This document shows, piece by piece, positions 1 through 64,000 of a DNA stretch of 64,000 nt (its first letter is position 1; each line of letters begins with the position of its first letter). A program made the translations under genes and the position numbers. Under the pieces are notes generated by a model. It made no database searches. It was not told the DNA's origin and saw nothing but the letters and a program-made list of their open reading frames with translations. This DNA is from a virus: positions 99,717 through 163,716 of IMG/VR virus record IMGVR_UViG_3300031772_000003; one strand, 5' to 3'.

Positions 1-111
1 GAAATCCGCGGCCTCCTGGGCCTGAGCCGGGGTGAGCGTGGCGAACCTGCCGTAGCAGTCGGCGGCGTAGAACATCACAGCACCGGCCATCATGGGGTCC
101 ATCTGAGCCAT
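1..111 (-). CDS. Partial hypothetical protein (N-terminal 37 codons)
   Basis: The gene runs off the left edge of the window. An ATG at 111 follows a good Shine-Dalgarno (GGAGA) 7 nt upstream, and the frame stays open to base 1. The visible peptide is methionine-rich at its start (MAQMDPMMAGAVMFYAADC) and then amphipathic. It is too short to assign. It lies 17 bp downstream of the DUF6876-like gene and is probably co-transcribed with it. Confidence 0.6.
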   Translation of the reverse strand, partial: MAQMDPMMAGAVMFYAADCYGRFATLTPAQAQEAADF

Positions 112-127
112 CTTGGGGTCTCCTCTC

Positions 128-526
128 TCAGTACTCACTCGGCAGCATGACGACCCAAAGCCTGCCGCTCGGGCGGTCCTGGGCCGCGACGTAGAATGTC
201 CACTCCCCCTCCTCGAAGTCGACGTAGTTGAAGTCCTGTTGGGCCAGGACCGCGGTTCCCGTATCGAGTCTGCACGCGAGCCGCGCTGTCTTGTCGGGAC
301 GGACCGTCAGGGTCCAGACCTGGAACACCGCGCCAGGGCCGCCCTTGCGGATCACGTCGGGGAGGTGGGATGCGATTGCCTGCATCAGCCAGAACGCCCC
401 ACTCTCGCCCCCGTGCTCGGCCACGTAGAGCGCCCCATCGGTCAGCACGACGTTGCGGAACGGGAAGCCGAGGCGGGTATACCCCTCCGATCCCGTGAAC
501 TGGCTCAACTCGGTCTGGTCGATCAT
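128..526 (-). CDS. DUF6876-like protein, 132 aa
   Basis: The sequence resembles the DUF6876 family of phage and mobile-element proteins by recall: an N-terminal L-x-Q-F-T-G, then an L-T-D-G-A-L-Y-V-A-E-H-G-G core followed by a W-L-M-Q-A-I-A-S segment, then F-Q-V-W-T-L-V with alternating charged strands and a closing N-Y-V-D-F segment. The family has no assigned biochemical role. The start is set by TAGGAGGAG 7 nt before the ATG. A 17-nt promoter-like motif sits about 40 nt upstream, so this gene may begin a transcript. A possible 9-codon leader ORF (MPVCRRSYR) with its own GGAGG ends in a TGA that overlaps this start; it could be chance. Confidence 0.75.
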   Translation of the reverse strand: MIDQTELSQFTGSEGYTRLGFPFRNVVLTDGALYVAEHGGESGAFWLMQAIASHLPDVIRKGGPGAVFQVWTLTVRPDKTARLACRLDTGTAVLAQQDFNYVDFEEGEWTFYVAAQDRPSGRLWVVMLPSEY

Positions 527-563
527 CGGTAGCTCCTCCTACAGACAGGCATTCTCCTCCCCC

Positions 564-580
564 CACCCCTAGAATCAAGT
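564..580 (-). promoter_or_regulatory. Recurrent 17-nt promoter-like motif, copy 1
   Basis: Reads ACTTGATTCTAGGGGTG on the minus strand and lies about 40 nt ahead of the DUF6876-like gene. The TGA stop of the upstream gene falls inside it. Confidence 0.5.
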
Positions 581-1258
581 GGGCCTAACTAGCCGGCCAA
601 GAGTAGCCACAAGGTTGCGGCAGCCGCCGACCACCCCAACGACGAGCAGGGCGGCCTTGGAGATGAACCATCGCCGCCATTGGTGAGACAGGGGCGGTGG
701 GACCGCGGGCAGTGGTGGGGGCAGAATGGCTGGCCCTGTGGCCGGCAGCAGAATGTCCGACTGAACGATCACGGCGGGGTGGAGGGCGTCGCTCACGGTA
801 CGGATGACGGGGACAACGGGCTCGATTGGCTTCGCCCGCTCCAGGGGCTTGGCTCTCGCCGTCGGCCGGCGTTCCCACTTCACCCGCTGCACATTCTCCT
901 CTACCGTCCTAGAAGGGAGGAACGTGATTGTGCGGGGTGGCCGCTCGGCCCAAGGAGCCTCAAAAAGGATAACGCTCTTCATCTCGTCCACCTCGGCGGG
1001 AAAGGCCCAATGGCCTCTCCGTTCCCCTGTGGGTAGCCCCTCATCCCACAGATTGACCGAGATGGCTCCACCCCGCATCTTGAACCCATTGGGGTGGTGG
1101 GCCATTGTGCAGAGCCCATCAGGCTCCATCGTCAGCGACCACCGCTGGCCATCCCCCGCATGGCTTATCTCGACCGTCACCCGCAGTTCGAGGTACGGAC
1201 CCCTCGCGGTTCCCAGCCTGCTTCTGAATGTGCCAGCAGGGTAGTACAGTCCTGTCAC
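575..1258 (-). CDS. Hypothetical protein with proline-rich linker and C-terminal membrane segment, 227 aa
   Basis: A GTG start is preceded by AAGGAGC. The first ~120 residues look like a beta-rich domain (repeated short strands, W-S-L-T and W-D-E-G motifs). They are followed by a basic segment, a proline-rich stretch (around residues 175-190) and a hydrophobic helix near the C-terminus (AALLVVGVVGG), which suggests membrane anchoring. I do not recognise the family. The stop codon lies inside promoter-like motif copy 1. Confidence 0.6.
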   Translation of the reverse strand: MTGLYYPAGTFRSRLGTARGPYLELRVTVEISHAGDGQRWSLTMEPDGLCTMAHHPNGFKMRGGAISVNLWDEGLPTGERRGHWAFPAEVDEMKSVILFEAPWAERPPRTITFLPSRTVEENVQRVKWERRPTARAKPLERAKPIEPVVPVIRTVSDALHPAVIVQSDILLPATGPAILPPPLPAVPPPLSHQWRRWFISKAALLVVGVVGGCRNLVATLGRLVRPT

Positions 1259-1381
1259 CCGCGCGCTCCTTAGACAAGCCCAAGAAGCTCAAAATAGTGC
1301 CTTCTCCCTCCACTGGGTGTACCTGAATAACGGTCAACCCAGCTTGTAGGCGTGCGCTGACGCCTCGTTAGTCGGAGAAGC

Positions 1382-1547
1382 AGGGGGTGGGGGGACTCGA
1401 ACCCCATCCTCGCAGCCCCACACCCATGGTGGCGAAACCGGTAGCTAGTCGGCCCCACCACAACAGGATGAAGGTGACAGGCAGGTAGCTAATCCTCCTG
1501 TGCCTCTACAAGGGGCTGCGCGCTCTAACCCTATGAGCTACACCCCC
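1382..1547 (-). tRNA. tRNA-like gene with a ~93-nt insertion in the anticodon loop
   Basis: On the minus strand the ends fold as a tRNA: acceptor GGGGGTG/CACCCCC (7 bp), D-stem GCTC/GAGC with a G-G-containing loop, anticodon stem CGCAG/CTGCG, and a T-arm with loop TTCGAGT. The D- and T-arms are separated by 100 nt instead of a 7-nt anticodon loop. Removing 93 nt leaves exactly 73 nt, the canonical length without CCA. The insertion extends the anticodon stem to 9 bp (CGCAGCCCC/GGGGCTGCG) and is too small for a normal group I intron. No splice choice gives a U33, so the identity cannot be read and the gene may be degenerate. A promoter-like motif lies 34 nt upstream. Confidence 0.5.
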
Positions 1548-1580
1548 GCGGGATTCCAAAGAGCCTTCGATCTTCCCTCT

Positions 1581-1597
1581 CACCCCTAGAATCAAGT
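1581..1597 (-). promoter_or_regulatory. Recurrent 17-nt promoter-like motif, copy 2
   Basis: An exact copy of ACTTGATTCTAGGGGTG, 34 nt ahead of the tRNA-like gene with no protein start between. That placement argues for transcription initiation rather than a ribosome-binding role. Confidence 0.5.
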
Positions 1598-1762
1598 GGG
1601 CTCAGGAAACCTTGCAGGCAGCACCCGACGGTTCTCTGGGAAGCCTCTCCAGAGGCCCTGGCAGCCCCGTGGCTGCGTCCGGGGGAGGCTGGTGGGCTTC
1701 TGATACCTCCGGGCGGGTATGGGCCCTGAAAGTGGCTCCTGGGAGGGGTGTTTCGCCGCCAC
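1592..1762 (-). CDS. Possible small ORF, 56 aa
   Basis: A GTG start lies 6 bp after the preceding gene and has a weak GAGG upstream. The peptide is basic and proline/arginine-rich with no recognised domain. Its TGA falls inside promoter-like motif copy 2, the same arrangement as at copies 1, 3 and 6. Without this ORF the interval 1598-1767 holds nothing that I can see. Composition alone does not prove coding. Confidence 0.3.
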   Translation of the reverse strand: MAAKHPSQEPLSGPIPARRYQKPTSLPRTQPRGCQGLWRGFPENRRVLPARFPEPT

Positions 1763-1767
1763 TGTCC

Positions 1768-2085
1768 TCAATTCAAGGTGAAGCTGAGGTCAGGCTGGAA
1801 CGCCTGCCGCACGGCGGCACTGTCCTCCTTGATCTCCGCCGCCATGGCCTCGTCGTTCCGGCAGGACTGACAAAGGACATAGAACGGCACCAGGACGTGC
1901 CCGTTGGGCAGGATGGCCCCCGCGAGACCCCCTGGCAGGTAGCTGACCACACCGACAATGGGCTTGGCACCACATCGCCCACAGCCGCAGCCCCGGCCCT
2001 GGAGGACAGCGAACGCTGTGGCGGCGGCGAGGCTCAGTGCCTCATCGGCCAGGGGCAGCGGAAGCTCAATGCAGGCTGAGGTCAA
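1768..2085 (-). CDS. Small cysteine-containing hypothetical protein, 105 aa
   Basis: A TTG start follows GAGGAG by about 9 nt. The N-terminal half is a hydrophobic, alanine-rich helix (DEALSLAAATAFAVLQG). It is followed by a C-G-C-G-R-C-G cluster and a later C-Q-S-C pair, which could form one zinc ribbon. The C-terminus is an acidic helix. It is the first gene after promoter-like motif copy 3. Function is unknown. Confidence 0.55.
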   Translation of the reverse strand: MTSACIELPLPLADEALSLAAATAFAVLQGRGCGCGRCGAKPIVGVVSYLPGGLAGAILPNGHVLVPFYVLCQSCRNDEAMAAEIKEDSAAVRQAFQPDLSFTLN

Positions 2086-2113
2086 TGGCTCGCTCCTCGG
2101 GTTACCCTCCCCT

Positions 2114-2130
2114 CACCCCTAGAATCAGGT
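2114..2130 (-). promoter_or_regulatory. Recurrent 17-nt promoter-like motif, copy 3
   Basis: ACCTGATTCTAGGGGTG (one mismatch to the consensus), ahead of the 105-aa gene. The TGA of the truncated methyltransferase lies within it. Confidence 0.45.
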
Positions 2131-2283
2131 GAGCTTGCCCAGGAAGCAGCGGGACCAGTCCCAGCCAAGACAGCCGAGGTCCACCACGGGGCCTTTGTGC
2201 TCCCATATCCTGGGGTGAAACCTGTAGTAGGGCAGGGTACCGGAGCCCTGCTGCAACTTGGCTAGAATGTCCTGAGCCGTCAT
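2125..2283 (-). pseudogene. Truncated FkbM-like methyltransferase, N-terminal fragment (52 aa)
   Basis: The ATG overlaps the stop of the upstream glycosyltransferase (ATGA). The peptide reaches a V-D-L-G-C-x-G-W-D-W-S motif, which matches the SAM-binding motif I near the start of small FkbM-type O-methyltransferases, and then ends in TGA within a promoter-like motif. The remaining ~180-200 residues of that family are absent downstream, so the gene looks like a decayed remnant. A short stand-alone peptide cannot be excluded. Confidence 0.5.
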
Positions 2284-3044
2284 CGCTCTCCCCCTACTCG
2301 CTGCCGCTGGAAGTAGTCACGGTCAGCGGACAGCACGGGGTGGAAAACCTTGTAACCCTCGTTCTCTGCCCCTCGTGGGCTACGCCTTGGCTTGCACGTA
2401 GACCAGATGGGCTTACCGAGGCACACCATACTCAACCCCAGAGACTTACACACCAAAGGCAGCAAGTGGTCGTCGGGCAAACCAGTCCACCGTCTCGCCT
2501 GTCTACCCGATTGCAACAAACCACTCTCACTCAGTCGTTCCAAGAGTGATACGGTGAGTAGGGTACAGCTACCATGCAGCCCCTCACCAGGTACGTAGGT
2601 CGGAGGGGTAGGCCCAAGAACCCTGCTCAACCTCGCCCTATCCTGACCGAACAGGCGAGCCCAGTTCGCATTCACCCTATACTTGCCAACCAGCCCAATG
2701 CCATCCGAGGTGACATGTCCGAGCAGAGCGGCGTCTGCGCCCCGCCCTATGGCGAGCGTGTCATAATCAACGGAGAGCGTGTGGACCCAGCCGTAGTGTT
2801 GGTGCAGCCACGCAACGGACTCCATCTGTAGCTCAAATAGCCCCGTACCCCAACCATGCTGCCGCGGTGAGCAGTATGTTGGGATGCCATTCTGGATTAA
2901 CTTAGCAGCAAGAGCGGGGTTGCCGTCTACGGCACAAAAGACAAGGGTACCCTTCGACTCGGTGGACCACAACCATGACTCGCAGGCATCACGAACCAGA
3001 GCCACGTCGCGGTGGCAGCGGATGCACACGGCAAGATCAAGCAA
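2280..3044 (-). CDS. Glycosyltransferase-like protein (GT-A fold), 254 aa
   Basis: The N-terminus has the pattern of a GT-A enzyme (V-C-I-R-C-H-R-D-V, then F-C-A-V-D-G-N-P). A D-Y-D-T motif near residue 95 sits where nucleotide-sugar/metal-binding DxD motifs lie. Later come G-L-P-D-D-H and H-G-S-C segments typical of acceptor sites. It probably transfers a sugar to a surface glycan or virion protein. It is the second-to-last reading frame of a ten-gene translationally coupled operon and overlaps the FkbM fragment by 4 bp. Confidence 0.65.
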   Translation of the reverse strand: MLDLAVCIRCHRDVALVRDACESWLWSTESKGTLVFCAVDGNPALAAKLIQNGIPTYCSPRQHGWGTGLFELQMESVAWLHQHYGWVHTLSVDYDTLAIGRGADAALLGHVTSDGIGLVGKYRVNANWARLFGQDRARLSRVLGPTPPTYVPGEGLHGSCTLLTVSLLERLSESGLLQSGRQARRWTGLPDDHLLPLVCKSLGLSMVCLGKPIWSTCKPRRSPRGAENEGYKVFHPVLSADRDYFQRQRVGGER

Positions 3045-3079
3045 AAAGCCACTCCATGAGAGCTACACCACCCACGGGG

Positions 3080-3913
3080 TCAATCATGGTAGCTCTCCAC
3101 CAGCGCCCGGGCGTTGCCACCCATGATGCGCTCAAGTATCCTGGGGGGAAGCCCCAATGAGTTGATATGACTAATCTGCGGAACGTCCTGGTCATCCCTC
3201 ACGAGGTCGGACCCAAAGAGAAGCCGGTCACTCCATGCTTCCAAGAAGGCACGCCCCCCATCCTGCAAACGCCGTAACGCACCATAGCCCGACATGGCAG
3301 ACAGGTCGCCGTAGGCATTGGGGTAGCCACCCAAGACAGACTCAAGTGCCCCTGGACGTATGGCAGGTCGGTCGATCTTGTTACTGTTGAGATCGTCCTC
3401 AGTAATATCCTGGCTAATTTCTGCCCACCAATGCGTGGCATGCAGGATGAATGCAGTCTCCTTGCACTGAGCAAGGACTCTCCTAAGCCCAGGGAGTCCT
3501 ACTGTATCAACCCCTCTATTCCCCGCCAAGTGGATCAATACAGGGAGCTTGAACTCTGCACAGATGTGATAAACCTCAATCAGCCTGGGGTCATCCACAC
3601 CTAAGTCCATCATGACCTCACCAAAGCCCTTGGCACCCTGCTCTACCCACTGCTCAATCAGGCTTCGCCACAAACCACGATCCACTACCCTAGTGTCCAA
3701 GCAGCAAAAAGGTATGAGCCTGGACTCCCCCGCCGTCGCAGCAAGAACTTCAGCCGACGTAACGGGGTAGAGAGCATCGAGGCTATCGTAAGACATCACG
3801 CACGCGGTACCAATACCATGCCCATCCATCCATCGCAGGAGCGAAGTAGAGGTGAAGTAACCCCATCTCTCTCGTATACGCCCTATGTGGGTGTGGATGT
3901 CTAACACAATCAT
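3080..3913 (-). CDS. Amidohydrolase-2 family metal-dependent hydrolase, 277 aa
   Basis: The protein opens with D-I-H-T-H-I-G, the HxH metal motif of amidohydrolase TIM barrels. It continues with L-I-H-L-A-G (third histidine), H-A-T-H-W-W, a late L-L-F-G-S-D aspartate motif and the family's closing G-N-A-R. Length is normal for the family. It could hydrolyse or decarboxylate a small cyclic substrate. Its place among sugar- and methyl-transfer genes suggests a role in making or editing an unusual sugar. It overlaps the upstream methyltransferase by 4 bp (ATGA). Confidence 0.8.
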   Translation of the reverse strand: MIVLDIHTHIGRIRERWGYFTSTSLLRWMDGHGIGTACVMSYDSLDALYPVTSAEVLAATAGESRLIPFCCLDTRVVDRGLWRSLIEQWVEQGAKGFGEVMMDLGVDDPRLIEVYHICAEFKLPVLIHLAGNRGVDTVGLPGLRRVLAQCKETAFILHATHWWAEISQDITEDDLNSNKIDRPAIRPGALESVLGGYPNAYGDLSAMSGYGALRRLQDGGRAFLEAWSDRLLFGSDLVRDDQDVPQISHINSLGLPPRILERIMGGNARALVESYHD

Positions 3914-4557
3914 CGCCTCAGCACCATGCCAATGAGTTGACCTTCTACTGCGTCACACCGTACTGGGAAGACTAGGCGACGGCCTACGTACCAACCATCC
4001 TCCCAAGCCCTCCAATAAGTGAGGTCGATCATGGAGTCGAAAAGGGTAGACCACCTCTGCACATCCTCTGCGCAGATAGTTCGGCAGCCGGGGGTCGCTG
4101 CTTCCACGCTCTGCCGAACGTAGCCACTCCCTGTCTTCGTCCTGTGATCATGACTATAGCCACAGGTTATGACAATCACGGCTCCTGGCTTGGCAACCCG
4201 AGCGATGTGACCAAGAGCGGCGTCTTTATCGTACACATGTGGAAGGGCACTGACGCAAAACACTGCGTCATAGGCTGCACCAGGCAACTTACTTTTACAG
4301 ATGTCATCCTGGGTCACCACCCCCGTCGACGGAGAAAAGTCAGTAACCGTAACGTCGTAGTTGATGCACATAAGCATTTGAGAGAGAACGCAGTATGGCC
4401 CGCAACCCACATCGAGAACTCGTCTTCCCCTAGCCTCCTTTAGCCAAGACAGGGCGTAGGGGTACTCGACAACGCGCTCGAATACTTCAGGAGCCCTCCA
4501 AGTACGCCAGCCGCCCTCTTTTGAGCCATACGCTGCTGCTCTTATTTGCACATTCAC
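3910..4557 (-). CDS. SAM-dependent class I methyltransferase, 215 aa
   Basis: The motif V-L-D-V-G-C-G-P near residue 50 is the SAM-binding motif I. It is followed by V-T-V-T-D-F-S (motif II) and a D-A-V-F-C-V-S-A-L-P-H-V region typical of Methyltransf_11. Its start overlaps the stop of the bifunctional gene upstream by 4 bp. The substrate is unknown; a sugar hydroxyl is most likely from context. Confidence 0.75.
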   Translation of the reverse strand: MNVQIRAAAYGSKEGGWRTWRAPEVFERVVEYPYALSWLKEARGRRVLDVGCGPYCVLSQMLMCINYDVTVTDFSPSTGVVTQDDICKSKLPGAAYDAVFCVSALPHVYDKDAALGHIARVAKPGAVIVITCGYSHDHRTKTGSGYVRQSVEAATPGCRTICAEDVQRWSTLFDSMIDLTYWRAWEDGWYVGRRLVFPVRCDAVEGQLIGMVLRR

Positions 4558-6104
4558 TTCGGTCTCCTTACTACAATCCCAAGCCAGTGTTTAGACTTGC
4601 CAGACACCAAGCGAATGCTCGTAACAAGCTCAAACTGATGCCTGCAGCACAGAGCCAAAATCGAGCCTCGGTCATAGACCCTCAAGTGATCGGCACTCAT
4701 CACACCACCTTCCGGCACTGTGACCACAACTACACCACCGGGTCGGAGTACTCTCTTTGCCTCAGCCAGGGCTTTACCATCATCCATCACATGTTCCAAA
4801 ACCTCGCCCATTAGAACTGTATCAAAGCTGTGGTCATCGAGTGGCAAAGACTCCGCCAAGGCAGGAAGAAGTTTGGCGTGGACACCCACGCTCATCAAAT
4901 TGAGCTTGGCTTGTACGAGAGCCTCCCGACACACATCTACTCCTACAAGCTGTTCCACGCCGGTAACACGAGACGCCACAGCTAGCCCCACCCCATTAGA
5001 GCAACCCACATCCAATACGGCGGGTCCGTGGATGTACTTCGACATCCAATCGAACCGTGCGCGCAAGTGGGGATAGTGCTTATCGCCCGGAGACGACCAC
5101 CGCTGCCACACTGTGTCAAGACGGGTCGTGCCGTTATTTCGGTCCCTTACGAATGCAGCCTCGTCAGCAGTCAACACAGTAGTAATGTCAGGGAAGATTT
5201 CTCTATACCTCACTCTATGTGTATGGTTAGCCATTGCCGGGAGTGCCTTATCCCAATAGGTCTCGAATGGGTGGGAGAGGAGAGATTCGAGGTCAGTTAG
5301 GCTATCGTAGTGGATAACATACGGGTCGAGGTCGCTCAAGCCATTACCAATAAGGTTACAGTTCGTGATAACAGCCGCGCCACTGGCAAGATACTCCATC
5401 AGCTTCGCCGGAATGAAATCACCATAACCACTCTCCGTAGGGCACACCAGTGCAGCAGCTTTGTACAAGGCATCCCAATAGGAATCTTGGTCAAGCACGT
5501 CATTTATCGGTGGTGTAAACCCAATAACATGCCCCATCTTGCGGTAGAGGTCAAGGCGCTTCTCATAAGCCCCTGTTCTGCTCCTATAGCCACCAACAAA
5601 CCAAACGCCCGACCTGCCTGGGTAGCCGTTGACAATACGCTGCTCTGACACTGACCATCGAAGGCACGGCACCCCCTCCCATGATGCTGCATTCTCAAGA
5701 CGTTGATAGTATTTCTGCTCCGTACCCATCTTAGGACAATACTCCGCAGACCTACGATTCCATACAGGCTGCCTACAATAGAGCTTATCAAACTGCCGAT
5801 ACCATTTGTCATCCTTCCTATAGTTCCATGAGTCACACTCCACGAAAACTTTGACAGTTCCTCTAACTTGCCGAAGGTCTGGCAACCATTTTGCATAACG
5901 ACGGCGCACCGTCCCGTAGAGGTAGTGGGGCTGGAAGGTGTCAATAGCGCGGTAGAGAGCCGACAGCGAGAGGTCGTGAACAAAGCCGGGTCCCCATAGA
6001 CCAACCTCGACATCGGGTCCAACCTCATACATCCAATCGCTGTGGGAGGCGGCATTGAAGTTGGCTAGAGATGCTTTAGGGTACAGGAAAAGAACACGTA
6101 CCAT
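4554..6104 (-). CDS. Glycosyltransferase-methyltransferase fusion, 516 aa
   Basis: The N-terminal ~310 residues resemble CgeB/GT4-type glycosyltransferases: V-L-F-L-Y-P-K-A-S at the start, and G-Y-G-D-F-I-P-A-K-L-M-E-Y-L-A-S-G-A-A near residue 235 as the nucleotide-sugar-binding helix. From about residue 345 a complete class I methyltransferase follows, with V-L-D-V-G-C-S-N-G, V-D-V-C, and D-T-V-L-M-G-E-V-L-E-H-V. One protein could therefore add a sugar and methylate it. The downstream junction is ATGA, and the upstream junction is TAATG. Confidence 0.75.
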   Translation of the reverse strand: MVRVLFLYPKASLANFNAASHSDWMYEVGPDVEVGLWGPGFVHDLSLSALYRAIDTFQPHYLYGTVRRRYAKWLPDLRQVRGTVKVFVECDSWNYRKDDKWYRQFDKLYCRQPVWNRRSAEYCPKMGTEQKYYQRLENAASWEGVPCLRWSVSEQRIVNGYPGRSGVWFVGGYRSRTGAYEKRLDLYRKMGHVIGFTPPINDVLDQDSYWDALYKAAALVCPTESGYGDFIPAKLMEYLASGAAVITNCNLIGNGLSDLDPYVIHYDSLTDLESLLSHPFETYWDKALPAMANHTHRVRYREIFPDITTVLTADEAAFVRDRNNGTTRLDTVWQRWSSPGDKHYPHLRARFDWMSKYIHGPAVLDVGCSNGVGLAVASRVTGVEQLVGVDVCREALVQAKLNLMSVGVHAKLLPALAESLPLDDHSFDTVLMGEVLEHVMDDGKALAEAKRVLRPGGVVVVTVPEGGVMSADHLRVYDRGSILALCCRHQFELVTSIRLVSGKSKHWLGIVVRRPK

Positions 6105-6733
6105 TACTGCCCCCTCCGAAACACAGCACCAATAAAGTCAGGCGAGGTCGGCACCATCCTCTCCAAAGTGAAGCTCTCACTAATCTTGTCTATGACAACC
6201 GAGGGACTAGCCCATATCATCGACTCGAAGTTCCCCAGTTCGACGTGGCTTCTCCCCCTCTTATCCTTCCACCGTGTGGTCAATTTCATACTCGTGGATA
6301 GCTCCAAGAGGAAATAGCCGCCAGGCATTAGAACTCTAACAACCTGCCCAATCACCTTATCTAGGTCGAATGAGTGGTCCAAGCAATTGGTGTAGACAAT
6401 ACACAAGGAAGAGTCAGCCGCAGGTATTGAATGGAAATCCCCCACAGTCACGTAGGGGTTACTCTCGCCAGGATACAAATCAATGCCCTTAGCGCCCACG
6501 AACCCAAGCTGCCTCAACGCAACGACTTCTTCCCCCAGCCTAGCCCCCAAGCACAACACCCCAGGGCTTCTAGGTAAGCCCCCAGTAAGTATCCCAAGCC
6601 TGTCCACAATCCGAGATAACCTCTGGTTGAATGCAGCCTTGAACTCTGCTATTCCTGTCTGGAGTTTCGCGGCTTGGTGCTTGATGTATGACTCGTAGTC
6701 AGGGTAATTTCGGTAGACAATGGGATTAGCCAC
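6104..6733 (-). CDS. SAM-dependent methyltransferase, 209 aa
   Basis: After an N-terminal helical region, the segment V-L-C-L-G-A-R-L-G-E-E (around residue 60) corresponds to motif I, G-I-D-L-Y-P-G to motif II, and S-L-C-I-V-Y-T-N-C-L-D-H-S-F-D-L-D-K to the Methyltransf_11 post-motif II strand and helix. The last gene of the glycan cluster to carry a methyltransferase fold, it overlaps its upstream neighbour by 8 bp. Substrate unknown. Confidence 0.7.
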   Translation of the reverse strand: MANPIVYRNYPDYESYIKHQAAKLQTGIAEFKAAFNQRLSRIVDRLGILTGGLPRSPGVLCLGARLGEEVVALRQLGFVGAKGIDLYPGESNPYVTVGDFHSIPAADSSLCIVYTNCLDHSFDLDKVIGQVVRVLMPGGYFLLELSTSMKLTTRWKDKRGRSHVELGNFESMIWASPSVVIDKISESFTLERMVPTSPDFIGAVFRRGQ

Positions 6734-7547
6734 GCCGGGACTCCTTGAACAGCCGTTGGGCAGTTGCTACCATAGACGGAATCTCCAAGAGAGGGAACCG
6801 AGTACAAACACTTTGGTAGTCAGTCGTGTGACTACAAGACAAGAAATAGTCAAAGTAGCCCATGTAGTAAGCGTAGAAGAAGCTATCCATCGGGTCAGGA
6901 TTGGGGCGTCTGACTCGCCACAATCCGGTATGAACACCGTGGTGTGGACCAGACCCCTCCCAGTCTATTCGGTTTTCTTCTTTAGGTAGTCCAATCCCGG
7001 ACTCTACCATAAGGTGGTAGAGAACCTCCTCGTTTCGCTGCTTCCCAAAAGCACCTGCGAGGAGCCTTCGCCTATAATCCTTGAGCAAGCCGCCCACAGC
7101 TTCATAGTAAGGACGCCTTCTAATGAAGTGCAGGCCAGACAACCGCTCCTGCCTTGGTCGCAAGCAGTTACTATAGGGTAACCCGTTAGCTTCACAGTGG
7201 CTTATATGGACAGCCTCAATACCCCGCTCCTCTGGGCAGAGCAAAATGTCTACGTCACCGATGTAAGCATTCTCATACGGCTCAAACACCAACTCATCCA
7301 GGAGCCAACGCAGTGTCTTGAGTGGCTGCCCTTTCAAAGGCAACTCTGATATGGGGTCTACGACAAAGCGATAGTCATGATCTACAGGTACAGATGCTCG
7401 TATCTCCGCTGATACTCTATCCCGAGGGGTTGTCACCACCCGCAACCCGTAATCTGGATAGACCCGTGACAGGAACCACATGAAGTGCGGGAGGTATCGC
7501 TCATAGCCGCCACCAACTACCAAACCCACACAAGTACTCATGCCCAC
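6726..7547 (-). CDS. Putative GT-A-fold glycosyltransferase, 273 aa
   Basis: Y-I-G-D-V-D-I-L-L near residue 95 is a classical DxD motif at the end of a strand. S-G-L-H-F-I-R-R-R-P-Y-Y follows, as in GT8-like enzymes where the gained product strand reads SGxxx. No signal peptide or membrane helix is seen. It overlaps the next GT4-like gene by 10 bp and so is translationally coupled within the cluster. Confidence 0.6.
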   Translation of the reverse strand: MGMSTCVGLVVGGGYERYLPHFMWFLSRVYPDYGLRVVTTPRDRVSAEIRASVPVDHDYRFVVDPISELPLKGQPLKTLRWLLDELVFEPYENAYIGDVDILLCPEERGIEAVHISHCEANGLPYSNCLRPRQERLSGLHFIRRRPYYEAVGGLLKDYRRRLLAGAFGKQRNEEVLYHLMVESGIGLPKEENRIDWEGSGPHHGVHTGLWRVRRPNPDPMDSFFYAYYMGYFDYFLSCSHTTDYQSVCTRFPLLEIPSMVATAQRLFKESRRG

Positions 7548-8503
7548 ACCATATTACTTTCGATGTAGTCCACGGTCTGCTTGTATCCCAAACGCTGACC
7601 CCACAGGTGGCTTGCGTCAGCCACATCCCTATAATACGCAGGATCATCCCTCAATCGCTGGAGAGCTACGTACAACTCCTGTTCAGTGCAGGCTTTGACC
7701 ACAGGGCAGCCCCCATAGTAACCAACGAACTGGCACTTGCCCCCACCGTAAACCGTGGGCAGACCCAGCCTCATTGCCTCCAACCCGCTCTTGCCCACAC
7801 CACCAAGCGGCATAATCTGGTCCACAAAGACATGGCACCTCGACTTGGTTTCGATAGCCTGGACATAGGGGACACCCCGTAGTATCTCAATCGGGGTATG
7901 CAGTTGCTTGCAGACACTCTCAATAAGGTCAGTCCCTTTATCCTGCCCCACAACATGATACTTGGCTCCTGGGGTGTGGCAGACCGTAAACTTCCTGAAG
8001 GGTGTGGAAGTATTGACAAGCTCAAAGGGCTGCATCAACGGCACCGCATCGGGGTCGCACCACAGAAGGTCGCACATGGCGAACCTGCGAAGGCATGGCA
8101 GCCCGCCAACGTAACTATTGATCTTGTCGTGCCCAGCCCTGTACCTCGTACCTGACCAGAAAAAGATCAGGCTCTTACCGGCGAGCCACTTCGCTACAAC
8201 GCTATTGCCTGCATCAGGAGCATGCGATAGCCTCATGCCCGTCTTCTTACTGAGGTACGCCGCAACAGTGATCAGCCCATGATAGTCACAGATAAACAGC
8301 TTCTTCACTCTGGACATTAGCCGGTCCACTGCCGCAAAGTCCTTGCCAACCATGAGACCGTCGCCAAACTGGTAGGGGGATGGTATCGCCGTAATGAGGT
8401 GCGTCTTGTACCGAGCCGAGTAATTGCTGAACGCCTGGTTCAGGTTGACTGCACCGCCAAACCCGCCGTGGTGGGATACAAAGAGCATCTCTTCTTCACG
8501 CAT
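7538..8503 (-). CDS. GT4-like glycosyltransferase (GT-B fold), 321 aa
   Basis: The start is taken at the ATG preceded by CGGAGT. The N-terminus (M-L-F-V-S-H-H-G-G-F-G-G-A) has the glycine-rich loop of GT-B enzymes. Near residue 245 the segment M-P-L-G-G-V-G-K-S-G-L-E-A-M-R-L-G-L-P matches the GT4 donor-binding helix (G-x-S-x-x-E-A-x-A-x-G-x-P). It overlaps both neighbours by a few bases. Confidence 0.7.
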   Translation of the reverse strand: MREEEMLFVSHHGGFGGAVNLNQAFSNYSARYKTHLITAIPSPYQFGDGLMVGKDFAAVDRLMSRVKKLFICDYHGLITVAAYLSKKTGMRLSHAPDAGNSVVAKWLAGKSLIFFWSGTRYRAGHDKINSYVGGLPCLRRFAMCDLLWCDPDAVPLMQPFELVNTSTPFRKFTVCHTPGAKYHVVGQDKGTDLIESVCKQLHTPIEILRGVPYVQAIETKSRCHVFVDQIMPLGGVGKSGLEAMRLGLPTVYGGGKCQFVGYYGGCPVVKACTEQELYVALQRLRDDPAYYRDVADASHLWGQRLGYKQTVDYIESNMVWA

Positions 8504-9269
8504 CCCAATACTCCGTTGTGAGCCAAGACTCACCCACGTTGATATAGTCGAAGACCGCCCGTGCCATCTCGTGGTCTACCTGCCCCACCCGCTTACTCTC
8601 AACCTGTATAGCAGTAAGAATGTCATCCAGTCCCCCCCACGGGATCGCGCTCGGCTGTCCTCCATTGTAAATCGACCTACGACCCATAAGCCCCAACTCC
8701 ACCACGCTATTGGCGATCCCATCATGGGGCGTCAAGCGTATCCCCAAGAAGCACCGCTCGTAGATACCTCGAAGGGCAACGCGGTCAAACTGGTACGGAC
8801 TCTCCACGACGTTGACGCCGAAGCCACACCGCTCCACAACGCGGTCAAGAAGGTCTTGGCGATAAAACTTGGGCTTGGTCTTAGGTGCGTAGGCGTAGAT
8901 TTCTGAACCTAGCGGGGTCGGTGAGAAACCATTCATGTCCGACCCCACAATCGGAACGACCTTGCAGGGGACGTTAGCCTTTGCGAGATCGTCCTGTATA
9001 AATGAGGATATGGCAAGGTGCCTCACGTTAGGCTTGGTCATGACTTTCAATGCCGTGGGTGGGAACTTCATGATGTCGGAACCCCGCCATAGCACTATGG
9101 CTAGCCCTTTGTGCCTAGATAAGGCTTGGGCATCGTCAGGTGTGTACAGCCCATAGAAAACAACGGGGGCGGAGGGATCGGTGTAAGGACTCAAGCCATG
9201 CCGATCCACGAAGGGTCCAAATGACTTCTTCACGATCGCACTCATCCTACACTGACCGATCCTACTCAC
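8496..9269 (-). CDS. Putative glycosyltransferase of the surface-glycan cluster, 257 aa
   Basis: The protein has two alternating alpha/beta halves (V-V-F-Y-G-L-Y-T-P-D-D then G-I-R-L-T-P-H-D-G-I-A-N-S-V-V-E-L-G-L-M-G-R). The latter contains an E-L-G-x-x-G-R segment like the GT-B donor-site helix. The GTG start overlaps the upstream TGA (GTGA). A downstream ATG at 9245 is possible. The family assignment is weaker than for its neighbours. Confidence 0.5.
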   Translation of the reverse strand: MSRIGQCRMSAIVKKSFGPFVDRHGLSPYTDPSAPVVFYGLYTPDDAQALSRHKGLAIVLWRGSDIMKFPPTALKVMTKPNVRHLAISSFIQDDLAKANVPCKVVPIVGSDMNGFSPTPLGSEIYAYAPKTKPKFYRQDLLDRVVERCGFGVNVVESPYQFDRVALRGIYERCFLGIRLTPHDGIANSVVELGLMGRRSIYNGGQPSAIPWGGLDDILTAIQVESKRVGQVDHEMARAVFDYINVGESWLTTEYWDA

Positions 9270-9970
9270 GCCTTGCCCCTCATGTATTCTAGCGACCTCT
9301 GCCGAATCAGCTTATCACACGCCTTTTGCTTCGCCCTACCCGACGTTGACATGCTACCAGGTCGTGGGTGCCGATACACGTAGGTCACCACGGGTACATG
9401 CTTAGTCGCACAGCCCGTCTCCCCAAGTAGGACGGCTATCTGATAGTCTACCGCTGAGGAAATCGAGGTATCGAGACCCCGGCTTTTGCGGTAAAAATCC
9501 AGGGACCAGAACTGCTGACACCCCGCTCCCCACCACCCACAGTTACAAATCGCGCTCCATAGGGTAGTACCAGGAGGGAGGGGTTTGCTCCACCCGTGCC
9601 TATCGGTTCCCATAAACTTCCAGGCCGTCCATACATAACCGACAGACGTATCTTGAAAGGGGGGTACACCCACGGACAAGCTATTAGACATCAGGGTATC
9701 ATCACTGCCCAAGAACGTCACCACGTCGCCTGTGGCAGCGTCCAGGGCAGCTTTGAGGGCGGCGGCACAACCGCCGTGGGGGAGCTTGAGCAGGGTAACA
9801 GGCTGGCCCGCTATGAGGCTTTCCACAACGTCGGCAGTATCATCCGTCGAGCCGTCATCGGCGATGATCAACTCCCACTGCTTATGGGTCTGGGCGAACA
9901 CAGAGCGGATCGCCTCAGCTATATAGGGGGCAGTGTTGTAACATGGAACCAACACGCTTACCACTTTCAT
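9266..9970 (-). CDS. Family 2 glycosyltransferase, 234 aa
   Basis: A textbook GT2: the N-terminus V-S-V-L-V-P-C-Y-N-T-A-P-Y-I is followed by I-I-A-D-D-G-S-T-D-D-T near residue 40, then F-L-G-S-D-D as the DxD-like metal site. The start is fixed by an ATGA overlap with the stop of giant polyprotein A; the longer frame upstream overlaps that gene. It is the first of the coupled glycan genes, so their translation is tied to that of the polyprotein. Confidence 0.85.
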   Translation of the reverse strand: MKVVSVLVPCYNTAPYIAEAIRSVFAQTHKQWELIIADDGSTDDTADVVESLIAGQPVTLLKLPHGGCAAALKAALDAATGDVVTFLGSDDTLMSNSLSVGVPPFQDTSVGYVWTAWKFMGTDRHGWSKPLPPGTTLWSAICNCGWWGAGCQQFWSLDFYRKSRGLDTSISSAVDYQIAVLLGETGCATKHVPVVTYVYRHPRPGSMSTSGRAKQKACDKLIRQRSLEYMRGKA

Positions 9971-12900
9971 GCTCTCGCTCTGATATTCACAGGCTGCCAT
10001 TCCCCTGATGGAAGCTGAATGCCGGTGACATGGACGGAACGGCCTTTGAGCAATCGAATCTCCTGCTCCTCCTCACCCAAGGATGGTTGGCAGCGGGCGA
10101 ACAGCGTCCCCTTCCAGTCAACACTCTTTGATGGAACCGACGCCCGGAGGACGACGCAGGGGCCCCCATGCCCCCAATGGCACTCCGCTTTGTCCTCCTC
10201 GTCAGCCCAGTAGACTCCAATCCCCCGTGTCCGGATGTGCTGCCACACCGTAGCGGGATCAACCGGGTCAACGTCGATGGCCCGGTACAGCACCAGGGGG
10301 TCGGACATCCCAGCAATGCCCTCAAGAGCATCGTCCAGAGCCCGCTCGATCTCTTCCCGAACCATCTTCTCCGCACGAGCATCCACCTCCACATCCGTCG
10401 CGTCGTCCCCAAGATCCTCCCGGGCGAGGTCAGCATAATTGTTTATCTCGTCCACGGAGTCGTGCAGCACCGCTGCAACCATCTCCTCCCGCTCCTCGTC
10501 GGTCAGTTCAGGGGCGAGGCTATAGGTGCTGGGCTGGAATGACTCCGCGACCTGCTGCCCCTGGTCAACCACCCGTTTCACAACGCCAGCCCGACGTACA
10601 GTAGGGGGTCGTCGCTTACTTGCTTGCCTTGCCATATCATCATTCACCCATGCAGGAGCTACGTCATAATCCTGCTCTCGCCAAATATCCGCACGGTGGT
10701 TCCCATCATTGATCACGACACTACCATCCACCTCACGAGTAACTACGATAGGAGGGAAGCCCCTACCAAAACTCCGCTGAAGCTCATCCTCTGGGTAGGA
10801 CTCAACCTCAGAGCGAGCCTGCAGCTCACGGGCGAGTAGTTCCACGTCGCTGTCATCATACCCATCATCGGGGTCCCACGGCAAGAAATCGCGCCAGTTA
10901 TCAAACCCAGAGCGATGATATTGCGTCTCCCCCGCGGTCCACCTCTCCAGCATCTCCTCAGCCTGCTCCATAAAAACAGGGTCAAGCTCTCCCTCGCCCT
11001 TACGTAGGGCTTCTGCACCCTGCTTCTCCACACGCTGCGGCTTCAGGTCAGCTAGGTCAACCATAGCGGTATAGACAAAACGGTCTGGCTTAACACCCAC
11101 GAATTGAGCCACCGTCTGCTGCGTCCACTTACCGTAATTGTCCGTAGCATCCCAATCATGCTCCGGCGCTTTTCCCTCGTAGTCATCCACGGGCTGACCA
11201 AGAGGGGGCACCGCAGCTTCAAGCAGGCTCTCGGTTACTTGCTCCCCCTGCTCGACCAACTTCTGGATCTGGTCATACCCGTTCTCGACCACAACCTCAG
11301 CGACCGGGTGCTGGTCAATGTACCTTCGGGCATTCACCAGCTTGCCCGTGTGCTTCAACGCCCGCAACGGCTCACGCGACGTGATCGCTCCCAACTGAAT
11401 CATCTGTGTGGTTACGTCCGCGAGCTTCCCCTTGTCCTTACCTACCAACACCCTCCTTCGAACTTCCTCTCCTTCCACGTCCACCTCATCCCCAACAAGG
11501 AAACCACTACGTTCCTGGGGGTTCTTGAGGATCACACGAAAGGTCTTGCCGTCTGGGGTCTTGGCAGTAACTTGCTCGAACGGGAAGGGAGCTAGATCAG
11601 GATGATCTATGCCTACTTGTTCCTGTATCCCGGACTCGTCCCGCTCGACCAGCTTCTGAATCTGCTCATGTGCGTTCTTCAACAGTGCGGCAAGTCCGAA
11701 GTGTTGGGGCTTGACCCGGTACATCTCCTCCCACGTCACCCACCTATGGCCCTCCGTCTCCCAACCATGTCCAGGCTCGAACTCCTCCGGGACGATGCCG
11801 AGGAAATTGGAGTACTGGAACCCCTCAGTAGTATAGACATAACTCGGCACTAGCTCCATCGAGCCCGTGTACCCCGTCTCCTCAATGAACTCGCGTCGAG
11901 CCGCGGTCTCCGGTGCCTCGTCCTCGATGCGACCCCCCCAGATGCCCCAAGTGTGGGGCTCGTTGACCTCGGAGCTACGGTAGGCCAGCAGGAACCGGCC
12001 CGTGGAGGTGCAGAGGGGGAGGATGCCTGCACCTTGATCGCCCCAGAAATGGCGGCCAGCAGTATTCGCGTAGTAGGTGCCGTGGGGGGTAAGAGCTTCG
12101 ATAAGGGCACCGGCATTGACACAGCGGTCCAGATAATCCACCGCGTCCTCCTGGGACAGGTAGCGATGGTGGTGGGTTATGTTAGAGTCCCACCACTCAA
12201 ACTCCACCTCTGGGCAGTCATCAGGAGATTGGCCAGCCACAAGCTCCCGGAGGGTCTGGAGAGCGGCCACGGCAAATGGTGCTTTGCTGCTGCCTATCTG
12301 TACCTTGAACCCTGAACCATCGTCTCCGGGACGGATACGGATGCTCCCCGCATCCAGGGCAGCCTGGAAGCCATCCTTGCCATACTTACGCTCAGCCCTA
12401 GCGACATGGTGTAGCCCACCACCCCAGGCATTGGTGCCGTGGTCAAACGAACCATCAGACCATACCCATGCACCATAGGGACCAATCTCGTAGGGGCTGA
12501 GGCGGGCTTCCTGCACACTCTCCTCCTGCACCTGCCCCGCGATCTGAATCCACTGCCGCACCAGGTTCTTCATCTCCCACACAGTCATCGTCTCACCGGG
12601 AACCTCGGACTCAACACCGACCTCTGTAGTTAGCTCCACCGTAAAATGTGCGGAGGTGTGGGCAAGAAGGTTCAAGAGGGTGAGGTATGCAGCATTGGAC
12701 GTAAGCCCCGCCATTGGGGGGGCACAACGCACGAACAAAGTAAGGTCCTCTAAATTGACAAGGATGCCCCCATGCTCAATACCCAAGCGGATGCCGGCGG
12801 CGTCATCCCGATCATCATCCGGGACAGCGGGCGCATACTTGTCATAAGCCGCCTTTGCATGGAAATAGCCGGTCTCAATCTCCCCATCACCCCATATCCA

Positions 12901-15900
12901 CGTCCCATTCTCAGCCACGTCCTCAATGCTCGCGTAGGCTTCGGAGAGAGATTCCACCACACTACTAGCCTTTATCCGTAGCTCACGGAGCCTGTCCTCA
13001 AGGGGGGTCCAATCTACCGCCTGACCAGCGATCACCCGTATATCCACGTCAGACTCCCCATATGGCCTCTCAAACTGGCCTGTCTCCTGATTTAGCTTTG
13101 CACCACCACCGGCAGGTTGGCGATGATTAGATAGTCTAATCTCTAGCCCATCCTCTCCATCAAACAACTCAAATTGTAGATACCATGAGTCTGCGAAATC
13201 ATGACAGTTATCTTGCCCGCCTAAGTGAATCAAACCCACAGACTCACACCGCTGAATCACCTCATCTGCTGCCAGAAGCAGGGCATCTCTATATGCAAGA
13301 GCCGCTTGGTAAGTCTCCTCCGCCTCCTGCTTCTTTGCAGCATCCTCTTCGTCTTGCTCGCTATCACGTAATGCAGCATCATAGAGACTTGCCTCCCACG
13401 CCTCGTCCGAATCGTAGTCTCGCCTTGGGAAGGCATCCAGGAGATCGGGTAAGTACTGCCTTAGCTCATCCGGCCAGTCATCCCCTATAACCTCACACAC
13501 CACCCTGTCCAACTGCCCCACGTCATCCACGACTTTGCTCTGCTTGAACCAGGCACGGAACTCCGGGGTGTCCGTGGCGAGCCTGGGGTCGGTAGCCTCC
13601 GTCAGGGCTTCTGCCGTCCAACCGGGTTGAAATGGGATACCAGCCGCGGGCGCTATGCGGGGGAAGTCCATGTAGAAGTCATCGGGCAACCCCGCCCGCT
13701 TCGCATGCCTCTTGGCCAGCGCCAGGAGCTTAGCGGCCTTGCGCTCACACTCCTCAGCATCCTTTGGGTAGCCCAGCCGCTTCCACTCCTCCACCTCATC
13801 CTGTTCCTTGATCGCCATCAAGTAGTAGTGCGTCGCAAGAGAGTAGGACGGAATCCTGTAAGCCCCCTCACTCAGCGCCATGTCCAGCGAGCCCACGGTG
13901 CGGGCATCCACCACGAACCGCCCTTTGCCCATCAAGAACTGCACCGCCAGTTCATACTGAGCCTTCCAGTCAGCCCGCTGCCGATCCTGCCAATGGGTGA
14001 GAAAGTCCCGGTCAGTCCGCTCGATTGCGGAGTAACCCGGCATGCTCCTGCCCTGGAAGTAGGAGAGGTCCTGCCACTGCTCCCCCAATTTGATCTCAGT
14101 CTTCTTGCCATCTTTCCCACTGAACGTCACGGTGCCAATGGTGAACTCTTTGCCTGTCAAGGAGCCGTCACCCACGTATCGTGTGATAGCTTCTGGCTTC
14201 AGGTAGGCAACCGTTGCGTGGGCGTGGTACTCGGGGTGCGTGTCGGTACACTTGAGGTTATCCGAGACGAGCTTGTTGAGCCGGTCCAAGCCGGCACTCT
14301 CGATGTCGTACTTCAACACAGCGGCGTTATCCGAGGATTCGCTAGGAGGGAAGGATGAAAGCTTGCCAAACTTGATCGTGACCCGCTCCTCGCCCTTGAG
14401 GGGCTTCTTCACTTCCTCCGGGTCGGAGGTGTGCAGCCCGTACTTTATCGTAATGTGGGCCTCTGTCTCCCGACCATCCCCCATCAAGTCTTCGTCCTTG
14501 ACCCGCATACCCTGCGCGAGTATGCCCTCCTTAGCCCCACCAATGAGGTCGGCTTGCAGGCAACCATAATCGTGGGTCTCCTCATTTAGAGCCGCGTCCA
14601 ACGCACCGATGGTGCGAGCCTCAAACGTAACGATCTTCTTGGGATTAAATGCGTCCTTTAAGTCGCGCAGCAACGCCTCGGGAATGGGCCGATAGCGCTG
14701 TGCCTCCGGGGGCACTACAGAGACCCAACCAGTCCGCGCATCGTACCTGCCTTTGTAGAGTTTACCTGCTACTCCTGGACCAAACTCTATGTCGTGTGAT
14801 CCAGGAAGGTTGATCCCCTCGTGATCCCTAACATTGATTACCAAACCCCCCGGCCCAGTCCACATCCAGATGGTATGGATAAGACTTTCTTCATCTTCGT
14901 CCTCTCCCCCCTGATCGTGCCCGATCTGAAAATAGAGTTCAGCGGCTTGATCCGCAGGGTCCTGATCCTCATAGGGATCAAAATTGGGGTAAATAGTAGA
15001 TCCCCGCTCGGTGGCTTTTGCAACTTCCCGCTTCCACGATACCGGCCTCTTGGCCTCACTCAGCATGCGGTCTAGCCCCCCTACTGTGGCCTCAGCGGGC
15101 ACCCCTCGGGGCTCGGGCCTGGCCCGACTTGGGTCATAAGCGGCGGGTCCCGCTGTAGACAAGCGCTGGAACTCCTGCTTCGCCAGTTCCATGATCTGGT
15201 CTACCAGAGCCTTCGCCTCCGGATCGCCCTCCACGGACTGGTACAGGACCCGGTACTTCCGGGTATCCTCCCACCGGGCCTCCGGCCCCTTCTCCCGCAC
15301 CAGTTCCCAGTACTCAGCCGCCAGTTCCGTGGCATACGCCCGCTGCTCCCCCGGCCATGAGAAGTAGTAGCCGGCATTCCTGGAGCCGGCGTAGGTCGTG
15401 GGCCAGTCCCCTAAGTCCGTCCGTGCCTTGTCTTCGATGGCGTGGTAGGTCTCGTGCGTCATGATGCCAGCAAACTCTTCCACGAATCTCCTATCGGACA
15501 CCCAAAGATAAATTGCGCCCTCACCGGGCGAGTACATGCCCCCACTTCCAGCCCCGGAATCAGCCCCCGGCGTATACGTGAGTCCGCCCCCATGCGTCTT
15601 GATGTGGACCCGCATCCCAAACAGGTCCCAGCGAAACTTGTCCAGCACCTTCGGGTCTTTGGGCGTAGGAAGCCCCGATGCTTCCAAGTCCTGGATTATG
15701 ATGTCGATGGTCCGCTGGCCGATGACCTCACGTAGAGTAACGGTATAGTCCACACCTACCGGAATCTTCCCATTGAGTTCCTGCGCCCATCTGCGGGCCT
15801 TCTGATAGATCAATGCTGGGACCAAAGATTCGACCAGCAAGTCCAGTTCGCCCACGGTGTGGGCATCAGCGGACATCGCATCCTCAATCACAGGGGCCTC

Positions 15901-18900
15901 GCCTGCCGGGGTGACGGAGTCCAGGGCGATCTCCTGAATGCCGGCCCTACCGGGCTGCTTGTCTGGGTGCCACGAGCCTGTCCGCCTAACGCGCCACACC
16001 CGCGTCGGCGTCGCAGAGGCCAAACTCGCCAAGGGCTTGCCCTTGAGGACCCGGAGGAGCTCTGCCCTGTCATAACGGGTGAGGGCCCGGAGGATTTGCT
16101 TGCCGGCCATCGGCACCGCGGGGTAATCCCCACCAAGTGCGAGGCGGAGAACCCTGGGGGTAACGTGCCGCTTAGCAAAGTCGAGGAGCCAATCAAGGCT
16201 CTTGAGAGTCTCGGCAGGGGTGTAGCCCATGTCGGGATGTACCCGCACGAGCTCGGCATAATGCTCCGGCCTCTCTTGAACCATCTCGATCCACAGGAGA
16301 AGGCCCCCCACATCATCCTCATCAGGGTCCACGTCGGTCAAGGCGGACCCTGGCACCTCGAAGACATAACCCCATGGCTCCTCCTCCACAGGTATGCCGG
16401 GGTGGTTAGCGTAGGAAACGGCCTCCCCAAAAGACGGAGTCAGGTAGACCGCTTCCCGCCGAGCCTGTTGCCATCCCCGTTCCCTGCTCCCCCCTAACGG
16501 CTTGAGGCCCTCCCGGACAATGGCATCCGCTGCGGCTTGAGTGGGGCACCCGTGGTAGTAGGCCGTGGCCCGCATCGGCTCATCGGGGGTTGGGGCCTCC
16601 ATGAGGGATTCAACGAGGTGGGCCAAGCTGCCGATGGACTCCTCAACACCCACGTCATATTCCTCATCATTCAGCTTTGCCCCATAGTAGCCAGGCTTCT
16701 CGTAATACTGGTGGGTCCAGTAGTCCAGCATGTCCTCTGGTACTGTGTCGGCCCGTTGCCACCGACCGCCGATGAGAATATCGTACTGGCTGGGCTCAAG
16801 CACTCGTTCCTCATAGTCGCCAGTGTCCACATATCTATCATTTGGGAATGCCCCACACTGTTGCAGCCTATCGTCCAAGAAATGAGCGGGGATACGGACG
16901 GCGACCCTACTCCGCGCGAGGGACGCATCATCGAGCCAATTAGCCTCGGTAGTAACATAGAACCTGTAGGTTCCCTCCTCATCGGGGTCCTGATCCGCCC
17001 ACCTGTTCTCCTCCCGGGGGATGTCCACAAAAGAGCCGGGCATATCACCGGGATGGGCGGTGTAGAGGCCCTGCCGCAACAACGCTCGCATATCACCTTT
17101 GGGATGATAGCGGTAGTAATAGCTTCCCCTGTGCTGCTGATGTGCAACCGTGTCCTCGGCCAAGGACTCCTCAGCCCTACCCACGAGCAAGGAGGACATG
17201 GGGACTCGTTCCCAGCCGTCTTGTGGGTAAAGGTTCTGCTCCGGGCCCTGGATCAGGTCCTTCCGCCACATCCTATCCGGCCTCAACACCCCGTGGTGAG
17301 CAATGACAATAGGGCTCAGGGCAATAAGCTCCTGCTTCTGCTCCGGTGTCATCAGGGTAAGCAGACACTTCGTGTTCGCTGCCAAGGGGTTCTCCGGGTT
17401 ATCCTGCTCAGCCATCTGCCACAACCAGTCAGGGCATGTCTGCCCGTACTGCCCATCCCACGAAAGAATATAGGACACCTCGGAGTCATCAGGCTCAACA
17501 TCCATGAGAGCGGAGCCGGACACCCCAAACACGTATCCATACCGCTCGTCACTATTCGAGGCATAGTCCGCGGCGACCCCAAAATCAGGTGTCAAGTACA
17601 CCCTACCACGAGTTGGGCAGGCTGCGGGTCCACCCATCTTATCCCACGGTTGACTATACGATCTATCGGGTTGAATCCCAGACCTCGCAATCGCCCGTGC
17701 CTTCCGGGTCGTGGGGCAGCCGTGGTAGTACATCTTCTCGGCCTGCTCCTGTGACGGAGGAGGGGATTCCTGAAGAGCCTCTGAGAGCAGGGAGGACAAG
17801 GGGTACGCTTTCCAACCAGACTGATCCCAATAGTGCCCCTCACCAGGATGACGCAAGCGCCAGACCCGTGTAGGCACCACAGGCCCCAGATGGGCCACGG
17901 TCAATGGCCTCTCCCGCATCACCTCCTGCTTTTGCTCCGGGGTCATTCGCCGGAGGATTTCACGGGGATCGGCCATGTGGGGGCTACCAGGATCGACCGC
18001 AGCAGCTATATCATGGAGCCAATCGGGGGTATCATCACCCCACAGGAGGCTGCCCACCCTATCCTCATCGGGCTCCACGTCCTGCAGGGCCGAACCGGGC
18101 ACCTCGAAGATGTAGCCATCAGGCGGGTAGTCATCGGGGATTCGCGGGTCATGCCCGGACGTAAGAGCATATTCCACAGCAACCCCAAAATCAGGTGTGA
18201 GGTACACGCGCCCCTGCATCGGCTCCACCCGCGGAGACCAATGACGACTCGGTAACTGATCCGGTCTGATCCCAAATCGAGCGATCTCATTGGCCCTTCT
18301 TGCGCTGGAACAACCATGGTAATAGGTCTGCTGGGTCTGTGTCTCAGAAGGGGGCGGGGCCTCGATGAGCATGGCCCGGTCAAGGGACCCAATAGATTCG
18401 CCTACCAACTCAAACAATAACTCCCCACCCGTTCCTCTTACAGGTGCCCCCTGCATCTCAGGGAACCGCTGCTCGATTGCCTCTACAGCATGATGCACCT
18501 TCAGTTTCGCCCCACGATCCCACCTCTCCCACATACCATAGAACTCAATTCCCCACTCCGCCTCCACAGCATCAGGTGGGTAGAAGCAACCCCGCTGAGA
18601 TATGATTTCCTGCTGATCCACATCACACAGCAGCCCACCTCCCTCAGTGTAGCCCAAGACATCCCCACGCTTGTGTCCCGCCCTCCGAAGCAACCAATCC
18701 AGGAGTATTGGCACATGATCTTCCACTGTGGTCATCGTGACCCTGTAGGTGTCCTCATCGCTACCCTCCTCATCATACTCCTCATCATCTTCTATCCCCC
18801 ACTCCCGCGGCTCCCCTTTGACAGACACCCGCAACAATGTTAGCAGGGCTTTACTGCCGTCCATTGTCAAGAGCCCAGTCTCGCGTGACCATACAAAGTA

Positions 18901-19239
18901 GACCTCGCCCAGCTTGCGGGAGAGCAGGGCTTCCATGGTCGGTCGCTGCCGGTAGCGCCGCTCCACCTCCGTAGCCGCAGCGTGCGCCCGCTCGTAGTCC
19001 CATCCCTGAAGCATCAGAGATCGCTCATAAGTTTCGTGGACCAGCACAGCGGGCATCTCAACGGGCTGGACGCCGTTGTCGATCCAGATTTCGTCTTGGG
19101 GGATGAAGGCGTAGCGGCAGCCATTCCCGCCCTGAGAGAAATCCAAGTCGTAGGTATCGCGGACGGCCCTGCCGTCCACGATCCAGACTTTGAGGCCCTG
19201 TGTCGTGCCCCAGTAATGGATGTAGGGGGAGGGCAGCAT
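9967..19239 (-). CDS. Giant modular polyprotein A, 3090 aa
   Basis: One uninterrupted frame. The start is the ATG at 19239 after GAGGGC; a longer frame to 19284 would overlap the upstream gene. Modules in order, described in separate entries: HE-motif domain, four ADP-ribosyltransferase (ART)-like domains, HExxH peptidase-like domain, unknown domain, 2H phosphoesterase, helical/acidic segments, two W-DG modules, Nudix hydrolase, unknown domain, ParB-like domain, and a C-terminal ART. Seven linkers of the type (E/R/A/H)(S/T)(I/V)GxLD occur near 18377-18399, 16618-16641, 15841-15864, 15058-15093, 14581-14620, 13866-13910 and 13500-13530, nearly all ending in (L/I/V)-x-E. Further LxE sites (LSE, LTE, LIE, LLE) separate modules without the full linker. 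I infer a precursor of internal-head effectors cut by a T4-type prohead protease. Confidence 0.85.
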   Translation of the reverse strand: MLPSPYIHYWGTTQGLKVWIVDGRAVRDTYDLDFSQGGNGCRYAFIPQDEIWIDNGVQPVEMPAVLVHETYERSLMLQGWDYERAHAAATEVERRYRQRPTMEALLSRKLGEVYFVWSRETGLLTMDGSKALLTLLRVSVKGEPREWGIEDDEEYDEEGSDEDTYRVTMTTVEDHVPILLDWLLRRAGHKRGDVLGYTEGGGLLCDVDQQEIISQRGCFYPPDAVEAEWGIEFYGMWERWDRGAKLKVHHAVEAIEQRFPEMQGAPVRGTGGELLFELVGESIGSLDRAMLIEAPPPSETQTQQTYYHGCSSARRANEIARFGIRPDQLPSRHWSPRVEPMQGRVYLTPDFGVAVEYALTSGHDPRIPDDYPPDGYIFEVPGSALQDVEPDEDRVGSLLWGDDTPDWLHDIAAAVDPGSPHMADPREILRRMTPEQKQEVMRERPLTVAHLGPVVPTRVWRLRHPGEGHYWDQSGWKAYPLSSLLSEALQESPPPSQEQAEKMYYHGCPTTRKARAIARSGIQPDRSYSQPWDKMGGPAACPTRGRVYLTPDFGVAADYASNSDERYGYVFGVSGSALMDVEPDDSEVSYILSWDGQYGQTCPDWLWQMAEQDNPENPLAANTKCLLTLMTPEQKQELIALSPIVIAHHGVLRPDRMWRKDLIQGPEQNLYPQDGWERVPMSSLLVGRAEESLAEDTVAHQQHRGSYYYRYHPKGDMRALLRQGLYTAHPGDMPGSFVDIPREENRWADQDPDEEGTYRFYVTTEANWLDDASLARSRVAVRIPAHFLDDRLQQCGAFPNDRYVDTGDYEERVLEPSQYDILIGGRWQRADTVPEDMLDYWTHQYYEKPGYYGAKLNDEEYDVGVEESIGSLAHLVESLMEAPTPDEPMRATAYYHGCPTQAAADAIVREGLKPLGGSRERGWQQARREAVYLTPSFGEAVSYANHPGIPVEEEPWGYVFEVPGSALTDVDPDEDDVGGLLLWIEMVQERPEHYAELVRVHPDMGYTPAETLKSLDWLLDFAKRHVTPRVLRLALGGDYPAVPMAGKQILRALTRYDRAELLRVLKGKPLASLASATPTRVWRVRRTGSWHPDKQPGRAGIQEIALDSVTPAGEAPVIEDAMSADAHTVGELDLLVESLVPALIYQKARRWAQELNGKIPVGVDYTVTLREVIGQRTIDIIIQDLEASGLPTPKDPKVLDKFRWDLFGMRVHIKTHGGGLTYTPGADSGAGSGGMYSPGEGAIYLWVSDRRFVEEFAGIMTHETYHAIEDKARTDLGDWPTTYAGSRNAGYYFSWPGEQRAYATELAAEYWELVREKGPEARWEDTRKYRVLYQSVEGDPEAKALVDQIMELAKQEFQRLSTAGPAAYDPSRARPEPRGVPAEATVGGLDRMLSEAKRPVSWKREVAKATERGSTIYPNFDPYEDQDPADQAAELYFQIGHDQGGEDEDEESLIHTIWMWTGPGGLVINVRDHEGINLPGSHDIEFGPGVAGKLYKGRYDARTGWVSVVPPEAQRYRPIPEALLRDLKDAFNPKKIVTFEARTIGALDAALNEETHDYGCLQADLIGGAKEGILAQGMRVKDEDLMGDGRETEAHITIKYGLHTSDPEEVKKPLKGEERVTIKFGKLSSFPPSESSDNAAVLKYDIESAGLDRLNKLVSDNLKCTDTHPEYHAHATVAYLKPEAITRYVGDGSLTGKEFTIGTVTFSGKDGKKTEIKLGEQWQDLSYFQGRSMPGYSAIERTDRDFLTHWQDRQRADWKAQYELAVQFLMGKGRFVVDARTVGSLDMALSEGAYRIPSYSLATHYYLMAIKEQDEVEEWKRLGYPKDAEECERKAAKLLALAKRHAKRAGLPDDFYMDFPRIAPAAGIPFQPGWTAEALTEATDPRLATDTPEFRAWFKQSKVVDDVGQLDRVVCEVIGDDWPDELRQYLPDLLDAFPRRDYDSDEAWEASLYDAALRDSEQDEEDAAKKQEAEETYQAALAYRDALLLAADEVIQRCESVGLIHLGGQDNCHDFADSWYLQFELFDGEDGLEIRLSNHRQPAGGGAKLNQETGQFERPYGESDVDIRVIAGQAVDWTPLEDRLRELRIKASSVVESLSEAYASIEDVAENGTWIWGDGEIETGYFHAKAAYDKYAPAVPDDDRDDAAGIRLGIEHGGILVNLEDLTLFVRCAPPMAGLTSNAAYLTLLNLLAHTSAHFTVELTTEVGVESEVPGETMTVWEMKNLVRQWIQIAGQVQEESVQEARLSPYEIGPYGAWVWSDGSFDHGTNAWGGGLHHVARAERKYGKDGFQAALDAGSIRIRPGDDGSGFKVQIGSSKAPFAVAALQTLRELVAGQSPDDCPEVEFEWWDSNITHHHRYLSQEDAVDYLDRCVNAGALIEALTPHGTYYANTAGRHFWGDQGAGILPLCTSTGRFLLAYRSSEVNEPHTWGIWGGRIEDEAPETAARREFIEETGYTGSMELVPSYVYTTEGFQYSNFLGIVPEEFEPGHGWETEGHRWVTWEEMYRVKPQHFGLAALLKNAHEQIQKLVERDESGIQEQVGIDHPDLAPFPFEQVTAKTPDGKTFRVILKNPQERSGFLVGDEVDVEGEEVRRRVLVGKDKGKLADVTTQMIQLGAITSREPLRALKHTGKLVNARRYIDQHPVAEVVVENGYDQIQKLVEQGEQVTESLLEAAVPPLGQPVDDYEGKAPEHDWDATDNYGKWTQQTVAQFVGVKPDRFVYTAMVDLADLKPQRVEKQGAEALRKGEGELDPVFMEQAEEMLERWTAGETQYHRSGFDNWRDFLPWDPDDGYDDSDVELLARELQARSEVESYPEDELQRSFGRGFPPIVVTREVDGSVVINDGNHRADIWREQDYDVAPAWVNDDMARQASKRRPPTVRRAGVVKRVVDQGQQVAESFQPSTYSLAPELTDEEREEMVAAVLHDSVDEINNYADLAREDLGDDATDVEVDARAEKMVREEIERALDDALEGIAGMSDPLVLYRAIDVDPVDPATVWQHIRTRGIGVYWADEEDKAECHWGHGGPCVVLRASVPSKSVDWKGTLFARCQPSLGEEEQEIRLLKGRSVHVTGIQLPSGEWQPVNIRARA
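9970..10540 (-). other. Polyprotein A: C-terminal ART-like module
   Basis: A helical acidic region precedes L-V-L-Y-R-A-I, then G-V-Y-W-A-D-E-E-D-K-A and a late E-E-E-Q-E-I-R-L. This gives the R...S/T-like...ExE order of arginine-type ADP-ribosyltransferases. It probably uses NAD+. The target is unknown. Confidence 0.55.
10620..11200 (-). other. Polyprotein A: ParB-like domain
   Basis: The segment I-V-V-T-R-E-V-D-G-S-V-V followed by I-N-D-G-N-H-R-A-D and V-A-P-A-W-V matches the G-x-H-R core of ParB/sulfiredoxin-fold domains, which can act as NTPases or nucleases. A preceding ~100-residue stretch is unassigned. Confidence 0.55.
11650..12090 (-). other. Polyprotein A: Nudix hydrolase domain
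   Basis: A complete Nudix box (G-x5-E-x7-R-E-F-x-E-E-x-G) spans about 11872-11940, in the context W-G-I-W-G-G-R-I-E. All catalytic glutamates are present. Nudix enzymes cleave nucleoside diphosphates such as ADP-ribose, NADH or RNA caps. The closing K-L-V-E suggests a processing site. Confidence 0.85.
12100..12910 (-). other. Polyprotein A: two tandem W-DG modules
   Basis: Two ~130-residue modules, opening with G-T-W-I-W-G-D-G and G-A-W-V-W-S-D-G, each with a histidine about 8-14 residues later and a G-x-I-x-(V/I)-(N/R) strand. The same module recurs in polyprotein B and as a free-standing protein at 62988-63461. Function unknown. Confidence 0.55.
14080..14585 (-). other. Polyprotein A: 2H phosphoesterase (2'-5' RNA ligase-like) domain
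   Basis: Two histidine motifs, H-I-T-I-K-Y-G (near 14450) and H-A-T-V-A-Y-L (near 14205), have the H-x-T/S spacing of 2H phosphoesterases such as LigT and T4 Pnkp-associated or 2',5'-oligoadenylate phosphodiesterases. The domain follows the linker R-T-I-G-A-L-D-A-A-L-N-E. Confidence 0.75.
15110..15830 (-). other. Polyprotein A: HExxH metallopeptidase-like domain
   Basis: M-T-H-E-T-Y-H-A-I-E-D gives an HExxH zinc motif near 15450. A P-G-E-Q-R-A-Y-A-T-E-L-A-A-E-Y-W segment ~40 residues later could supply the third ligand. Two paralogous copies sit in polyprotein B. It may be a short zinc peptidase released as an effector. Confidence 0.6.
15890..18330 (-). other. Polyprotein A: four consecutive ART-like modules
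   Basis: Modules start near 18330, 17740, 17135 and 16565. Three carry Y-Y-H-G-C-(S/P), a helix, then V-Y-L-T-P-(D/S)-F-G-x-A and G-Y-(I/V)-F-(E/G)-V-(P/S)-G-S-A-L-x-D-V; the third is divergent (Y-Y-Y-R-Y-H). The H/Y pattern fits the H-Y-[QE] class of ADP-ribosyltransferases or the KptA fold. LSE, LAE and LME sites fall between them. Confidence 0.6.
18950..19239 (-). other. Polyprotein A: N-terminal HE-motif domain
   Basis: The first ~95 residues carry F-I-P-Q-D-E-I-W-I-D and L-V-H-E-T-Y-E-R-S-L-M, with a later Y-E-R-A-H. This looks like a zinc-peptidase-related helix with an altered second histidine (HExxE). It may be structural or inactive. Confidence 0.4.
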
Positions 19240-19249
19240 GTCGTTGCCC

Positions 19250-19579
19250 TCAATTAGGTGGGCCACTACGCATCTGCGTAGCAATGAGCAACCGAAGTGA
19301 TTCTATTTCCTTTGTCTGACTCTTGATCGCGTCCTTAATCTCTTTGAGGCTTTCATGAACCACCGTAGCTATGACCTCTGCTGCGACGGCCTTATGTTCT
19401 GCTACGGTCAAGCGCGCACTCACTTGTGACGACACGGCCCATGTAAAGGCGTAGGCCCCGCAAGGAAGAACGATGAGGAAGCCGAGCGCGGTGAGGAACG
19501 CCCATAAAGGCGTCCTACCCTTGACGCAAGCGGTGCGGTGCTGCTCACAAGTCTCGGTTGTCACAGGCGTAGGCATCAT
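19250..19579 (-). CDS. Small membrane protein with coiled coil, holin/XhlA-like, 109 aa
   Basis: The start is taken at the first of two ATGs after a long G-tract containing GAAGGGGG. After a short polar N-terminus with C-E-Q-H and A-C-V motifs comes one strong membrane helix (F-L-T-A-L-G-F-L-I-V-L-P-C-G-A-Y-A-F) and then a long amphipathic helix with heptads (E-V-I-A-T-V-V-H-E-S-L-K-E-I). One membrane span plus coiled coil fits haemolysin XhlA-like or spanin-type lysis accessories, but the order is reversed from XhlA. It lies directly upstream of polyprotein A. Confidence 0.5.
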   Translation of the reverse strand: MMPTPVTTETCEQHRTACVKGRTPLWAFLTALGFLIVLPCGAYAFTWAVSSQVSARLTVAEHKAVAAEVIATVVHESLKEIKDAIKSQTKEIESLRLLIATQMRSGPPN

Positions 19580-19627
19580 GGCCCCCCCCCCTTCTCTAAT
19601 GTAGCCCGCTCGTGCTGGCTGTGGCAA

Positions 19628-19709
19628 GGATATACTCCTTAGCTGTTAGATCACAGGGGACTGTGACACTCCACAACCAACCTTGAACAAGGTGCATTTT
19701 CCTAGCACG
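19628..19709 (-). promoter_or_regulatory. Hairpin-rich leader ahead of the holin-like gene
   Basis: This 82-bp gap holds two inverted repeats on the minus strand, CCTTG-TT-CAAGG and TCACAG-TCCC-CTGTGA, plus a weak TTGACG box. They could be a processing site, a terminator lacking a U-tract, or an attenuator. I see no gene here. Confidence 0.25.
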
Positions 19710-20060
19710 TCAAATGACCGGAGACTGCCACACATGTCCTGAATCAGCCTCGGGGTCGAGCAACGCTACCATGAGGTCGCGCGCCGCCGCCCCACCCGAT
19801 CCAATGATGCGGAGGACCTTGGCCGAGGTGACCTTCTCCACGCGCAGATCGGTCCCACCCCCATAGGCACCGAGGTTAAACGTGGTCACGAGATCGGTCC
19901 ACGTTGAGCCATCCACGGAGCCCTGAATCTTGAGTGCGAGGGTGCCGGTGGTGAGGTTCCACAGGACGAGACAACGCGACGAGGGGTTGGCGGAGTGGAT
20001 ATTCAAGACGGTGCCGGAGGCCGCGGGCACGGGGAGGATGTCGAAGCTGACGCCGATCAT
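19710..20060 (-). CDS. Tail-type beta-sandwich protein, 116 aa
   Basis: The protein is beta-rich with L-V-L-W-N-L-T-T-G-T, I-Q-G-S-V-D-G-S-T-W-T-D-L and V-L-R-I-I-G strands. This pattern is common in small phage decoration and tail-tip proteins (S-x-D-G-x-T-W). A related pattern recurs at 53313-53768 (Y-S-A-D-G-L-T-W). GAGGAG precedes the ATG, which overlaps the upstream stop (ATGA). Confidence 0.55.
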   Translation of the reverse strand: MIGVSFDILPVPAASGTVLNIHSANPSSRCLVLWNLTTGTLALKIQGSVDGSTWTDLVTTFNLGAYGGGTDLRVEKVTSAKVLRIIGSGGAAARDLMVALLDPEADSGHVWQSPVI

Positions 20061-22351
20061 CGGGGTCTCCTCTCCAGACGCTCCATGAGAACGCCCTCAC
20101 GCCACCGCTGGGAGGATTCCAGGATGAGACGAACCGCCGCAGCGGGGTTACGGAGGACCGTGCTGTTGAGGTAATTTCGAGCCCGAGCCAAGCGCTCAGG
20201 AGTCAAGTTCCAGAGACGTTGGGCTTTGGCATCCCACTCACAGGACCCGGGCGCGTCGTCCTCAAGTCCCGCGGGGCCAAGTCGCATTATGTTCTCCGGC
20301 ACAGCCACGGGACCAATACGGTCGATGCCGACCCACTGGGCCTCACCGGTCTCAAGCTCCACGAGGCACTTCAGCCTACGGGCGTCCACAACGACGCCTT
20401 CGAGAGGGCTGCCGTCCTCCATGATGACGAGGACGGGCATGCGGGGGGTGAGACCCTCGCGCGGTAAATCATCCACGAAATGCTCGGCGTCGCCCTTCGA
20501 GACGCCCTGCCCACCCTGGCCCCCCTCCAAGGGGTCACAGGGGGCCGCGAGGTCGTGGCCGGGGGCCTTGATGTCGAGCACCTGAAGCACGGTCTGGATC
20601 GCCCCGGGGGCGTAGTGAATCGTGACCGTGGGCCTGCCAGGATCATTGTCGCACCTGATTCCGTGGCCCTCAAGCTCCGCGATCAGGGCGGCACGGGCCG
20701 CCAGAGGGACGGTAACGGCATGTGACTTGCTGCCTCCCTCGGGATCGTTAGTAGCAGGCACGGGCTTGGGAGGAGGAACGGACATCGGGTCCACGGCCTC
20801 CTTAACAGCCTCGCCCCGTGAACCACGCGCCCAATTTCGCTGCCCACACCGCAAGCATGTACGCGGCGTGAACATTCCCTCTCCCTCTGGGTCCCACAAA
20901 AATGCTCGTCTGCACTTCTCACACTGAAGCCGCATGAGCCCACGCGCTTCGGCACCGGGCCATATTGTCCCCCGCTCCCCCTGCGCTACGACCTTTTCAC
21001 TTACCCTCTCCTCAGCCAGCAACTTGTCCACATCCGCGAGCAGGCCCTCTCCGCCCTCCCATCCCATCACGTCCCGTCCCGTAAAGTAGCCTCTGGGATT
21101 CGATGGAATAGGCTCCTCGGGTTCCTCCTCATCATCTTCGTCTTGAAGTTCACCCTCGGGTTCCTCACCCCCCACACCCGGCGGCTCGGCAACGCTCAGG
21201 TACTCATCGGGCAGGCTCGTGATGTCCTCCAAGTGGCCCCACCAATCCTCCGGGAGCGTCGAGGGCCTGCCGTCCCAGTCATCTGGAGCCTCTACCACAC
21301 CAGCAGCGACAGCCAGCGCCGCTTGGTCCCAGACAGAATCGACATAGAGCGTCGATCCATCCTCAAAGTAGACCTCAATGGCCCCACCCGTCCCCGGTAG
21401 GGTCCAGACCTCGCAGGGGACGTGGCCGGGAGGCAGATCACTGGCCTCCTCCTCGTCCCTGCCTACAGTGAGAGACGCGAAATGGGGGTCACCCGCGGCG
21501 ACCTCGGCCAAATAGCGGTCCACCTCCTCCTCAACAGGAATCTCGCCCTTCAACTCCACATCCTTGCCACCACGCTTGGGCCAGCCACCCTTCCCCTTGG
21601 GCTTCTTACCCTTCTTGCCCTTGCCACGGAGCCACGGCGGCAGGCCCTTGCCTCTTTTCTTCGGGGTGGGCTCCTCCTCATCATCCTCACCGCGGTCCAT
21701 GGGACCCTTGCCCTTGAGCAGCTTGGCAATCGCGTCGGAGTCCTTGCCCTTGGGCTTATCCTTGGGGCGAACGTCTTTACCCCCTGGCTTCGGCTTCAGC
21801 GGAGGTTTACCCCCCATACCACCAGACCCCTGCAACTTGTCTTTGGGCAGTTCCGTCCCATCCTCTTCGTCCTCTGGCTCCTCCTTGCCCTTGGCCCACT
21901 TAGTCTTGAGAGCGGCGGGCATGGGCGGGCCGGGCCGTTTCTTACGACGTTCCTCGATGGACTCTATGATGGGAGCCGCTGCAAGTTGGTCCTCCACGGT
22001 CGTATCCTCAATAGACGAAGCAGGGTCAGCAGGGGGCTCGTCCCCCCGCAGATCAATCTCCGTGAGAGCATCGGCAGGGTCCGCATCCCCATCCACGGCG
22101 GCGGGAGGGGACGGAGCAAATGCCTCCACGATCTTGGGAAAGGGACGGGGCGCGGGAACAGGAGCAGGAATCCCGCCCAGCATCCCAAGCGTGCCTTCAT
22201 CCAGGCCAAGTTCCCCAACGGGAGCAACGGACTCCACGATGGATTCACCGCCACTTGGGCCCATCATCTCCAAGAGGCCCGCCTGGTCATCGGGAGCAGG
22301 CTCGGGCGGGGTCGGTCCTGGCATAGGGGGGAGGGGTGGCATATCAACCAT
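20057..22351 (-). CDS. Large disordered acidic/basic protein with zinc ribbon, 764 aa
   Basis: AGGAG lies 9 nt before the ATG. Residues 1-250 are proline-, glutamate- and lysine-rich low-complexity sequence with long K/G/P runs. Around residues 500-535 a C-E-K-C...C-L-R-C-G zinc ribbon is followed by R-N-W-A-R-G. A ~70-residue folded segment (V-T-V-P-L-A-A-R-A-A-L-I-A-E-L-E-G-H-G) follows, then a small beta domain. Several (L/I)-x-E sites are present (IVE, IIE, LAE), so it may also be a substrate of the head protease, for example a scaffold or core protein. That is inference; no family is recognised. Confidence 0.5.
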   Translation of the reverse strand: MVDMPPLPPMPGPTPPEPAPDDQAGLLEMMGPSGGESIVESVAPVGELGLDEGTLGMLGGIPAPVPAPRPFPKIVEAFAPSPPAAVDGDADPADALTEIDLRGDEPPADPASSIEDTTVEDQLAAAPIIESIEERRKKRPGPPMPAALKTKWAKGKEEPEDEEDGTELPKDKLQGSGGMGGKPPLKPKPGGKDVRPKDKPKGKDSDAIAKLLKGKGPMDRGEDDEEEPTPKKRGKGLPPWLRGKGKKGKKPKGKGGWPKRGGKDVELKGEIPVEEEVDRYLAEVAAGDPHFASLTVGRDEEEASDLPPGHVPCEVWTLPGTGGAIEVYFEDGSTLYVDSVWDQAALAVAAGVVEAPDDWDGRPSTLPEDWWGHLEDITSLPDEYLSVAEPPGVGGEEPEGELQDEDDEEEPEEPIPSNPRGYFTGRDVMGWEGGEGLLADVDKLLAEERVSEKVVAQGERGTIWPGAEARGLMRLQCEKCRRAFLWDPEGEGMFTPRTCLRCGQRNWARGSRGEAVKEAVDPMSVPPPKPVPATNDPEGGSKSHAVTVPLAARAALIAELEGHGIRCDNDPGRPTVTIHYAPGAIQTVLQVLDIKAPGHDLAAPCDPLEGGQGGQGVSKGDAEHFVDDLPREGLTPRMPVLVIMEDGSPLEGVVVDARRLKCLVELETGEAQWVGIDRIGPVAVPENIMRLGPAGLEDDAPGSCEWDAKAQRLWNLTPERLARARNYLNSTVLRNPAAAVRLILESSQRWREGVLMERLERRPR

Positions 22352-22435
22352 CAAATAAACTCCTGCACGTATTGGCAGAGCACGACGACAGCTACAAGGT
22401 ATTCTACGGGGCAGGGGCAGGCCGCGTTTCCCCTA

Positions 22436-23707
22436 CTACGGCTCGGGAGCGGCGACAAGGGATGCCCACCGGATGATGTAGTCAGCGATGCCGTTGAGGA
22501 TGCTCACCGTCCCATCGTTCCTAATGAAGTGATAGACCCCCTCCGCCAGCACCCCCATGGAGACCCTGGGGAGGTTGCAGTGGGCACGGAAGCTCGGGGG
22601 CAGATCGACCTCGACCAGGCATAGCTCATCCAGAGGGAGTTGCAGGCTATAGCGGCGGACCCCCATCGCTATCCCCGGGCCCCCCTTGCGCCGGTTGGGG
22701 AGCAATACGTAGGTGGGTTCCTCCTCCAAGTCCCCCTCCACCAAAGCGGGCAGCGTAGCCCCAAAGCGCACATCTATCGGGGCGACACCCGCCGTGATTG
22801 CGAAGCCGCGCCGCTTGGTCTTCGAGCGCGAGGGGATCATGCCGCCCACGACTTGGCTGGGGTCCATGAATACATGAAACCGCTTCCAATCCGGCTTTTC
22901 GATAGGCTCACCACTACCCGTCGCGTACACCATCCCGGACCCCTCACCATCGGTCCAGGTGAAGCTCTTTTGGAAATACTGCGCCGCGATCTCCAGGGCG
23001 TCCGCAAACCCGATCCCGATCACGGTGAACCCCGGCTGCTCGTAGACTTTCGGGGGCGTTGCGTCTGTGTCCGTGTAGGTGCCGCGGGTAGGAACGAAGC
23101 TGAAGCCCCTGTTCCACAGCACCCAGGCTAACTGGGCGTTCCGGGGATCATTCTGGGCATTGGTATCCTCATCAATATAGGCAGTGAGCACCGCCATCGG
23201 GGTGTGCTTGAAGTGCTGGAGGAATCGGTACAGGCTCGCCTCAAAAACAGAGGCTTTCCCCATTATGCGGCCCACAGCCCGTTCGACTAACGGGTCCACA
23301 GCACTCTCCTTCGATTCCCTCGTGGATTCATTCATTGCGTCCCGATTCTTCCACCTCGTGTTGAGGTCCAGGACCGCCGCTGCTGTCACCGCATCGATGC
23401 GGCGGGTATCCGTGGGCCATGTCTTGGGTGTATAACGAACCGTGGCCCCACCAATCAACGAGGTGACATCGGCCCTGCCACCCTGCGTCATCTTACCGGC
23501 CCGGCCCAATTCGCTGCGTGGTGGCGGGAAGTAGAGATAGTCACCGACCCGGACATCCGCAAGTGCGACACGGGGCAGGGCCTGTAGGGCCGCCCGCATC
23601 TGCTTCGCCTCAGCCCGGAGATCGAGGTGTTGGGTCTCGGAGCGCAGACGCTCGACATTGAGCCCATGCCCCTCTGGAGGATGCAGCGACGGTCTCCACG
23701 TCTTCAC
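22436..23707 (-). CDS. Protein with DUF3293-like core, 423 aa
   Basis: The GTG start overlaps the upstream stop (GTGA). The middle part (about residues 165-275) resembles DUF3293-like phage proteins: M-A-V-L-T-A-Y-I-D-E-D, N-A-Q-L-A-W-V-L-W-N-R-G-F-S-F-V-P, T-V-I-G-I-G-F-A-D-A-L-E-I-A, then Y-F-Q-K-S-F. The flanks are unassigned. A helix with D-P-L-V-E-R-A-V just ahead of that core resembles the linker/cleavage peptides seen in the polyproteins. Function unknown; it may be a processed virion protein. Confidence 0.5.
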   Translation of the reverse strand: MKTWRPSLHPPEGHGLNVERLRSETQHLDLRAEAKQMRAALQALPRVALADVRVGDYLYFPPPRSELGRAGKMTQGGRADVTSLIGGATVRYTPKTWPTDTRRIDAVTAAAVLDLNTRWKNRDAMNESTRESKESAVDPLVERAVGRIMGKASVFEASLYRFLQHFKHTPMAVLTAYIDEDTNAQNDPRNAQLAWVLWNRGFSFVPTRGTYTDTDATPPKVYEQPGFTVIGIGFADALEIAAQYFQKSFTWTDGEGSGMVYATGSGEPIEKPDWKRFHVFMDPSQVVGGMIPSRSKTKRRGFAITAGVAPIDVRFGATLPALVEGDLEEEPTYVLLPNRRKGGPGIAMGVRRYSLQLPLDELCLVEVDLPPSFRAHCNLPRVSMGVLAEGVYHFIRNDGTVSILNGIADYIIRWASLVAAPEP

Positions 23708-24396
23708 TCAACGCCCCCCTCCAGATCAACGTGCTTGTCACAGACCTCCTCCCCGCCGTCGAGGCACATCCAGCCCGATTCCAACTCGTCCCCACAAATC
23801 GAACACTCCCCAGGCTCCTGCTCCGCAAAAGCGTCAACCTCGAACTGTACCCATTTGTTGCCATCATCATCGGTGCCGCTCTTGCGGGCCATGCCTTCGA
23901 TGTCATGGAGGATGATCTTCTCATCCCCATCCTCGTCAGGTTGGGCTAAGGCCCGCTCTGTTTCGTCAACATCGTCAGCCACTTGGGCCGCGAGACCATC
24001 CTCCTCCGCGGTGTTGGTGGCGCACTCGTCACAGATCCCGTCGTTGTTCTCAAGCTCGTCCGCATCGATCTCGCCGTGGCACCGCCGGCAGTGGTCGAGG
24101 TCATGGAGGACGGCTTGGTTGTAGTCGACATGCCCCTCCTCATCCCCGATGTCACCGGGGAGGGGAAGATCGAGGGGGCCGAGATCATCATCACCGGGGT
24201 CCACGTCCTCAACCCGTGGCCGCCGCCTCTTAAGGGAGAAGTCGGTGGCGCAGTGGCGGCATCGGCAGTGGACGAGGTTGCCCAGGGTGCCCATGACACA
24301 CTCCGCCGCCCTCTGCTCGGAGCCGCAGGCGGGGCAGGTCATCACCCACTCATCCTCAACGGCCCCGATACTGCGACGAACATCTGCTTCACTCAT
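23704..24396 (-). CDS. Multi-zinc-ribbon acidic protein, 230 aa
   Basis: Translation most likely starts at the ATG overlapping the preceding stop. Three CxxC pairs or ribbons are visible: C-P-A-C-G with C-R-C-R-H-C (residues ~20-50), C-R-R-C-H with C-D-E-C (~100-125), and C-S-I-C-G with C-D-K-H near the C-terminus. They are separated by very acidic linkers (D-D-D-L-G, E-E-D-G). This suggests a nucleic-acid- or protein-binding adaptor. It is coupled to the 423-aa gene downstream. Confidence 0.6.
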   Translation of the reverse strand: MSEADVRRSIGAVEDEWVMTCPACGSEQRAAECVMGTLGNLVHCRCRHCATDFSLKRRRPRVEDVDPGDDDLGPLDLPLPGDIGDEEGHVDYNQAVLHDLDHCRRCHGEIDADELENNDGICDECATNTAEEDGLAAQVADDVDETERALAQPDEDGDEKIILHDIEGMARKSGTDDDGNKWVQFEVDAFAEQEPGECSICGDELESGWMCLDGGEEVCDKHVDLEGGVE

Positions 24397-24538
24397 TGGA
24401 TTTCTCCACGACAGTTGCGGCTCGCTTGAGGAGCGCCAGTGCCCTGCCCTGATTCCGGCCCAAGAGGCACAGGAACTCAGCGTAAAGCTCCACGTCAATG
24501 CCAAAGTAAGTATACGCTCGGGCCCCAATCCGCACCAC
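24389..24538 (-). CDS. Small helical protein, 49 aa
   Basis: A tandem GTG start (24538/24535) follows AAGAGG. The product is one or two amphipathic helices (V-E-L-Y-A-E-F-L-C-L-L-G-R-N) ending in an overlap with the zinc-ribbon gene. An in-frame extension to 24709 would run through the tRNA-like element, so I take the short form. Function unknown. Confidence 0.45.
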   Translation of the reverse strand: MVRIGARAYTYFGIDVELYAEFLCLLGRNQGRALALLKRAATVVEKSNE

Positions 24539-24584
24539 GGCCTCTTGGGCATCGGCCCTGTAGCGGATCGGAGTGAGCCATCGC

Positions 24585-24669
24585 TGCCGAGGCGGGACTC
24601 GGACCCGCGCCGCGGACGATTCCGCGGTTCCACCCCCGGCTGCCTCTCGGCAGGTGGAGGATTCGGCAA
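24585..24669 (-). ncRNA. tRNA-like element with atypical interior
   Basis: On the minus strand a perfect T-arm (GCGGG-TCCGAGT-CCCGC) is followed by CTCGGCA, which pairs with an upstream TGCCGA as an acceptor-like stem. Between them are two strong hairpins, CTGCC-GAGA-GGCAG and CCGCGG-AATCGT-CCGCGG (the latter like a class II variable arm). A normal D-arm and 7-nt anticodon loop cannot be drawn. It may be a decayed or rearranged tRNA, or a structured RNA. A promoter-like motif lies about 80 nt upstream. Confidence 0.35.
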
Positions 24670-24751
24670 CTAGCCCCACTTTAGATGGGGCGGGATGCAT
24701 CTCACACACCCCCTTTCCTTAGACCACTCAGAATGATGTGCTATATCCTTC

Positions 24752-24768
24752 CACCCCTAGAATCAAGT
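24752..24768 (-). promoter_or_regulatory. Recurrent 17-nt promoter-like motif, copy 4
   Basis: An exact ACTTGATTCTAGGGGTG in the gap after the YiiX-like gene and ahead of the tRNA-like element and the zinc-ribbon genes. Confidence 0.5.
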
Positions 24769-24792
24769 GAGGTAGGGCCAAGTAGTGGAAGT

Positions 24793-25512
24793 TTAACAGC
24801 ATGGCATCCAACGGGCCCTGCGCCGACGCGCGATGCCACGAGCCACGAAGGCCAACTCGTCGCAAATCGTCACGAGCCTAGTGGTCCTGTCGAGGCCGTT
24901 AGGCGTTGTGGCCCTATCCGCCTCCTCGCAAGGGTCCCACAAGGCGCAGCGCCTGATAAAAAAGCTCGTAGACTGGCTACACATGAAGCGGCGGTACGTT
25001 CGCTCCAACTGCTCGTCGGTCATCGCATCAATATCGGCGGGGTCAATCGTAGGAGCACCGAAGATGGCATATTCAGCATTGGCCAGCAGGTAACGGTAGG
25101 AATAACCCCACAAGCCGCAGACCCTGGCAGCGAGGTCGCCCAAACGGTCCCGCCAGCCCTCGGGGAGATGCACTGGCTCGCCCGCATAGACATCGGGGAT
25201 ACGGCGGACCCTGATCTTGTAGCCAGCGGCCACCCACTCCTCCAGAGGGGAGGCCCACAGCCCATCCGCGTCGGCGCTGGCACACCATATCCGCTCCGGG
25301 TCCGGTGCCTCGTTCAGGATCGGCTCGTGCTCGCGCCTCACCACGAGCCAGCCCGCATCGTATGCCTCGCGGATGTGCCGCTCCTCCACAGCAGTCATCG
25401 CGTGGGACCTGTCGCCTCCGGTGAAAAATGTGATGATGTCCCCCAGGATGCCGCTGCGGCGTACTCCCAGAGCATCGCCTGTCAGGATAGTGGTGTTGAA
25501 TGGGCTAGGCAC
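24793..25512 (-). CDS. YiiX-like permuted papain-fold (NlpC/P60-type) enzyme, 239 aa
   Basis: The GTG at 25512 sits one base after the caspase stop; an upstream extension would lie within the caspase gene. The N-terminus has the YiiX/permuted NlpC layout: G-D-A-L-G-V, then I-I-T-F-F-T-G-G-D-R-S-H-A-M, where the S-H is the family's catalytic histidine. A C-S-Q-S-T-S-F-F segment at ~190 could hold the permuted cysteine. Such enzymes cleave peptides or acyl groups. Together with the upstream holin-like and caspase genes it suggests a lysis or host-remodelling cassette. Confidence 0.65.
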   Translation of the reverse strand: MPSPFNTTILTGDALGVRRSGILGDIITFFTGGDRSHAMTAVEERHIREAYDAGWLVVRREHEPILNEAPDPERIWCASADADGLWASPLEEWVAAGYKIRVRRIPDVYAGEPVHLPEGWRDRLGDLAARVCGLWGYSYRYLLANAEYAIFGAPTIDPADIDAMTDEQLERTYRRFMCSQSTSFFIRRCALWDPCEEADRATTPNGLDRTTRLVTICDELAFVARGIARRRRARWMPCC

Positions 25513-25513
25513 G

Positions 25514-26389
25514 TCAAATCCCCAGGAGGGTGCGGCAGGTCTGGTCGATCTTGCCTCCCTCGGCCTGTGGCTCCTGGGCATAGTGCGCGGCACGTAGGGC
25601 CACGCGAGCCGCCGCGACGACATCACAAAACCGCTTGCCAAGGCCAAGGGACAGTTGTTCGAGGAAGTAGTGGGTCATTGCCCCACAGGGCCGCCCGTTC
25701 ACCTCCGTATCCGCCGCGGTCTGATCGGACTTACAGCCTGACACGTAGGCTAGTGGGGCAGTGGTCAGATTCGGAGTGGCACCACTGGCGGGCTTCTTGG
25801 GTCCGAACAGGACGTTCCAGAAGTCAGTGAGGATCGAGAGGATGCCCCTCGGTGCGAAGCCGAGCTTGCGGGCAGCGGCAAGGCTCCACGCAATGTCAGG
25901 AGGCACGGGATACGACCTCGGAACAATGATGAGGGGGTTGGCGAGGGGCATATTCCGCATGAGATCACTGCTTGAGCAGGAATCCGACATCACGAATACG
26001 TTGACCCCAGGAGGGACCCGCGAGAAGTAGTCCGCGAACTCCTTGTCCCTGACCGCTGTGCCATCGATGTCATTCCAAGCGAACGGCCTAAGCGCGTACA
26101 CCTCATCCATTCCGTCCAACTCTTGCCTCGGATTACGGGTCACTACCTGTGCCCCATGACCCGACTGCGCGTAGAAGATGCTATCCCCCGGTTCGACATC
26201 CACGAGCCACGCCATACGCTTGGCCCACTCCTCCTTAACTGCTCTATCATCCAGCAGGAGACGGAGATCAGCCTCCCTCCATCCCACGGACACGAGAGCA
26301 TGAGCGTCATCGAGCACATCATTGACGCACCCACGAAGTGGGGCCGTCGGGTACGTATTGATCCCACACAAGAAGCCCTTGCGAGCCAT
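25514..26389 (-). CDS. Metacaspase (peptidase C14, caspase fold), 291 aa
   Basis: The p20 core is complete: G-I-N-T-Y-P-T-A-P-L-R-G-C-V-N-D near the start, then Y-A-Q-S-G-H-G-A-Q (catalytic His), D-G-M-D-E, and V-M-S-D-S-C-S-S-S-D (catalytic Cys). This order and spacing are those of bacterial type I metacaspases, which cleave after Arg/Lys. No prodomain or membrane segment is present. Caspases are rare in phages. It could process phage or host proteins; linkers in the giant polyproteins contain S-L-D-R, so a processing role is conceivable but unsupported by direct evidence. Confidence 0.85.
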   Translation of the reverse strand: MARKGFLCGINTYPTAPLRGCVNDVLDDAHALVSVGWREADLRLLLDDRAVKEEWAKRMAWLVDVEPGDSIFYAQSGHGAQVVTRNPRQELDGMDEVYALRPFAWNDIDGTAVRDKEFADYFSRVPPGVNVFVMSDSCSSSDLMRNMPLANPLIIVPRSYPVPPDIAWSLAAARKLGFAPRGILSILTDFWNVLFGPKKPASGATPNLTTAPLAYVSGCKSDQTAADTEVNGRPCGAMTHYFLEQLSLGLGKRFCDVVAAARVALRAAHYAQEPQAEGGKIDQTCRTLLGI

Positions 26390-26400
26390 CAGGGAAGCCC

Positions 26401-26625
26401 CTACCAGGGGAAACGGCCTATCAACAGCCGCCGCGTTTCCGCGTTCTCAGCAGTGACATGGCTAGCGACGAAGACCCCCTCCAGGATACCGCACAGCCCC
26501 GTAGCGAAGGTGAGCCCCGCTTTGAGGGCGGGGTGGGCATCGAAGTAGAAGGCGAAGCAGGTGCCCGCCAGCCCCAAGGTGGCCACGACGGCGGCCCAGA
26601 AAATCTTCTGCTTGTACCACGGCAT
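26401..26625 (-). CDS. Holin-like membrane protein, 74 aa
   Basis: GAGGAG lies 8 nt before the ATG. Two hydrophobic helices, W-A-A-V-V-A-T-L-G-L-A-G-T-C-F-A-F and L-T-F-A-T-G-L-C-G-I-L-E-G-V-F, are separated by a short polar loop, and the C-terminus is charged. Size and topology fit a class II holin. It is immediately followed by the caspase and papain-fold genes. Confidence 0.55.
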   Translation of the reverse strand: MPWYKQKIFWAAVVATLGLAGTCFAFYFDAHPALKAGLTFATGLCGILEGVFVASHVTAENAETRRLLIGRFPW

Positions 26626-26638
26626 CGGCAAGCTCCTC

Positions 26639-26857
26639 TCATTCTACCTTGCTGTACTCATAGACCCCCCGTATATTCGCCCACATGAAGCGACCGGGTG
26701 AGGGCGCAGCGAGAAAGGCATCATAAACTTCTTGGGGGACGCCTGAGTACCTATAGAGGCTCGCGTTGTGGAAGCGGACCTCCAGAACCTGCTCATCAGG
26801 GTCATAGGCAATGGAGGCCACATTCGAGGACGTTAGCGGAACATGGTCACCCATCAT
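26639..26857 (-). CDS. KTSC domain protein, 72 aa
   Basis: The whole protein is a KTSC domain: S-S-N-V-A-S-I-A-Y-D, then L-E-V-R-F-H-N-A-S-L-Y-R-Y, V-P-x-E-V-Y-D-A-F-L, and F-M-W-A-N-I-R-G-V-Y. The KTSC domain is common in phages and near lysyl-tRNA synthetases, with no proven reaction. The ATGATG start overlaps the upstream stop. Confidence 0.85.
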   Translation of the reverse strand: MMGDHVPLTSSNVASIAYDPDEQVLEVRFHNASLYRYSGVPQEVYDAFLAAPSPGRFMWANIRGVYEYSKVE

Positions 26858-27114
26858 GCGCGTATCTCCTCTTCTATTCTACGGCTCTCCCCAAGCCAAG
26901 CATGCGACCAGAATGTGTAGTGCCACTCGGGACACCCCGCACGGCATCTAAATGTGGCCACACATCCATTGTGGCCAGCCAGTTCCCCAGGACACGAGCA
27001 ATCGGGGCAATAGGCAGCGGCCACACAATGAGCCAACCTGGATTCGCACGTGTCCCCCCGCGGTGCCTTCCTGATGAAGACGCCCACGCTCGTATGGGTA
27101 ACAGGTGTAGGCAT
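26854..27114 (-). CDS. Cysteine-rich small protein, 86 aa
   Basis: Translation probably starts at the ATG giving M-P-T-P-V-T. The central part has C-P-D-C-S-C-P, C-V-A-T-F-R-C and C-P-E-W-H motifs, enough for one or two zinc sites, then a W-H-Y-T-F-W-S-H-A-W segment and an acidic helix. The start residues resemble those of the 109-aa holin-like protein (M-P-T-P-V-T), which may reflect gene shuffling. No family recognised. Confidence 0.5.
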   Translation of the reverse strand: MPTPVTHTSVGVFIRKAPRGDTCESRLAHCVAAAYCPDCSCPGELAGHNGCVATFRCRAGCPEWHYTFWSHAWLGESRRIEEEIRA

Positions 27115-27288
27115 CTCACCTCGATCCTCCAAGGGCAGTGGCAGTGGGTTCGGGAGCCGCCATCATCGGTAGCGGCATGTTCCCGGCCGGTTTTTACGAC
27201 CTCTCCACCCCCACTGCCACGCCGGGGACAACGAGCCAAAGATCATCGGAATTATGCCTTTGGCAAAGCAGACGCTACCTATAGGGGC

Positions 27289-27318
27289 TTGACAAGCAAG
27301 CCACGAACCCTGTACCCT
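27289..27318 (+). promoter_or_regulatory. Possible sigma-70 promoter for the plus-strand gene
   Basis: TTGACA is followed after 18 bp by TACCCT, about 45 bp ahead of the 27362 start. The -35 box is perfect and the -10 is weak. Confidence 0.35.
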
Positions 27319-27361
27319 GTCGCCGGTTGGTATCACCCCGCCCCTCTTGAGGAGAGCGTAC

Positions 27362-27634
27362 ATGCTGCCTGAGATGGTTCCTGGTTGGGTTTTGTACGTC
27401 ATCCTTCCTGTCCTCGCCGTGTGTGTTGGCTACACCCTGCTCTCACATCAGGCGGTCGCGGAAAGCAAGGTAAGCCAAACGGCACTTGAGAAGGAAAATA
27501 CGAGCCTTCAGGCAAAGGTTCGTGAGCTTGAGTCGGTAGTAGCGAAGTACGGGGTCATAATGGACAAGTTTGACACAATTGGGTGTATCCATGATCCCGT
27601 CACCGGCAACGTCAGGTACATCTCCAGAAGGTAA
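27362..27634 (+). CDS. Membrane-anchored coiled-coil protein, 90 aa (the only plus-strand gene)
   Basis: GAGGAG lies 6 nt before the ATG. A signal-anchor helix (V-L-Y-V-I-L-P-V-L-A-V-C-V-G-Y) is followed by a clear coiled coil with heptad leucines and valines (A-L-E-K-E-N-T-S-L-Q-A-K-V-R-E-L-E). This fits an i-spanin (Rz-like) or another membrane tether. It points against all other genes and overlaps the antisense candidate at 27443-27778; both have good ribosome sites, but this protein's heptads make it the stronger case. Confidence 0.6.
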   Translation: MLPEMVPGWVLYVILPVLAVCVGYTLLSHQAVAESKVSQTALEKENTSLQAKVRELESVVAKYGVIMDKFDTIGCIHDPVTGNVRYISRR

Positions 27635-27778
27635 ACGCCAGACCCGCATCATCCTCCTATGTAGGATGTAGCTGTACACAAGCATCACAGGGGTAGCAGA
27701 GAACAAGACTGCGACGACCCAAAGCTGACAGTCTGTCGCGTCTGCCCCAAGCCAGTCCATTGTAAGCAATCGCCACAT
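27443..27778 (-). CDS. Possible membrane protein, 111 aa (overlaps the plus-strand gene)
   Basis: A strong AAGGAGG is placed 8 nt before the ATG. One membrane helix (L-W-V-V-A-V-L-F-S-A-T-P-V-M-L-V-Y) is followed by a basic tail. The last ~60 codons are antisense to the coiled-coil gene, so either the pair is a true convergent overlap or only the first part matters. Confidence 0.4.
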   Translation of the reverse strand: MWRLLTMDWLGADATDCQLWVVAVLFSATPVMLVYSYILHRRMMRVWRLPSGDVPDVAGDGIMDTPNCVKLVHYDPVLRYYRLKLTNLCLKARIFLLKCRLAYLAFRDRLM

Positions 27779-27859
27779 CGCTCGACCTCCTTAGCTACTA
27801 CCTGTAGGGGTTGCTTTGTCAAAGGCGTAATTCCGAAGATCATTCGTCGTGGTGTGCTG

Positions 27860-28027
27860 TTACGCCAAAAGACTCAGGTAAATCCCGCCCTTACTCGCCA
27901 CTGTGTCGCGGCCGGTACGGGTCACGAGGACGTATCGCTTTCGGCGTCCCCCGAGTCTACTCCTTAGCCGATGGCTGCTTCTAAGCCTACGGTCCGCGGC
28001 GAATGAGTTGTCAAGGAGCCAATCCAT
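27860..28027 (-). CDS. Small basic protein, 55 aa
   Basis: The ATG directly follows GGGAGG of promoter-like motif copy 5. The product is arginine-rich (R-R-L-R-S-S-H-R-L-R-S) with no recognised domain, possibly nucleic-acid binding. The short spacing to the ribosome site is unusual. Confidence 0.4.
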   Translation of the reverse strand: MDWLLDNSFAADRRLRSSHRLRSRLGGRRKRYVLVTRTGRDTVASKGGIYLSLLA

Positions 28028-28032
28028 CCTCC

Positions 28033-28049
28033 CACACCTAGAATCAAGT
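28033..28049 (-). promoter_or_regulatory. Recurrent 17-nt promoter-like motif, copy 5
   Basis: ACTTGATTCTAGGTGTG (one mismatch), immediately ahead of the 55-aa basic protein. Confidence 0.4.
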
Positions 28050-28060
28050 CGTCTCACCAC

Positions 28061-28339
28061 CTATACTCCTGCGGCGCTCCAAGGCAGGCCCATCAAGCGG
28101 CGGGCCCACGCCACGGGGACAAGGCTCTCCCCCGATCCATGCTTGATGTGCAGCCACTTGATCCGAGCCCGCTCCGCCCCACACCACTCGCACCTCTCGA
28201 TCAAGAGGACAGCCGTGGCTCCCTCCGGGACCACGGCCCCTCCCGTCAGAGGCAGCGGGGTTGGTTCCATTAGTTCAACCCTGGCACGGTGGCGAAGCTG
28301 ATAGTGGTGGAACCCGAAGATGCACCGGAGCGGCCTCAC
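28061..28339 (-). CDS. Small zinc-ribbon-type protein, 92 aa (DUF1660-like)
   Basis: It begins M-R-P-L-R-C-I-F-G-F-H, and C-E-W-C-G-A-E-R-A follows at ~50. This is the C-x3-4-H plus CxxC layout of DUF1660-like phage proteins. Its start overlaps the stop of a similar protein upstream (ATGA), so the pair likely arose by duplication. Confidence 0.5.
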   Translation of the reverse strand: MRPLRCIFGFHHYQLRHRARVELMEPTPLPLTGGAVVPEGATAVLLIERCEWCGAERARIKWLHIKHGSGESLVPVAWARRLMGLPWSAAGV

Positions 28340-28593
28340 CTTTTATCCCCCACACCAAGTTGCCACAGCGCCCACGCCGCTGAGACCGTGACCTTGCGGG
28401 TCCACTTGCCGTCCCGCCACGACGCCACGGCCCTCACGGCGGCGCAATGGGGGCAATGCTCGACCCTCACATCAATGTCGGTCCACGAGGGGAGAGCCGC
28501 ACGAGCCCCCGGTGGGTACATGTCGGCCCCTTTGATGGTCCCGACCACCCCAGGGGTCCAATCATGTAGGTGAAGTAGGCACCTAAACCTCAT
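28336..28593 (-). CDS. Small zinc-ribbon-type protein, 85 aa (DUF1660-like paralogue)
   Basis: The start is the ATG giving M-R-F-R-C-L-L-H-L-H-D-W; the longer frame lies inside the next gene. H-C-P-H-C-A-A follows at ~50. Layout and length match the 92-aa neighbour, with a closing helix (S-A-A-W-A-L-W-Q-L). Function unknown. Confidence 0.5.
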   Translation of the reverse strand: MRFRCLLHLHDWTPGVVGTIKGADMYPPGARAALPSWTDIDVRVEHCPHCAAVRAVASWRDGKWTRKVTVSAAWALWQLGVGDKR

Positions 28594-28852
28594 GGGCATC
28601 CTCGTGGGGCACGGATTCGATTGGAGGTTCGAGCACATCCACAACACGTTCCAGCGCCGCCAACTCGGACTGGAGTTTCCTGGTCCGTTGGGCCAAGTCG
28701 GCCCTGCGAAGAACATCGTGGGCTCGCCACGGCAACGGCCTGCCCGTCACTCCAAGGGCACCGGGCCGGCAGTCAAGCGGGCGATTCCACCGCTGCTGCT
28801 CCAAGCCATCGATCTGAGCCAGGAGTTGAACATCCCGTTCCACAGCATCCAT
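28583..28852 (-). CDS. Coiled-coil small protein, 89 aa
   Basis: GAGGAG precedes the ATG by 8 nt. A helix with heptad pattern at the start (V-E-R-D-V-Q-L-L-A-Q-I-D-G-L) and another near the end (L-Q-S-E-L-A-A-L-E-R-V-V-D-V-L) flank an arginine/proline-rich middle. It overlaps the next gene by 11 bp. No family recognised. Confidence 0.5.
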   Translation of the reverse strand: MDAVERDVQLLAQIDGLEQQRWNRPLDCRPGALGVTGRPLPWRAHDVLRRADLAQRTRKLQSELAALERVVDVLEPPIESVPHEDAHEV

Positions 28853-28904
28853 CGAGCATCTCCTCAGAATCCGCAGAGGCCCCTGATGATACTGCGGGCT
28901 AACC

Positions 28905-29051
28905 CTATGCCCACACCCCAAAGGACTGCCGCCCCAGAGGGTATCGCGGGCACCTGAACATCATCCCCAGGATTTCCGGCCTGCTCGCAGGGCTGGGTTC
29001 CCTGAACAAGGGATGCGACCGGCGGGTTCTCTGGGGGCCAAATGCGGACAT
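28905..29051 (-). CDS. Possible small ORF, 48 aa
   Basis: ACAGGAG stands close to the ATG. The peptide is basic and has no recognised features. An overlapping frame on the same strand encodes a hydrophobic C-terminal helix (V-L-W-G-V-G-I-G-L-A), so the true coding frame is uncertain. Confidence 0.25.
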   Translation of the reverse strand: MSAFGPQRTRRSHPLFREPSPASRPEILGMMFRCPRYPLGRQSFGVWA

Positions 29052-29071
29052 ATCTCCTGTAACTCCTATAA

Positions 29072-29998
29072 CTACGCCCTCTTCCCCTTCCTCCACACCC
29101 CATCCGCCAAGCGGTACTCACGGCAGATAGGGGCGAAGCCCTTGGGTGCAGCCACGAGGCTGCTGAGGTCGAGGAAGCCCCCTACCTGGGGGGCGAAGCC
29201 CTTATGTACAGCCGTGAGGCTGCTGAGGTCGAGGTTGCCCCCTGCTTGGGGGGCGAAGCCCTCGGGTACAGTGGTGAGACTGCTGAGGTTGAGGTCGCCC
29301 CCTACTTTGGGGGCGAAGCCTTCGGGTGCAGCCACGAGGCTGCGGAGGTCGAGGTCGCCCCCTACTTGGGGGGCGAAGCCCTTATGTACAGCCGTGAGGC
29401 TGCTGAGGTCGAGGAAGCCCCCTGCTTTGGGGGCGAAGCCCTCGGGTGCAGCCACGAGGCTGCCGAGGTAGAGGAAGCCCCCTGCTTGGGGGGCGAAGCC
29501 CTCGGGTGCAGCCACGAGGCTGCCGAGGTAGAGGTAGCCCCCTGCTTGGGGGGCGAAGCCCTCGGGTGCAGCCACGAGGCTGCCGAGGTTGAGGTTGCCC
29601 CCTACTTTGGGGGCGAAGCCCTCGGGTACAGTGGTGAGGCTGCTGAGGTAGAGGTCGCCTTTCCATGCGAGGGTCTTGCGGGGCTTCCCCGCACGGGTCA
29701 AGAGGACGCTCTTGACCTCAGCGAGGCATTGCCTCGTCGCGCTCGCGGTGTGGGAGTCCGTCCACCAATCGGGCTCGCGATCACCGAATCGGAACTGGTA
29801 TTTGTCCCATTCGTAGAGTCCCCCGGTGGGGACGAACTCGACGGGGGTGTGGAAGCGGCTCAAGCCGCCTGTACCCCCATCCTCCCCAATCTTGTGAGTG
29901 GCACGGTTGGCGATGTGGGAGTCCTCCTGTTCGGAGAACAGGACCTTGACCTCCGAGTCATCCACCCTCACGGCTTCGCCGGAACGGAATTGGCACAT
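29072..29998 (-). CDS. Leucine-rich-repeat protein, 308 aa
   Basis: The start is the ATG 8 nt after AGGAG. Residues 1-120 are a unique region; about nine LRR units of 20 residues follow (L-x-L-S-S-L-x-x-x-P-E-G-F-A-P-x-x-G-G), ending in a short tail (C-R-E-Y-R-L-A-D-G-V-W). The repeat matches the P-E-G-L-x-V-G-G-x-L-x-L type of phage and bacterial LRR. It probably mediates protein or host-surface binding. A near-identical repeat block occurs at 63502-64000. Confidence 0.75.
   Translation of the reverse strand: MCQFRSGEAVRVDDSEVKVLFSEQEDSHIANRATHKIGEDGGTGGLSRFHTPVEFVPTGGLYEWDKYQFRFGDREPDWWTDSHTASATRQCLAEVKSVLLTRAGKPRKTLAWKGDLYLSSLTTVPEGFAPKVGGNLNLGSLVAAPEGFAPQAGGYLYLGSLVAAPEGFAPQAGGFLYLGSLVAAPEGFAPKAGGFLDLSSLTAVHKGFAPQVGGDLDLRSLVAAPEGFAPKVGGDLNLSSLTTVPEGFAPQAGGNLDLSSLTAVHKGFAPQVGGFLDLSSLVAAPKGFAPICREYRLADGVWRKGKRA
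29121..29660. repeat. 60-bp tandem repeat array encoding LRR units
   Basis: About nine 60-bp units that differ mainly at a few codon positions (GTC/GTT/GTA, TAC/TGC, TTT/TTG). The unit is in frame on the minus strand. Confidence 0.9.
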
Positions 29999-30053
29999 CG
30001 TCAAAATCTCCTGTACCACTCCCACTACTTTACAGTCGTTCGGGCCAAATGGC

Positions 30054-30674
30054 TCACACATTCGCCGCAACGGAGACCGGGGGCGGGCCATCCCCCTGCT
30101 CATTCGGGCATCCCGGCAGATTGTCGTCCCGTTTGTCAACAGCATAGCCCTCATCGGTCTCCACGGAGACGACGGCGAAGAGGTCGCAGGGGTCGCCCTC
30201 GCAACTCTCGATGTACATCCCGTGCCCGTCCGCCACCTGGTCCAGGGCCTCGTACCACTCCTGGTCCAGGTATGCCTCGCGGGAGCCGAGGCCGCGGCAC
30301 CACGAGCACTCCACGGGGACCAGACCCCCCTCGCAGACGAAGCACGGGAACGTCATCGTCGCCTCGACATGCTCGCCGCGGGCCTTCGCCAACGCCGCGA
30401 CGCTGCGGTGGCCCGAGCCACCACACCATCCGCAGGCCACGGGGTTCCTGGCGTGGCCGGTGCCGCGGCACCTGGGGCAGGGATCAACGTTGCTGTTGGC
30501 GAACGGGGTGTAGTACTTGCCGCTGGGGGCCAGGGAGAACACGGTGCCGAGGTAGCTGCGGCCCACCCTCGTGCCGGGATTCTCCTCGTCGTCCTCAAGC
30601 CCGCTCAGGGCCTCGGCCTTTATCGCGCCCCAGTCCCATTTCCGCAGGGCAGCGAGGTAACGGTTCTTTGCCAT
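30054..30674 (-). CDS. DnaJ-type zinc-finger protein, 206 aa
   Basis: Around residues 66-90 the pair C-P-R-C-R-G-T-G-H and C-G-W-C-G-G-S-G-H is a CxxCxGxG zinc centre like that of DnaJ. A second pair (C-F-V-C-E-G-G, C-S-W-C-R-G-L-G) completes it. No J-domain is present. The C-terminus is an acidic domain with W-Y-E-A-L-D. It may be a chaperone-like or nucleic-acid-binding factor. Promoter-like motif copy 6 lies about 25 nt upstream. Confidence 0.65.
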   Translation of the reverse strand: MAKNRYLAALRKWDWGAIKAEALSGLEDDEENPGTRVGRSYLGTVFSLAPSGKYYTPFANSNVDPCPRCRGTGHARNPVACGWCGGSGHRSVAALAKARGEHVEATMTFPCFVCEGGLVPVECSWCRGLGSREAYLDQEWYEALDQVADGHGMYIESCEGDPCDLFAVVSVETDEGYAVDKRDDNLPGCPNEQGDGPPPVSVAANV

Positions 30675-30696
30675 CCTATTCCATCCTTTCTCTCCC

Positions 30697-30713
30697 CACC
30701 CCTAGAATCAAGT
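30697..30713 (-). promoter_or_regulatory. Recurrent 17-nt promoter-like motif, copy 6
   Basis: An exact ACTTGATTCTAGGGGTG ahead of the DnaJ-zinc-finger gene; the stop of the TOPRIM gene lies inside it. Confidence 0.5.
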
Positions 30714-31607
30714 CAAGTCGTCCACAATCTCGTCCCACTGCTTCGAGACCCGCACGAGTTGGTCCTTCTGGGCTTCCTCCTCGGCTACAGCCTCCGCCCA
30801 CTTCTCAGGGTCGCGCAGAGCCTCGACCTCGCGGGTGATCAGGGCATCGAGATACTGCGGGGGCAGAGCGTCCAATTCCCAAGACTCATCCCCGTAGAGG
30901 TCGCGGTAGCCCGCGAATCTGGCGTCGGTCTCCTTCCCAGGGTTGGGAGGGGCAGCCACCTCCCGGACTTGGTCCATTGTCAGGGCAATGCGCCGGAGCA
31001 AACCCGTCTGGCCCGTAAACATCGCCAGCCGCTCCCCATTATCTCTACTCATGTCCAAGCCACTCGGATCGTGGTCGCCGAGATGCAGGACCACCACTCC
31101 CTGCCCATCCCGCAAGTGAGTCCTGATCCGCTTGCTCGACTCCCACATCTCACTCTGAGACAGGTAACCCCTGCACGAGAGGCAGGGCACGTCGAGGCGG
31201 ACGGCAGCCTGCTCCACGACGCCGATAAGTGCATCTTTCTCTATCCAGCATTCCACCCGCACAGGCTGGGCCGCCCACTTGTCAATACGGTACTGGCTCG
31301 CACAGGCGTCAATGATCTCCTGGGGCGAGCCCCAATGGGCCTTCTCGCGGATGTACCGTGTCCTGTCAACCATCATATTCCAATCCAACGAACCGGCGAG
31401 GCGGGCATCGTTGATGACGCTGCCGAGCCTCTTGTACGACTGTTGGGTATTGGGGAGGTAGCCGCCGGCAACGAAGCGGTAATACAATTGCCGCAACGTC
31501 AAATCATAGCCCTGGGCAGCGTAATCCTCCATGATCGCGCGGGCCCGGTCGATGATCTCGATGCTGCCGGCACTGAACCGCTTGGGGACGAAGCAGACGC
31601 AGGGCAT
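30708..31607 (-). CDS. TOPRIM protein related to topoisomerase VI A / Spo11, 299 aa
   Basis: The ATG at 31607 has AAGGAGG 6 nt upstream. A winged-helix-like region (L-T-L-R-Q-L-Y-Y-R-F-V-A-G-G) is followed by V-E-C-W-I-E-K-D-A-L (TOPRIM glutamate, ~125) and L-H-L-G-D-H-D-P-S-G (TOPRIM DxD, ~180). R-L-x-Y/Y-Y-R-F resembles the catalytic-tyrosine region of TopoVI-A. The family is common in phages and of unknown role, possibly DNA nicking or repair. Confidence 0.7.
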   Translation of the reverse strand: MPCVCFVPKRFSAGSIEIIDRARAIMEDYAAQGYDLTLRQLYYRFVAGGYLPNTQQSYKRLGSVINDARLAGSLDWNMMVDRTRYIREKAHWGSPQEIIDACASQYRIDKWAAQPVRVECWIEKDALIGVVEQAAVRLDVPCLSCRGYLSQSEMWESSKRIRTHLRDGQGVVVLHLGDHDPSGLDMSRDNGERLAMFTGQTGLLRRIALTMDQVREVAAPPNPGKETDARFAGYRDLYGDESWELDALPPQYLDALITREVEALRDPEKWAEAVAEEEAQKDQLVRVSKQWDEIVDDLT

Positions 31608-31972
31608 CACTGACCTCCTTGCTCACCACGCCAGCGCCGGAAGAGCCTGTTCTCGACACGTCGGAACACGGTCCGGGGACCATGCACGTCGCGCCGCACA
31701 CCCAAACGCCACTGCGGGGGGGACAGCAAGTGCGCGAGTTCATGGATGACAATGGCGACGGTGCGCATCCGGCGCTGTGGACCCAAGTAGATGCTATAGG
31801 TCGGAGCGTAGGCACATGCTCCCGAGCGGCACCGTGAGGGGCGGCGGGTGGTCACAACAGGGGGCCGCATTCCCTCAGCCTCACACAGCATGTCCACGAC
31901 AGCCTGGGCCTCGGCCAACGAGACCGCTTCGCCATGTTCGGGGCGCTGCCAGAAGTCGGCGGCGTAACTCAC
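31607..31972 (-). CDS. SprT-like zinc metallopeptidase, 121 aa
   Basis: I-V-I-H-E-L-A-H-L-L near residue 77 is an HExxH motif; a downstream D-V-H-G-P-R-T-V-F supplies a third ligand as in SprT/wss-type peptidases. It is short for the family. The GTG start overlaps the previous stop (GTGA). Confidence 0.65.
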   Translation of the reverse strand: MSYAADFWQRPEHGEAVSLAEAQAVVDMLCEAEGMRPPVVTTRRPSRCRSGACAYAPTYSIYLGPQRRMRTVAIVIHELAHLLSPPQWRLGVRRDVHGPRTVFRRVENRLFRRWRGEQGGQ

Positions 31973-32772
31973 GGCTGAGCCTCCTCGTCCCCCAAACAGT
32001 CGCAGTCGGGCTCACACGGCTCCAAGCCCATCCCCATGTTGTTCAGGAGCCGCCGCATCGTATCCTCAACCAACTCATGGCACTTTGTAGCGGCCCAGCA
32101 AAAGCCTCTGGGAGCCTCGGCCCGGCAGTCATGATGTCGAGTGCCGTATTCTGTTATCTTCGCCCCCACCTGTCTTGCCAGCGTGCAGCAACGAGAAAAG
32201 CAGGAGCGCTTGGGATCTTGTGGGCCCCGTTGGGCAATCTTTGCGAGTTGGCCGTCCCGCTCCACTTCGAGGGTGATGGCCAGACCCAAGACCTCCTCGT
32301 AGGCTCTCTCTGAGCCTTTGCCCAGGAGAGCGGCATCCTCGCACGCCGCCATCGCCCGCTGCTCCTCGGGGCGGGTTGCCCATGCGGGCCTCCGCCCACC
32401 GGGCCCGCACCGAGACCAGTCCCGAGCCCCGTCCTGGAAGTCCTTGATATGCTTCCACTCGTGCTGGGCCGTGGCAAAGAAGCTCTCAGCGGACGTGAGG
32501 GGGTCAGTGGTCCAGTGAGGAAGGACGATGCTGAAGTAACCCCCGTCGGTACTGACCCACCGCAGTCCAACGTAATGGCTTGTACCCCGCTTGCGCCGCA
32601 GGAGCGGGCGAGTCGCCCTGCACCTATGAGCCAGACCACTGGCAGTGGTGCCTCTACCACGATTGGCAATCACGATGACCCCACCGGTCCTGGCCCCAAT
32701 GGAACGGCCCGCTCGGGCCAGCAGAGGCTCCAAAGCCTCATCAGGGATTGTGGTTCTGTTGTAAAGCTTCAT
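31969..32772 (-). CDS. Metallopeptidase-like protein with HExxH, 267 aa
   Basis: T-A-Q-H-E-W-K-H-I-K near residue 103 is an HExxH motif, followed by P-E-E-Q-R-A-M-A-A-C-E-D-A which may hold the third ligand (E). The C-terminal third is cysteine-rich (C-F-S-R-C-C, C-E-P-D-C-D-C). The E-E-Q-R-A motif also follows the HExxH in the polyprotein peptidase modules, which suggests common ancestry. Confidence 0.6.
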   Translation of the reverse strand: MKLYNRTTIPDEALEPLLARAGRSIGARTGGVIVIANRGRGTTASGLAHRCRATRPLLRRKRGTSHYVGLRWVSTDGGYFSIVLPHWTTDPLTSAESFFATAQHEWKHIKDFQDGARDWSRCGPGGRRPAWATRPEEQRAMAACEDAALLGKGSERAYEEVLGLAITLEVERDGQLAKIAQRGPQDPKRSCFSRCCTLARQVGAKITEYGTRHHDCRAEAPRGFCWAATKCHELVEDTMRRLLNNMGMGLEPCEPDCDCLGDEEAQP

Positions 32773-33029
32773 GTCCCCCTTCCCCTCTCCATCCGCGCCC
32801 CCTCCACAAGCTTCACGCCAGCCTCTACCGCCACGGCTCGGAGGCCGTGACAGGTCCCGGTCCCGGCGTAGATGGTGAGCAGGTCCGCCCGGTAGGTGCC
32901 CACGAGTCGCCCTCTATGGCGTAGGCCGTAGTGCCGCGGCCCATCATGACGCAGCACGAACCCGAGCCGCTTCGCTACTCGGCGCAGGCAATCCCGCGCC
33001 CTGTCCTCAACTGACCTCTGCTTCCTCAC
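32769..33029 (-). CDS. Small basic protein, HicA-like fold possible, 86 aa
   Basis: The start is the GTG following GGAGG by 6 nt. The product is arginine-rich with a helix (R-V-A-K-R-L-G-F) then R-H-Y-G-L-R-H-R-G and strand-helix. HicA-like or dsRBD-like folds are possible; I do not assign it. Confidence 0.45.
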   Translation of the reverse strand: MRKQRSVEDRARDCLRRVAKRLGFVLRHDGPRHYGLRHRGRLVGTYRADLLTIYAGTGTCHGLRAVAVEAGVKLVEGARMERGRGT

Positions 33030-33294
33030 CGCGCACCTCCAGGTTCTCCGCATGGACGAACAGGACAGAGAGGCCCATGCCGAGGTTGACGAAGCGGCGG
33101 CACTCCTGCTGCTTCTCCTGGGTCAGCCCCGCCAGCTTGTAGGCGTAGTCGTCCCGGTCCAGGAAGACGAGGTAGCCTGGCCACTTCACACCCGTGATGA
33201 GGTGGCGGTAGATGCGGTGGCTGACCACGGTGCCAGTCAAGGTAAGGGCTACACCAAGCACCCGAACCTTTGTGCCCAACGCGATCCGTTTCAT
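33007..33294 (-). CDS. Hypothetical small protein, 95 aa
   Basis: The ATG at 33294 is chosen because GAGGAG lies 6 nt upstream; in-frame ATGs further up would lie too close. It has a beta-rich N-terminus (K-V-R-V-L-G-V-A-L-T-L-T-G-T-V) and a helical C-terminus. It is the first gene after a terminator and promoter-like motif copy 7. Unknown function. Confidence 0.55.
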   Translation of the reverse strand: MKRIALGTKVRVLGVALTLTGTVVSHRIYRHLITGVKWPGYLVFLDRDDYAYKLAGLTQEKQQECRRFVNLGMGLSVLFVHAENLEVRGEEAEVS

Positions 33295-33318
33295 TCTCAT
33301 CTCCTCATGCTCCCCTTC

Positions 33319-33335
33319 CACCCCTAGAATCAAGT
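33319..33335 (-). promoter_or_regulatory. Recurrent 17-nt promoter-like motif, copy 7
   Basis: An exact ACTTGATTCTAGGGGTG about 25 nt ahead of the 95-aa gene and just after a rho-independent-like terminator, the best support for promoter function. Confidence 0.55.
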
Positions 33336-33341
33336 GGGGCA

Positions 33342-33371
33342 TGAAAAGAATTGGCGGCCATGGAGGCCGCC
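33342..33371 (-). terminator. Rho-independent-like terminator
   Basis: On the minus strand a 7-bp GC-rich stem (GGCGGCC-TCCAT-GGCCGCC) is followed by AATTCTTTTC. It lies after the capsid-targeting-peptide gene at 33461 and before promoter-like motif copy 7. Confidence 0.6.
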
Positions 33372-33460
33372 AGAGCGTTCCCGGTGCGTTAGAGGTAGTT
33401 GGGGCCTAGTGGATGGGGAAGGACGCAGCCACGACGCTGCCAGGTGGCTTCCTGGGGTTG

Positions 33461-33955
33461 CTAGACAGGCACATCGGCTGGATCGAGCATGCCACGGGCA
33501 CGAAGTCCGCGGGTACGGAGCAAACCACGGGCGATCTGCTTCTCATCGCCGGTAAAGCCATCCCAATACTGCTTGGCAACATCAAGGGCATGCTGTGCCC
33601 GTGGGTAGTTGTGGGATGCTCGTAGCCGTTGTGCGTCTCGCATGAGTTCAACGTATGCCTCGATGTCACCCATAGCCACATCGGACACATCCTCAATCAC
33701 AGCTTCGCCCACACCCTTTTTCTTCAAGATGTAGGCGACACGCACCGCGACATTATTGATGTCCACGGCGGGGCCACGGTACGTCGAGGTGAGCCACCGC
33801 GCGAGATCGGCCCTGTTGCTGGGGTCCGTACCGGCCTCCTGGCACGCCTTGAGGAACGCATGGGCCGCGGCCAACTCTTTAACCCCAGCAGCGAAGTCCG
33901 TGGCGGTGGTCTCGGACAGCACGTCCGCAACGACCTGCTCCAGAATGGTAGGCAT
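33461..33955 (-). CDS. Virion protein with capsid-targeting-like N-terminus, 164 aa
   Basis: The first 16 residues (M-P-T-I-L-E-Q-V-V-A-D-V-L-S-E-T) form an amphipathic helix that ends in L-S-E, as in T4 internal-head proteins whose propeptide is cut after (L/I)-x-E. The rest is helical with no recognised enzyme motif. It sits right after the 360-aa protein that has a similar N-terminus. I infer a small internal or core head protein. Confidence 0.55.
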   Translation of the reverse strand: MPTILEQVVADVLSETTATDFAAGVKELAAAHAFLKACQEAGTDPSNRADLARWLTSTYRGPAVDINNVAVRVAYILKKKGVGEAVIEDVSDVAMGDIEAYVELMRDAQRLRASHNYPRAQHALDVAKQYWDGFTGDEKQIARGLLRTRGLRARGMLDPADVPV

Positions 33956-33958
33956 CGG

Positions 33959-35041
33959 TTAGTCTCTCATTCCCAACTCGGTTTCGATGACTGCCCTGCT
34001 ACGATTGGCACTTCGCAGGTAATTCCACGCTTGGCTGACCCAACGGACTAGCCAGCCCCAAAAGCCCTCGGTGAGGGTCGCTTGGTCCACTACGGCCTCC
34101 TGGGGAGGTGTGGCCACGTCGGGGGCAGCGGCCTCCGGCGGGCGCTCGAACCTGAGAATCGGGTCCCCAGGAGCCAGGGTACGGCCAGGCGTGGTATGCT
34201 TGGCCAGGAGATCATCGATCAACTTCTTGAGGTCCGCTGACATATTGGCAATCTCGTCCACGACCTTATTGTAATGCCTAACTGGAGCGCTGATCCTCGC
34301 CTTCTGCTGCTCCAAATAGATGCGTATATCATCTACCCACATCTCCTGATTCGTGAACCCCGCCAGCAGTGGCATAAGCGTCTTCACCTTGTCCCCGTAC
34401 TCATTGGTGAGGCGGGCAACCTCCATCTTAGCCTCCCGCAACTGCTCACCAAGACGCACGGCGAGACGGGCCACTTCAATCAAGGTGTCGCGGAGTTCGC
34501 CACGAATGCCTGGAATTATGGTTTTGCCAGCCTCAGCGACGGGCGCAGCAGGTGCAGCAGGCGCGGGTTTGGGGGAGGGACGTGGCGCAGGAGCGGGGGC
34601 ATTCGCGGGCTCGGGCTCCTCAGCCAGCACGTCACGCACCACGGCATCCACGATGGATGCACGGTCGAGGGACTCCATGCCCCTCACCGTGCTCTTGCAC
34701 GGAATGCGCATGTGGACATGCTTGCCGCTGGGCAGCGTCTTGGCTACAGTGCTGGGAGCGATCTCCTCACCGCAGACCGAGCAGGTCTCCTCGACCTCAA
34801 CAGACTCACCCCTCGGCTTCGTCGCCCCTTTGCCCTTCTTGAACCCCGTCTTGGCGCGCAGGGCAAAGAGCAACTCCCCCATCTTCTCTTTGTTGTCTGG
34901 CTTGCCCTTGAGGGCCGCGATCTCTTTACGGAGTTGGGCCACGGTTTTGCCCTCATGCTCGCCTGTTTTCTTGATTTCCACGTCCTTATCCCACTTCTCG
35001 TTCAAGACGGCATCAACGGCCCATGCCAGATCGGTCTTCAC
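33959..35041 (-). CDS. Head-processed protein with targeting peptide and internal linker, 360 aa
   Basis: The GTG start (after AAGGAG) yields M-K-T-D-L-A-W-A-V-D-A-V-L-N-E, similar to the T4 capsid-targeting sequence in pattern and ending in L-N-E. A zinc pair C-S-V-C-G (about residues 80-90) and C-K-S follow. Around 34620-34680 comes M-E-S-L-D-R then V-L-A-E, a close match to the polyprotein linker. The C-terminal half is a coiled coil with an alanine/proline linker and ends in a membrane-like helix (E-G-F-W-G-W-L-V-R-W). It may be a structural or core protein cut by the same protease. Confidence 0.5.
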   Translation of the reverse strand: MKTDLAWAVDAVLNEKWDKDVEIKKTGEHEGKTVAQLRKEIAALKGKPDNKEKMGELLFALRAKTGFKKGKGATKPRGESVEVEETCSVCGEEIAPSTVAKTLPSGKHVHMRIPCKSTVRGMESLDRASIVDAVVRDVLAEEPEPANAPAPAPRPSPKPAPAAPAAPVAEAGKTIIPGIRGELRDTLIEVARLAVRLGEQLREAKMEVARLTNEYGDKVKTLMPLLAGFTNQEMWVDDIRIYLEQQKARISAPVRHYNKVVDEIANMSADLKKLIDDLLAKHTTPGRTLAPGDPILRFERPPEAAAPDVATPPQEAVVDQATLTEGFWGWLVRWVSQAWNYLRSANRSRAVIETELGMRD

Positions 35042-35751
35042 GTCGTCACTCCTTGAATGGTTCTGAGGTCTTCGCGGCTCAGCACGCGGGCCCGGACGAC
35101 CCGGCCCACCAACGGTCCTGAGAGGACCGGCCCGGCGACGATGCCATAGGTCCCGGTGGTACTCACTTTCATATCCACGATCTGGGGCTTGGCCCCGAGA
35201 GTTCTCGCTTTCACCCTCTGGCCTGGCTTCACGCCCCAGGATGATTCCTTCACAACGTCCCACACGTCACCCTCACCCCCAATATCAGGATTGGTAGCGT
35301 GTGGAGAAATGGGCAAAGTCGTGGTGAGGGGTCTTCCCTCCGGGCCGATGGTAAGGCGGTCGGCGATTCTTTTGACCTTCCCATAGGAGATCATGCGCCC
35401 CAACCGGGTCCGCCTCTCATCACTCTTCACTTCATTCTGAAGATGGCCCTCAATCCGCATTGGAGCAAACTTACCGAAGGGGATACCTCGTGCGGGGTCC
35501 CACAACTGAGCCGCTTTGATGAGGCCCCAGTACGCCGTGGAGATCGCTTCGTCTTCCCCCAGGAAGTGGTGGTAGCGCTTGGCGATGTGAAGGGCGAGCT
35601 TGATGTTGTCCAGAACGAGTTGCTGCTGCACCGGGGTCAGTGGGACCGGCGGAGCGAGATCGGTCCGCTCCCCTCGGGCCTCCGCGATCACGAATGCGAG
35701 AGCATGGGTCAGGACTTCATCCCACTGCGGGTCAGTTGCGGCCATCGTCAC
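35038..35751 (-). CDS. Phage sigma-70-family factor (region 2), 237 aa
   Basis: Residues ~47-115 match sigma region 2: N-I-K-L-A-L-H-I-A-K-R-Y, A-I-S-T-A-Y-W-G-L-I-K-A-A-Q, W-D-P-A-R-G-I-P-F-G-K-F-A, then R-I-E-G-H-L-Q-N-E. Region 2.4-like sequence should contact the -10 element. The C-terminal half has no evident region 4 and may bind a DNA or protein partner of its own. It probably directs RNA polymerase to phage promoters, maybe the 17-nt motif. A GTGA overlap joins it to the upstream gene. Confidence 0.75.
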   Translation of the reverse strand: MTMAATDPQWDEVLTHALAFVIAEARGERTDLAPPVPLTPVQQQLVLDNIKLALHIAKRYHHFLGEDEAISTAYWGLIKAAQLWDPARGIPFGKFAPMRIEGHLQNEVKSDERRTRLGRMISYGKVKRIADRLTIGPEGRPLTTTLPISPHATNPDIGGEGDVWDVVKESSWGVKPGQRVKARTLGAKPQIVDMKVSTTGTYGIVAGPVLSGPLVGRVVRARVLSREDLRTIQGVTT

Positions 35752-36095
35752 GACTCCGAAGGGGGGGCCGCCCCTGTGAGGGTGATCGTCGGCCCCAGTC
35801 TAGTCAGGATGATCGCGGCGGATTGAGCCACACCTCCAATCGTCGCCGTCACGACGACAATATCAGGGGTCTGGGACGCTCGGAGCCACCCGCTCCACAA
35901 GCCCACTTGGGGCGACGCGATCATGCCCCCTCCTGGACCTTCCGGCACCAGTAGTCCATCGGTCCCAATGGCAAAAGCCCTGATCCACGGGCGAACCCCA
36001 CCATCGGGGTCCACGGCAGCCCCCGTTGCGCCGGTGAGGTTGGCGACGATCAAGACGAAGCCCTTGAATGGGGTAGATTGCAACTGAATCGGCAT
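35748..36095 (-). CDS. Virion-type small protein, 115 aa
   Basis: Beta-rich, with L-I-V-A-N-L-T-G-A-T-G-A-A-V-D-P-D-G at the front and I-V-V-V-T-A-T-I-G strands. The composition fits a tail or decoration protein. No specific family. Confidence 0.45.
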   Translation of the reverse strand: MPIQLQSTPFKGFVLIVANLTGATGAAVDPDGGVRPWIRAFAIGTDGLLVPEGPGGGMIASPQVGLWSGWLRASQTPDIVVVTATIGGVAQSAAIILTRLGPTITLTGAAPPSES

Positions 36096-36107
36096 CGCTT
36101 ACACCTC

Positions 36108-37061
36108 TCACGGTAGCAAGGTACTGAGCCGGGCCGTGCCGCTCGCGGGTATACGCACCCGCCTATATACTACACCGCGGATCGGCTGCATGTCAAAGTC
36201 GTAGTCTTTGCCGGGAGCCAAGCACATCTCCCAGTACCCCGCGGTGTCCGTCGTCGCCTCTTTCTTCTGGGGGATGTAGCCGATCCCGCCTGCGGCCTGA
36301 AACTCCCCGGCCTTGGTGGTCCAAGCACATACCAAACCACCTACAACCGGCGTAACCCCACCGGCATCGTACTCCCAGTCATAGATCAGGACGGAGCCTG
36401 GCTCAATGTGGCCGGGGGCAAATGCCACACCTATGTACGTCACCGCCGTCGTCCCGGCTACGGTCAAGGTCTCAGGGGCAGTGAAGGTGTGGTGGGCCAA
36501 ATCGGAGAGATAAACGGGATAGGTCTTGGGGGCAAGCGCGGTGCCCGGGAGCATCATCCGGACCTGTCCGCTCGCATCGGTAAGCCCGACCCACAAGCGA
36601 ACCGTGCCCGTGCGGTCCATGATCTGCACCACGGCCCCTGGGATACGGGTGCCGCCTGTCTCCTGTACCGTGATCGTGACACGGGAGCCCGTTTCGAGGC
36701 CCGCTCCGGGGGACTCGGAGAGGAAGGTGTGAAGCTCCGCATCCTCCCCCTGGTACGTCCCAGCGTTACGGAATCCAAAGACATAACCCTCCTCTTTGCC
36801 GGCCTCATCCCACACGGCTCTAGAGAACGTGTAGGAGTACAGCCCGTTGAGAGCCGTGGCGTCCATCACAGCCCAGTTGGTGCCCCCCGCGGCGACGAAG
36901 CGGGACGTGGCGAAGTTCGCCACATAGTCGTCGCTCTCCCTCCGAATCGTCACCTCCGGGCTCTCGCCGGACACCCCCATCTGGTCCTTGTCTAGGATCT
37001 CTATCAAGACCGTCACGGGGTCTTCAAGGATAGTATGACGGACTGTGGCGGACTGAGCCAA
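36108..37061 (-). CDS. Tail/baseplate-type protein with carboxypeptidase-regulatory-like repeats, 317 aa
   Basis: The chain alternates beta strands with T-I-T-V-Q-E-T-G-G-T-R-I-P-G-A-V-V and L-T-D-A-S-G-Q-V-R, the signature of carboxypeptidase-regulatory or Ig-like domains (T-D-x-x-G-x). A late T-D-T-A-G-Y-W repeats the pattern. Phages use such domains in fibres and baseplates. Confidence 0.55.
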   Translation of the reverse strand: MAQSATVRHTILEDPVTVLIEILDKDQMGVSGESPEVTIRRESDDYVANFATSRFVAAGGTNWAVMDATALNGLYSYTFSRAVWDEAGKEEGYVFGFRNAGTYQGEDAELHTFLSESPGAGLETGSRVTITVQETGGTRIPGAVVQIMDRTGTVRLWVGLTDASGQVRMMLPGTALAPKTYPVYLSDLAHHTFTAPETLTVAGTTAVTYIGVAFAPGHIEPGSVLIYDWEYDAGGVTPVVGGLVCAWTTKAGEFQAAGGIGYIPQKKEATTDTAGYWEMCLAPGKDYDFDMQPIRGVVYRRVRIPASGTARLSTLLP

Positions 37062-37092
37062 AAATAGACTCCCTTCTAGCTCTAGTTTACTG

Positions 37093-39126
37093 CTAGGGGG
37101 AGGGAGCCGTTCGTCTCAGGCAGCCAAGTCCGAACGTCTTGCCCACCTCCCCAAAGTCAGCCCAGCCCTGTGTAGCCAACGCATGTTCATACGTGGGTCG
37201 CACGTCCCCACCCGCATGAGGCGTCCCTGGGGAGCAGGAGCCCTCGGATTGCCGCTTCGTATCATGAAACGCCAAGAAGCCGCCTGGGGCGACGAACTGG
37301 CTGTAATTCTGCCAGTCCGCCTCCACGCATTCAACGCAGTGGCAACCGTCCACGACCACGAGGTCGAACTGGGGGCATAGCCCCCGCACCGACTCGACCA
37401 CATCAGTACTGGGCCCAGGCACGATGTAGATCGAGCCATAATGGTAGAGGTCGGGGTCAATATGGGGGGTCACGGCTTGCAGGGGGTCCACACCGACGTA
37501 CACGAACCGCTTGCCGTTGTGAGCGCACCGCCGCATCATCGTCATACCGGTGCCACAGTTGAGGATGCCGATCTCAAGGATGCGGACAGGCTCAGACGGA
37601 GCAGCATCGATCATCTCGAATATCTTGGTGATCTCATCATCATCCATCCGTGAGAGCTTGTCCTGTCCAGGAGCCTTAGCAGAGGGAATCACAGATGACT
37701 TCTTAGCCCGCAGCTTCTCTTTGTCGGCACCTGCATAGTGCAGAATACGGGCTTCTGGATCAGCAGGCTGCCGAGCCAAACCATAATCAGCAGATGCCGC
37801 CCAAACCACAGGGGTCTTACGTCTGTCCAGAATAACAGACAGTATCTCGTTATCGCCCTTGTAATCAAACTCCTTGGGGTCGAGGCAGTTGGTAGCCCAC
37901 TCCTCGACCATTGGGTTCCCATGCTCGGTACCAAAAATGCCGGTGCAGCAATGTGGGGCTTTGGTCATCCCAAACCACGTCGCGTCCCGTGTCTTGGCAT
38001 ACTCAGGTGGACTCATCAAGTCGGTACGAGCAGACACTACTTGACCATCATGAAGGTCAGCAAAGTGCTTGCCAATGGGTCCACGTACCTCCGTATCGAG
38101 GTCGAGCCATAGAACCTTGCGGAACGGGGCTTGCAGAATCGCAGAAGGCTTGCGGAACCAACCTTGTGCATTCTTGGGAGCAGCCACGTCATAAACAATA
38201 CCCCGTTTGCCACACCACTCCTTCCACTCCGCATCGACGCCGAAGCAAGCGAAGGCAACAGGGATTGTGGGGTTATGCTCGGAGTAACAACGGTACCACC
38301 AGTCCAAGAGGTCTGTCTGCTCCTTGCTCACCCCCACAACCACACCCCGCTCGTGCATGACGTTGTGACCCCACCGGCAATGCTCCGCGTCCCTACAATC
38401 CAGGGTTGGGGTCCAAGCTACCGGCACAACACGACTCGATGTGGCGTCGAGGGCTTCAGCCAGTGGGATATAGGGCAATACGTCATTGGCTTTCGAGCCT
38501 GGAGTACAGCTAATGATCTGGATGCCATTCGCTTCTCCTTCCTGACGAAGCAGACCGAGACGGCGAGCCTGCGCGTCGTAGAGCCGCTTGTTGAGTGCCC
38601 GCTGCTCCTCGGTCAGGACTATGCCATCATGGTAATCCCTACCACCACCAAAGTCACAACCGACGAGGTGAATACGCTGTGCCCCAATCCAAACGGCGAA
38701 GTGCAGGGCGGTCTCGAAGGAATTGAGCAGGGGGGCGGTGAACTTCACATCATGGCCCCTCCGTTCGAACATCTGGATCGGATGTGCCGTGGGGTCGATC
38801 TCGATGAAATGGGTGTTGGGGCAGAGGCAGACCTTACGCCCCAACACGAGTGACTCCGCGAAACTGTTGCGGAACAGCTTGACGAAGGGTTCCCATAGCA
38901 GGGTATGTGAGAAGGCAGAGGGGTGGTCCATGCCTATCCAATAGTTGGGCTTGACCTTCGGGTATGCCCGATTGACTGCAATCGTCACGACACCTGGGCG
39001 GTAGAGCAGGGTAGGATCAACATCTGCCAGTGAGGGACCGGGGCAGCATAGATAGACCTCAGCACCCAGAAGGCACTTAGCAAAACTCACGTGCTGCCAT
39101 GCACGGCCATCGTGGCTCCAAATCAT
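37093..39126 (-). CDS. Three-domain sugar/methyl-transfer protein, 677 aa
   Basis: Residues 1-230 resemble DUF115/MptE-like domains (V-Y-L-C-C-P-G-P-S-L-A-D-V; V-G-C-D-F-G-G-G-R-D-Y-H). Residues ~235-480 resemble GT-A glycosyltransferases with L-W-L-D-L-D-T-E as the DxD motif. Residues ~500-677 are a class I methyltransferase (I-L-E-I-G-I-L-N-C-G-T-G, V-G-V-D-P, D-L-V-V-V-D-G-C-H). It may build a methylated glycan on virion or host surface. Its fusion recalls the 4554-6104 protein. Confidence 0.65.
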   Translation of the reverse strand: MIWSHDGRAWQHVSFAKCLLGAEVYLCCPGPSLADVDPTLLYRPGVVTIAVNRAYPKVKPNYWIGMDHPSAFSHTLLWEPFVKLFRNSFAESLVLGRKVCLCPNTHFIEIDPTAHPIQMFERRGHDVKFTAPLLNSFETALHFAVWIGAQRIHLVGCDFGGGRDYHDGIVLTEEQRALNKRLYDAQARRLGLLRQEGEANGIQIISCTPGSKANDVLPYIPLAEALDATSSRVVPVAWTPTLDCRDAEHCRWGHNVMHERGVVVGVSKEQTDLLDWWYRCYSEHNPTIPVAFACFGVDAEWKEWCGKRGIVYDVAAPKNAQGWFRKPSAILQAPFRKVLWLDLDTEVRGPIGKHFADLHDGQVVSARTDLMSPPEYAKTRDATWFGMTKAPHCCTGIFGTEHGNPMVEEWATNCLDPKEFDYKGDNEILSVILDRRKTPVVWAASADYGLARQPADPEARILHYAGADKEKLRAKKSSVIPSAKAPGQDKLSRMDDDEITKIFEMIDAAPSEPVRILEIGILNCGTGMTMMRRCAHNGKRFVYVGVDPLQAVTPHIDPDLYHYGSIYIVPGPSTDVVESVRGLCPQFDLVVVDGCHCVECVEADWQNYSQFVAPGGFLAFHDTKRQSEGSCSPGTPHAGGDVRPTYEHALATQGWADFGEVGKTFGLGCLRRTAPSP

Positions 39127-39150
39127 CGGTCACTCCTCGTTTTGTTGGGA

Positions 39151-52747
<13,597 letters not shown>

Positions 52748-52751
52748 GATC

Positions 52752-53006
52752 TCAACCCTCCTTGTTGGCAAACTCCACCTTGGCAGGGAGGGCATCGAGA
52801 TCGGAGAGGATGTTGGCGAGGCGGGCCGCGGCCTCATTGAGATCAATGAGGGTATCGGCACGGCCAATAGGCTCAAGAAATGAGCGCATGATCGGGCTGT
52901 CCGCAGTGACCAGCGCGCGGCGCAGCGCATCCGCCGCGATTTGCAGGTCGGCCTCAAACTTGAACCGGACACCACCTGTGAGAACGGGGTGGGTACGTGC
53001 GGCCAT
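52752..53006 (-). CDS. Hypothetical helical protein, 84 aa
   Basis: GAGGAAG precedes the ATG. A beta strand with F-K-F-E-A-D-L-Q-I-A is followed by long alpha helices (E-A-A-A-R-L-A-N-I-L-S-D-L-D-A-L). The stop is 5 bp from the polyprotein B start, so the two are coupled. It might be a partner or chaperone of that protein; this is speculative. Confidence 0.55.
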   Translation of the reverse strand: MAARTHPVLTGGVRFKFEADLQIAADALRRALVTADSPIMRSFLEPIGRADTLIDLNEAAARLANILSDLDALPAKVEFANKEG

Positions 53007-53062
53007 TGTTGCTTCCTCAAGCAGACAGGCACCGAGCCTCAAACTCTCGCTGGGCAATGGCT

Positions 53063-53245
53063 TCACGGAGCTTCGCGGGGTGCCAGAGGCGCACATGAGT
53101 ATGACATACGGGTCGCTTCACCAAACTCTGGGGGGTGTTTATAGCCCCTCCCACCCCTACTGAGCTTCCAGATCGTATTACCCCTCATGCGCTCGGAGCA
53201 AAGGCGCTTGATATGCTCGGGGCAGGGCTCACCTTTACGAGGCAT
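53063..53245 (-). CDS. Small NUMOD3/HNH-like protein, 60 aa
   Basis: M-P-R-K-G-E-P-C-P-E-H-I-K-R-L-C-S-E-R-M-R-G-N resembles the helix-turn part of NUMOD3 DNA-binding repeats found in homing endonucleases and stand-alone phage proteins. The ribosome site is weak. A large hairpin lies between this gene and the one before it. Confidence 0.45.
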   Translation of the reverse strand: MPRKGEPCPEHIKRLCSERMRGNTIWKLSRGGRGYKHPPEFGEATRMSYSCAPLAPREAP

Positions 53246-53271
53246 TGCTGGTGTCCAGCTTAGGGGGGAGA

Positions 53272-53302
53272 CCCCCGGTTGGATGGTTAGTCCAACCGGG
53301 GG
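53272..53302 (-). terminator. 11-bp perfect hairpin, possible terminator or processing site
   Basis: CCCCCGGTTGG and CCAACCGGGGG flank a 9-nt loop between the stop of the 151-aa gene and the start of the 60-aa gene. There is no U-tract, so it may be an RNA-processing or stability element rather than a terminator. Confidence 0.4.
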
Positions 53303-53312
53303 TACAGAGGGA

Positions 53313-53768
53313 CTACGGTTGAGCAGGAGGCGTACCACCGGTCTCCGGCCCAATTTCGCATGAATGCTGGCACCACATGCGGCAAGCGAGGTCGTCGCGC
53401 TCGGCGGGCAGGAACTGTGGCAGCGTCTGGAGCTCAGGCACATGGGCTTGGCCCCGGATCGCGCCGGTGCCCCTGCTGTAAGCGAGGCAGCGAACGTAGG
53501 CACGAGTGTGGTAGACCGGGAACTCGATGCGCCCACCGGGGTTGGTGTCCGCGGCGTGGGTGTAGCCCCGGACCCATGTGAGACCGTCCGCCGAATAGTC
53601 CAGAACGATGCGGACCGGGGCGGTATTGGCGGTATCGGCGATGAACTCCAGGTTGAGGAAATGGCACTGGTACGAGGGGTCACCCTCATGGTCTTCGAGC
53701 CTGAACACTTGGACCCACTGATCGGGGGCGAGACCAGCGAACAGCGATACACGGCTTGCGGTAGCCAC
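53313..53768 (-). CDS. Tail-type beta-rich protein, 151 aa
   Basis: AAGGAG lies 8 nt before a GTG start. Strands such as R-I-V-L-D-Y-S-A-D-G-L-T-W-V-R and Y-H-T-R-A-Y-V-R-C-L-A-Y-S recall the 116-aa protein at 19710. A C-terminal C-R-M-W-C-Q-H-S-C region is unusual. It is likely a virion decoration or fibre part. Confidence 0.5.
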   Translation of the reverse strand: MATASRVSLFAGLAPDQWVQVFRLEDHEGDPSYQCHFLNLEFIADTANTAPVRIVLDYSADGLTWVRGYTHAADTNPGGRIEFPVYHTRAYVRCLAYSRGTGAIRGQAHVPELQTLPQFLPAERDDLACRMWCQHSCEIGPETGGTPPAQP

Positions 53769-53798
53769 GGCGTAACTCCTTCACGTTTCGGGCAGGGA

Positions 53799-54197
53799 TC
53801 AGCACTTACAGGGCCGCCCCGGAGGCGAAGCGGCAGGCATCTCGTTGGCTCTATCTAATCTCCTACAGGGAACCCAAACGGCCTCTACCCACCAATGGGG
53901 CCCTGCTGCCTTCCGTAAGTAATAATACTGCGAACGGCCAAGACGCGATGCCGCGGCTTTCACGGCCATGAGGGCGTCGGTACGAAGCTCTCCACCAAAT
54001 GCCTGGGAGTGGGACAGGGCCAGGAGACGAACCGGTGCCCCCGGAGCGGCCCTGTAGAGGAACCATCCCTCCCTGCCTCCTCGGGATTCCTTGAGGGGCT
54101 GAATCCCCTGGCGTACCAGTTCCTGGCAGATGGGGCAGGAGGGGTCGCGCCTTATTTCCGCTCCAGCGCCGAGATCATCTTGTCGAGCTTGTACCAT
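53799..54197 (-). CDS. Hypothetical protein with CxxC, 132 aa
   Basis: C-P-I-C-Q-E-L-V near residue 21 and C-terminal C-x-C suggest a zinc site. A middle part with L-R-T-D-A-L-M-A-V-K-A-A looks helical. It overlaps the neighbouring gene by about 45 bp. No family recognised. Confidence 0.5.
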   Translation of the reverse strand: MVQARQDDLGAGAEIRRDPSCPICQELVRQGIQPLKESRGGREGWFLYRAAPGAPVRLLALSHSQAFGGELRTDALMAVKAAASRLGRSQYYYLRKAAGPHWWVEAVWVPCRRLDRANEMPAASPPGRPCKC

Positions 54198-54367
54198 AGG
54201 ATGCCCAGAATCACGCCGATCTTAGCCCAGTCCGAGGACGATAGTTCCTCACACAGATGGCACAGGTGGACCCGCTGCTTCGCATCCTGGCACAGGCGTA
54301 GGGCACGCCGGAGCCGGCGCAGAGCCTCGTCCCTATCAGCCGCGAGCAGCAGGCGATCCACATCCAT
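54152..54367 (-). CDS. Small helical protein, 71 aa
   Basis: Basic/acidic helix (D-E-A-L-R-R-L-R-R-A-L-R-L) with C-H-L-C and a hydrophobic segment (V-I-L-G-I-L-W-Y). It may bind zinc. Unknown function. Confidence 0.5.
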   Translation of the reverse strand: MDVDRLLLAADRDEALRRLRRALRLCQDAKQRVHLCHLCEELSSSDWAKIGVILGILWYKLDKMISALERK

Positions 54368-54376
54368 CAGATGCTC

Positions 54377-54634
54377 CTAGCGCATTCCCACGGGCCGGCC
54401 CGACGCCGATCGGGGGTCCGCCATAGATGTCTGCGGGCCCTCCAAGCGTGCGGACTGGCCCGCCACGACGCTGTTCTGGTGCTCTACACCCGCCGAGGCT
54501 GCGCGCTGCTTGCACTCGGCCTCGACGGTGCAAGAGGCACAGACCCCAGGGGTGCCGTACCATCCATCAGCGTAACCCCACTGCCCCAGGCAATGGAGGT
54601 GTTCCATCATCCCCGTCGAATTAACCTCGCTCAT
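54377..54634 (-). CDS. Small cysteine protein, 85 aa
   Basis: The start gives M-S-E-V-N-S-T-G. H-L-H-C-L-G-Q, V-C-A-S-C-T and E-C-K-Q provide Cys residues spaced like a compact zinc or Fe-S motif (C-x-n-C-x2-C-x-n-C), reminiscent of WhiB-type spacing but not proven. The C-terminal half is low complexity. Confidence 0.45.
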   Translation of the reverse strand: MSEVNSTGMMEHLHCLGQWGYADGWYGTPGVCASCTVEAECKQRAASAGVEHQNSVVAGQSARLEGPQTSMADPRSASGRPVGMR

Positions 54635-54845
54635 CACCAACCTCCTCACAGGCGAACCCGTAAAGATCAAGGGCCACACGGGCCGCCGCCACCCCCTCCT
54701 CGGGAACCACCACATCCACGCGACTGAAGAGACTCCGGGTCGGGACGGGCCGGACCTTAGCCGTCACGCCCTCACTAGCCAAGCAGGCCCTAACCGCCCA
54801 CGCCTCGGCCCCCTGTACCCTAAGTGTCTTATTCACTGGACCCAT
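54621..54845 (-). CDS. Hypothetical small protein, 74 aa
   Basis: The start is placed at the ATG giving M-G-P-V-N-K; the longer frame lies within the gene upstream. Contains W-A-V-R-A-C-L-A-S-E-G-V and V-D-V-V-V-P-E-E-G-V, a compact alpha/beta pattern (DUF-like). Overlaps both neighbours. Confidence 0.4.
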   Translation of the reverse strand: MGPVNKTLRVQGAEAWAVRACLASEGVTAKVRPVPTRSLFSRVDVVVPEEGVAAARVALDLYGFACEEVGDERG

Positions 54846-55248
54846 CCACAACGTCACACCGGGCCAGGATGCCGGGCAAAAGGTCTTCCGAAATGATGCT
54901 GCGCCTCGGGTCATCGGCCCGGAGTACTTTACGCCCCATGACGACGCAGGTGTCGCAGCCCAACTGGGGCAAGCCCCCAGCCTCCACGGGGGGCAGGAGC
55001 CACAAGCGGCCCCTGTAGCCCGGGGAAATATGCCGGCATCCCACGGCGCACCTAACTCCACGGCCAGGGCCTTGTTGCGTCTCGATCTCGAAATGATCGA
55101 ATGTCCCATCCAAGCGGAACACCCAGATCATCGTCGGGGTCGAGCCCAAGGGCTCTACCCGCAGCCGCACCCAATCAATTCCATGCTCGATGCATAGTTC
55201 CCCCAAAGGGGAACTATAGCGGCCGGGGCGTGGCAGTTGGACCGGCAT
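54829..55248 (-). CDS. Hypothetical protein, 139 aa
   Basis: The ATG lies 3 nt after the previous stop. A beta-rich front (I-W-V-F-R-L-D-G-T-F-D-H-F-E-I) and a cysteine pair in the middle (C-A-V-G-C-R-H-I) with a later C-D-T-C, enough for one zinc site. No family recognised. Confidence 0.5.
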   Translation of the reverse strand: MPVQLPRPGRYSSPLGELCIEHGIDWVRLRVEPLGSTPTMIWVFRLDGTFDHFEIETQQGPGRGVRCAVGCRHISPGYRGRLWLLPPVEAGGLPQLGCDTCVVMGRKVLRADDPRRSIISEDLLPGILARCDVVDGSSE

Positions 55249-55251
55249 TGC

Positions 55252-55398
55252 TCACCCCAACAAGACGCGCCGGCCCCCTCGGGACTCGGTCTTGGGCCGT
55301 AGGGTCTTAGATTCGCCACAGATGGTACATATCACCAAGACCTCTCCACTGGGCTTCTCCGAGTTCTCGACCTGCTGCCACCGGTGCTTACAGTTCAT
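55252..55398 (-). CDS. Small zinc-ribbon protein, 48 aa
   Basis: A short ORF after GAGG. M-N-C-K-H-R-W and V-I-C-T-I-C-G-E-S-K give a C-x-H plus CxxC site typical of tiny phage zinc-binding proteins. It sits between portal and the 139-aa gene with tight spacing. Confidence 0.45.
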   Translation of the reverse strand: MNCKHRWQQVENSEKPSGEVLVICTICGESKTLRPKTESRGGRRVLLG

Positions 55399-55412
55399 CT
55401 CGCGCTTTCCTC

Positions 55413-57563
55413 TCAACTTGTACCCTCCACCACCGCTTCCATTAGACTCTGGGGCCGCTTCACCCCTCCTATGGGGGCGACACCGGCAGCGGCCTTAACG
55501 ATCCGGACGCAATCGGCTGAGGGGGCCCAAATGGTACGGCCCTCGGTCAGCACCGAGCCATCCCACTTATAGGCCGCAACGGGGGGCAGTCCAGCAGGAG
55601 AGAGGTGCCAACTCGACATGTAGCCTGGGAACAACACGTCCTCCAAGAGCTTCCTGCCGGTGCTGAGACGCACCGCCGCGGCCAGCAACTCCGCGGGCTT
55701 GATCCCCTGCCAGTCCAGGGCCAATGCTTCGGGGTTGAACCTGTTGAGGTCGGCGGCGAGCCCACTGACCTGCAAGACGTACTTGGCCCACTCGTCTTTG
55801 GGCAGGCCCAACCGATCACCAGCGTCCGTGAGGGCCTCCACGGCCTCGGCGCGCATCTTCGCCGTCTCCGCGCGCTGTTTCTCCTCAAGGAAACTGATCG
55901 GGACCATGTGGATCTCGAACTCGTTACCGGGCTTGTAGGGATTGATGCCGCGCCAGCACAGATCGATCTGGAAGGCTCGGACCAATCCGGTAATGACGGC
56001 GCGCTGAATCCGCTTACACGACCTAGAAAATTGGATGTCAATTTGGCAGTTGTGTACGAAAGCCCCACAAGCCAAGGCGAAGTTGTGATGGCCATCCACA
56101 GACAAGTCATACACATCGGCAACACCGCCGGGCGCGACGGAGACAATCTTATGGTTACACGCCACCTTACCTAGCGAGACCCAACGGCCCCGCTTGTAGA
56201 AAGGCATTACCGAATCCCCCTCGCAAAGTGTACCAGCAGGCTTGTAGCTGCCGTCCCGCAGCATGACAGGGTGATCGGAGGTGCAGCGGAAGCTCTCCCC
56301 GTTATCCAGCACCACACAAAGAACAGGAGCCCCCTGTTTCGTCAGCCTGGCGGAGTGAGCAACCCCAGGACGCAGGCGGTGGTTCATGGGGTCTACGGCA
56401 TACACCCAAAACTCATCACCGGCCGCCCCCGCGGCAAGCTGCTCCATTGACAACACACGCCCATCCGCCAATGGAACCAGAGTATCACCCGTCAAACAGA
56501 GAGGACTTTGTCCCAGCACCCCGCCCCTAGCCTCTGAGAACCCCACATACTCCGGGGGCACCCTCACGGTGCCAAGGAAGCGCTTGCGGGCGTATTCCAC
56601 GTCTAAGACACGGCCCAAATCGGTGTTGCCCTTCAGGACATCCACGTCGACCATCTCGTCGTCAACATAAATGTCATCATCCACAGTGAACGGATCGATC
56701 TCGGATCGAACCTCCCCGGTAGTGGGGTCAATGAGCCGCTTCTTCCGGATCTCATCCCGCATCTCCTGCATCAGGCTACGGCGCTCCTCCGGCGAGAACT
56801 CCGCCGAGTTCTTAATCTTGAACCGGAGACGGTCCGGGGCGATTTTGAGGCGGAGAAGTATAAGGCTATCCTCTACCATTCTGAGTCTGCGAAAAGGCCG
56901 CCTTGCGGGCTGGAACACCGATGTTCCACCCTTCCCGGTGCGATCACGGCCCGACACCATGTACTGGACCAGGGACCACGGGAGCTCCGCTGGCTTGTCC
57001 TTGGAAGCGCTGTCCCCCACCTCCAAGCCAATCCTGTATCCAATCAGCCTGTTCACCTCATCCCACACAGGGGTCACGATCTTGGGGTCCAGGGGAACGG
57101 AACCAAACATGGGGCCCTTGAGCCCTGTCTTCGCATCCTCCTCCTGGAGGGGGCAATCGTAAGCCACCCCATACTTCGCGGTGTCCCTGGCGAGCCCGAA
57201 GACGTTGTCCTCGATCCTGAGCACGTCCCGCAGGAACTCCTCACCGAGCTTGGCGATGATCTCATTCTTGGAGGTGAGCCACACCGATCTGCCCGTAGCG
57301 TGGTCAATCTGCGTCGCGTCCTCGGCGTAGAGGTCGAGGATCGAGGACGGCAAGTCGTCCTCATCCATGACCTCATATTCCGCGAACCTCTGAATGCGGT
57401 CGGCACCGAGGCGCATTTGCCTGCGGAAGAACTCAGACACGAGGTCGGAGACGCCGCCCCGGCTCACGGCACCGGCGGGGCTGACCGGAGTGCGCGCGAG
57501 AGCGCCGCGCCGGCCCATACCCGTAGCGCGTTTAAGCCAGGACAAACCGGGGACACGAAGCAT
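55413..57563 (-). CDS. Portal protein (T4 gp20-type) interrupted by a mini-intein, 716 aa
   Basis: The exteins (566 aa) match T4-type portals: a helix-rich front, P-x-Y-V-G-F-S-E-A-R-G-G, and after the intein C-Q-I-D-I-Q-F-S-R-S-C-K-R-I-Q, the conserved segment near the clip/stem. The portal forms the dodecameric ring at the packaging vertex. A 150-aa intein occupies residues 356-505. The ATG shares a base with the terminase stop (TGATG), so the two are coupled. Confidence 0.85.
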   Translation of the reverse strand: MLRVPGLSWLKRATGMGRRGALARTPVSPAGAVSRGGVSDLVSEFFRRQMRLGADRIQRFAEYEVMDEDDLPSSILDLYAEDATQIDHATGRSVWLTSKNEIIAKLGEEFLRDVLRIEDNVFGLARDTAKYGVAYDCPLQEEDAKTGLKGPMFGSVPLDPKIVTPVWDEVNRLIGYRIGLEVGDSASKDKPAELPWSLVQYMVSGRDRTGKGGTSVFQPARRPFRRLRMVEDSLILLRLKIAPDRLRFKIKNSAEFSPEERRSLMQEMRDEIRKKRLIDPTTGEVRSEIDPFTVDDDIYVDDEMVDVDVLKGNTDLGRVLDVEYARKRFLGTVRVPPEYVGFSEARGGVLGQSPLCLTGDTLVPLADGRVLSMEQLAAGAAGDEFWVYAVDPMNHRLRPGVAHSARLTKQGAPVLCVVLDNGESFRCTSDHPVMLRDGSYKPAGTLCEGDSVMPFYKRGRWVSLGKVACNHKIVSVAPGGVADVYDLSVDGHHNFALACGAFVHNCQIDIQFSRSCKRIQRAVITGLVRAFQIDLCWRGINPYKPGNEFEIHMVPISFLEEKQRAETAKMRAEAVEALTDAGDRLGLPKDEWAKYVLQVSGLAADLNRFNPEALALDWQGIKPAELLAAAVRLSTGRKLLEDVLFPGYMSSWHLSPAGLPPVAAYKWDGSVLTEGRTIWAPSADCVRIVKAAAGVAPIGGVKRPQSLMEAVVEGTS
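56049..56498 (-). mobile_element. Mini-intein in the portal gene (150 aa)
   Basis: It starts with Cys (C-L-T-G-D-T-L-V) and ends V-H-N followed by extein Cys. Splicing blocks A, B (T-S-D-H-P), F and G are visible; no homing endonuclease domain is present. Closely related to the terminase intein. Confidence 0.9.
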
Positions 57564-59794
57564 CAGTGGGTTCCTATGCTAACGGCACCACGGTAGCGGT
57601 TCATGTAGGCCCTATGGCCAACCCGAACCGACAAATCAACTCCCTCCAGGACATGTGCGGCCACAGCCACGGCGGCGTCCAAAACATCCTTGGAGTTGTG
57701 TACAAACACCCCAGCAGACAAGGCAAAGTTACTGTAGTCATCAACCTCTAGATCATACGCAGGGACACTCGTACTCAGGGACCTAACTGAAATAACTTTG
57801 TGGTTCTGGCCTGCTCCATAATACCTGTAGAGGGGCATCAGTGAGACCCCACGCTGTAGCTCGCCCGCAGGGCAATAGCTCCCATCTCGTAGCATGAATG
57901 GATGATCTGCGGTACACACCACTGCATGGTCATTGTCCAAGACCACCTCAACCATCTGGGCAGTCTTGGTCAATCTAGCTGCCCTTGCCTTGCCAGGCAC
58001 TACCTCGCCACTAGGCTTACAGGAGTAGACCCAGAACTCCTCGCCCGCGGCTCCCTCAGCAAGCTCCTGCATAGTGAGTGTTGTACCGTTCAACAAGGGA
58101 ACCCTCGTATGCCCCGCCAGACAACCACCAGTCGAGTGGTCTATTACGCCGGCCGTGGTGTCCTTCAGTACCTGCTCGGCCTCGGCCAGAACAGGAGCGT
58201 ATCTATACCAGTTTACGCGCCGGTCCAGGACCGCCTTTCGGAACGTGAGGTAGGGATCGAGGCCGACGCTGAACTGTGAGGCGTTGATCCCGGCGACATT
58301 GAGCATCTGGATGTTCTGGCGCGATTGGAACTGATCGTAGGTCACGGCCCCGATGGGAAGGCCCTGCTCCCGGAGCCATTTGATGAACTGCACCACCGCG
58401 GTCAAGTCCACCTCCTCACCCAACGGAGCCTTGACACGCAGAAGCAGATCGTAGTAGACCCCAGCCCCCGTAACACCGTACATTCTGTGGCCCACAGCAA
58501 GGCCCAAGGCATCCCACTTCAAGCCGATATCGACGTGGATGTGGCGGGCCATCCCCGGGTTGACCAGCGGCACGGGGACGGAATGGGCAATGTGAAAGAG
58601 CCTGGCGGGGGCAACCACCTCCTCGATTCCGCGGTTGCGGCCCACGCCAAGATAGCGAACCTCATCCACCGTAGTAGGCGAGACGCGCAGGGGATCGACG
58701 CAATTCTCCAAACAGGCCGCGTCCGGAAAGAGACGCTGGACTGAAGCAACGCTGAACCCACCAAGGTCCATCAGGGCCTCACCGGGGTCCTGCACGAACT
58801 CATTGTATAGCTCAATGGGAACGGAGGCGATACGAACCCCTGTGGGTGGCACCTCACCGGGCTCTAGGATGACAGACCGATGGGTCTCGTCCCCGATAAC
58901 GACATCAAAAGTCTCGCCACTAAACCGTCCCGAACCACCGCGGGCGTCCCAGAGCGTCATTGACGTGACGTGGGTATGGGGATCGTCCTGGTGTTTCCGC
59001 TCGTGCTCATCCAAAAAACTGCTCGGGGTCTCCTGGGATGACATCAAGATCATAAGACAAGGCAGCCTGCCCCCCCACTGGATGAACCTACTAACCATAC
59101 GCCGGCGCGATGCCCTGTAGAGGTCGTGGGCCCTGGTTTGTTCCCCAGGTTTCCCGCTAAGTTTCCGCTTGTGCCGATAGAAGTTGGCCTCATCCAGTGT
59201 CACCCCAAAGAGGTTCTCACCCTGGACATGCCCGGCCAACGAGCCGCTATGGATGACAACCCGCTTCTGCGGCCACACAATCTTATCCCCAGACCTAGCC
59301 TGCCGGGGGTAGTGTTTTTGGAACCACGGCGATTCGTCAACCCATGTCTGGAGCGCATCGATCCCACTCTCTGCCCGCTCCAATGTGATGTTGAGGATTG
59401 CAAAGAATATCCATGAGCCACGCAGCAATCCATAGTACTCCGCTGGGCTGCCTTTGAGAAGCAATTGGCAGTAGGCTTTGTACAAGATTGCCGCAGAGGC
59501 CGTCGTTGTCTTAAATGTGCCGATTGCCCCCTTCATGATCCACTCCACAATGGGACTATCGGGGGCCAGGACGATCTCAAGTTCGCGCAGCCACGTCTCG
59601 CTACATGCCCCCATGAACTTGCCCAGATAGTGCTCGTCCTGAAGGAATTGGCGGATCGGGACCGGGGGCTCCTCATAGTCCCACGCCCATGCCGCCGCCA
59701 CTGCAGCGTCAACACGCCCGTCCGCCAAGTGCTCGGCGAGCCAAGCCCTAGCCTGGGGGGAGAGCGATTCGAGTTCCGGGACCAGTGTGTCCAT
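57563..59794 (-). CDS. Terminase large subunit interrupted by a mini-intein, 743 aa
   Basis: The start is the ATG at 59794. Residues 88-97 (K-G-A-I-G-T-F-K-T-T) form Walker A and 197-201 (V-T-L-D-E) Walker B of the packaging ATPase. The nuclease half has H-V-D-I-G-L (D421) and V-T-Y-D-Q-F (D486), and the third acidic motif S-K-D-V-L-D-A lies directly after the intein (residues 558-700). It packages DNA into the prohead with the portal. Confidence 0.9.
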   Translation of the reverse strand: MDTLVPELESLSPQARAWLAEHLADGRVDAAVAAAWAWDYEEPPVPIRQFLQDEHYLGKFMGACSETWLRELEIVLAPDSPIVEWIMKGAIGTFKTTTASAAILYKAYCQLLLKGSPAEYYGLLRGSWIFFAILNITLERAESGIDALQTWVDESPWFQKHYPRQARSGDKIVWPQKRVVIHSGSLAGHVQGENLFGVTLDEANFYRHKRKLSGKPGEQTRAHDLYRASRRRMVSRFIQWGGRLPCLMILMSSQETPSSFLDEHERKHQDDPHTHVTSMTLWDARGGSGRFSGETFDVVIGDETHRSVILEPGEVPPTGVRIASVPIELYNEFVQDPGEALMDLGGFSVASVQRLFPDAACLENCVDPLRVSPTTVDEVRYLGVGRNRGIEEVVAPARLFHIAHSVPVPLVNPGMARHIHVDIGLKWDALGLAVGHRMYGVTGAGVYYDLLLRVKAPLGEEVDLTAVVQFIKWLREQGLPIGAVTYDQFQSRQNIQMLNVAGINASQFSVGLDPYLTFRKAVLDRRVNWYRYAPVLAEAEQVLKDTTAGVIDHSTGGCLAGHTRVPLLNGTTLTMQELAEGAAGEEFWVYSCKPSGEVVPGKARAARLTKTAQMVEVVLDNDHAVVCTADHPFMLRDGSYCPAGELQRGVSLMPLYRYYGAGQNHKVISVRSLSTSVPAYDLEVDDYSNFALSAGVFVHNSKDVLDAAVAVAAHVLEGVDLSVRVGHRAYMNRYRGAVSIGTH
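57695..58123 (-). mobile_element. Mini-intein in the terminase gene (143 aa)
   Basis: It begins C-L-A-G-H-T-R-V and ends F-V-H-N before extein Ser. T-A-D-H-P (block B) is present; no endonuclease. It is inserted just ahead of the third nuclease aspartate motif. Similar throughout to the portal intein, so both derive from one ancestor. Confidence 0.9.
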
Positions 59795-60437
59795 CTTGCT
59801 GCATTCCCTGGAGACGGGCGAGGACACGCCGGATCGCCTCACGGTCTGATGGGGGCAATACCGCCTCCTCCCCACCCAACGGCTCTTGGTCGGCTCCAAG
59901 TTCCTTGAGAAGGGTTTCCAACCGTTGCGCCAGCGTCGCGGTCCCACGGCTATCCTTGTCCACCGCCGCGGTAATCATCGCCAAGTCTGCCGCAATCGAC
60001 TGCTCCAGCCGTGCCTGGAGAGTAGTGACCTCGACGGTCTTGAGCGTCCCCAGCCCCTTGAGGTCCTCAGCCCGGCGCTTCAACTCAGCATCCACGTCCA
60101 GCAGAGCGGAGTTGAGCCCGTTGATCCGGTCGATTCGCGTCAGCATCAAGAGGTGAAAGGCCAGCCTGATCTTGACATCCTGTTCCCGGAGCCTAGCTAG
60201 GGCGGCAGCCGGCAGGTCTCTGTTCTCGCTGCCGTCCTCCAGCCATTGAGCCACAGCGCCTAGCAACTCGATCAGGGTCTGGCGGCGCACCCTAATCGGT
60301 GGCACCCTCAGCGCCGTGTGGATGTGCAGATGCCCACCCAACGCCTTACGGCTCGTAAATATCTTGGGGCAGTGGGGGCAGGGGTGACACTCCACTAACG
60401 CTGTCGCCGCTGTTGTCGCCGCCCCTTCTTCAGGCAT
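59748..60437 (-). CDS. C2H2 zinc-finger coiled-coil protein, possible small terminase, 229 aa
   Basis: An N-terminal classical C2H2 finger (C-P-H-C...A-L-G-G-H-L-H-I-H, ~residues 17-40) is followed by a long coiled coil (I-N-G-L-N-S-A-L-L-D-V-D-A-E-L-K-R-R) and a C-terminal acidic region. Position directly before the large terminase and the DNA-binding plus oligomerising layout suggest the small terminase, but sequence similarity is not evident. Confidence 0.45.
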   Translation of the reverse strand: MPEEGAATTAATALVECHPCPHCPKIFTSRKALGGHLHIHTALRVPPIRVRRQTLIELLGAVAQWLEDGSENRDLPAAALARLREQDVKIRLAFHLLMLTRIDRINGLNSALLDVDAELKRRAEDLKGLGTLKTVEVTTLQARLEQSIAADLAMITAAVDKDSRGTATLAQRLETLLKELGADQEPLGGEEAVLPPSDREAIRRVLARLQGMQQDGHTGPGTRIALPPG

Positions 60438-60475
60438 GGCCCAACCTCATTCCGAACCTACCCTCCCCCCGTATA

Positions 60476-61123
60476 TTATACCCCGCGTTCGCCAATAAGC
60501 AACCGACCATATCTGCACAGAGCCAGAGCATCGGCTCTACCATCCGCGTTCCCCACCGCTGCGTCGGGGAACCAGTCTCGCACCTTCGATTTCACCTCAG
60601 CCTTCACTCCCCGCTTCCGCTCCGCCAGCAGTCGCCGATGCTCCTTTAATGCCGCTGCGTCCTCATCTTTTGCCTTCTCCTCCTCATCCTCAGTAAGCGC
60701 CAGCCCGTCCATAGAGACACGAGCCTGAGCCTTCGGCCTCTTTGGGGCAAGGGGCATGACGATGCCCAGGGCCTTCTGCCACTTTCTGCCCCCCACCTCC
60801 ACGAGTTGCAGCGGGGGCAGGCCAGGAGCGCGGTGCCGCTGCATCGACCTGATACGGTCCCTGAGAGCCCCATAGTTCACGGCAAATGTCCAACCACTCA
60901 CCGAGCCCTGGCCCGGGAATGCGTGCTGCTCCTCCAAGATAACACAGTCAATCGCATGCCCTGTTTCGGCCTCCCACCCCAGCAGTGTCGTCTCGACCAC
61001 ATCCGTATCCACGTCGTTACCCCGACCCCTAGCGGGCATGTCGAGGAAATGTACCTGCCCCGTCTCTACACACAAACCCGCAACGGCCCCCGCCTTTCCA
61101 GGATCGATCCCCGCGATCAACAC
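60476..61123 (-). CDS. RuvC-like Holliday-junction resolvase, 215 aa
   Basis: The GTG start follows GAAGGAG by 7 nt. I-A-G-I-D-P-G-K-A-G-A is the first RuvC motif, V-I-L-E-E-Q-H-A the second, and D-G-R-A-D-A-L-A-L-C the third acidic motif. The enzyme resolves branched DNA before packaging. It follows the TnpB-sigma gene by 15 bp. Confidence 0.8.
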   Translation of the reverse strand: MLIAGIDPGKAGAVAGLCVETGQVHFLDMPARGRGNDVDTDVVETTLLGWEAETGHAIDCVILEEQHAFPGQGSVSGWTFAVNYGALRDRIRSMQRHRAPGLPPLQLVEVGGRKWQKALGIVMPLAPKRPKAQARVSMDGLALTEDEEEKAKDEDAAALKEHRRLLAERKRGVKAEVKSKVRDWFPDAAVGNADGRADALALCRYGRLLIGERGV

Positions 61124-61137
61124 GGTATTTCTCCTTC

Positions 61138-62952
61138 TCAAAATACATCATTCCACAAGTCCTGCCACGTCCCCTCATCGGCAAGCAAGCCGCGAGCCTT
61201 GCGTTCAAGGCTGCCGTAGGCAGCCACCACCACGGGCCTCTCCAGACCAGTAGCGTCCACAAGGGTGGCGACCTTGTTGCCTACGCCAAGGCCACCCTGC
61301 TCGCCCAGGAGGCACTGCAGCAGGAGCGCCTCGGCCTCATTGAGCATGCCCTCTAGCTCCCCGAGCAGAACAGCGGGATCGACGGGGACGGCAGAGGGGG
61401 CCGCGTAGTCCTCGGAGACCCCACCCGGAGCGCGCCTGTCCCGCTCCCTATAACGAGCCCGCAACTTGTCGAGGAAGCGATACCCAAGCATCGCATGGAG
61501 AAAACCGACCTTGTTAGTGGTCCCTTGCCACTTCGGTTGGCCCATCCACTGGAGCGTAAGTTGCCACCCATCCTGGTACAGGTCGTCGTAGGACTCGATG
61601 TAGGCATAATGAGCGGCAACGCCGCGGATCAGGTGGTCCACCGTCTCGAATGAGATGCCACCGATCTGTAGTGGTGTCTCGTCTACCCTGGTTTGCGGCG
61701 CATGGAGCCCCGAAGGCAGACCTTCCTCTGCCTCAACCCCCCATGGCGGGGGGCACAGCCGACCAGTTATAGGCTGCTCGCCTGCAGGAATCCCACCTGC
61801 ATCGTGCCTCTCGGCGGGGTTGGCCACCGCTGCTGGACACAGCCCTGCAAGGGCGGCTTGGGGCCGGAGCACGCGCTTCAGCCCCGGCCACCGCTTGCGG
61901 CTCAGAGCAATGGACACACCTCTTCCTTCAAGGTTCAGTATGCCCTTCTCCATGCCGCAAGTGGCCTTGAAATCCATCCGTTCCTTGAACCATAGGCCGC
62001 GGCGCGCAATGATCATCGCCGCAGCCCCCTGGTCCGACAGGGAGTACATGCGTCGGTACTTGAGGCTGCCCAACTCCACCATGAACGCCGTATCCACCTC
62101 CATGGCCTCGACGCCACGCCGCATCGCTCGTGACAACAGCGCCTCCACGGCCTCTCGATGCCGGGTCTGATCCCTATGGGGTCCCGCGATCCTGCCTCGG
62201 GTCTCCACGACGAGCTTACGTCCCCGCTTCTCCGCTTCCCGTAATATGTCCGCCGCGCCGGCTCGCACGTCACTGAGCCGCTTGCCGGGCCCCGCACCCC
62301 ACCTCACCGCTGCACCTACATGGTGCCCCACCACATTCCCGTCCGGCCCCACCTCCAGCACAGCCACGCCTAGTGGCCCAATCGTGACCCCCAGAGCCCC
62401 ATGGTTGATCCGCACCGGAGGCTTGGACGCATCCCACTCGATCCGAAACACGAAGGAGCCGTCGCGGCGGAGCAAGCGGACGGCATAGCAGGTGGGATCG
62501 GGCTGGAACTTGGTGGGCACGTAGGCCCGCCCCTCAATCCAGCGGCCCCGTGGATCGCGCACCCGCAAGACGCTGCCGCGGAGTTGGATGTGGGGATTGC
62601 CACCACGGCCCCGGTCGCCACGTGAGTACAACTGAGAGTTCCGGCGAGCCTGCCAGTCCTCACGGCTAATCCGTCCCGCTTGGAGGTCATCCCAAGCGCT
62701 GCGGCCCCCAAAGACAAAATTGGGGTAGCGCACTACCTGCACCATCGAACATGCGTCGTTGATGTAGCCCTGGTTCAGTGGCTCCATGTAGCGGCGCTTG
62801 ACGTATCGCCTGACCTTGTTACCACGGAGGCCGTGTTTCTGGTACGCTTGGCAGGCACTGCGGACAGCAGAGCATTGGAGCCGCATTAACTCCAATACCC
62901 GCTCCGCATCGGGCGGGGAGAACCAGACGGAACCGTGCGCGACGCACCTCAA
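61138..62952 (-). CDS. TnpB-related RNA-guided-nuclease-like protein fused to an ECF-like sigma factor, 604 aa
   Basis: A TTG start follows GAGGAG by 7 nt. Residues ~1-370 match zinc-ribbon-less TnpB/OrfB relatives: F-V-F-G-G-R-S-A-W, R-I-S-R-E-D-W-Q-A-R-R-N-S-Q-L-Y-S-R-G, then RuvC-I-like G-V-T-I-G-P-L-G (Asp replaced by Thr, ~190), V-V-E-T (Glu, ~250) and L-S-D-Q-G-A-A-A-M-I-I-A-R-R-G-L (~307). No CxxC zinc ribbon is present. Residues ~435-600 resemble a sigma factor: D-D-L-Y-Q-D-G-W-Q-L-T-L-Q-W...F-L-D-K-L-R-A-R-Y-R-E-R (region 2), then a region 4-like helix-turn-helix. A nuclease-dead guide-directed sigma activity is possible (inference). Confidence 0.7.
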   Translation of the reverse strand: MRCVAHGSVWFSPPDAERVLELMRLQCSAVRSACQAYQKHGLRGNKVRRYVKRRYMEPLNQGYINDACSMVQVVRYPNFVFGGRSAWDDLQAGRISREDWQARRNSQLYSRGDRGRGGNPHIQLRGSVLRVRDPRGRWIEGRAYVPTKFQPDPTCYAVRLLRRDGSFVFRIEWDASKPPVRINHGALGVTIGPLGVAVLEVGPDGNVVGHHVGAAVRWGAGPGKRLSDVRAGAADILREAEKRGRKLVVETRGRIAGPHRDQTRHREAVEALLSRAMRRGVEAMEVDTAFMVELGSLKYRRMYSLSDQGAAAMIIARRGLWFKERMDFKATCGMEKGILNLEGRGVSIALSRKRWPGLKRVLRPQAALAGLCPAAVANPAERHDAGGIPAGEQPITGRLCPPPWGVEAEEGLPSGLHAPQTRVDETPLQIGGISFETVDHLIRGVAAHYAYIESYDDLYQDGWQLTLQWMGQPKWQGTTNKVGFLHAMLGYRFLDKLRARYRERDRRAPGGVSEDYAAPSAVPVDPAVLLGELEGMLNEAEALLLQCLLGEQGGLGVGNKVATLVDATGLERPVVVAAYGSLERKARGLLADEGTWQDLWNDVF

Positions 62953-62987
62953 CAGGCCACTCCTCAAGCCCTGCTGATCGCGGGCAG

Positions 62988-63461
62988 TTACCGCATTATA
63001 TCACCATCGGGACCGAATGTCAAGCCCCCACGCTTCCGTTCCACCAAATTGCTGCGTCGCTTCCGGCCCGCGACAAGCGTTACCCCAAGCAGTTCCACGG
63101 GGTCACTCACAACGAGCAGATCGGCACCGGTGACCTCCACTGATGTCCGGGTGCGAAGAGCGTTGATCCTCGCGGTGCCGTAGGTCCCTGGGGTGCCGGC
63201 ATCCTCCGCGAACCGTTGGATCACCATCATCGCATCCTCGCGGGGGGCATCGAACTCAAAGACGGTATAGGAGTCCGCGTACCGCACCCTGATCCAACCA
63301 TTCTTCAGCACCCGACGCAGAATCTCCTCCCGCGTTCCAATACTATCCCCCCGGGCCAAACCAAAGCGGGAGGGGGTCACCAGCACAGCGGCCAAGTGCT
63401 CCTCGACCGGGAACGCCCGGCCATCACGGATTCTCAGCCACCAACCCTCACCAATGGGCAC
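62988..63461 (-). CDS. Free-standing W-DG module protein, 157 aa
   Basis: W-W-L-R-I-R-D-G-R-A-F-P-V at the front and N-G-W-I-R-V-R-Y later match the W-DG modules of both giant polyproteins. This is the only copy found as a separate gene, with no linker or LxE end. It shows that the module can function alone. Confidence 0.55.
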   Translation of the reverse strand: MPIGEGWWLRIRDGRAFPVEEHLAAVLVTPSRFGLARGDSIGTREEILRRVLKNGWIRVRYADSYTVFEFDAPREDAMMVIQRFAEDAGTPGTYGTARINALRTRTSVEVTGADLLVVSDPVELLGVTLVAGRKRRSNLVERKRGGLTFGPDGDIMR

Positions 63462-63501
63462 CGGTAACCTCCATGTCCTACAGAATCAAAGTGGGCACCA
63501 A

Positions 63502-64000
63502 CTACGCCCTCTTCCCCCCACGCCACACCCCATCCGCCAAGCGGTACCCACGGCAGATAGGGGCGAAGCCCTTGGGTGCAGCCACGAGGCTGCTGAGGTT
63601 GAGGTAGCCCCCTGCTTTGGGGGCAAAGCCCTCGGGTGCAGCCACGAGGCTGCCGAGGTAAAGGTTGCCCCCTACTTTGGGGGCGAAGCCTTCGGGTGCA
63701 GCCACGAGGCTGCGGAGGTCGAGGCTGCCCCCTGCTTTGGGGGCGAAGCCCTCGGGTGCAGCCACGAGGCTGCTGAGGTCGAGGTCGCCCCCTGCTTGGG
63801 GGGCGAAGCCCTCGGGTACAGTGGTGAGGCTGCTGAGGTAGAGGTAGCCCCCTGCTTTGGGGGCGAAGCCCTCGGGTGCAGCCACGAGGCTGCTGAGGTT
63901 GAGGTAGCCCCCTGCTTTGGGGGCAAAGCCCTCGGGTGCAGCCACGAGGCTGCCGAGGTAAAGGTTGCCCCCTACTTTGGGGGCGAAGCCTTCGGGTGCA
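63502..64000 (-). CDS. Partial leucine-rich-repeat protein (C-terminal part)
   Basis: The frame runs off the right edge of the window. Visible are about seven and a half 20-residue LRR units like those at 29072-29998, followed by the same closing tail (C-R-G-Y-R-L-A-D-G-V-W). The two genes are paralogues of a recent duplication. Confidence 0.75.
   Translation of the reverse strand, partial: APEGFAPKVGGNLYLGSLVAAPEGFAPKAGGYLNLSSLVAAPEGFAPKAGGYLYLSSLTTVPEGFAPQAGGDLDLSSLVAAPEGFAPKAGGSLDLRSLVAAPEGFAPKVGGNLYLGSLVAAPEGFAPKAGGYLNLSSLVAAPKGFAPICRGYRLADGVWRGGKRA
63541..64000. repeat. 60-bp tandem repeat array, second locus
   Basis: Seven to eight 60-bp units nearly identical to those at 29121-29660, 34 kb away; the array continues past the window. 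Confidence 0.9.

What the first reader, a model, noticed from the sequence alone, without database searches (positions are those of the whole stretch)
61138..62952. TnpB-related protein with a lost RuvC aspartate fused to a sigma factor
A zinc-ribbon-less TnpB-like half with Asp-to-Thr in the first RuvC motif is joined in frame to a full ECF-like sigma region 2 plus region 4-like end. Nuclease-dead TnpB relatives are known to repress or, with sigma partners, direct transcription through guide RNAs. A natural single-chain fusion in a phage would be a new way to retarget RNA polymerase. Fusion and substitution are seen; guide-directed activity is inference.
Basis: partly seen in the sequence, partly recalled or inferred. 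Interest (0 to 1): 0.88.

Follow-up and report, generated by a model that had tools for sequence, protein, structure and literature searches.

The report
Dead RNA-guided nuclease fused to phage domain
A large phage carries a TnpB-type RNA-guided DNA cutter that has lost its cutting residues but kept its guide-RNA scaffold, and a single stop-codon change has joined it to a second, helical phage domain that may (but has not been shown to) be a sigma factor; it looks like a cutter turned into a programmable DNA-binding regulator.

Summary
The ORF is real: window 61138-62952, minus strand, 604 aa, starting at a TTG with an AGGAG ribosome site, behind the window's only perfect TTGACA-17-TATAAT promoter. 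The first half is a TnpB. Its nearest kin are six IS607-type TnpBs, five in phages (40-45% identity). All six keep RuvC-I Asp and RuvC-II Glu and share His in place of RuvC-III Asp; the window copy alone has Thr and Gln there. Its N-terminal lobe is conserved (41/48 invariant residues); its RuvC domain is not (29/50). No kin have the fusion: their TAA stop, just before the element end (AAACCAGG), is CAA here.

New result: the gene's 3' end encodes a guide-RNA scaffold. A covariance model built without the window finds it (61687-61804, E=3.4e-10), and base pairs covary strongly (40 two-sided changes, 13 in shuffles). Four hairpins are kept; the last is lost.

The sigma claim is not established: no profile or fold support, only a DLYQDGW...FLDKLR motif. 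Best reading: an exapted, TldR-like, nuclease-dead RNA-guided DNA-binding protein with a C-terminal fusion domain. Main rival: a decaying element with accidental read-through.

The parts
62995..63023 (-). Perfect consensus sigma-70 promoter TTGACA-17-TATAAT, the only one in the window
   Evidence: relatives L113 and L114 also have perfect ones upstream of the gene, with unrelated spacers
62960..62964 (-). Ribosome-binding site AGGAG, 7 nt before the TTG start at 62952
   Evidence: Read from the sequence; relatives start at the aligned residue
61138..62952 (-). Fusion gene: dead TnpB plus C-terminal domain, 604 aa (609 aa from the first possible start, 62967)
61696..62952 (-). TnpB half
   Evidence: tblastn and alignments to clade; fold matches Cas12f/TnpB; tree
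62383..62385 (-). RuvC-I position, Asp to Thr (T195 in 609-aa numbering)
   Evidence: Alignment A8: Asp in all six relatives
62203..62205 (-). RuvC-II Glu kept (E255), with deletions just after it
   Evidence: Alignment A8
62029..62031 (-). RuvC-III position, His in the clade and Asp in the wider family, Gln here (Q313)
61687..61804 (-). Guide-RNA (reRNA) scaffold with hairpins H1-H4; terminal H5 deleted; ends in AAACCAGG
   Evidence: Covariance model built without the window, E 3.4e-10; covariation; hairpin list
61814..61830 (-). Upstream hairpin GCGG...CCGC, at the place of a covarying hairpin in relatives (CCGGGT/ACCCGG, GTAGGT/ACCTAC)
   Evidence: Read from alignments A7 and A9
61693..61695 (-). 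Former TnpB stop codon: TAA in relatives, CAA (Gln) here
61666..61686 (-). Putative guide GTAGACGAGACACCACTACAG, directly after AAACCAGG
   Evidence: Position after the conserved element end; guide role is inference
61141..61665 (-). C-terminal half (aa 435-609), predicted helical; sigma-like motif, identity unproven
60476..61141 (-). RuvC-type Holliday junction resolvase, next gene of the operon
   Evidence: phrog_1770, E 2.3e-10

Best explanation
The gene is an exapted IS607-type TnpB that most likely no longer cuts DNA but is still built to bind a guide RNA and, through it, DNA. Shown: loss of the RuvC-I and RuvC-III residues, conservation of the N-terminal lobe, a covarying guide-RNA scaffold inside the 3' end, no tnpA in the phage record, and an in-frame fusion made by a stop-codon change. 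Inferred: (1) host sigma-70 RNA polymerase transcribes it from the consensus promoter; (2) the reRNA comes from the 3' part of the TnpB half's message and loads into the TnpB half, exposing the nucleotides after AAACCAGG as guide; (3) the complex binds a matching site without cutting and so blocks or redirects transcription; (4) the C-terminal domain, translated by read-through, adds a second function at that site, possibly contact with RNA polymerase or DNA. It works like TldR (nuclease-dead RNA-guided repressor) with an added domain.
For: RuvC-I Asp to Thr and RuvC-III lost while six relatives keep D, E and a common His. N lobe keeps 41/48 invariant residues, RuvC region 29/50 (Fisher p 0.0035); N-lobe identity to relatives (50-56%) lies within or near the range between relatives (52-65%). 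Reading frame intact over about 400 codons despite several indels. Guide-RNA scaffold found by a model that excluded the window, E 3.4e-10, with covariation far above controls and window-specific base pairs in kept stems. No tnpA in the record. Perfect promoter and ribosome site. C half has coding-like GC by position and no ribosome site of its own at in-frame starts.
Against: Terminal hairpin H5 of the scaffold is deleted. Window branch is long, 1.17 against 0.08-0.63 in the phage relatives. Single instance of the fusion; none of the relatives has it. No second target for the guide in the phage. Folding energy of the window scaffold alone is unremarkable (z -1.38). RNA and DNA binding not tested.
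Confidence: 0.55

Rival explanations
1. Decaying IS607 remnant: the element landed just upstream of a phage gene, lost tnpA, lost its active site and then its stop codon; the fusion is an accident without function in the TnpB half.
For: RuvC domain eroded, H5 lost, long branch, single instance; the tnpB in L117 is a remnant and L121 is interrupted, so decay is common in this clade.
Against: Decay is confined to RuvC; N lobe and hairpins H1-H4 are kept with compensating changes; all indels keep the frame; consensus promoter in place.
Confidence: 0.28
2. The C half is a sigma factor, and the single chain is an RNA-guided sigma factor that recruits RNA polymerase to guide-matched sites (a sharper form of the best explanation, the first reader's idea).
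For: Motif DLYQDGW then FLDKLRARYRERD in sigma region 2 spacing; core motif DLxQ[DE]G in 28 sigma loci and in only 2 other fragments among 4360; helices predicted in a sigma-2/sigma-4-like order. Own knowledge, no paper found here: nuclease-dead Cas12f with a separate sigma partner has been reported to direct transcription.
Against: No match in Pfam, PHROGs or NCBIfam at E up to 10; sigma HMM and hhalign no better than shuffles, while another sigma-like gene of the same phage is found by the same tests; model pLDDT 42.
Confidence: 0.22
3. Two proteins from one ORF: the C half is mainly made from an internal start and works on its own; the read-through form is incidental.
For: The guide region and about 15 codons separate the element end from an in-frame GTG (443); the C half heads an operon with the resolvase.
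Against: No ribosome site before any in-frame start of the C half.
Confidence: 0.12
4. The TnpB half still cuts, using a shifted acidic residue (D312 beside Q313).
For: D312 lies one residue from the RuvC-III position (SLSDQGAAA).
Against: RuvC-I Asp and the Asn two residues on are both lost (D195T, N197G) and the segment after RuvC-II Glu is deleted. In the active IS607 enzyme ISFba1, mutating the D194/E290/D371 site abolished interference (PMC11061315).
Confidence: 0.03

Closest known systems
TldR, TnpB-like nuclease-dead repressors (PMC13418256, and its reference 5, doi 10.1038/s41586-024-07598-4)
   Same: TnpB with an inactivated RuvC site that keeps its guide RNA, sits in a phage, outside a transposon, beside a non-transposon gene
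   Different: Here the partner is fused in one chain, the target is unknown, and binding or repression has not been tested
IS607 TnpB guided by RAGATH-18 RNAs (ISFba1; PMC11061315)
   Same: IS607-type TnpB with a 3' reRNA and a guide after the scaffold
   Different: ISFba1 has D-E-D and is active, and its reRNA lies outside the coding sequence; here the scaffold lies inside the ORF, does not match any Rfam family and the site is T-E-Q
TnpB-related proteins of Thermus plasmids and phages (phiLo, Lalka27b)
   Same: Zinc-ribbon-less TnpB with 27-31% identity over about aa 14-331
   Different: They keep D-E-D and carry no fusion domain
Nuclease-dead Cas12f working with a separate sigma factor (own knowledge; no paper found in the held library)
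   Same: The idea of a dead Cas12/TnpB-type protein paired with a sigma factor
   Different: Two proteins there, one chain here; sigma identity of this C half is unproven

Membership tests
TnpB, IS607-type clade | Sequence and fold homology to TnpB | tested here: met
   E 4e-92 to L113, clade support 100/98, Cas12f/TnpB fold matches
TnpB, IS607-type clade | Guide-RNA scaffold at the 3' end of the gene | tested here: met
TnpB, IS607-type clade | Intact RuvC active site | tested here: not met
   T-E-Q instead of D-E-D or the clade's D-E-H
TnpB, IS607-type clade | IS607 tnpA (MerR plus serine recombinase) in the element | tested here: not met
   None in the phage record; present in clade member L117
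TldR nuclease-dead repressor | RuvC site inactivated by mutation | tested here: met
TldR nuclease-dead repressor | Guide RNA retained | tested here: met
   H1-H4 and AAACCAGG kept; H5 lost, so partly degraded
TldR nuclease-dead repressor | Guide matches a regulatory site elsewhere | tested here: inconclusive
   No second site in the phage; host unknown, and TldR guides can be short
TldR nuclease-dead repressor | RNA-guided DNA binding and repression | not testable with these tools
   Needs RIP-seq, ChIP-seq or reporter assays
Sigma-70/ECF sigma factor (C half) | Profile match to sigma region 2 or 4 | tested here: not met
Sigma-70/ECF sigma factor (C half) | Core region 2.2 motif DLxQ[DE]G with a basic helix downstream | tested here: inconclusive
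   Motif present and rare outside sigma loci, but chosen after the fact
Sigma-70/ECF sigma factor (C half) | Sigma fold | tested here: inconclusive
   pLDDT 42, no alignment available

The most novel reading that the evidence does not exclude
A natural single-chain RNA-guided sigma factor: a nuclease-dead TnpB with its own guide RNA, fused to a sigma-like domain, that carries RNA polymerase to guide-matched promoters during phage infection.
Probability: 0.22. Interest if true: 0.93.

Novelty: new variant of a known kind. Interest (0 to 1): 0.68.

Why it matters
Nuclease-dead TnpBs that became RNA-guided regulators are a recent discovery, and the associations described in the paper read here (PMC13418256) are with neighbouring genes. 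A copy whose cutting domain is lost, whose guide-RNA scaffold was kept with compensating base changes, and which is fused to another phage domain by one stop-codon change shows a simple route by which a mobile element can become a multi-domain RNA-guided regulator. In most of this clade the stop codon sits within the last 8 nt of the element, so loss of that one codon can weld the protein to whatever lies downstream. If the second domain proves to be a sigma factor, it would be a ready-made programmable transcription activator.

Tried and rejected
Pfam, PHROGs and NCBIfam on the whole protein and halves: no TnpB or sigma match; Pfam misses the clade relatives as well. tblastn of the C half in phages, two viral scans (one with an invented degenerate alignment meant to catch DLxQxGW proteins) and a search of 300 genomes: no homologue; one weak, stop-containing hit (E 0.007 for one genome among 300) was dismissed. 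hhalign with a small sigma set looked faintly positive but vanished with a larger set, so it is not used as support. Foldseek on the low-confidence C-half model gave no usable match. Guide targets in the phage: none beyond chance. Rfam: no known family at the scaffold. The folding-energy z-score of the window scaffold alone is weak (-1.38), so the RNA claim rests on covariation and the covariance-model match. Relatives of the phage by terminase showed no C-half equivalent upstream of terminase. 399 Bacillota genomes gave no further clade member besides L033. The idea that the TnpB is a random insertion in a structural operon was weighed: L119 and L114 also carry it next to terminase or resolvase genes, but L113, L121 and L122 do not share that neighbourhood, so no conserved position is claimed.

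Full report
Observation. The ORF runs 61138-62967 on the minus strand. The likely start is the TTG at 62952 with AGGAG 7 nt upstream; it aligns with the start of relatives, MRKVAHG. A perfect TTGACA-17-TATAAT promoter lies at 63023-62995 and is the only one in the window; perfect promoters with unrelated spacers also precede the gene in relatives L113 and L114. The window is the last 64 kb of a 163,716-base virus record with a T4-type portal and a gene matching sigma factor and late sigma families elsewhere.

The first half. tblastn finds TnpB-related proteins of Thermus plasmids and phages, and the predicted structure matches Cas12f and TnpB. Iterated scans found a tight clade: L113, L114, L119, L121 and L122 (same gene as in L123) in viral contigs, and L033 in a bacterial bin. 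The tree puts the window copy inside the viral clade (100/98 for the six viral rows; 96/86 for the window with four of them), on a long branch. L117 carries a MerR-serine recombinase tnpA next to a remnant of the same tnpB, and L114 and L121 keep scraps of the tnpA end (read by eye), so the clade is IS607-type. None of them has a zinc ribbon. The window phage record has no such tnpA.

Active site. In the clade RuvC-I Asp and RuvC-II Glu are kept and RuvC-III Asp is His throughout; the Thermus group has D-E-D. The window copy has T195, E255, Q313 (609-aa numbering), with deletions just after E255. Decay is not uniform: of residues invariant in the five viral relatives, the window keeps 41 of 48 in aa 1-120 but 29 of 50 in aa 187-335 (Fisher p 0.0035). 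Whether the D-E-H relatives cut is unknown.

Guide RNA. The 3' ends of the relatives are conserved as DNA up to AAACCAGG, after which they diverge. They share hairpins: H1 (6 bp), H2 (6-7 bp around a loop TATAACTGGTC), H3, H4 and a terminal H5. A covariance model from five relatives, window excluded, finds the window scaffold at 61687-61804 with 50 bits, E 3.4e-10, and no other copy in the record. On the eight-sequence alignment 94.7% of cells pair, against 64.7% in shuffles and 40-50% in slid controls; 40 cells change on both sides against 12.7 in shuffles. That alignment is fitted to the structure, which favours it; but the stems and their compensations are also seen in a direct listing and in the unfitted alignment of the five relatives. 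The window keeps H1 to H4 with base pairs of its own and lacks H5. The guide would be GTAGACGAGACACCACTACAG (61686-61666, minus strand).

The join. L113, L114, L119 and L121 read TAAACCAGG at the element end, with TAA as the stop of the intact genes; the window reads CAAACCAGG, so TAA became CAA and translation runs through the element end and the guide into the next ORF. The C half has no ribosome site at its in-frame starts and has coding-like GC by codon position; its end abuts the start of a RuvC-type resolvase gene. One base of one assembly carries this, so it should be confirmed in reads.

The C half. It looks sigma-like to the eye (SYDDLYQDGW, then FLDKLRARYRERD, then a helix-turn-helix-like end), and the core motif is rare outside sigma loci. 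Every profile test fails, while another sigma-like gene of the same phage (35038-35751) is found by the same tests. No homologue was found in the collections, so structure prediction had no alignment and gave pLDDT 42. Sigma identity is possible, not shown.

Mechanism. The evidence fits a TnpB that lost cutting but kept RNA-guided binding, as in TldR (PMC13418256: nuclease inactivation without apparent loss of guide-RNA and DNA binding, with links to non-transposon genes, in prophages). The added domain would act where the guide directs it. Decay with accidental read-through is the main rival and is favoured by the missing H5, the long branch and the single case.

Membership. It is a TnpB by descent, but the active-site feature is not met. 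It meets the TldR features that can be computed (dead RuvC, kept guide RNA) and not yet the experimental ones. The C half fails the profile tests for sigma-70 membership; that lowers 'it is a sigma factor', not 'it could act in transcription'.

Noticed in passing
window 57563-59947 and 55413-57563; also L023 (record 18-20 kb): Terminase large subunit and T4-type portal each carry an intein, and a third intein-like start sits in an ATPase gene near record position 19 kb; an intein match of 60% identity exists in another phage (L015).
   Followed up: partly
window 63502-64000: Tandem repeats of about 60 bp encoding 20-aa units (VAAPEGFAPKAGGYLNLSSL) at the very end of the record.
   Followed up: no
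L023 (record 19933-20118) and window 35038-35751: Two further sigma-like genes in the same phage: one matches PHROG sigma factor and late sigma families, the other a region-2-only sigma-like protein.
   Followed up: partly
L113, L114, L119, L121, L122, L033: A TnpB clade with a conserved His in place of the RuvC-III Asp (D-E-H); whether it still cuts is an open question.
   Followed up: partly
L121:5567-6448: A protein ORF interrupts tnpB between the RuvC-III region and an intact reRNA end at 6714; looks like a homing-endonuclease-type insertion.
   Followed up: no
L117:2649-3460: IS607 element with tnpA whose tnpB is mostly deleted but whose reRNA scaffold is kept (E 8.5e-14), so it may supply a guide RNA without its own TnpB.
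   Followed up: partly
L003:4648-5017 and L011:2609-3147: In Thermus phage Lalka27b an annotated CRISPR array lies directly downstream of a TnpB gene; L011 shows similar repeats after its TnpB.
   Followed up: no
window 59748-60437: Protein with a C2H2-like zinc finger between the resolvase and terminase genes (Pfam matches below cut-off).
   Followed up: no
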